The notes below the pieces were generated by a model, which saw only the letters and a list, made by a program, of their open reading frames with translations, had not been told where the DNA came from and did no database searches. DNA of 29,371 nucleotides from a virus. Below, piece by piece: positions 1-29,371 of this stretch; position 1 is the stretch's first letter; every line of letters starts with the position of its first letter. A program made the position numbers and the translations under genes. The stretch covers positions 1 to 29,371 of IMG/VR virus record IMGVR_UViG_3300042288_000232; one strand, 5' to 3'.

Positions 1-252
1 CAGACATGGGTCATTGAACATGCAGCAGATAGACAACAGTTCATATGCCAGGGACAGTCTCTGAATCTATTCTTCCCTGCAGGTAGCCCCAAGTCTTATG
101 TTAATGCAGTACACTTACGAGCTTGGAAATCTAAACTCAAAGGCTTATACTATCTACGTACTAGCGCAGGTGTACAAGCTGATAAGATCGGTTTAAAGAT
201 CGAAAGGAATGCATTGCAAGATGCTGAAGAATGTCTTAGCTGTCATGGGTAA
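1..252 (+). CDS. nrdA: Ribonucleoside-diphosphate reductase large subunit, C-terminal 83 residues (5' end outside window)
   Basis: The frame is open from base 1 to a TAA at 250-252, so only the end of the gene is present. The visible part contains QFICQGQSLNLFF, then a YVNAVHLRAWKSKLKGLYYLRT stretch split by no gap, and ends in EECLSCHG. The first blocks are typical of the last part of the class I R1 barrel. The terminal CxxC is the mobile redox-cysteine pair that re-reduces the active site from thioredoxin or glutaredoxin. With the NrdB subunit downstream (1981-2967) it would form a class I reductase converting ribonucleotides to deoxyribonucleotides for phage replication. The stop overlaps the next gene by 8 nt. 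Family assignment is confident; the catalytic domain itself lies outside the window. Confidence 0.9.
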   Translation, partial: QTWVIEHAADRQQFICQGQSLNLFFPAGSPKSYVNAVHLRAWKSKLKGLYYLRTSAGVQADKIGLKIERNALQDAEECLSCHG

Positions 253-700
253 ATCTTCTGAAGGTGGTAGTAAACGAAAACGATTCAGTAAAAGTTTGCA
301 TAGTGAGAATGATACACCCGCAAGGGCTGCAGCTATGCGGTACTGGAAAGCTTTAGGTTACAATGTCTACGAGAACACTAACAATCATATACCTGATTTA
401 ACTATAGAGACAGAAAATGCAAGATTCTACAGTGAAGTTGAGGTTAAAAGGATATGGAAGGGAGAGGATTTTCAGTACGATACCCTACAAATACCTGAAA
501 GGAAGCGAAAGTATACAGGACTTGATCTTCCGTGTACTTTCATGGTATTTAACAACGAACAGACTCTCGTATTTCTCTGTGAGAGCAGCACACTTGTTAC
601 TTCCCCCATAGTAGAAGTGCCTAATAAGTTCGTACCTGAAGGGGAACTATTCTTTCAAGTCCCCATTAAACGTGTTAAATTAGCGAGGGTTCCAGTGTAA
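245..700 (+). CDS. PD-(D/E)XK nuclease-like protein
   Basis: A 151-residue protein if started at the ATG at 245, which overlaps the nrdA stop (ATGGGTAA arrangement) with a GAAG-type purine run upstream. In-frame ATGs at 221 and 209 also exist. A PD pair (IPDLTIE) followed about 14 residues later by SEVEVKR matches the PD...(D/E)xK layout of the restriction-endonuclease-like fold, in a short alpha/beta context (GYNVYENTNNHIPDL). The N-terminus is basic (KRKRFSKS). Phage proteins of this fold act in recombination, junction resolution, host DNA degradation or packaging, and nothing here chooses between these. The overlap with nrdA implies translational coupling in an early or middle nucleotide-metabolism operon. 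The fold is inferred from a motif only; specificity is unknown. Confidence 0.5.
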   Translation: MGKSSEGGSKRKRFSKSLHSENDTPARAAAMRYWKALGYNVYENTNNHIPDLTIETENARFYSEVEVKRIWKGEDFQYDTLQIPERKRKYTGLDLPCTFMVFNNEQTLVFLCESSTLVTSPIVEVPNKFVPEGELFFQVPIKRVKLARVPV

Positions 701-1083
701 TGAATAAAGATGCTATCATTAACCAGCTTGAAAGGATCTATGCTAACCTAGTGGCACTAGGAACTTATTATTTCCATGAGCATTGTGAATACAATAGTAA
801 CTATGCAGCTACTGGAGATATTGATACTGTAGAATTTGGATTGTGGGATGCAGAATTACGGATTAAAGAAGTTATTCAATTGTTAGAAGAGTCATATGGA
901 GCAAGCAATGGATTCAGAGATGCCAGAGATTTTAATGACACGGAATCTTGGGAAACATCCAAGTGGACTTACGATGCAGGAATGGCTATGGCCTTTCAAG
1001 ACTGCGGAACAGAGAAAGCTAGTAGCAAAGTATCACAAGAAGATTCAGAAGCAGCAGCGCAAGAAGCAATTAGACGATATTGA
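700..1083 (+). CDS. Hypothetical protein, 127 aa
   Basis: The start ATG overlaps the preceding stop in a TAATG junction, indicating translational coupling. The N-terminal half is helical and aromatic-rich (NQLERIYANLVALGTYYFHE, then a DAELRIKEVIQLLEES helix). The second half is acidic and polar and ends in an Ala/Glu/Gln-rich stretch. No catalytic motif or membrane segment is visible and I do not recognise the family. A second open frame overlaps its 3' half (896-1099). Third codon positions in the last 80 bases are mostly A/T in this frame and mostly G in the other, which favours this frame as the coding one. The gene ends 33 nt before the next gene's start. Confidence 0.7.
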   Translation: MNKDAIINQLERIYANLVALGTYYFHEHCEYNSNYAATGDIDTVEFGLWDAELRIKEVIQLLEESYGASNGFRDARDFNDTESWETSKWTYDAGMAMAFQDCGTEKASSKVSQEDSEAAAQEAIRRY

Positions 1084-1116
1084 ACTTGCACCCTTTTAAC
1101 TTAATAGGAGAAAACT

Positions 1117-1428
1117 ATGACTTACATTAAAGTAGACGATGAGATGGCAGATAAAATCTTACGTGATGGATTAGTTGAAAGCTACTTCACAACGGAAGAT
1201 ATGATTGAAGCTGCCGAAACAAAGGAAGAAGCAGGTGAAAAACTTAAACCCTATCAGCAAGAAGACCTTGAGTACAATAGAAAATACCTTAAAGCACTCA
1301 AAAGAGTTATCGAACACTTTAGCGTCGGAGGAAACTTTAATGTCGAGGCTGAAAGACTTGACTACTATGAAAGAAGTTATGACTCACCAGCCTACGTGCA
1401 TGTCAAAGAAGACGAAGATGAAAACTAA
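1117..1428 (+). CDS. Hypothetical acidic protein, 103 aa
   Basis: The start is well defined: AGGAG at 1106-1110 lies 6 nt before the ATG. The product is strongly acidic and mostly helical, with a DDEMADKILRDGLVESY N-terminus, a run of YxxxYLKAL-type helix near residues 50-65, and an acidic KEDEDEN tail. The first segment looks like small phage proteins found near replication and nucleotide-metabolism genes, but I cannot name the family. Its last codons overlap the start of the next gene by 11 nt, so the two are probably translated together. No enzymatic motif is seen. Confidence 0.75.
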   Translation: MTYIKVDDEMADKILRDGLVESYFTTEDMIEAAETKEEAGEKLKPYQQEDLEYNRKYLKALKRVIEHFSVGGNFNVEAERLDYYERSYDSPAYVHVKEDEDEN

Positions 1429-1891
1429 TACATTGGAAAGTCCAGATAGGTTTGACTTAGAGCAATCTATCATGGCTGTGTGGGGCTTAGAGGACGATTT
1501 AGATGCTCTCTTTTGTTATCTTTATGATACAGCGGCAGATCCAGACACTGTAGCTAACGCTTTGCTTGGGGCAAAGGTACTACACACAGCCCGATGCACT
1601 AAGCTGTGGGACATCTTTACTAAGCTTAATCAAACTAAGCAGTTTGCCAATGTATCTTCAGATACGGTAGATGAACGTGTCTCTGATTTAAAGGCACACA
1701 TTGAAGAGTTAAGGCAAGACAATGCTAACTTGCTAGCTGCCTTACATGAAAGCTACGAGAATTGTGAAAGCATTGTGAAGTATGAGGGTCTAGGGCCAGG
1801 ACAATCACAGCAAGGTATGAGTCTTCGTGATCAACTTGCAAATGCTATTAGACTAAAGGCTAAGGAAGTAAGTGAGGAGTATCTTAAGTAA
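1418..1891 (+). CDS. Hypothetical protein with C-terminal coiled coil, 157 aa
   Basis: The chosen ATG at 1418 is preceded by the purine run AAAGAAGACGAAG and overlaps the upstream stop by 11 nt. An open frame extends further upstream to 1205, but there it runs antiphase under the preceding gene and has low-quality composition, so the short form is preferred. The first half (residues about 10-70) is a compact helical region with WGLEDDLDALFCYLYD and ANALLGAKVLHTARCTKLWDIF. The second half (about 80-115) is a likely coiled coil, DERVSDLKAHIEELRQDNANL. The composition suggests a small oligomeric soluble protein. Function is not recognised. It is the last gene before the nrdB promoter/hairpin. 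Confidence 0.75.
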   Translation: MKTNTLESPDRFDLEQSIMAVWGLEDDLDALFCYLYDTAADPDTVANALLGAKVLHTARCTKLWDIFTKLNQTKQFANVSSDTVDERVSDLKAHIEELRQDNANLLAALHESYENCESIVKYEGLGPGQSQQGMSLRDQLANAIRLKAKEVSEEYLK

Positions 1892-1919
1892 TTGACATAG
1901 ACAAATAGCTACATATAAC
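1892..1919 (+). promoter_or_regulatory. Sigma70-type promoter before nrdB
   Basis: TTGACA at 1892-1897 and TATAAC at 1914-1919 are separated by 16 bp, close to the bacterial sigma70 consensus. The site begins right after the stop codon of the preceding gene and points at nrdB. The expected transcription start is near 1926. It would let host RNA polymerase transcribe nrdB and the two small genes after it independently of nrdA. Confidence 0.65.
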
Positions 1920-1931
1920 TTTACTTCCCCT

Positions 1932-1956
1932 GGGCACTTTCATAGTGCCCTTTATT
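1932..1956 (+). terminator. Rho-independent terminator-like hairpin / 5' leader hairpin of nrdB
   Basis: A perfect 7-bp GC-rich stem, GGGCACT (1932-1938) with AGTGCCC (1944-1950), closes a 5-nt loop and is followed by TTTATTTT. For transcripts from upstream genes this is a classic terminator. For transcripts from the promoter at 1892-1919 it would begin only about 7 nt from the 5' end, too close to terminate, and would act as a protective 5' hairpin. The element therefore appears to separate two transcription units. Confidence 0.65.
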
Positions 1957-1980
1957 TTCCCCTTTAACTTTGGAGTATCC

Positions 1981-2967
1981 ATGTCTGTAACAGCACCAAA
2001 TACAACGTACAAACCCTTCACTTACCCATGGGCTATGGAGTATGCAGTTGAATCTGAAAAAGCTCACTGGGGGGAATGGGAAGCTAAGTTACAAGATGAT
2101 GTAGCACAGTGGCAGAATGGCAAGTTGTCTGCCCAAGAAAAAAATCACATCACTCAAATCCTACGATTGTTTACGCAGAGTGATGTAGCTGTAGGTACAA
2201 ATTACTTAGAGCACTATGTACACAAATTTAAGAACAATGAAATCAGAGCTATGCTTACTAGCTTTGCTAATAGGGAGTTTGTTCATCAGCGTAGCTATGC
2301 CCTATTAAACGACACACTTGGATTACCAGAGGAAGAGTACTCAGCCTTCCTAGCATACAAGCAAATGCGTGATAAGATCGATTTCATGACACGAATAGAT
2401 ACCCATAGCCATGAAGGATTAGCGAAGGCTGTAGCTCGTTCTGTGATGAATGAGGGCATGTCTTTGTTTAGTGCCTTTGCCATGCTCTTAAATTATCAGA
2501 GATACGGTAAGATGAAGGGTATGTGTGAGATTGTTGAGTGGTCTATCCGTGATGAATCCATGCACTGTGAAGGTATGGTTAAACTGTTCAGGGAATTCTG
2601 TAAAGAGCATCCTCGTATTGTCACAGATGAATTTAAGAAAGATATCTATCAAATGTTCAGAGATGGTGTAGCACTTGAGGATGCAGTCATTGATGGTGCA
2701 TTTGAAATGGGTGGCATACAGGGCTTGACAGCAGATGATGTAAAAGGGTATATTCGCTACATAGCAGATAGACGTTTAATTCAGCTAGGACTTAAGGGTA
2801 ACTGGGGAGTTAAAACTAATCCGCTAGAGTGGCTTGATTGGATTGTTTCGGGTGACACACTGAAGAACTTCTTTGAGGGTGTAGTAACCGATTACAATGC
2901 AGCTGGTATGGTAGGTGATTGGGGATGGAAACACAATGAACCAGAGAAACACAAACTTGCAGCGTAA
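1981..2967 (+). CDS. nrdB: Ribonucleoside-diphosphate reductase small subunit (R2, class I)
   Basis: A 328-residue ferritin-like subunit that stores the tyrosyl radical needed by NrdA. The ATG at 1981 has GGAG at 1972-1975; an in-frame upstream ATG at 1945 lies over the hairpin and lacks a site. The metal and radical residues align with E. coli R2: D68 (QSDVAVG), E99 and H102 plus radical tyrosine Y106 in the REFVHQRSY block, E158 (MNEGMS), and E192 and H195 in RDESMHCEG. All six ligands and the tyrosine are present, so this looks like an active class Ia-type subunit rather than a tyrosine-less class Ic form. Length is slightly short of the bacterial norm, as is usual for phage. It is separated from nrdA by four small genes and has its own promoter. 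Confidence 0.95.
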   Translation: MSVTAPNTTYKPFTYPWAMEYAVESEKAHWGEWEAKLQDDVAQWQNGKLSAQEKNHITQILRLFTQSDVAVGTNYLEHYVHKFKNNEIRAMLTSFANREFVHQRSYALLNDTLGLPEEEYSAFLAYKQMRDKIDFMTRIDTHSHEGLAKAVARSVMNEGMSLFSAFAMLLNYQRYGKMKGMCEIVEWSIRDESMHCEGMVKLFREFCKEHPRIVTDEFKKDIYQMFRDGVALEDAVIDGAFEMGGIQGLTADDVKGYIRYIADRRLIQLGLKGNWGVKTNPLEWLDWIVSGDTLKNFFEGVVTDYNAAGMVGDWGWKHNEPEKHKLAA

Positions 2968-3190
2968 TGATACACATTACAAGAAGGATCGTGTACCGCC
3001 TTTATCCATTCAATATGATAAAGGTAGGTATGCCTTCACTAGAGGGTGGATTGCTAACCCATACAGTGAAGATGATCCAGGGAAAGAATGGCAACGTAAA
3101 GAGTGGCAGCGAGGATTTGATGCTGCCTATTTTGATAACCTCAGTAAATTAAAGGATAAGCATGGAACAGCAACAAACATTCACAATTAA
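2936..3190 (+). CDS. Small RMF-like protein, 84 aa
   Basis: Begins inside the end of nrdB. The ATG at 2936 follows a GGGATGGA purine run and overlaps nrdB by 32 nt; a GTG at 2915 in the same frame is an alternative. The core reads YAFTRGWIANPYSEDD, then W, then WQRGFDAAYFDNL. This resembles the A..xG...NPY......W..GF..A pattern of the ribosome modulation factor/CrpP-like families, whose E. coli member dimerises ribosomes in stationary phase. The similarity is a motif impression only; the protein is longer than RMF and could have a different role. The competing frame starting at 2967 has a much less protein-like composition. The gene overlaps the next one by 29 nt. Confidence 0.65.
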   Translation: MNQRNTNLQRNDTHYKKDRVPPLSIQYDKGRYAFTRGWIANPYSEDDPGKEWQRKEWQRGFDAAYFDNLSKLKDKHGTATNIHN

Positions 3191-3347
3191 TTTTACACCT
3201 GCAGGATTACAGGCAGTAGTCGATGTACTACGTAAGTTGCCTAATGAGTCTAATCTCTACCCATTGCTCAAGGACATTGAGCAACAGGCAGTAAATCAAA
3301 TGAAGAAAGAAGAAACTAAAGAGACTATCGAAGAGCCTCAAGCCTAG
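3162..3347 (+). CDS. Hypothetical protein, 61 aa
   Basis: The ATG at 3162 is preceded by AAAGGATAAGC and overlaps the RMF-like gene by 29 nt in another frame. The product has a beta start (QQTFTINFTPAGLQAVVDVL) followed by a helical region with paired leucines and a charged KKEETKETIEEP tail. It resembles small phage proteins that bind their own kind or a partner through a LxxLLxxIxxQ helix, but the family is not recognised. It is the last gene on the plus strand. Its final 23 bases overlap the 3' end of the opposite-strand late operon. Confidence 0.7.
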   Translation: MEQQQTFTINFTPAGLQAVVDVLRKLPNESNLYPLLKDIEQQAVNQMKKEETKETIEEPQA

Positions 3348-6300
3348 GGGCATATCGATACACAGCTTTGTAATCTTTAGTATCCTCAATAGTCTTGCCA
3401 TCATTGTCACGTTTATACATTTCATTGATGGCTAGACGCTTCTCTTGTGACAGGGCATTGTAGGCCATCTTGTCTACACGTTCCCTGTCTTCCTTAAGCA
3501 TCTTACCTTGAACCTTAGCACGTGCAGGTGACATAGCATCTTGCATTGTATTTGCTAGGGCTACTTTCTTCTCACGTTCAGTGGCACTATTGTATCTGTC
3601 ACTGTTTATAAGTTTAGTTATTCTAGGTTCTACAAACTGTCTAGAAGCTTCAATGACTGCACGATCATACACTTTATCCCCAGTAGATACAAAGAATCTG
3701 TATGGATCTACATTGAGTTTAGTGAACTCTTTCTCTATCTCATTGACACGTGGTACGACACGGAAGCCAGACAGTATGTTGAAGAATTCACCTGCCCGTA
3801 CAGGCTCCTCCTCACGTAAGTAACGCATAGCTACAGGTAGCTCTTCTTTCAATCCTGGTAGTTTAGATTTAATGCGATTCATAGCTGTCTCAGACACAAT
3901 GTCTTCGCCAGTGATTACATTAGGATCTCTAGCTAATTGTGATTCACGGTCCATTAAATCAAAGTAAGCAAAGAAAGGTTGTCCTGGCTGAATGAATCGA
4001 CCTGCAAAGTCACCTAAGATCTGACCCATTGCTTTCTTAAACTTGTCAGCTTCTTTACCTTCACCTGCCATAAGTTCAGGCAGGCTATCAAGAATAGTTT
4101 TCTGTGTACCTGCAGGCATCTTCATACCTGCTATAGCTTCCATAGCCTCTGATACTTTAGCATCTTCAAACTTGCCTAGCTTCATCTTAGCTGCAAGATC
4201 ACCTACAGCTAGCCATGGACCTGCGGGGAAGATAGCACGTACATCAACGGTACTGCCGTCCTCACCTTGTACGTTGTACCACTCCGTATCTTGATTCTCC
4301 ATACGATATTTATAGGCTGCATACAAAGCTGCAGTGCCTACTGTACCTCTAGAGAACTTCTCTAATCCATCACGATATAAACGATTAGCACCTTCTTGAT
4401 CAGTGAGAGCACGTTTACCTGCAGCTAAGATATCGGACATGCCAGATGCAGCACCGAAGGGACTATACTTGTACTGGAATGCCATAGCATTAGTCATGAA
4501 TCGTGGGAAGGTTACAAGTAAACTACCCCCAGGAAGATTCTCAAAGAAGCTTACAAACTTACTAGCTACCCCCTCAGCCTGTGCTTCCATAGTAACCTGC
4601 CCCTTACGCTGGGGCTTTGGCATATACGAGAAGGTAGCCTTAAGTGCTTCATCCCCTGCATTCTTTAGAACATCAGGAGGTATAGTCTTATCATTGGCAA
4701 TAAGATCGTACATATCAATGCCTACACGCCTAAGCTGTCTTTCTACACTAGAAGTAAATACAGCCTTACGAAATAGTGCATCTTGTGCTACGTTCAATGT
4801 ATTAGCCACACGTGCAGCTTTACTTAAATTCTCATTGCCTGTTTCTTGTAAAGCACTAAATATCTGTTTCTGTATAGCAGGGTTATCCGCTAGTAATTTA
4901 TCTACAACTTCAGAAGTAAATCCAGTGTTTGTTAAATAGGCAGCAGTACCAAAGGCATCCTGTATAATACCTCTCATACCCTTAGTTAGATCACCTCGTT
5001 GGTATGTACCATCGGCAGCAGTCTTAAGTACTTTACCTGTCTCGTAGATAGTGCCCTCCAAGAGTCTGGATGCAGCATCTAAAGTAAGAGCACCCGTAGA
5101 GCCATAGATGTTCCTGACCGTAGTACCAATACTTGATACTACAAGTGCTTTAGATTCTTTCTCCAGACGTTTAATGGCATTACCAAACATGCCCATAGCG
5201 GATGTCATGTCTTCACTACGACCATACATCTGCTTTATTAATGCATCTGTCTCTGGATCTAAGTCACTTAATCTACCTAGTACACGAGCAAGTGAGCTGT
5301 ATCCCTGCATCACATTGGCTGCATCACCTACAGTAGCCAAGGAAGCCTGGGCAAATTCAGCAGGGGTTACATTAGCTCTCTTCAGTGCAGCTTCTAATGT
5401 AATGTCATCAATCTTATCGGTAGCCATAAACAAATCACGTACTGCTTCACTGACTAGCTGCCCCTTCTTAGGACGGAAAGTAGGATCGGCAATCATGACG
5501 TACTTAGCTACATCAATAGCCCTACGATTAATGTCTGTACGTATCTGTGCTTGTGTTAGTTCTGTCTGGGGAGATAGCTCATCAAGTGTCTTATTGCCTT
5601 CAAAGATATCAAACTGCTTTAAGATATCTTCCATCTCACGATCAAAAGCTTGTGTCACTTGCTGTGCAGCTTGGTTACCTGCAGGTGTACGCTTAGCTGC
5701 AAGTCTATCTTCTAGATCTTTCTTATATGTAGCAGGCTTACGTGCTACACCAGCAGCTTCAAAGCCACTGAATACTGAGCCTAATACACCTGCAAAGGCA
5801 GCTTCAGTGACATCTACAGGACCTTCCTTAGCCCCACTCTCAATCCTAATACGTTGCTGTACAACATTAGACCCAGCAGATATAGGGGCTTCTACAGCAG
5901 CGGCAGTCATACCTGTACGCAGAGGAGTACCGAATACTTTCTTTAAGAATTGTCTAGCGGCTGCATACTTACCGAATGATCCAATGCCAAAGCCCGTATA
6001 GGTAAGAGGATCACTGGCAATGGACATGGCAGTTTCAGCATAAGGTCTTATACCTTCTTGTCCACCTTTACTTATAGCAAACGGTACACGATCCCACAAA
6101 TCAATAGCTTTACCTGCCTTCTCTGCATCTGCAGGTTTAGCATTAGCAATCCAGTTTAGTTCAGGTACTGCATTGAGTGTTGTGTTATATTCAATCTTAC
6201 GCATCTCAGTAGCAAACCGTTTAGCGTAATCTTCATTGGATTCATCTTTCTTCTGCTCACCTGCCTTGCCAAATCTAGCTGTCATATAATCTTTAATGAC

Positions 6301-6594
6301 AGCAAAGTTCTCCGGCTTCTGGTACAAGTCAACAAAGTCTACTTTATTCTCACGTTCGTATCGTTCTATATCAGCACGATCTTCCCGCTGCTTAGCCATA
6401 ATACCCTTTGTCATCTGTACAATTTTAGGTGCAGGTTTACCATACTCCTTAAATACAGACGAGGGCTTATAGTTAGCTAAGTCATTAGCAGTACCACTAA
6501 CTTCTATCTTCGGTGTGCTATCCCATTTAATACCTTCATCTTTCTGGGGTACTACAGAAGGTATAGGGTCCCACTTAATGTTTTCATCTGCCAT
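3325..6594 (-). CDS. Large internal virion (ejection) protein, 1089 aa
   Basis: The last gene of the late operon. The start ATG at 6594 touches the stop of the upstream gene. The protein is long, mostly alpha-helical and charged, with an N-terminal pair of IKWDxxP repeats (residues about 5-28). A Gly/Ala-rich segment follows near residues 200-290 (SFGKYAAARQ, AAVEAPISAGSNV) and could be membrane-interacting. The long helical C-terminus ends KAVYRYAPRLEALR. No enzymatic motif is visible. Size, position at the distal end of a podovirus structural operon, and the companion 437- and 1103-residue proteins suggest a T7 gp16-like role: packed in the capsid and ejected to build a DNA channel across the envelope. 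The role is inferred from context, not from sequence similarity I can verify. Confidence 0.75.
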   Translation of the reverse strand: MADENIKWDPIPSVVPQKDEGIKWDSTPKIEVSGTANDLANYKPSSVFKEYGKPAPKIVQMTKGIMAKQREDRADIERYERENKVDFVDLYQKPENFAVIKDYMTARFGKAGEQKKDESNEDYAKRFATEMRKIEYNTTLNAVPELNWIANAKPADAEKAGKAIDLWDRVPFAISKGGQEGIRPYAETAMSIASDPLTYTGFGIGSFGKYAAARQFLKKVFGTPLRTGMTAAAVEAPISAGSNVVQQRIRIESGAKEGPVDVTEAAFAGVLGSVFSGFEAAGVARKPATYKKDLEDRLAAKRTPAGNQAAQQVTQAFDREMEDILKQFDIFEGNKTLDELSPQTELTQAQIRTDINRRAIDVAKYVMIADPTFRPKKGQLVSEAVRDLFMATDKIDDITLEAALKRANVTPAEFAQASLATVGDAANVMQGYSSLARVLGRLSDLDPETDALIKQMYGRSEDMTSAMGMFGNAIKRLEKESKALVVSSIGTTVRNIYGSTGALTLDAASRLLEGTIYETGKVLKTAADGTYQRGDLTKGMRGIIQDAFGTAAYLTNTGFTSEVVDKLLADNPAIQKQIFSALQETGNENLSKAARVANTLNVAQDALFRKAVFTSSVERQLRRVGIDMYDLIANDKTIPPDVLKNAGDEALKATFSYMPKPQRKGQVTMEAQAEGVASKFVSFFENLPGGSLLVTFPRFMTNAMAFQYKYSPFGAASGMSDILAAGKRALTDQEGANRLYRDGLEKFSRGTVGTAALYAAYKYRMENQDTEWYNVQGEDGSTVDVRAIFPAGPWLAVGDLAAKMKLGKFEDAKVSEAMEAIAGMKMPAGTQKTILDSLPELMAGEGKEADKFKKAMGQILGDFAGRFIQPGQPFFAYFDLMDRESQLARDPNVITGEDIVSETAMNRIKSKLPGLKEELPVAMRYLREEEPVRAGEFFNILSGFRVVPRVNEIEKEFTKLNVDPYRFFVSTGDKVYDRAVIEASRQFVEPRITKLINSDRYNSATEREKKVALANTMQDAMSPARAKVQGKMLKEDRERVDKMAYNALSQEKRLAINEMYKRDNDGKTIEDTKDYKAVYRYAPRLEALR

Positions 6595-7907
6595 TACTGG
6601 ATCTCACGAGTACCATCAGAGTATTCAATGACTTTCTTACCTTTATCTGGACCGGACTGTACCGTACCTGTACGCACAACTGTCTTAGTCTTAGCACGTG
6701 CAGCAGATACACTAGAAGCAGCGGTAGGTGCAGGAGATGGAGGTGCTGATGATGGTGCTGCTTCACCTAATATGGGAACACCATTCTTGTCTGTCTTGAT
6801 ACCGAAAGAAGCTAGTGCCTCTCGCATACCTTGGGGAACACGACCCTGTGTATCGGATACAGTATCAAGTACCGATTTAATCTGTGTATTGACAGCCCCA
6901 TTGAGGATACCACGAGCTTCAGGATCAATGCCCTTAACCAGCATACGACCATCTGCTGAATCCACAAACGTAGCTCCACCAAGTCTGTTCTCCACATTTG
7001 CAATAGCTGTACGTTCTGCATTCTTAAGAAGCCTAAAGAAGTCAGTACGAGTGGGTGCTTTATCTTCACCTTTCTCTGGAGCTTTACCTAGGCTGGACAA
7101 TTCAAGAATACGAGCATTAAGTTGTTTTTTCTTTGTTGGATCATCTGTATTAGCATATTCAATTTTTAAATTATCGACAATGGCAGCAAATCTATCTGGC
7201 TTGTCTACCTTACCCAAATTCATATACGAGGATATCTCAGTAGCAAGTGCCTCTTTTGTCACTGGATCTGTAGACATAGACCATGCATCTTTGAGTGCAC
7301 GTAAATCCCTTTCAAATGTAGTGAGCTTTTCTTTCTCTGGTTTAGCTAGTGTCTCAAATTTAATACGCCCACCTTCAGCAGGAGCCATTAAACCTTTAGG
7401 CTTAGTTGCCTCTTCTTCAGTAACACCTGCAGCTTTAAGGTATTTACTACGAACCTCTTCACCTGCAGTTGAACGTAAACCAAATGCGGTACGATCTTGC
7501 ATGGCAGGTAAATCAAGTCTGGGTATCCTACGGTCTGTCTCACCTGCAATGTACTCACTAGGACTCATTACAGGGCCTGTAGCCTCTTGAATAAGCTCAG
7601 ATGGCTTGTAGGTCTTACCTTGTTCTGTTTGTGCCTCTATGACCCCTTTAATGAGTGTATCAGCCTGTCCACTCTGCAACACAGTAGTGATTTGTGTATC
7701 TGTAATATCAGGCAATAAAGATTTTAATTGTTTAGCCTGGGTAGTAAGTTCTTCCTTACGTTTCTCAGCAATAGCTTCTGCACGTTTACGGGATTCGTAC
7801 CAAGACTCCATAAGGATCTTATTATCCTCACGGATCTCTTTATCACGTTTATTGATTTCTTCTACAGCCTGAGTAGCAAACCCAGTAAAGAAAGATGCAA
7901 AGCTCAT
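6594..7907 (-). CDS. Internal virion protein, coiled-coil, 437 aa
   Basis: The start MSFASFFTGFATQAVEE combines a short hydrophobic/aromatic N-terminus with an amphipathic helix. A long charged coiled coil follows (residues about 15-65, rich in K/E/R). The middle is helical. A Pro/Ala/Ser linker (SSAPPSPAPTAASS, around residue 385) leads to a small beta tail, TGTVQSGPDKGKKVIEYSDG, that looks like a compact docking domain. The ATG overlaps the stop of the preceding gene (TAATG), and its own stop adjoins the 1089-residue gene. It probably forms part of the internal core/ejection apparatus with its neighbours. No catalytic motif is visible; the role is inferred from position and architecture. 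Confidence 0.7.
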   Translation of the reverse strand: MSFASFFTGFATQAVEEINKRDKEIREDNKILMESWYESRKRAEAIAEKRKEELTTQAKQLKSLLPDITDTQITTVLQSGQADTLIKGVIEAQTEQGKTYKPSELIQEATGPVMSPSEYIAGETDRRIPRLDLPAMQDRTAFGLRSTAGEEVRSKYLKAAGVTEEEATKPKGLMAPAEGGRIKFETLAKPEKEKLTTFERDLRALKDAWSMSTDPVTKEALATEISSYMNLGKVDKPDRFAAIVDNLKIEYANTDDPTKKKQLNARILELSSLGKAPEKGEDKAPTRTDFFRLLKNAERTAIANVENRLGGATFVDSADGRMLVKGIDPEARGILNGAVNTQIKSVLDTVSDTQGRVPQGMREALASFGIKTDKNGVPILGEAAPSSAPPSPAPTAASSVSAARAKTKTVVRTGTVQSGPDKGKKVIEYSDGTREIQ

Positions 7908-8395
7908 TACATGCTCCCCCTAGACATCAAACCCTGCTTAGGCATGGTAGTATTGATCATAGGTTCATTATAAGGTTCATAGGACTCTATATTTTGCATA
8001 GCATCTTTAACTACAGACCTAGCTACACTACGAGGTACACGTTTCTCTTTCTCTATATTCTTATAGGATTCTACATATTCAGTGTCTGTTGCATCTGCTA
8101 CGTACATTAATAGTTCACGAACAATAGGATTCACTAAGAATGCTACATCGAGCGTATGAATGCCATTCATGACACTAGAAGTAGTCACTATATCTGCCAA
8201 TGTTTCAATGTCTATCTTTTCTTCAAGGGCAGTTATAATGTAATCAGATACTTCTTCGTCAAGTAATCTTTCTGTATAGTATTTAAATGCCTCTTCGACA
8301 GTGTTAAGTTGAGATGGATTTTCCCAGGGTACATTCCTAGGTTGACCTGTTAGTGACATGCCAGGGACAGCACCTTGTAGAAACTTAGTATCCAT
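7907..8395 (-). CDS. Virion structural protein, 162 aa
   Basis: The ATG at 8395 is preferred over an upstream in-frame TTG at 8401; a GGAG lies about 12 nt upstream, inside the end of the 73-residue gene. The N-terminus PGMSLTGQPRNVPWENPSQ is Pro-rich. It is followed by a helical domain with EEVSDYIITALEEKIDIETL and a GIHTLDVAFLVNPIVRELL block. This arrangement recalls a structural protein I associate with marine cyanophage and podovirus virions, from memory. The C-terminal 45 residues are charged and flexible. Transcribed and probably translated together with the 73- and 437-residue genes. Exact location in the particle is unknown. Confidence 0.7.
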   Translation of the reverse strand: MDTKFLQGAVPGMSLTGQPRNVPWENPSQLNTVEEAFKYYTERLLDEEVSDYIITALEEKIDIETLADIVTTSSVMNGIHTLDVAFLVNPIVRELLMYVADATDTEYVESYKNIEKEKRVPRSVARSVVKDAMQNIESYEPYNEPMINTTMPKQGLMSRGSM

Positions 8396-8401
8396 GATCA
8401 A

Positions 8402-8623
8402 TTACTCCGCTACTTTGTCTTTAAGGGACATTCTCATCATACGTATGTCATGCACATAATCAGCAATACGCCCCATCATGTCATCATCTGTGGGCATGTC
8501 TTTGGTAGGTTTTACTGGTACACTTTTAGAGGTCTTAGCAAGTAAGCCTTTTCCTGTAGGTTTGCTATGGGAGTTCATACGCTCAGCTACAAGCTTTTCA
8601 ATTTTAGTAATATATTTATTCAT
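8402..8623 (-). CDS. Hypothetical basic protein, 73 aa
   Basis: The start is set by AGG about 7 nt upstream of the ATG at 8623. The first 20 residues form a basic helix (KYITKIEKLVAERMNSH). The middle is a flexible Lys/Pro/Ser linker (VPVKPTKDMPTDDD), and the end is another helix (RIADYVHDIRMMRMSL). It lies between the 1103- and 162-residue virion genes with 3-nt and 6-nt gaps. It could be a small virion component or chaperone of its large neighbour. Nothing diagnostic is present. Confidence 0.65.
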   Translation of the reverse strand: MNKYITKIEKLVAERMNSHSKPTGKGLLAKTSKSVPVKPTKDMPTDDDMMGRIADYVHDIRMMRMSLKDKVAE

Positions 8624-8626
8624 AGT

Positions 8627-11600
8627 TTAACCTGGGGGTGGCGTAGCAATGTTAATATCAAAACTAGACAATTCTGATATTAAGTTATTAAAGGTCGTGT
8701 CATCAATACCTAATGTCTCTGCGGACAATTCATTTAAGCTTATAGTGTTAGATCCAGTTAAAGTGCCTGAAAACCCTTTAATAGCATTAGTAGCCCATGT
8801 AGCTATATCACCTGCAATGGTTGTCTTACCTAATATAGCTGCAGTTACAGCACCAGCAGCTTGGTATGCACCTGCAGTACGTTGAGCTTTAGCTGCCTCA
8901 ATCATGCCTTCTTTTTGCAGAGAAGCGATAGCTAAACGATTCTCACGATCTAGGTCATTCTCACCTGCAGTAAAAGCAAATTGCATATTGTCACGATATG
9001 CCTGCCATTGATTGTTGTACTCTGCCATGCTAACTGCTAAAGCATTCTGAGCATTAATTTCATTAGCTCTATTCTGTGCAGCCGTATTAGCAGTGGCAAT
9101 ATTTCTTCTCCACTCTGCATTTGATTGATCTACAATAAGTCTGTTTTGTGCATTGAATTGATCTCTCTGATTCATTTGAGATGCATTAAACTGACTAAAT
9201 GCATTATCTTGTGACACATTAAACTGTGATAGGGCATTGCTTTGTGAAGCATTGAACTGATTAACTTGAACCTTTAACCCATCATAGAATTGTGTAACTT
9301 GATTCTCGGAAGTAGCATTAAACTGTGCAGCTGCATTTTCAGCAGCAGCATCTGAAAGCATAACTTGTGTAAGTTGCTGTGTCTTAAAGATAGCCATTTG
9401 CTGCTGAGCATCTAGATTACGCATGTCCATAGCTAAGAAGGCTCTAGCATTCTCTACTGCAGCTTGCTGTCTATTATTAAGATTAGCCATATCCATAGCT
9501 GCAATCGTAGCTGCATTCTGCAGTGTAGTTGCTTGTGCAGCATTTAAGTTGGCTATACTTAGAGACTTCATAATCTCTGAGTTTTGTAATGCAGCTTGCT
9601 GTTGTGCAGTAAATGTCAGGTTATTAGCTTCAGCTAAACGAGCAGAGTTAATTACAGCTGCCTGTTGCCTATTATCTAAATTCTTCATTTGCAATGCAGC
9701 ATCTATTTGTGCATTAGCAAGTGCAGTTTGTTGCTTGTTACTTAGATTCTGAAGATCAACTTGCAAAGCATTAGCACTATTAGCGAGTGCAGTCTGCTGA
9801 AGGTTGTTTAAGTTAATATTATTGACTTCTGCATAACGTGCAGCATTAGCTATAGCTGCTTGTTGTTGATTGCTTAGGTTTTGACCTTGCAATGCAGCTT
9901 TAATTTGAGCATTGGCAATGACAGCCTGTTGCTTATTACTAAGGTTCTGAGACTGTAAAGCAAAGGCATTGGCTGAGTTTTGCAACTCAACCTGTTGCTC
10001 AGCATTAAAGTTAGCAAGCATAACACCTTGTTGTGCAGCTGCATTAGCCAAGGATACTTGCTGTCTATTATTAAGATTAGCAAGTCCCATATTAGCAAAT
10101 GTTTGTGCATCTTGTGCTGCAATAGGTAGTGCAGATTCCATAGCAGCTTGTAAGATAGCTGCACTTGCCATGGAAGATCCACCTAAACCTCTAGCTGCCA
10201 TAGCTGCATTAGCTGCACGAATAGCACCAGCAGCCCATGCAGGTGTACCATCATCAAAAGACTTCATGAGCTGAGTCAATTGACCTTGTACAGTAGCATT
10301 AGCGTCTACATTACCTTGAATAAATTCAGCTAACGTACCATCACTAACAGAGAATTTGCTAAGCTTTTTGGCTACAGCTATAGCATCCGTAGCTAAACCT
10401 GAATCGACAATAGCTTCAGCATATGCCATATCTTCAGGTTTAATGGTAGCTGCAGTGACTAACTCTTGAGTAGATACGGCACGAGTAGCTGCAGTAATAG
10501 TGGCTACAGTACCCATAGTAGCTGCAGTAGCAGTAACTGCAGTTTCATCTGTAGCTGCAGTGATTGTTTCACCAGGGGCTACCGTACGAGTACCTGCAGT
10601 TAAAGTAGATACAGGAGCAGCAGTTAATGTAGCTGCAGTAGCACCACTAGATACAGTACCTGTTACAGCTGCAAGTGTTGTGCTTACGCTGCCTGTAATA
10701 GCAGATACTTTCTCTAACTCTTTAGTAAAAGCATCTTCTACAGTAGTTGCAGCCATTGTAACAGCAGTACCAGTACCTACAGTGGCTACAGTTGTAGCAC
10801 CTGAAACAGTTTTAGCTGTCACTGTAGTCAGTGAGGGTAGCGTAGAGACTGTCAATTCTTGATTAGTATCTGTTGCTAGTGTTACAGCTGAAAGCGTTGT
10901 TATAGTAGGTTTAGATAAACCTGAGAATAGATTATCTACCACATTACTTGTACTCCTGGTTGTACCTGCCGTAGTTACGGTCGCTCGTGCTGTTGTTGCA
11001 GCTGTAGTTGTGTTAGCGAATAGCGTCGTTATAGGGGCTTTAGTCGTAGTCCCAGTTGTAGTAGCTACTGTAGTGGTTGGTACAGTTGTAATAGTCCCAG
11101 TAGTAGCCCTAGTAGTAGTTGGATTAGTTTCTACATCAAGCCTAGTATCCCCTGCACGAGTTGTAGTTGTAGGGGGCTGGGTAGTAGTAGTAGCCTGTGT
11201 AGTAGTAGCCTGTGTAGTAGTAGCTTGTGTAGTAGAAACCGATGCATATATCTCTGCATCAGAAAGCCCACTATTTACTCTTGAAGCAATTAAAAATCTA
11301 GGTAGACCTGTTTCACTAACTAGTCTGTCAATTCGTGCAGCTAGCTCATCAGCGGGTGCTAATGTGACAGTAGCTTCAGTAACAAAAACAGGTTCGGTTG
11401 TAGGGGGTTGAGTTATTGGTGCACGGGTTGTAGGTGGTTGCGTTGTGGGAGCTTCAGTGACAGCAGGAGCTTCAGTGACAACAACAGGATCTGCCCTAAA
11501 TGTTAGGTTAGATATTGCTCTATCTGCTTCATCTGCACTAAATCCAAACTTATTGACAAGTGCCCAATGAGCAGCCTCAGCCTTTGACGGTGACCCAATA

Positions 11601-11938
11601 AAACCATTCTCATACATCCACTGAGCCTCTGCAGATGTTACTGAGTTTGCTGCAGCTTGTAATGCTGTTAAAGTATATGCACCACCACCAAAAGTAATCT
11701 CATCTGAAGACACACTATTAGCTGAACTATCTTCTTGTGTACGTCCTACTCTACCGCCTATAGCAAACTTCTTAACATCTCCACCACGTGCCATATATTT
11801 ATCAGCAACTAGTCCATACTTCTGTGCCATTGCAGGATCAGATTGAAGGAACTCATCAAACATAGACATAGGACCATCGTAGCCCATCTTACGTGCTACA
11901 ATTTCCTTCTGTTTTGCTGTGAAGTTTTTACTTGGCAT
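8627..11938 (-). CDS. Giant repeat-containing virion protein, 1103 aa
   Basis: Modular protein. Residues 1-68: helical head with the ARGGDVKKFAIGGRVG motif. About 90-150: small helical domain (TALQAAANSV to FRADP). About 154-490: Thr/Pro- then Thr/Ala/Val-rich low-complexity segment, interrupted by a helical domain at about 195-232 (DELAARIDRLVSETGL). About 500-620: helical, alanine-rich. 621-862: eleven 22-residue repeats of the NLxNxQQxALxNA type. 872-940: seven 11-residue QFN repeats. The C-terminus has an alanine-rich helix, is polar thereafter, and ends TPPPG. Strict 11/22 periodicity implies a right-handed (hendecad) coiled coil. Location between endolysin and internal virion genes suggests an ejection or internal core protein; a long tail-associated filament is an alternative. 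No enzymatic domain is seen. Confidence 0.75.
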   Translation of the reverse strand: MPSKNFTAKQKEIVARKMGYDGPMSMFDEFLQSDPAMAQKYGLVADKYMARGGDVKKFAIGGRVGRTQEDSSANSVSSDEITFGGGAYTLTALQAAANSVTSAEAQWMYENGFIGSPSKAEAAHWALVNKFGFSADEADRAISNLTFRADPVVVTEAPAVTEAPTTQPPTTRAPITQPPTTEPVFVTEATVTLAPADELAARIDRLVSETGLPRFLIASRVNSGLSDAEIYASVSTTQATTTQATTTQATTTTQPPTTTTRAGDTRLDVETNPTTTRATTGTITTVPTTTVATTTGTTTKAPITTLFANTTTAATTARATVTTAGTTRSTSNVVDNLFSGLSKPTITTLSAVTLATDTNQELTVSTLPSLTTVTAKTVSGATTVATVGTGTAVTMAATTVEDAFTKELEKVSAITGSVSTTLAAVTGTVSSGATAATLTAAPVSTLTAGTRTVAPGETITAATDETAVTATAATMGTVATITAATRAVSTQELVTAATIKPEDMAYAEAIVDSGLATDAIAVAKKLSKFSVSDGTLAEFIQGNVDANATVQGQLTQLMKSFDDGTPAWAAGAIRAANAAMAARGLGGSSMASAAILQAAMESALPIAAQDAQTFANMGLANLNNRQQVSLANAAAQQGVMLANFNAEQQVELQNSANAFALQSQNLSNKQQAVIANAQIKAALQGQNLSNQQQAAIANAARYAEVNNINLNNLQQTALANSANALQVDLQNLSNKQQTALANAQIDAALQMKNLDNRQQAAVINSARLAEANNLTFTAQQQAALQNSEIMKSLSIANLNAAQATTLQNAATIAAMDMANLNNRQQAAVENARAFLAMDMRNLDAQQQMAIFKTQQLTQVMLSDAAAENAAAQFNATSENQVTQFYDGLKVQVNQFNASQSNALSQFNVSQDNAFSQFNASQMNQRDQFNAQNRLIVDQSNAEWRRNIATANTAAQNRANEINAQNALAVSMAEYNNQWQAYRDNMQFAFTAGENDLDRENRLAIASLQKEGMIEAAKAQRTAGAYQAAGAVTAAILGKTTIAGDIATWATNAIKGFSGTLTGSNTISLNELSAETLGIDDTTFNNLISELSSFDINIATPPPG
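9119..9325 (-). repeat. Seven 11-residue (33-bp) QFN repeats
   Basis: Within the 1103-residue protein the motif Q-F/S-N/Y recurs at residues 872, 883, 894, 905, 916, 927 and 938, always 11 residues apart. Typical units read QFNASQSNALS or QFNVSQDNAFS. The exact 11-residue register is the signature of hendecad coiled coils. Confidence 0.85.
9353..10078 (-). repeat. Eleven 22-residue (66-bp) NLxNxQQ repeats
   Basis: Repeats begin at residues 621, 643, 665, 687, 709, 731, 753, 775, 797, 819 and 841 of the 1103-residue protein, with no change in spacing. Typical units begin NLSNKQQTALANAQ or NLNNRQQAAVENAR; the unit at 775 starts T-F-T instead of N-L-N. The repeats are diverged in DNA sequence, so they are old and maintained at protein level. 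Confidence 0.9.
10469..11479 (-). other. Mucin-like Thr-rich coding segment
   Basis: Residues about 154-490 of the 1103-residue protein are dominated by Thr with Pro, Ala, Val, Gly and Ser (for example TEAPTTQPPTTRAPITQPPT, TTGTITTVPTTTVATTTG). The composition is that of a mucin-type stalk or an unstructured linker. A folded helical insert sits at about 195-232. At DNA level the later part is built from recurrent GTAGCTGCAGT-like blocks. Confidence 0.8.
11185..11229 (-). repeat. 15-bp in-frame tandem repeat, 3 units
   Basis: Three adjoining 15-bp units, TAGTAGTAGCCTGTG twice and TAGTAGTAGCTTGTG once on the plus strand, encode repeated pentapeptides (TTQAT register) in the Thr-rich region. 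A degenerate fourth unit follows. Gain or loss of one unit would keep the frame. Confidence 0.85.
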
Positions 11939-11956
11939 ATCAGTGTTGTCCCTGCT

Positions 11957-12418
11957 TTATCGCATCAATAAGGATTCAGCTTCTCTACGTTTAACTAATC
12001 CTGGTAGTATCTTGCCACCACCTCTAACCCATCTCATAAGCTGTTCTCTTGCACCTTCCCAATCTTGGGCATTTATCTTACGTCTAAGTGTACTTGTCTG
12101 TAATGCCCCAACACCTAGGTTATATGCAAAATCTACAATGGCATTAAACTTACGCCAATCCCTAGACTGCATAGCTAATGATATTAAGATAGGGCACTGT
12201 CTAATTACACCGGGAGCGTATGTGTGCATAAGCTCAAACAGTAGAAGCTGCCTTGCTTGAGGTTCTGTTATAGCTACATCTGTTAATTTAACCTTACGCC
12301 CATCTGCATAGTAAGTACTTCCATACCCAATAGTAGGAATACCTGCAGGACATAAATAAGGCTTAGATGAAAACCCCTCAAACCTACGACATAACTCAGC
12401 AGCAATATCTAATTGCAT
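11957..12418 (-). CDS. Endolysin, GH24 (T4/lambdoid-type) lysozyme
   Basis: A 153-residue muramidase that cleaves the glycan backbone of peptidoglycan. The active site matches the family pattern E-8aa-D/C-5aa-T exactly: E14 (RRFEGF), C23 and T29 (IPTIGYGSTYY). Cysteine stands in place of the aspartate, as in P21-type enzymes. Downstream the NAIVDFAYNLGVGALQTSTL block and a C-terminal RWVRGGGKILPGLVKRREAE block are typical of the family. There is no signal peptide or SAR segment, so it needs a holin to reach the periplasm. No Shine-Dalgarno is visible before the ATG at 12418; the short gap after the holin stop contains TATAAT. It lies directly after the holin genes in the lysis cassette. Confidence 0.92.
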   Translation of the reverse strand: MQLDIAAELCRRFEGFSSKPYLCPAGIPTIGYGSTYYADGRKVKLTDVAITEPQARQLLLFELMHTYAPGVIRQCPILISLAMQSRDWRKFNAIVDFAYNLGVGALQTSTLRRKINAQDWEGAREQLMRWVRGGGKILPGLVKRREAESLLMR

Positions 12419-12429
12419 ATACTATTATA

Positions 12430-12924
12430 CTACAAACCACGCTTGGCAAGTGTTCTATCTAAGAACCAATAATTAAGTGTCCCGCTAACTAAGGCACTCA
12501 TATCTGTAGTCATCATAGTCTTAAATACAATCTCTGCAGGTGCACCTGATAGCCAAGCATTCCATGCAAACCATACATGGATAAATGACCATATGAACAA
12601 TACCCAATAAGTAACTACAGGTCTAACACTTGCAGACAAGGAAGCTGCCCATCCACCTGCAGCTTTAACCATTTCACTTTGTTGATTGATGGCAGCTTCA
12701 AATGCAGCCATAACACCTGTATCAATAGCAGCTTCACGCTGAGCACCTATTTCTGCTAGTTTTTGTGCACCACGCTGAGCTTCTAAATCACATTGCCTAC
12801 TGAACATAAGTAGTTCATGATTTCTCTCATTCTTTTTATCAAGCCATTTTAAGACCTCAGGTGCAAGTCTGAATAGCCCACCAAAGATAGATCCTAATAG
12901 ACCACCACTTAATATGTCTAACAT
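12430..12924 (-). CDS. 3TM holin (GTA holin family-like)
   Basis: A 164-residue membrane protein. It has a Gly-rich hydrophobic N-terminus (LSGGLLGSIFGGLF), a long charged coiled-coil middle (residues about 28-90), a strong transmembrane segment near 104-123 (VVTYWVLFIWSFIHVWFAW), and a second hydrophobic segment near 138-157 (MSALVSGTLNYWFLDRTL). The RPVVTYW...DMSALVSG..NYWF.DR layout matches the gene-transfer-agent/phage 3TM holin family. In the inner membrane it would form lesions that release the lysozyme encoded immediately downstream. The gene sits 2 nt after the small holin-like gene. Family recognition is from pattern memory; topology is read from hydrophobicity by eye. Confidence 0.8.
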   Translation of the reverse strand: MLDILSGGLLGSIFGGLFRLAPEVLKWLDKKNERNHELLMFSRQCDLEAQRGAQKLAEIGAQREAAIDTGVMAAFEAAINQQSEMVKAAGGWAASLSASVRPVVTYWVLFIWSFIHVWFAWNAWLSGAPAEIVFKTMMTTDMSALVSGTLNYWFLDRTLAKRGL

Positions 12925-12926
12925 AT

Positions 12927-13121
12927 CTAACTTTCTTCTTTATTAGCTTTTCTTCTAAATATACATTGAACTGTATCCGTTTCCCAGATACGAATAGCTG
13001 TCCATACAATAGTAAGTATGGCAGCTACAGCAGGTAATAGTTCAGCCAATGTACCTACAACTGTGATAATAGATATGGCATCACCTAATGTTTTTACTTG
13101 TTCATCAGCTTGCAATGCCAT
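12927..13121 (-). CDS. Small holin-like membrane protein, 64 aa
   Basis: After a short polar start (MALQADEQVKTLGD) the protein has two closely spaced hydrophobic stretches, roughly residues 16-26 and 29-46 (AISIITVVGTLAELLPAVAAILTIVWTAIRIW). The tail is highly charged and basic (FRRKANKEES). Size, hydrophobicity and basic C-terminus fit a class II or pinholin-type holin, and very similar small proteins are common beside lysozyme genes in aquatic podoviruses. The preceding stop lies 1 nt upstream of its ATG region, so it is coupled to the 56-residue gene. It may act with, or antagonise, the 3TM holin. Confidence 0.75.
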   Translation of the reverse strand: MALQADEQVKTLGDAISIITVVGTLAELLPAVAAILTIVWTAIRIWETDTVQCIFRRKANKEES

Positions 13122-13122
13122 A

Positions 13123-13293
13123 CTATTTACCTTTCTCTATTTCATTGACATGTTTCCAAAGTTCAGTGATTTGTTTATCATAGCCCTTCTCTAGATAATC
13201 GACACGAACTTTAATAGTTACTGCATACGCTGCAATAGCTACAACTGCTGCCCCTAGATACCATAGCTTACCCAGTGTTTCTATGGCTTCCAT
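13123..13293 (-). CDS. Small one-TM membrane protein of the lysis cassette, 56 aa
   Basis: A short gene read directly from the DNA: ATG at 13293, TAG at 13123-13125. The protein starts MEAIETLGKLWYLG and has one hydrophobic segment at about residues 11-28 (WYLGAAVVAIAAYAVTI). A charged, probably coiled-coil tail follows (DYLEKGYDKQITELWKHV, then NEIEKGK). It fills the space between the 112-residue fibre companion and the holin-like gene. It starts 7 nt after the upstream stop with no clear Shine-Dalgarno, suggesting translational coupling. An N-in anchor with a helical tail could be an i-spanin-like, holin-regulatory or antiholin protein. No o-spanin lipobox partner was found. Confidence 0.65.
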   Translation of the reverse strand: MEAIETLGKLWYLGAAVVAIAAYAVTIKVRVDYLEKGYDKQITELWKHVNEIEKGK

Positions 13294-13299
13294 GGGTAA

Positions 13300-13638
13300 T
13301 TACACTGCAGATGCAGCCCAAGGTAGTGGTGGCGTAATCACCGGAGGATTGATCTGGTTATTGATATTGCTTTGCACCGCAGCTTCGGCGCTATCTTTAT
13401 CCACGCCATTGGCCCATATCCAATTCAGCACTTCTTGCTGTGTCAGATTGGCGTAGGGGATGAAGCTAGCAGGGTCAGCAGGTGGTAGTGAGCAAGTGGA
13501 ATAGACCGATGCTGTGTACGTCTTGCCATTGTCTACTTGCTCACCGTTACATGCCCAACCCACTGTGATAACGGCTTCAGGTGGCGTGGCTGATGTGGTG
13601 GTTGTTTGCATCCATTGGATGATCCAGGTGGGGGCCAT
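13300..13638 (-). CDS. Fibre-associated hypothetical protein, 112 aa
   Basis: The ATG at 13638 follows AAGGAAACTAAC at the end of the fibre gene. The first half is beta-rich (WIIQWMQTTTTSATPPEAVI..VGWACNG). The second half contains SFIPYANLTQQEVLNWIWANG, then a VDKDSAEAAVQSNI helix and a Pro-rich QINPPVITPPLPW end. This pattern recurs in small proteins beside fibre genes in cyanophage and other aquatic phages, from memory (DUF7936-like). A chaperone or fibre-tip accessory role is plausible but unproven. It shares the raised GC content of the distal fibre, so both were probably acquired together. Confidence 0.7.
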   Translation of the reverse strand: MAPTWIIQWMQTTTTSATPPEAVITVGWACNGEQVDNGKTYTASVYSTCSLPPADPASFIPYANLTQQEVLNWIWANGVDKDSAEAAVQSNINNQINPPVITPPLPWAASAV

Positions 13639-13639
13639 G

Positions 13640-16183
13640 TTAGTTTCCTTCTAAAAGTGCCACACGGGCGGTTAGGGATGTGATGAGGGCTTGCTGTTCT
13701 TGGATGGCTGCGGTCAGCGTGGCGACCAGGAAACTGGTGTCGATGCCTTGATATTGTGGGTTGCCTTCAGCATCCACAGCGTCTTTCTCGCCAGACACTG
13801 CTTGAGGACACACTTCAGCCAACTCGTGAGCAATGAAGCCTTCACCGTCAGAACCATCTACATTCCACTTGTATGTGCAAGGCTTGAGCAATGCCACCTT
13901 AGCCAAAGCCCCTGTCATGGGTGTGATGGTGTTCTTCAGGCGGTAGTCGGAGGAAGTTACATAGCTTGTAGATGATCCACTTGTATCGATAGTGCCAACA
14001 GTTCCGTTGCCATTGGTAAATGAAATAACACCTTGGTAAGTAGTCGTTATTGTGTTTGCCAAAGCAATACGGCCACCGGGTCCACTATTTCCAATCAAAG
14101 TCCCTGCAACGGATGAGGAGGGGCTACTCGTCGCCCCCACCAGCAAATCCCCCCCGCTGGTGATACGGGCGCGTTCGGTGGTTCCACCGTTTCTGAAAAT
14201 AAGGCTTTTACTTCCAAGGTTGCCTCTGTCTGCCGTGATGTAAAGCGTTCCATCAACATCGGCAAGTTCGGAATATCCGTTAGAACCACTATCCAAACGA
14301 AGCCCAGCGCCGCCTGCCAAATACGCATGCAGACGCGCCTGTGGACTCGTCGTCCCCACCCCCAAATTCCCACTCGCATCCAGCGTCATCGCCTGCGTGA
14401 AGGTGATAGCGTTTCCTGCTGTGCCGGAGCCTGCGGTGTGCCAAGAGTGAACGCCGTTTAATTGCTGATACCTAGACGCAGCGTTGCTTGTTACATACTT
14501 CCATGTATCGGTTGCGGAGTAGTAAGCGTTAGCGTTAAAGGTTGTAAAACCGTAGTTGACAGTTTCAGTAAATATAGACCCGCCGCGACCAGAGCCGACA
14601 TTAAGTCCAGTGCCTTCCACCCAAGCACTCGGCGTCACCCCAAGGCCGAGGTTGCCGGAGGTATCCAAAACTAATCTAGTAACACCGTTGGTACTGTCAC
14701 GAACAATAAATGAACCAACTGGGCCAAGACCTGCCGCAGCGCCGACAGTACCTATATTCCAACTGTACCCGCCGGTGCTGGTGTTTACGATATTTACTAG
14801 CGTTGAACCGTTGGCGCTTGATTGAACCGCTAAAGGCTGACTAGGCGAACTCGTCCCAATCCCCAGGTTGCCGGAGGAGTCGAGGGTTGCCGAAAGACCT
14901 GCGGATGTCCCAAAAGAAAGCGTACTGCCGCGAATGCCAAATGGCACAACAGAAGAACGAGCGTCATTAAGCGCATCAATACCAACGCCGCCAACGACCG
15001 TGCCAAAAATTGCATCAGTCGTCCTAAATTCTGCATTCGCATTAGTTTGAACTTTTACAACCAGTTTGCTTGAAATTGAACTCGTCCCAATCCCCAGCCC
15101 TGTGCTGGTGAGGCGCATTTGTTCGGAAGCACCAAGCCAAATGTGCTCACCTGTTGAGGTAATTAAATACCTGTCCTTAGCCGCCCCTGTGTCGTAAATA
15201 AAGAACTGTTGCGATTGAGCCGACTGACCGAATTGAAAGCCGGATGCGCCAGCGCCGTTATTGGTTAAGGTGATTTGCGTGTTACCAACCCCAGAAGGTC
15301 GGGAAATCTCAAGAACCCCACCCCCAACGCCAAGCGTGGTGCCGTTAAACGTCAGCGCACTACCGCTTGTCGCCGCCTTGGAGCCGTTGAGGTACAGGAC
15401 TCCGTTGGCAGTGCCACCAGAAAGTGTGACAGTAGAACTGGCAGATAGCGTAGTAAATGCACCTGTAGAAGCTGAATTAGCACCAATGGCAGTACCATCA
15501 ATAGCACCACTATCAATGTCAACTTTAGATATATCAACTTCGCCTGTGCCATTAGGAGTAAGGGCAATATTACCGTTAGCACCATCATAAATACGAATAA
15601 CACCAGAGTTAGTACCTGCATTCGTATTGAATATCAGATCACCTGTGCCATTCGTTGTTACAGTAACATCTGTGTTACTATCTCCAACTTGTATGGTATC
15701 GGCAGTTAATATGACATCACCTGTACCATTGGGCACAAGGCTTATATTACCGTTCGTATCGGTTGAAGATATCGTATTACCATTGATATTGATGTTATCA
15801 ATCTGGGCTTCTGTAACAGCTGAGTTAGTTCCCAGTGTAACACCATCAATTGTACCTGCATTGATATCTGCAGTATCAGCTACAAGTGCATCAATGTTAG
15901 CTGTACCATCAATATACAAATCTTTAAACTCAAAGCTGGAACTGCCTAAATCAACTGTATTATCAGTCTTAGGTGTAATAGCTCCAGTGCTTATGACAAG
16001 ATCTTGTGCAGGACCTATCTTGGTAATGGGTGCACCATTAGCTGCTGTACCATCGTGCGTATGTCCCGTACTTGCATGGAATGCAGCTACAAGTGCATCA
16101 AATTCACCGTCTAAATCTGCAGCATTAATAACATTACCTGTGGCAATATTATTACTGGTATCATTACGTGTATAGCCTGCCAT
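13640..16183 (-). CDS. Tail fibre with C-terminal S74 self-cleaving chaperone domain, 847 aa
   Basis: The N-terminus MAGYTRNDTSNNIATGNVIN and following AADLDGEFDALVAAFHASTGHTHDG region are the conserved virion-attachment part. Next comes a beta-rich shaft with repeated NGTGDV/NGTGEV elements. From about residue 250 onward there is a GC-rich module with repeated SGNLGIGTSSP-type units. Residues about 744-847 are the intramolecular chaperone (peptidase S74): SSDYRLKNTI, then GFIAHELAEV, and a C-terminal coiled coil (IQEQQALITSLTARVALLE). In this family a serine with a lysine five residues on (here S745 and K750) performs autocleavage after the trimer has folded. The mature fibre would bind the host surface. 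The composition break indicates module exchange. Confidence 0.9.
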   Translation of the reverse strand: MAGYTRNDTSNNIATGNVINAADLDGEFDALVAAFHASTGHTHDGTAANGAPITKIGPAQDLVISTGAITPKTDNTVDLGSSSFEFKDLYIDGTANIDALVADTADINAGTIDGVTLGTNSAVTEAQIDNININGNTISSTDTNGNISLVPNGTGDVILTADTIQVGDSNTDVTVTTNGTGDLIFNTNAGTNSGVIRIYDGANGNIALTPNGTGEVDISKVDIDSGAIDGTAIGANSASTGAFTTLSASSTVTLSGGTANGVLYLNGSKAATSGSALTFNGTTLGVGGGVLEISRPSGVGNTQITLTNNGAGASGFQFGQSAQSQQFFIYDTGAAKDRYLITSTGEHIWLGASEQMRLTSTGLGIGTSSISSKLVVKVQTNANAEFRTTDAIFGTVVGGVGIDALNDARSSVVPFGIRGSTLSFGTSAGLSATLDSSGNLGIGTSSPSQPLAVQSSANGSTLVNIVNTSTGGYSWNIGTVGAAAGLGPVGSFIVRDSTNGVTRLVLDTSGNLGLGVTPSAWVEGTGLNVGSGRGGSIFTETVNYGFTTFNANAYYSATDTWKYVTSNAASRYQQLNGVHSWHTAGSGTAGNAITFTQAMTLDASGNLGVGTTSPQARLHAYLAGGAGLRLDSGSNGYSELADVDGTLYITADRGNLGSKSLIFRNGGTTERARITSGGDLLVGATSSPSSSVAGTLIGNSGPGGRIALANTITTTYQGVISFTNGNGTVGTIDTSGSSTSYVTSSDYRLKNTITPMTGALAKVALLKPCTYKWNVDGSDGEGFIAHELAEVCPQAVSGEKDAVDAEGNPQYQGIDTSFLVATLTAAIQEQQALITSLTARVALLEGN
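14847..15097 (-). repeat. Exact 20-nt direct repeat pair in fibre gene
   Basis: GAACTCGTCCCAATCCCCAG occurs at 14847-14866 and again at 15078-15097, exactly 231 bp (77 codons) apart. Each copy encodes the start of a G(L/I)GTSS-type shaft unit. Recombination between them would delete 77 residues in frame. Confidence 0.85.
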
Positions 16184-16196
16184 TTAAGTGTACCTC

Positions 16197-18173
16197 TTAT
16201 CTTCGGTCAAAAGATGAATACTCTAGTACTGCTGCGTCGAGTGAAAACGGGGGGTCTGTGCCTATAGATTCAAATTGCAAAGAGACAGTAAATCCAGATC
16301 CTATAGTCTGTGTCGTAAATACTTTCTTTAATTTACTTCCAAATACAGATGTTCCGTATGTAGCTGTTACTGCACCATAGATAGCAACTGCACCTGCCAC
16401 ATTAGTTAGATTGATGTTCTCTGGTTGTATGATATTTTCTTCATCAAAATCAAACATCAAGTTCACTGAAATAGATACACCACCTTGTGGATCAATGTAT
16501 AGTTTTAATTTATAAATTGATTTACGTAAACTAGGATCAGTGATAGGAACATAAGGTGTATAAAAGTAAGCTGTTATATCACCGCCATCAAAAGAGTTAC
16601 CACTTTCCATCTTGTATACGTAGCCCGTATCATTGGAAAATATAATAGTCTCTGCTTTATTACGATAGTTATAATCAGCTAAGTAAACTTTAATGCCACG
16701 TAATTCAGCCCAAGATACAGCGACATTGTTATCAACTTCGGTCTGTACACCTAAGATGCCTACTGCATTTTCTGTAGATACATTAGTGTTGTACCCGAAT
16801 ATTCTATACTGTGACTTACTCTTAATAACTACAGATGCAAATGAAGTTGAAGTAGAGATCATATTAGTGACCTCTTTCTGTATAACTTTAGATACAACTG
16901 CTAATCCAAAATCTCCTACACGATCTGTAGCACTCAATAACCTGATACCATCTGGTCCAAGGAAAATAATGTCACTTCCATATTCTTGAATCGTATCAGT
17001 ATCAATACAGCCTACATTCTCAGTGATAGGCTGCAGCACAAAGTCTGCAAGTGTATTGCCTACAAGCCTTGTTATCTTACGTTGACTAAAGATAATAAGC
17101 TGTTCACGGAATACAATTAAACCTGTAATAGCACTTCCTACCGATATAATCCCTGCCCCATTAGCAGGTGTATAATCATTATCTGTATAGGGGGCAGTGA
17201 ATATAAGCTTATCCCCCTTAGCTAAGAACAGATGATTCTTAAAGAAGACTACATGTTCCGCACCAAAGGCATCTGCAGTTGCATTATTCTGTACTGTAAA
17301 CGTCGTACCATCCCATGTCATGGGTGGATTCTGACCATCTACAATACATATTTTCTCTGTTGTAGCAATACGATACTTAGCATGTCTGGCTCTAGAACTA
17401 TCGATTAAAGCTGCAGTTAGCCATGTAATTGCTGCATTGTCAGATGGGCTAGATGCAAGTGAAGGATTAATTGCTAAAGTAGCACCACCTGATGATACCG
17501 TTGCATCTGCAGTAACTGTGTATACTTTCTCTACACCTGCAATCGTAAATGTATCACCAGCTTGTGGTACTGAAGTTAACCCATCGACAACTAAACTAGA
17601 GCCAGTTTGACCCGCACCATTAACTAGTGTAGTGCCGTAGCTTGGGACATTGATCTGTGTCCACGATGTACCCGTTGAATAATATATATTACTATTCTTA
17701 GCTGCAATGACTTTATTTTCCCATGCAGCAATGCCATGAATTGTACCTGTAGTAGTTGTAAATGTAACTGCAGCTAAATCAGCAGGGCTAGAAGCAAGGC
17801 TAGAAGTCAGTGTCAGTGTAGCTCTTTTATTAGTAGAGTCATATGAGACACCTGCAGTTGCAATTGTATATGTACCTGTAACACCTGCAATCGTTAGTTG
17901 ATGTCCATCCGAAGGTGCTTTGTATATATTACCGACAACTAATGTCGTACCTGTTTGACCTGATCCATGTACTTTAACTGCTGCATAAGAGGGGACTAAG
18001 GTACTTGAATACTTTTCATAGCCTAATATACGTTGATACCCGCCTTCTACAGAGGGTTCAAAGTTACGTAATACACGAGCTGAGCCTGGGAGTTTAATAC
18101 CCTGTTGTAGTGGGGATAGATTAGTAACTAACCCACCTGCAAACTCAAAGGGATATGTAGCCCAACGATCCAT
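16197..18173 (-). CDS. Tail nozzle / stabilisation protein (P22 gp10-like, T7 gp12-like), 658 aa
   Basis: The start MDRWATYPFEFAGGLVTNLS, followed by PLQQGIKLPGSARVLRNFEP and GGYQRILGYEKY, is typical of podovirus nozzle proteins. These close the tail tube below the adaptor and have a beta-propeller core. Propeller-like blades follow (GIAAWENKVIAAKNSNIYYS, VVFFKNHLFLAKGDKLIFT, ITGLIVFREQLIIFSQRK). Two related roughly 70-residue beta domains, at about 67-138 and 182-250, interrupt the propeller. Its ATG overlaps the adaptor stop (ATGA). It is expected in six copies at the tail tip. Assignment combines the N-terminal signature with the neighbouring adaptor gene. Confidence 0.82.
   Translation of the reverse strand: MDRWATYPFEFAGGLVTNLSPLQQGIKLPGSARVLRNFEPSVEGGYQRILGYEKYSSTLVPSYAAVKVHGSGQTGTTLVVGNIYKAPSDGHQLTIAGVTGTYTIATAGVSYDSTNKRATLTLTSSLASSPADLAAVTFTTTTGTIHGIAAWENKVIAAKNSNIYYSTGTSWTQINVPSYGTTLVNGAGQTGSSLVVDGLTSVPQAGDTFTIAGVEKVYTVTADATVSSGGATLAINPSLASSPSDNAAITWLTAALIDSSRARHAKYRIATTEKICIVDGQNPPMTWDGTTFTVQNNATADAFGAEHVVFFKNHLFLAKGDKLIFTAPYTDNDYTPANGAGIISVGSAITGLIVFREQLIIFSQRKITRLVGNTLADFVLQPITENVGCIDTDTIQEYGSDIIFLGPDGIRLLSATDRVGDFGLAVVSKVIQKEVTNMISTSTSFASVVIKSKSQYRIFGYNTNVSTENAVGILGVQTEVDNNVAVSWAELRGIKVYLADYNYRNKAETIIFSNDTGYVYKMESGNSFDGGDITAYFYTPYVPITDPSLRKSIYKLKLYIDPQGGVSISVNLMFDFDEENIIQPENINLTNVAGAVAIYGAVTATYGTSVFGSKLKKVFTTQTIGSGFTVSLQFESIGTDPPFSLDAAVLEYSSFDRR
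17424..17975 (-). repeat. Duplicated beta domain inside the nozzle gene
   Basis: Residues about 67-138 and 182-250 share the same order of motifs. GSGQTGTTLVV pairs with GAGQTGSSLVV, HQLTIAGVTGTYTI with DTFTIAGVEKVYTV, and SLASSPADLAAVTF with SLASSPSDNAAITW. The offset is 116 residues. The copies are clearly diverged, so the duplication is not recent. Confidence 0.8.
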
Positions 18174-18898
18174 CAGGAAGCCAGCCTTGGACCTGCTACA
18201 TATCTGCGCTGCTGCTGTATCATTTTGCTACGAACATAATCATAGCGATTGATACAAATAACCCGCATATTTTTAATGCCCTGCTCAAACTTCTGCTTAG
18301 ATAGTGTGGCAGCTTGTTCATTACTTCTAAACATGTAAGTGTAATACATACCACCTTCAATGATTACATGTTTAAATGTTTCAGGTATATCTGGCACATC
18401 ATCATAATTTACAAGATCTACTGCATTCTTATAATACTCGTACACTAATGTATAAGCTTTATCTGGACATGACACTAGACCAAATTCTAAACCAGGAGCA
18501 CGAAATACATAAGTAGGAAGATCACGCACACTAGTATCACTAGTATATTCTTGATCTACATACTGCTCCAAGTATTCTTCATAGGACATGATCTTAAGCT
18601 TTGAAGTATCATTATCCAGGGTACTATCTTCTTTAATCCTGAAGCTATCAAAATCAATAGTCTTTGCATCATTGGGGTAAGCATAACGTGTTTCACCTGC
18701 AGTCAATATAATCTCATCTCTGCAGTGATTAAAAGGCCATTCAAACTCTTCTTGGTTAATATCTTGTATGGCATCATTAATTGCATCTTTAGCATGAGAG
18801 TAAAACCCTTTAGCTGATGCAAAGTTAGATGAAGTAAGTTCAACTTCATTAAACCTACGATTAATTGTATTAACTAAATCTAGATAGTTATATGCCAT
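18173..18898 (-). CDS. Head-to-tail adaptor protein (SU10/P22 gp4-like), 241 aa
   Basis: The N-terminus MAYNYLDLVNTINRRFNEVE, followed by a helix with KDAINDAIQDINQEEFEWPF, is characteristic of podovirus adaptor proteins. These form a dodecameric ring under the portal and connect it to the nozzle. The middle is beta-rich (EIILTAGETRYAYPNDAKTI). The C-terminal third is helical (VIIEGGMYYTYMFRSNEQAA, then a basic RRYVAGPRLAS tail suited to insertion between portal subunits). Start and stop overlap the neighbours by one base at each end, so it is translated in a chain with the fibre-tail adaptor-like gene and the nozzle. Confidence 0.8.
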   Translation of the reverse strand: MAYNYLDLVNTINRRFNEVELTSSNFASAKGFYSHAKDAINDAIQDINQEEFEWPFNHCRDEIILTAGETRYAYPNDAKTIDFDSFRIKEDSTLDNDTSKLKIMSYEEYLEQYVDQEYTSDTSVRDLPTYVFRAPGLEFGLVSCPDKAYTLVYEYYKNAVDLVNYDDVPDIPETFKHVIIEGGMYYTYMFRSNEQAATLSKQKFEQGIKNMRVICINRYDYVRSKMIQQQRRYVAGPRLAS

Positions 18899-19215
18899 TA
18901 CTGCTCCCTAATACGCAATCTAACAGAGCGTTCAGCAGTGCTACCTGTATTATCCGTAATACTACAAAAGAAAGTATATTCTTTATTCAATGTACCTGAG
19001 CCTAGATTAATCGTAGCTACTGTGCTTGTATTAGTCTGTGATATATTTTGAATACCATCTACAGTAGCACCCGCAGCTATCGTAGTTTTAGCTGTACTTG
19101 AAGTGCTTACAGACCATGTGACTGTTGAGATTGTTGCACCACCTAAGAATCTAGACCAGTCGATACTGTAGTCTAGAATCTCATTAGGATCTTTGCTAGG
19201 CCAACTATATGCCAC
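18898..19215 (-). CDS. Fibre-tail adaptor-like beta protein, 105 aa
   Basis: The N-terminus reads YSWPSKDPNEILDYSIDWSR. It is followed by a single immunoglobulin-like beta domain (TISTVTWSVSTSSTAKTTIA ... TVATINLGSGTLNKEYTFFC ... SITDNTGSTAERSVRLRI). The WPxKDPxExLDYxIDW opening is shared by small phage proteins that are described, from memory, as fibre-tail adaptor proteins. It is placed between the repeat protein and the ring adaptor, with one-base overlaps on both sides. It probably decorates the tail and anchors fibres. Which fibre it would hold (the S74 fibre or the 22-residue-repeat protein) is not determined. Confidence 0.7.
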   Translation of the reverse strand: MAYSWPSKDPNEILDYSIDWSRFLGGATISTVTWSVSTSSTAKTTIAAGATVDGIQNISQTNTSTVATINLGSGTLNKEYTFFCSITDNTGSTAERSVRLRIREQ

Positions 19216-20186
19216 TATGCTACCCTCTCTTTTCGATCACCAGATGTACTACGTCTTTGTACAGTTACAGATGTCTTAGGATAATCTGTGATGTAAACAA
19301 TTCGTTTAGGACTTGCAGGTATTTTAATAGTTCTGTACGGGTTGTTAGAAAGCTCTACAGTTGTTGATTGAACTGCAGGTATGTAAACTAATCTATCTCT
19401 GCTATATAAATGTGCAACTGCTGCATAATCAAACTGTGTTGTCACTACAGTTACAGTACCCACTGAACCTGTAGCACTTAAACCATTAAATGTAGGCTGG
19501 GCATTTTCAAATATAGATACAGTGCCAACTGAGCCTGTAGCATTTACACCTGTTACAGATACAACTGCTTTAGCGAATACAGTTGTAGCACCAGCTTGAC
19601 CTAAAGCATTTACACCAGTAGGTATAACAGAAGCTTTAGCTACTACAGTTACAGTGCCTGCTGCATTTGTTGCACTTACACCTGTTACAGGTACTCTATT
19701 AACAGTTACTTGTGTAGGTGTCCCTATTGATCCAGTGGCTTCATTACCAGTAACACTTACGTTACTATCACCAGATATAGAAGCTGTTGTTACTTGAGCA
19801 GTAGCAACTACACCTATGGCATTAACAGTAGCGTCTGCTGCAACAGTAGGCGCACTATTTGCACCGGAGGCTGATACCCCTGTAACAGTATGACGTAGAC
19901 CTAGACTAAAATTTAAACTATCATTAACAGCACCTGTGGCTGATACACCTGTAACAGCTACATTGCTATCGCCACTTATTTGTCCAGGCCCTATGAGACC
20001 AACTGCACCTGTAGCTACAACGCCAATAACTACATGACTAGCGTCTGCTTCAATTACTACACCACTATCTGTGGTACAAGTACCCTGTACCCCATCCGGT
20101 ACTATAGATACATTAGAAACATCGTAATAAACACTACCATACGTTCCTATGCCATAGATAGCACCAGAACGGGTAGATGTAGGCAT
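19215..20186 (-). CDS. Virion protein with 22-residue beta repeats, 323 aa
   Basis: Residues about 1-48 form a small N-terminal region (MPTSTRSGAIYGIGTYGSVY). Residues about 50-248 consist of nine repeats with the core V-T-G-V-x-A-T-G-x-V-G-T-V. The C-terminal 75 residues are a distinct domain (YSRDRLVYIPAVQSTTVELS, then SPKRIVYITDYPKTSVTVQR). The repeat glycines fall at 55, 80, 103, 125, 147, 169, 191, 213 and 235. Spacing settles at 22 residues, which suggests two short strands per unit, as in fibre shafts or beta-solenoids. The protein is probably a tail or head fibre, given its place between small virion proteins and the adaptor. No receptor-binding motif is visible. Confidence 0.72.
   Translation of the reverse strand: MPTSTRSGAIYGIGTYGSVYYDVSNVSIVPDGVQGTCTTDSGVVIEADASHVVIGVVATGAVGLIGPGQISGDSNVAVTGVSATGAVNDSLNFSLGLRHTVTGVSASGANSAPTVAADATVNAIGVVATAQVTTASISGDSNVSVTGNEATGSIGTPTQVTVNRVPVTGVSATNAAGTVTVVAKASVIPTGVNALGQAGATTVFAKAVVSVTGVNATGSVGTVSIFENAQPTFNGLSATGSVGTVTVVTTQFDYAAVAHLYSRDRLVYIPAVQSTTVELSNNPYRTIKIPASPKRIVYITDYPKTSVTVQRRSTSGDRKERVA
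19443..20039 (-). repeat. Nine VTGVxATGxVG repeats
   Basis: Glycine of the VTG motif recurs at protein residues 55, 80, 103, 125, 147, 169, 191, 213 and 235, i.e. spacings 25, 23 and then six times 22. Two units also share a SGDSNVxVTG lead-in. DNA copies are similar but not identical. Confidence 0.85.
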
Positions 20187-20198
20187 AGCTACACCCTA

Positions 20199-20642
20199 CT
20201 AAGCAATACGGATAATGGCATTAGACGCATCTGCCGCTGGAAACTGAATAACAAAATCTCCGTTAGTGGAAGTTTTATCTCCACCAAAAGCAAGAGCACA
20301 TACGGCATTTGTAGTGCCAGACCCACCATCAGTCGTTGTGTTATAGATCAATGCACCATTTGCTGTAATCGTTGCAGAAGACCATGTAGTATCAGCAAAG
20401 TCACAAAAAGCAGTAGTACCACTGGTAGTAGGATCAATGTTAGTAAGTGCATTACCACCGGCAGTGTACCCAGTACCAGTGACTTCATTAGACGAGCTAT
20501 AGTCAGTCGTACTAGCACCCAACGTAGCACTTGATGTGTATAGGGCAATTTTGAATGTATCACCACTGGAGGCATTAAAATCATGTTTACCTTCCAGCAA
20601 TTCTTTTTTAAAGGAGGTACACATTGCTGTTGTGATAGCCAT
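20199..20642 (-). CDS. Virion structural protein, 147 aa
   Basis: The start reads MAITTAMCTSFKKELLEGKH. A beta-rich body follows, with TFKIALYTSSATLGASTTDY, NEVTGTGYTAGGNALT and FADTTWSSATITANGALIYN, and the protein ends FVIQFPAADASNAIIRIA. This pattern is widespread in phage structural operons and I recognise it as a common virion protein without an agreed name. It may be a decoration, head-closure or tail component. The ATG overlaps the stop of the 92-residue gene by one base (TAATG), and the 323-residue repeat gene starts 12 nt after its end. No active site is seen. Confidence 0.75.
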   Translation of the reverse strand: MAITTAMCTSFKKELLEGKHDFNASSGDTFKIALYTSSATLGASTTDYSSSNEVTGTGYTAGGNALTNIDPTTSGTTAFCDFADTTWSSATITANGALIYNTTTDGGSGTTNAVCALAFGGDKTSTNGDFVIQFPAADASNAIIRIA

Positions 20643-20920
20643 TACTTTATCCTTGCAATAAGATGTCTTTCATGGGATACAATTGCCTGTTGAATATAGT
20701 ATTCAATAATCTTTTGTATATTATTTTTGTAAGCTAATGCTTGATCACGTATGGGACCTTCTGTTTTGTCACCTACATGAATGATTTTATCTGCAGCTAG
20801 TTTAGCCCAATCAGTCACTGCTAAAGGACCATTGCTAGATGCAACGACATTAACTGCACCCGGAGAAAGATTTGCTGTAAATGTAAACATATAGAAAGGG
20901 GGCAATGCCTTGTTAGACAC
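20642..20920 (-). CDS. Hypothetical protein, 92 aa
   Basis: The longest form starts at a GTG at 20920 just after a GGGG run. An ATG at 20890 (11th codon, starting MFTFTANLSP) is a credible alternative, because the GTG lies inside a terminator-like hairpin. The body is an N-terminal beta segment (FTFTANLSPGAVNVVASSNG) followed by two helices (VTDWAKLAADKIIHVG, then KNNIQKIIEYYIQQAIVSHE) and a basic end (RHLIARIK). It overlaps the next gene by one base. A small structural or neck protein is likely from context. The family is not recognised. Confidence 0.6.
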   Translation of the reverse strand: MSNKALPPFYMFTFTANLSPGAVNVVASSNGPLAVTDWAKLAADKIIHVGDKTEGPIRDQALAYKNNIQKIIEYYIQQAIVSHERHLIARIK

Positions 20921-20926
20921 TGCCCC
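20899..20926 (-). terminator. Terminator-like hairpin after the capsid genes
   Basis: On the minus strand GGGGCAGTG (20926-20918) pairs with CATTGCCCC (20907-20899) around a 10-nt loop, followed by CTTTCTAT. One pair is G-U in the minus-strand RNA but would be a mismatch in the plus-strand RNA, so the structure favours late-operon transcripts. A partial terminator here would keep coat expression above that of the tail genes. The U-tract is weak. Confidence 0.45.
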
Positions 20927-20942
20927 TATAGTTAGTTAGCTA

Positions 20943-21428
20943 TTAAGCCAACTGATCACGATCTACGTCAACGGGACCTACACGATCTGCGATGTTGCAA
21001 AGTAGTGCCCAAACACGGACCTTACCTGCAGAAATAGCAGTCGTAGAAGTTGCGATCAATAGATCAATGGTATCTGCAGAACCACGAACAATGGGCTGAT
21101 ACGCTGCAGGTTGCGCTGCATAGCCAGTAGCTGAGCTATCTAGCACTGCACCATCAACAAATGCGTCTGCATCAGCACCAGTGATGCCTAGATCGACAGT
21201 AACATCACCAGTGATGGTTGAAGTGACTTCATAACCAGCAGCAATGACGAGTGTCTCTGCTGGAACGTCAATGATTTCAATCACATCAGCAGCTGCAAGA
21301 GCACTGCCTTTGGTGGTAGTAGCCACTGCAAAGTCGAGTGTAGCTTCGACCATGTAGGGCATATTACGAATAGAACGTGCAGGATGAGTACCTGCTTGGA
21401 TTCCTGGGGATACGTCAACGGTAGCCAT
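20943..21428 (-). CDS. Capsid decoration/auxiliary head protein candidate, 161 aa
   Basis: Lies immediately after the major coat gene with a strong GGAGGAA Shine-Dalgarno before the ATG at 21428. The N-terminus reads MATVDVSPGIQAGTHPARSI. The protein is beta-rich, with many Ala/Thr/Val (IEIIDVPAETLVIAAGYEVT, DVTVDLGITGADADAFVDGA) and no cysteine-rich or catalytic motif. Small, highly expressed beta proteins directly downstream of the coat are usually capsid decoration or head fibre proteins. The terminator-like hairpin after it places it in the same high-expression unit as the coat. The function is inferred from position. Confidence 0.65.
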   Translation of the reverse strand: MATVDVSPGIQAGTHPARSIRNMPYMVEATLDFAVATTTKGSALAAADVIEIIDVPAETLVIAAGYEVTSTITGDVTVDLGITGADADAFVDGAVLDSSATGYAAQPAAYQPIVRGSADTIDLLIATSTTAISAGKVRVWALLCNIADRVGPVDVDRDQLA

Positions 21429-21443
21429 TTATATTTCCTCCAA

Positions 21444-22514
21444 TTAAGCTGCGTTATATTTAGCGGTTACAATTGCTTCTGGCCTCAAAATTTTTCTGCC
21501 ATACAAGTGCATACCACGTACAATGTCAGCAAAACTGTCAGGGTCACGATAGTTTTCAGTCTTGGTAATTTGCTGTGCAGTAGCAACAGCAGCTTCATGA
21601 CCTGCTACAATAACACCGTAGTTGCTGTTCTGGTTAGCAGTACCTGTAGTACCTGGGCCAGTGCCAATCTTGGGAAGGTTGTTAGAAACATAAACACGGA
21701 AACCGTGAAGGTTGTTAATAACAAGACCATTTTGAAGACCAGAACCACCAAAGTCACTGTTCAATAGGCGACTATCTTCGTCTTTAAGCAATTCAATAAA
21801 GACGGGATCGACAACCAACCAACGACCTGTGGTATCAACAAACTGCTGATCTAGCAAACGACCCATACGTGCAATAACCATTAAAGGTGATGCAGTTGCA
21901 GTGGGAAGTGCAGTTGCGCCAGGAAGACGAGCAGCAAGAGGAATGGAATGATCACCTGCAGATGCAGTGGTAATATTACCAAAGCTATCTTTACGGAGCT
22001 TCATCGAAGTAAGCAATTCATCTGAACCTGCAGTTGAAACAGCCTTAGTGCCAGGAGCAGTTGTACGTGCAGTGTCAGCATTGACATGCTTAGCTGATTG
22101 ATAGAAGCCTGCAAGGTAGCCAAGAACGTCTTGATCATACTGGTCACGCAAGCGATATGCTGCACGATCAGATGCCATAGACATGAAGTTTACATGACTG
22201 TGAGCAGCTTCAATGTCATCAATCTTAAATGCAAAGTAGTTTGCTTGATCAACGACAAGGGTGAAGTCTTCGTCATCAAGATCTTGTGCCGTGATTTGTG
22301 TGCCACGAGCATAAGATTGAACAGAAACTTCAGGCTCTTTGATGATCTTAACCGAATCACCCATGTTAGCGATCTCACCGAAGTAGTCGCTGTTAGTGAT
22401 ATCTTCTACGGTTGAAGATTTACGGAATGCAAGTTGTACCTGTTTGCTGTAAATGACAGCTGAGAAATTGCCATTTGGCAGGTTGTTGTAATTCGGGGCT
22501 TTAGGAAAAGCCAT
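21444..22514 (-). CDS. Major capsid (coat) protein, 356 aa
   Basis: The start MAFPKAPNYNNLPNGNFSAV follows an ideal TAGGAGG site (22522-22528), as expected for the most abundant virion protein. Typical coat motifs of P22 gp5-like HK97-fold proteins are visible: GDSVKIIKEPEVSVQSYARG near residues 52-71, then QDLDDEDFTLVVDQANYFAF, and a spine-helix region with DRAAYRLRDQYDQDVLGYLA near 115-135. Later blocks are TGRWLVVDPVFIELLKDEDS and GFRVYVSNNLPKIG, ending in a P-domain-like IVRGMHLYGRKILRPEAIVT. It assembles with the scaffold encoded upstream, though here an HNH gene separates the two. Confidence 0.92.
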   Translation of the reverse strand: MAFPKAPNYNNLPNGNFSAVIYSKQVQLAFRKSSTVEDITNSDYFGEIANMGDSVKIIKEPEVSVQSYARGTQITAQDLDDEDFTLVVDQANYFAFKIDDIEAAHSHVNFMSMASDRAAYRLRDQYDQDVLGYLAGFYQSAKHVNADTARTTAPGTKAVSTAGSDELLTSMKLRKDSFGNITTASAGDHSIPLAARLPGATALPTATASPLMVIARMGRLLDQQFVDTTGRWLVVDPVFIELLKDEDSRLLNSDFGGSGLQNGLVINNLHGFRVYVSNNLPKIGTGPGTTGTANQNSNYGVIVAGHEAAVATAQQITKTENYRDPDSFADIVRGMHLYGRKILRPEAIVTAKYNAA

Positions 22515-22575
22515 GATTTATCCTCCTAAGATAAATGAATAAGTATATAAATACGCTTAAACATTCACTACAGAG

Positions 22576-22597
22576 GCTGTCAATATTGAGTGCGAAA
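22576..22597 (-). promoter_or_regulatory. Weak promoter candidate upstream of the coat gene
   Basis: On the minus strand a TTGACA between the HNH stop and the coat start is followed after 16 bp by TTTAAG, which matches only four of six -10 positions. It could add coat transcription but is much weaker than the promoters at 23230 and 24255. The box given covers the -35 surroundings. Confidence 0.25.
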
Positions 22598-22598
22598 G

Positions 22599-23147
22599 TT
22601 ATCGGGTCAATATATTTTCAGGTAAGTCTGATAGTCTATTGTTTTGCGCCACAAGATGACACAAAGAAATGAACACATGTTCTGTATATTCTTGTTTCAT
22701 CTTATTGATAGCAGCACAGACTAATTGGATATTATCCTTGTGATAGCCTTTACTACTATCGATTCGGTCTAGGCTTATCGTATTAAACTGGTTGGCTACG
22801 GCTACTAGCGGCAGTTTTGTATAAGCACAAAGACCTTGCTGCACTTCAAAAACATCTAGTAAGTCTTCATTGACTAAACTAAATTCTTTATTTCGATTCT
22901 TTGCTTTAGTGCAAAGATTCTTTAACCTTGAATCTATATCTCTAGTATATTTTGGTATGTAACTTTTTCGGGCTACAGACACTCTCTTTTTTATCGTGTT
23001 TTCATTTTTCAAGTAGTACTCGTGTCCAACAATGCAAGCACATGGCTTACATATACCACGAACCCCAAACTTCTTATGTTTATCTTTATGAAACTCTGTC
23101 AGTGGCTTTTCAATGCCACACTTACGGCAACACTTTACCTGTTCCAT
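22599..23147 (-). CDS. Free-standing HNH homing-type endonuclease, 182 aa
   Basis: Residues 7-36 form a four-cysteine zinc ribbon (C7-x2-C10 and C33-x2-C36). A basic linker follows (IKKRVSVARKSYIPKYTRDI). The HNH core is at about 105-145: CAYTKLPL, then TISLDRIDSSKGYHKDNIQL with D127, D130 and N139 in the expected places. The protein would bind and nick or cut DNA near its insertion site in phages lacking it. The gene interrupts the usual scaffold-coat adjacency and has no structural role of its own. It carries its own promoter and a structured leader. A GGAG at -5 from the ATG is embedded in that structure. Some cases of this family act on packaging, but a mobile intergenic element is the simplest reading. 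Confidence 0.85.
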   Translation of the reverse strand: MEQVKCCRKCGIEKPLTEFHKDKHKKFGVRGICKPCACIVGHEYYLKNENTIKKRVSVARKSYIPKYTRDIDSRLKNLCTKAKNRNKEFSLVNEDLLDVFEVQQGLCAYTKLPLVAVANQFNTISLDRIDSSKGYHKDNIQLVCAAINKMKQEYTEHVFISLCHLVAQNNRLSDLPENILTR

Positions 23148-23199
23148 TTTATCTCCGACAAGAAAATGGGCTAGCTAATGTGTCGGCATTAGCAGGGGA
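23145..23199 (-). promoter_or_regulatory. Predicted pseudoknot hiding the HNH gene's ribosome-binding site
   Basis: On the minus strand GCTAATG (23193-23187 complement) and CATTAGC form a perfect 7-bp hairpin whose whole 6-nt loop is CCGACA. Thirteen nt further on lies TGTCGG, the exact complement of the loop, which runs directly into the GGAG Shine-Dalgarno 5 nt before the ATG. Stem 1 of 7 bp, stem 2 of 5-6 bp and a 13-nt third loop give feasible H-type geometry. Closing stem 2 would block ribosome binding. Confidence 0.6.
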
Positions 23200-23229
23200 G
23201 CTACCCTCTTCGCCCGTTACTTTGCTCTT

Positions 23230-23258
23230 GTTATATTGACTTAATTTAAATTTGTCAA
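23230..23258 (-). promoter_or_regulatory. Sigma70-type promoter for HNH and capsid genes
   Basis: Read on the minus strand, TTGACA (23258-23253) and TATAAC (23235-23230) are separated by 17 bp, the optimal distance. The start would be near 23222, giving a leader of about 75 nt before the HNH ATG. The region from the -35 box through the spacer is an imperfect 23-bp inverted repeat (TTGAC...GTCAA flanking an AT-rich centre), which might also be a protein-binding site. Confidence 0.65.
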
Positions 23259-23270
23259 GTTACTATGATA

Positions 23271-24137
23271 CTAACGTGCGTGACCTGACTTATCATACAC
23301 AAATTTACCAGAACGTATAGCAGCAATAATGAGATCTTGTTTCTTCTCATACTCAGCTGCTGACATGCGCTCTACATCAGATTCATAAAATACGTCATTG
23401 TTTCTTTCACTAGGCTGTGATCGTTTAGAACCCATCACTGAACGTGCAGCATCCTTATATGTATCCTTCTTACGACTACCTGCAATGCCCATATCAGCTT
23501 TGTACAGATCAATAGCACGTGCAGCTGAAATAGCGTCTGTTTCGTTGTCGTATAAAGCTTGTTGCACCCACTTGGGCTGCTTATCTACCCACTCATGGAA
23601 TTCATCCTGCTCTCTGATTTCATCAAAGTCGGGATGTAACTTCATAAGCTGTGCTTCAGCTTTCTTCTTTTCAGCTTCCTCTGCCATCTGATTAATCTTA
23701 TGAACACGGGATTCAAGTTCAGCAGACTGTTCTCGTGCTTTTTTAATGGCAATAGTTTCAACAATCTTTGCTACGTCTGGATACTCACTAACCCATGCCT
23801 CTAATTCTTCTTCACTTTTGGGTAGCTTAATCTGTTCTTTTGTAGATGATTCTAGTTGTGCCTGTAGTTCATCGATCTTCTTTTGTAGATCTAGTTGTTG
23901 TTTTTGTGAGTGTCTACGTAGATCGCCATAACGCTTTTTAAAGCTACGTTCCTCTGCACTTTCAGGTACAACACCGTCATCATCTTCTGCATCTTCAGAT
24001 TCAATATTTTTCTTATTATCTGAAGTATCAAGCATCTGCTTTAACTCTTCTTCTTCTTGTTTTATTTTTTCATGATTTGCATTACGTTTAATGAAACCTG
24101 CTACTTTTACGTGTTCAATTTGTTGTTGCTCAGACAT
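23271..24137 (-). CDS. Capsid scaffolding protein, 288 aa
   Basis: A highly charged helical protein, rich in Glu, Lys and Gln, with predicted coiled coils at about 15-40 and 75-100 (KQQLDLQKKIDELQAQLESS) and again at about 125-165 (KKAREQSAELESRVHKINQM). It has an acidic stretch (EDAEDDDG) and a basic C-terminus with VYDKSGHAR. These are the usual features of phage scaffolds that hold coat subunits during procapsid assembly and then leave. Its position between portal-side genes and coat supports the call. The ATG at 24137 has AGAGG 5-6 nt upstream. A promoter at 24255-24284 precedes it. No protease motif was seen. Confidence 0.85.
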   Translation of the reverse strand: MSEQQQIEHVKVAGFIKRNANHEKIKQEEEELKQMLDTSDNKKNIESEDAEDDDGVVPESAEERSFKKRYGDLRRHSQKQQLDLQKKIDELQAQLESSTKEQIKLPKSEEELEAWVSEYPDVAKIVETIAIKKAREQSAELESRVHKINQMAEEAEKKKAEAQLMKLHPDFDEIREQDEFHEWVDKQPKWVQQALYDNETDAISAARAIDLYKADMGIAGSRKKDTYKDAARSVMGSKRSQPSERNNDVFYESDVERMSAAEYEKKQDLIIAAIRSGKFVYDKSGHAR

Positions 24138-24180
24138 ACTTACCTCTTTAGTTGGGGGCTGTTACATCAGGTGGCCCAAA

Positions 24181-24239
24181 GGCTATTATTTAAAATAGCC
24201 CATAATGAAGGGTTATTGTTATTGAAAGCTACACCCTTC
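24181..24239 (-). promoter_or_regulatory. Two stem-loops in the scaffold gene leader
   Basis: In the minus-strand RNA, stem A pairs GAAGGGT (24239-24233) with ACCCTTC (24213-24207) over a 19-nt loop. Stem B pairs GGCTATT (24200-24194) with AATAGCC (24187-24181) over a 6-nt loop. Both are perfect 7-bp stems between the promoter and the scaffold start. Neither is followed by a real U-tract, so mRNA stability or a processing site is likelier than termination. Confidence 0.5.
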
Positions 24240-24254
24240 TATAGCTAACTATCT

Positions 24255-24284
24255 ATTATATCATCCACCACCGGGAGTAGTCAA
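24255..24284 (-). promoter_or_regulatory. Sigma70-type promoter for the scaffold gene
   Basis: On the minus strand TTGACT (24284-24279) and a perfect TATAAT (24260-24255) are separated by 18 bp. The -35 and spacer overlap the last codons of the 599-residue gene, so promoter and coding sequence share the DNA. The predicted start near 24248 leaves a leader of about 110 nt. Confidence 0.65.
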
Positions 24285-26060
24285 TGCTCGTGTTACAATG
24301 GTAGGCATATACATTTGTAAAGCTTTAGCTGGATCTAAATTTTTCATACTAGCATTAATGGCAACATTAGATGCCATCTTTGTAATACTGCCGATACGAC
24401 GTATCGTGTCCGTGTTTACCGTACCACTTAATCCTTTCATTACATTTGCTGCTGCTATTTCTGAAACACCCGTAGATATAAGGGTGTCCTTAAAAGATGT
24501 TAAGAAATCACTCAAATCCCCGCCTTGTACTACTTTAATAACTCCACTACCTATAGAGTTAGCAAATATACTAGACACTTGAGCCGGTTTTAAATTTACG
24601 GCACTTGCAATAGAATTTACAGTATCTGCACCTAATATAGCATTTGTAATATCGCCAGCATTAGCATTAATAGCACCAGTAGCTGCACCACTCAATACAG
24701 CTTTTTTAACATCACCACCAACTGCTGCAGCACTGATTCCATTTACTGTAGCACCTATAATCGCAGATCCAACCGTTTGTGCTCCAACTGCACCAGCACC
24801 TAAAACAAACTCACCTACCGCAGTGGACCATCCAGCTGTAAATGGAGCTGCAGCCATAGCAGCAAATTGAACAAATGTACCTGCCGTTTTAGCATCTGGG
24901 TGCTCCCCAGTGTAGAAGCTAGCCTTTCCTACAGGTACAAGTTTATCGTCTATTTCTTTATAGACTTGTGTCATGCGCTCCCTGTTATCGCCGCCCGTCT
25001 TTCCTGATATTTGATAGTAAATACCATCAGGCTGTTCTATCTTTTGTACTGCAGTTGTTTTATGATTAAGCACATCATACATAAAAGAAGAACCGGGTTT
25101 ATCTTTAGCTGCGTCTGTCTGTAGCCACGCTCTGTATGGATTAACCCAGTAAGCATCATTTTGTACAGTCTCCATAATAGGAACACCGTCAGTGTCTACC
25201 CCTGTCTGTACTTCACTTGTGCCGAAATCTTTTAAGTCTTTAAAGGGGTTGTCCAATATCATACCAGGACCCCATGCTCTATTCTTAGCTTTATTTTCTG
25301 GTGCGTACTTAGTTGAATCTTTCTCTGCCAATGAAAGCAGGTACCTATTCATATCCGTATCTACATCTAGTCCCGCATAAGTGGGGTCCATAGTAACTAA
25401 AGGCTGCTGTGTCACAGTACCTGTAATTGTAGATGCTTTACCGAATTGCCCGGGTTGACGTATTGAACTGAGTAAAGGCTGCGCTTCACTGGGATCTCTG
25501 TATACACCACCTTTACTTACAACTTTACTTGTTTGTGTAAAACCTTCAGGTATGTCCAGTTGAGGTGTATCACCCATAAAGGGTATATAGATATCACGCT
25601 CACCTTCTTTACCGAAGCGACGCATTTGATAAGCCATGGAGGGGACAGCACCGCCGCTTTGAAATCTTAGCTGCCCCTCCTCAGACTTTTTTGATTGATT
25701 CTCTACCTCTTCAATAATGTCATCAATCTCTGTTTCAAATTCGCCAGTATCTTCCTCAGTTGCCTCATCTGCATTCCCCATCTGTCCCATAGCGTCCATC
25801 TTAGCTAATCCATTTTTAGCTGCCTGACGCATTTGCATAAGTCTTTCTAGCCCAATAAAACGTACTACATCTGCAGGAAATACAAACTCACCTTCACTAA
25901 GCTGTGCAGGTATATCGTCACGCACTTCTTTTTTCAGTGAGCCTACGGGTACTTCATTACCACTTACTGTATCGACAGTGCCACCTTCTTGCATCATGCC
26001 ACCGTCTTGAAAAAGACGTTGCATTTGTTTTTTAGATTTACTCTTGGGCATTGATTTCAT
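24261..26060 (-). CDS. Virion protein with Gly/Ala-rich hydrophobic C-terminal region, 599 aa
   Basis: The basic start MKSMPKSKSKKQMQ leads to Gly-Gly-rich loops (DGGMMQEGG). A compact conserved block at about 35-96 follows (GNEVPVGSLKKEVRDDIPAQ, then LSEGEFVFPADVVRFIGLER and a Met-rich helix). I recall this block from many environmental phage proteins. An acidic stretch lies near 98-120. Residues about 405-490 are hydrophobic and Gly/Ala-rich (FVQFAAMAAAPFTAGWSTAV, VGAQTVGSAIIGATVNGISA), suggesting membrane insertion after ejection. It sits between portal and scaffold. A structural/pilot protein is likely; a membrane-channel role is inference. The last codons contain the scaffold promoter. 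Confidence 0.7.
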   Translation of the reverse strand: MKSMPKSKSKKQMQRLFQDGGMMQEGGTVDTVSGNEVPVGSLKKEVRDDIPAQLSEGEFVFPADVVRFIGLERLMQMRQAAKNGLAKMDAMGQMGNADEATEEDTGEFETEIDDIIEEVENQSKKSEEGQLRFQSGGAVPSMAYQMRRFGKEGERDIYIPFMGDTPQLDIPEGFTQTSKVVSKGGVYRDPSEAQPLLSSIRQPGQFGKASTITGTVTQQPLVTMDPTYAGLDVDTDMNRYLLSLAEKDSTKYAPENKAKNRAWGPGMILDNPFKDLKDFGTSEVQTGVDTDGVPIMETVQNDAYWVNPYRAWLQTDAAKDKPGSSFMYDVLNHKTTAVQKIEQPDGIYYQISGKTGGDNRERMTQVYKEIDDKLVPVGKASFYTGEHPDAKTAGTFVQFAAMAAAPFTAGWSTAVGEFVLGAGAVGAQTVGSAIIGATVNGISAAAVGGDVKKAVLSGAATGAINANAGDITNAILGADTVNSIASAVNLKPAQVSSIFANSIGSGVIKVVQGGDLSDFLTSFKDTLISTGVSEIAAANVMKGLSGTVNTDTIRRIGSITKMASNVAINASMKNLDPAKALQMYMPTIVTRALTTPGGG

Positions 26061-26271
26061 CTCTTAGCCTTTTCATTTTCATAAGAGCATCAAGTGCCCC
26101 TTGTGCTTTATACAGATCTACTGGATCTTTAGCCTGCTCTAGGATCTTGTAGTATCCCCTAGCTCTAGTCTCCAATACACCTGTAAATGCATCCCATACC
26201 ATCTGGGTATTAAATACACTCTTAAGCCTGTTGAGGTGTTGGTGGTGCTGCTGGTCTGATTGATTGGACAT
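26038..26271 (-). CDS. Hypothetical protein, 77 aa
   Basis: Starts inside the portal gene's 3' end (50-nt overlap) and overlaps the next gene by 23 nt. After a polar start (MSNQSDQQHHQHLNRL) it is a helical protein with VFNTQMVWDAFTGVLETRAR and DLYKAQGALDALMKMKRLRD. The length, charge pattern and position after the portal are typical of a small conserved protein in podovirus head operons. It may be a portal- or capsid-associated factor. The double overlap implies tightly coupled translation. No known catalytic motif is present. Confidence 0.7.
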   Translation of the reverse strand: MSNQSDQQHHQHLNRLKSVFNTQMVWDAFTGVLETRARGYYKILEQAKDPVDLYKAQGALDALMKMKRLRDEINAQE

Positions 26272-28330
26272 TACCTGTAAACCCTTGTTCTCCTGGGACG
26301 GGAGCTTGTCCTATCCCAATATTGCCACCACCTGTTCCTGCTGTATCTGCTACTCCCGGTACTGCAGGTGCTCCAGATGCAGCAGGTTGTGCAGCAGGTT
26401 GTTGTGGCTGTATTATTGCTGCCTGTCTAGCAGCTTCTTCTAAACTATTAGTTACCTTATCTGGATCAAGATCCATGGACTTAGCAATCTCACGGATGAT
26501 GTAAGGGAACTTAGCAAATGGCATTAATGCAGGTGAGCTTGCAATCTGTAAAAACTGCATTAAGCGTTGACTACGTACTTCATTTGCCATAAGGCTTTCA
26601 GTACCACGTGCTTTAACTTCTAAGTCACCACGTGCCTCTGGATCAAAGTCAAACTGCATATTAAAACTAAAGAATGCCTCACCCATGGGGCGTAGTAAAT
26701 AATCATCGACATTCTTAATAACAGTCTTAATAGATCCCGTTGCAGCATTCATTAACATGCTAATGCCACTAGCTGTCCTACCTACACCAGCTACACCTGT
26801 CTGACCGTGTGCAAATGAAGGGAACCCAGTAGACTCATCTGCAAGTACACGTGCTTTATCAAACAATTGTAAATTCTCGTTAGATACATTGGGAAACTTA
26901 GTACCAAAGATAGCCTGTCCCGGTGCTCCGCCCTGTCTACGAAACACCTTACCTGGGTATATTTGTAAATCCTGCCCAGGTACAAGATTAGTTTCATCTA
27001 CTTCAAACACAAGATTACCGGATAGTACTGCATTATCTACAGCTAATCTCATAAATCCATTCATCAGAGTCTGCGTATCATCCATGTTTTCACCGATACC
27101 AATACCGAAGAACGAATAAGGATTCAATTCATAAGGCACTGCATAGTATGGGATACGTGCAGGTTTAAATGGATTAAGTACCATGCGAATGACACGATTA
27201 TTACATAGCCACACATTAGCCTGTAGCTCATCAACACCATCTAGTTCTGCTGGTATCTTTACACCATTGTCTTTAAGCATATCGCTATCAACAGTTCCCC
27301 AGAACTCTAGTACTTCAAATCGATTGACACCATGATCCGTTTGATAGTCATTGAGATCATCTTCCCAATATTCTTTAGTGTATGACTCACCTTCAGCAAT
27401 AACGTCATCTATGACTTTTTTACGGAAGTAGGGACGCTTCTTTAAAGCACGTAACTGTGATCTACTAAGCTTGTGCCTTTCTACGACATAGCTAGCTTCT
27501 TCCATGTTAGCTGCATCTGGATCAGGATAAAAATTCCACACACTGACATGTGAAGTAGAGGGTACAGTTTTAATAGTGGGCTTATAGTCTCCAGATTCTT
27601 CCCAGCTAGGGTATTCTTTATCTAGAGCAAAGGGACCCTTCATGATCCCTGTACCAAACAAAGACATTTCAAATGCTGTAGACCTTAACTGCTTACTTGC
27701 CTTGCTTTCGTCCAGTTGATCTTTAATCTTCTTTTCCATCTTCTTAGCAGCTACCATAGCGGGGCTGAACGTAACAGAAGTTGGGGTAGTACCTGCACCT
27801 AGCTTAAGGTTTTTAATGCCGCCTAGAGCTGATTTAAGGGGTCCTAAGAGCCTATCTAAACTGTAGGCAGTTGAACCTGGGGGGAGCTTTTTACCATCAC
27901 CTGCAAAGCCATAGATAGCTTCACCTGCAACTGGGGCTTGATTGGCTTTAGCTGGATCAAAGTGGACATCTTCAGCTACACCCTCTGGCAATACAGTGGG
28001 TTCAACAGAGATAGGGAATGAGTTGTTAGAAAACAATACCTCAGTGATAGCTCCATATGCAGCTAAAACTTTAGTCTTGGTTACCTTAATAAATACACGG
28101 CTCTTTTCATCTTCACGGAATTGGACATCGGGTCCATAAATACCACGATAATTACGATAGGCTCTTAGCCACCTTTCTTCATCGTACCTTCTTGCAGTTT
28201 TAGCACGATTGAATTTGCCTCTAACAAGTTCAATAATAGGCTTTGTAACCTCGTCTTCCTTATTGAAAGATGGAGTGTCTTCTAAGCTTACCGTCGTAGA
28301 TTCAGTGTAATCCGTTTTATCTTGGGCCAT
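26222..28330 (-). CDS. Portal protein, 702 aa
   Basis: Starts at the ATG at 28330, 1 nt after the terminase stop; an in-frame TTG at 28342 would overlap that stop. Portal-like features are an N-terminal helical domain (RRYDEERWLRAYRNYRGIYG), the KVTKTKVLAAYGAITEVLFS helix, the SVWNFYPDPDAANMEEASYV block, and the LNPYSFFGIGIGENMDDTQT stretch leading into the long stem/crown helices. The last roughly 75 residues are low complexity (Gln, Pro, Ala, Gly; for example QPQQPAAQPAASGAPAVPG), unlike the rest. It would form the dodecameric head vertex through which DNA is packaged by the terminase upstream. Its C-terminal coding overlaps the 77-residue gene. Confidence 0.88.
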   Translation of the reverse strand: MAQDKTDYTESTTVSLEDTPSFNKEDEVTKPIIELVRGKFNRAKTARRYDEERWLRAYRNYRGIYGPDVQFREDEKSRVFIKVTKTKVLAAYGAITEVLFSNNSFPISVEPTVLPEGVAEDVHFDPAKANQAPVAGEAIYGFAGDGKKLPPGSTAYSLDRLLGPLKSALGGIKNLKLGAGTTPTSVTFSPAMVAAKKMEKKIKDQLDESKASKQLRSTAFEMSLFGTGIMKGPFALDKEYPSWEESGDYKPTIKTVPSTSHVSVWNFYPDPDAANMEEASYVVERHKLSRSQLRALKKRPYFRKKVIDDVIAEGESYTKEYWEDDLNDYQTDHGVNRFEVLEFWGTVDSDMLKDNGVKIPAELDGVDELQANVWLCNNRVIRMVLNPFKPARIPYYAVPYELNPYSFFGIGIGENMDDTQTLMNGFMRLAVDNAVLSGNLVFEVDETNLVPGQDLQIYPGKVFRRQGGAPGQAIFGTKFPNVSNENLQLFDKARVLADESTGFPSFAHGQTGVAGVGRTASGISMLMNAATGSIKTVIKNVDDYLLRPMGEAFFSFNMQFDFDPEARGDLEVKARGTESLMANEVRSQRLMQFLQIASSPALMPFAKFPYIIREIAKSMDLDPDKVTNSLEEAARQAAIIQPQQPAAQPAASGAPAVPGVADTAGTGGGNIGIGQAPVPGEQGFTGNVQSIRPAAPPTPQQA

Positions 28331-28331
28331 A

Positions 28332-29371
28332 TTAGTATCCAAAAGTGCGGTCAGCTACACTCATACCGCTACGCTGATGTGCGGGATCATAATCCCATAA
28401 ACTGCTTCTAGGTCTGCTCATAACACCATATCGTAGTGCATCGTATAAGTGATCTTCAGACTTTGTATTAATATCTTCAGGGTTTGATTTATCAAGGGGT
28501 ATAACAGGAAGCTGTGCAATCAGGTTTGTACAGTTGTCCATAATCACAAGTCTAGGCTCTTCAGTAAAATCATCCAGCTGCAAGCGTCTATGTATCTCAT
28601 TTTTACCTGCTACACGAGAACCTGCACTACGATCTGCTGGCCTCCACCTACAACCCTCGGCTATCATCTGCTCAGCCAATGAAGGACCAGTATCACCCCT
28701 ACGATGCCAACAGGAAGAATCAAGAACACCATAGCGGATCTGTCCATCTTCTTGTTCAATATTCAATATCATCTTGGCAAGGTCTTTAGCTAGTATTTTA
28801 CTAACGTACAATTCCCTATAAACGACAAGTTGTTCCGCTGGAGTCACTGCAAACCACAATACTGCTGAGTAAGAACCGTATCCATAGTCACATGCCCTGA
28901 ATCTAGCCCAGTTACTGGGTATTTTTTCATGTTTAATGACATGAATGCGCCTGTTGAACTCTGGAAATGCAGCACCTTCGGCTACATCCCAGTTCCCTTC
29001 CAGCAATTGTTTACGTTGGTGTTCAGGGAGTGACAAAAGCATAGTCTCATAGTCACCACCTTCAGCAAGATAGGGGTTATCTGAGAGCATAGCAGGTATA
29101 AACCTGCGTTTAAACAAAGGTTGACCCTCTTTACTGTGACCTTTTGGGTACGAAAGTGTGTCACCTGTCTCTATGTCGGTAGCCCAGAACGCCCTACCAG
29201 CAGGACTAGGGTCAATAAACATCTTTTTAACCCACACATGACCTGGACCACCTGGGTTTGTAGTAGCTCTCATGTAGGTAGGTAGATCTGGTGCGGTACT
29301 CCGCAAGCGAGAACGCATGTAATTCCATGCAAATGGAGTTGACCACTGCGTCAATTCATCAAAACCTACCC
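28332..29371 (-). CDS. terL: Terminase large subunit, C-terminal about 345 residues (start outside window)
   Basis: The frame is open to the right edge, where FDELTQW is the Walker B plus catalytic glutamate of the packaging ATPase. It is followed by the RATTNPGGPGHV coupling motif. The RNase H-like nuclease domain shows its acidic residues in order: D in FRACDYGYGSYSAVLW, D in YGVLDSSCWHR, and the EDHLYDALRYGV motif near the end. The protein cuts concatemeric DNA and pumps it into the procapsid through the portal encoded next. The Walker A part and the start, and probably the small subunit, lie beyond the window. A TTG at 29354 is not the real start, because conserved sequence continues upstream. 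Confidence 0.93.
   Translation of the reverse strand, partial: VGFDELTQWSTPFAWNYMRSRLRSTAPDLPTYMRATTNPGGPGHVWVKKMFIDPSPAGRAFWATDIETGDTLSYPKGHSKEGQPLFKRRFIPAMLSDNPYLAEGGDYETMLLSLPEHQRKQLLEGNWDVAEGAAFPEFNRRIHVIKHEKIPSNWARFRACDYGYGSYSAVLWFAVTPAEQLVVYRELYVSKILAKDLAKMILNIEQEDGQIRYGVLDSSCWHRRGDTGPSLAEQMIAEGCRWRPADRSAGSRVAGKNEIHRRLQLDDFTEEPRLVIMDNCTNLIAQLPVIPLDKSNPEDINTKSEDHLYDALRYGVMSRPRSSLWDYDPAHQRSGMSVADRTFGY

Follow-up and report, generated by a model that had tools for sequence, protein, structure and literature searches.

T4 I-TevI is an established case of a Shine-Dalgarno (SD) sequence sequestered by RNA structure, the same has been shown for Aeh1 mobE (PMC2988022, PMC3014915), and a pseudoknot in the 5' leader of T4 gene 32 acts in translational control of that phage mRNA (PMC3014915; PMC535899). 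The first-pass annotation of the DNA studied here had named I-TevI and gene 32 as precedents, and these papers bear it out on both. In the T4-type systems (I-TevI, I-TevII, I-TevIII, segB and Aeh1 mobE) mRNA structure on a co-transcript covers the SD of a phage homing endonuclease gene; the structures are described as hairpins, and in T4 a late promoter is so positioned that short transcripts avoid them. The gene 32 pseudoknot is the binding site of an autogenous repressor, gp32. The translational riboswitches SAM-II and preQ1 combine a compact conserved core with a pseudoknot loop that pairs with the SD, and HEARO/OMEGA RNAs are structured RNAs of mobile elements that adjoin an HNH nuclease gene.

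The leader described here very probably represents a previously unregistered family of cis-regulatory RNAs, its fold deduced from sequence comparison, that would repress translation of phage homing-type endonucleases through SD sequestration. It is like the T4-type systems in placing mRNA structure over the SD of a co-transcribed homing endonuclease gene, but it is one conserved junction-pseudoknot RNA spread across unrelated nuclease families, and in the window (the whole 29,371-nt stretch analysed, the 29-kb virus record IMGVR_UViG_3300042288_000232) the promoter includes the entire leader. Because unrelated proteins share it, autorepression by the encoded protein is unlikely, unlike the case of gp32. 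It has the core and loop layout of SAM-II and preQ1 but no association with metabolic genes, and it differs from HEARO/OMEGA RNAs in being much shorter, in pairing with the SD of its own mRNA and in being common to nucleases of other folds. No family in Rfam 15 (gathering and E-value thresholds) matches the leader, the only matches being tRNA and tmRNA elsewhere in the relatives. Nor was any description of it found in the literature searched, structured-RNA surveys included, coverage of which is incomplete, in agreement with the earlier opinion that such a leader was undescribed. Ribosome-site sequestration in phage homing endonucleases is already known; a junction-pseudoknot RNA family shared across nuclease folds appears to be new.

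The endonuclease leader and its surroundings

The window carries, on its minus strand, a free-standing HNH/EndoVII-type endonuclease ORF of 182 aa (22599..23147), identified by PHROG 1035 (E=6e-35) and other HNH families; sequence search gave no Pfam match and no PDB relative. As first annotated, it sits between scaffold and coat: a scaffold-like gene lies upstream (23271..24137, minus strand; PHROG 13678, for which PHROG gives no function, and a position adjoining coat) and the major coat protein gene downstream (21444..22514, minus strand; Phage_capsid_4, PHROG 267), the latter with its own SD, AGGAGG, at 22522..22527 on the same strand. In Podoviridae sp. ctYwJ313 (MW202701.1), too, an HNH gene separates the coat gene from the upstream gene, and its leader has the loop pair CCTACT/AGTAGG. 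Among 80 coat-gene relatives fetched for comparison, a few have an HNH gene at this place, some of them with other loop pairs (CCGATT/AATCGG, CCAATT/AATTGG, CCAATC/GATTGG). The gene thus has two marks of a homing endonuclease gene, namely similarity to HNH/EndoVII-type nucleases and presence or absence at the same site in close relatives, most coat relatives being without it. By Rfam search it does not lie in a group I intron, there being no intron family match in the window or in 16 relatives.

The near-consensus promoter proposed earlier is present on the minus strand, with TTGACA (23253..23258) and TATAAC (23230..23235) separated by 17 nt. Relatives conserve both elements ahead of their coat leader; a consensus promoter scan missed the pair because the -10 ends in C. 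Since this conserved promoter lies just upstream of the leader, the coat transcript must run through the HNH gene. Its position also bears on gating by promoter choice, established for I-TevI and with similar arrangements for segB and mobE (PMC2988022), in which transcripts that start inside the leader and lack its 5' half are translated and long ones are not. The sole promoter seen in the window is upstream of the whole structure, so that its transcript contains all of the leader, and no internal late promoter that would skip an inhibitory 5' arm was seen in the window. I therefore consider gating of this kind unlikely here.

The leader spans 23215-23155, all of it on the minus strand, and its core is a three-way junction of helices P1, P2 and P3 with a loop-SD pseudoknot. 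Read 5' to 3', it opens with the P1 strand GGGC (23212..23215), which covaries with GCCC and is replaced by GAGC/GCTC or CCGC/GCGG in other leaders, and continues through J1/2, GAA (23209..23211), into the P2 hairpin GAGGG-UAGCU-CCCCU (23194..23208), which has a conserved A.C mismatch and compensatory variants elsewhere (AAGAG/CTCTT, AGAGG/CCTTT, AAGGT/ACCCT, GGGG/CCCC). P3 follows, a 7-bp hairpin of GCTAATG (23187..23193) and CATTAGC (23174..23180) around the 6-nt anti-SD loop L3, CCGACA (23181..23186). J3/1, UA (23172..23173), then leads to the P1 3' strand GCCC (23168..23171) and the linker AUUUUCU. The exact complement of the loop, TGTCGG (23155..23160), lies 13 nt after the P3 hairpin and is continuous with the SD GGAG (23153..23156), beyond which AUAAA precedes the HNH start codon at 23147. 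The first-pass annotation had recognised the hairpin, loop, complement and spacing, all of which hold on the minus strand; its picture of a lone hairpin falls short, as P1, P2 and with them the three-way junction had been missed.

Judged from the window sequence alone, the loop-SD pairing is weak evidence. The strand shows no gain in folding over shuffles (z -0.85), and its minimum free energy structure differs from the pseudoknot fold: single-sequence folding prefers a CCATTTT/AAAATGG pairing that closes both SD and AUG, with letters specific to the window's clade. The eight closest relatives have an identical leader core and hence are uninformative on covariation.

Covariation across the leader family

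To reach beyond these relatives, viral contigs were scanned with the invariant core GCGAARAGGGTAGCTCCCC, which is confined to P1/P2 and leaves out the P3 loop, the SD and any protein, and 91 stretches were recovered. In relaxed scans this core pattern was extended by the TAG(C) of J3/1-P1'. Structure parsing of the stretches from the core scan and the first relaxed scan gave 61 distinct leaders with 30 different loops, 59 of which have a run of 5-7 bp between loop and SD, usually involving the entire 6-nt loop. Two looser scans added 13 further leaders chosen by P1/P2/P3 alone, with the pseudoknot not looked at, and all 13 have it; chance matches to the loose patterns were removed by the P1/P2/P3 criteria. 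Together the sets comprise 74 distinct leaders and 32 different loop sequences, with 5-7 bp of predicted loop-SD pairing in 72/74; in every one of these 72 the pseudoknot strand has nucleotides in common with the purine-rich SD run, in 71 at least 2 nt. Many leaders come from related phages, so these sequence counts are not counts of events. Elsewhere, a scan of genome contigs gave one match (a Fermentibacteria MAG), and BLAST of short leaders against named phages one clear match, Escherichia phage EP_H11 (OP688485.1), in which the element occupies 22495-22573.

Covariation was scored on 47 equal-length sequences from which the unpaired linker had been removed. The pseudoknot is paired in 99.3% of cases, with double-sided changes at 6/6 pairs; the corresponding values are 98.2% and 6/7 for P3 and 93.2% and 3/5 for P1. 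P2 is paired in only 80.4%, because of the conserved A.C mismatch, which other members replace by an A-U or G-U pair. The covariation score is 0.517, against 0.172 for shuffled and at most 0.129 for slid partners. Alignment A3 was anchored on the best downstream complement, a bias toward the pseudoknot that is countered by the independently chosen leaders and by a swapped-partner test on the 30 distinct loops, in which the mean pairing score was 5.9 for true partners and 3.5 +/- 0.16 for swapped ones. Covariation across the family shows the predicted leader structure. The first-pass annotation had staked its pseudoknot on compensatory changes in the leaders of related phages; they are present, and they support its view that the pairing could close the HNH ribosome site on the coat transcript. 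A 6-nt match within tens of nucleotides is not rare in any one sequence, but chance complementarity, or a repeat at the DNA level, is refuted by covariation that is family-wide and includes G-U pairs, and its probability is negligible.

Comparison of the leaders gives no support to a further proposal of the first-pass annotation, that a competing pairing, GGGTAGCT/AGCTAGCCC, lets the leader switch. The complementary letters are present in the window, with a one-base bulge, but most other leaders allow no more than 4-5 pairs there (ungapped, bulges not being counted), and P1 and P2 covary separately. This pairing is not conserved, and a switch built on it is very improbable.

The unpaired GAA, UAGCU and UA are invariant in alignment A3, GAA also in A4, so that the leader has both a highly conserved aptamer-like core and, in its SD-pairing loop, an expression platform, the layout of a translational riboswitch. 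These positions are more constrained, across unrelated gene families, than a static clamp would seem to need, and they leave room for a ligand or factor: the junction (GAA, UA and the P2 loop) may bind a metabolite, an ion or a host factor, and such binding would either stabilise the pseudoknot or release it, nuclease translation then tracking a physiological signal during infection. Against this, the P2 loop changes in divergent members (UUGCU, UCGCU, UUGAU, UUGCA and one 8-nt loop) and so is not an absolute requirement, and there is neither a ligand-linked gene set nor an Rfam match; a responsive element of this sort is a possibility that I hold only tentatively. The alternative is a fold that always lowers translation of a toxic co-transcribed nuclease, with no regulation, conservation then reflecting folding and the joint spread of leader and gene. 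Loop-SD pairing is complete in nearly all members, the leader often begins 7-45 nt past the upstream stop codon, and in T4 the accepted view is that genes of this kind are restrained (PMC2988022). Constant damping nevertheless leaves near-invariant junction nucleotides unexplained while every helix varies freely; it is a serious candidate, though I stop just short of calling it probable.

Genes behind the leader

Nearly every gene downstream encodes a homing-type endonuclease, and the families are unrelated: EndoVII/HNH types, HNH_3+AP2, GIY-YIG+NUMOD3, HNH_repeat, MUG113/T5orf172 and PDDEXK_5 (PD-(D/E)XK). Weak or no family matches were obtained behind L138, L214 (GIY-YIG E=0.026, below the cut-off) and the truncated L183. 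The capsid-operon setting of the first-pass annotation holds in the window, but the element is not specific to that operon, as it recurs upstream of unrelated endonucleases in the coat leader, at the border between tail tube and portal, downstream of a DNA polymerase gene, beside helicase and primase genes and in tRNA clusters. A single 114-kb contig (IMGVR_UViG_3300043464_001836) has six copies, L245-L250, before six endonuclease genes. Behind each of these leaders is a related HNH gene with an HVDHI(V/I)PL(Q) motif at its end, and the P2 loops are UAGCU, UUGCU, UCGCU and UUGAU. The 14-kb viral contig of L187, which has an S21-like gene and, behind a leader, an HNH_repeat endonuclease gene, also encodes a permuted tmRNA of alphaproteobacterial type (8181-8481).

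RNA and nuclease are nonetheless not strictly bound to each other. L314 (4590-4670, minus strand) is a good member of the RNA family with a phage replication protein behind it, so an endonuclease is not an obligatory partner of the RNA; conversely, six weaker named HNH homologues are without the element, so RNA and gene family are separable and the RNA does not simply come along with the gene family. The two leaders that have no pseudoknot, L101 (2871-2917) and L150 (2088-2132), lie in the midst of tRNA genes and are followed by no endonuclease ORF, as would be expected of a pseudoknot that is retained only as long as it has a start site to close. A similar CTGG..CTCAACCAG hairpin stands ahead of both orphan elements.

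The coat leader and a proposed role for the RNA

The untranslated coat leader in SU10-like phages (the window, L024, L030, L032, L034, L040, L044, L047 and L252) is itself a structured RNA. In the window its 5' half has been replaced by the HNH gene, whose end falls inside the 3' half: the 3' domain (22553..22649, minus strand), delimited in alignment A5 with HNH-less relatives, begins with 51 nt that are also the last ~17 codons and the stop of the HNH ORF. Its fold comprises an ACGC/GCGU closing helix and a UUAGCC-hairpin-CACCUAA stem, with double-sided changes at 16/21 consensus pairs, and it has no Rfam match. Upstream of the coat start at 2389 in L051, an HNH-less coat leader contains a GATAGGGTAGCTCTCTATC hairpin similar to P2 of the endonuclease leader and perhaps a remnant.

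The position of the pseudoknot on the SD, together with the T4 precedents, leads me to infer translational repression. The family layout, about 60 nt long, would fold as P1, GAA, P2 (mostly with a UAGCU loop), P3 and UA, the P3 loop pairing 6 bp with the SD-containing strand, and the folded leader would keep the 30S subunit off the start site. In sequence the family consensus reads GCGAARAGGGUAGCUCCCCU-P3-UAGC. The co-transcribed homing-type endonuclease would then be made rarely or only under some condition, and in the window a strong coat transcript could pass the HNH gene with little nuclease made. Furthermore, the closed HNH SD may keep ribosomes out of the coat-leader RNA, with which the HNH gene overlaps at its end. 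In I-TevI, unrestrained translation into an overlapping RNA structure harms its folding (PMC2988022), and by analogy that logic could apply to the coat leader.

The purpose of the repression, and the existence of a releasing signal, are a further step of inference. One version, possible though I would not call it probable, is that the RNA is a true sensor (a riboswitch or host-factor-responsive element) captured as a shared module by unrelated phage homing-type endonucleases, and occasionally by a replication gene, with nuclease translation released by a common infection-stage signal. The leader is accordingly a defined RNA to probe for a ligand. It is also a putative compact natural SD clamp, the specificity of its 6-nt loop reprogrammed by covariation, and its sequence offers an easy way of picking out restrained nucleases of mobile type in phage genomes.

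To persist in phages, selfish nuclease genes have to hold their own expression down. In T4 each example has a hairpin of its own, whereas here one fold stands before HNH, GIY-YIG, PD-(D/E)XK and other nucleases, which suggests that the control RNA was acquired or kept independently of the enzyme. Phages thus appear to share one RNA device that restrains these selfish nuclease genes.
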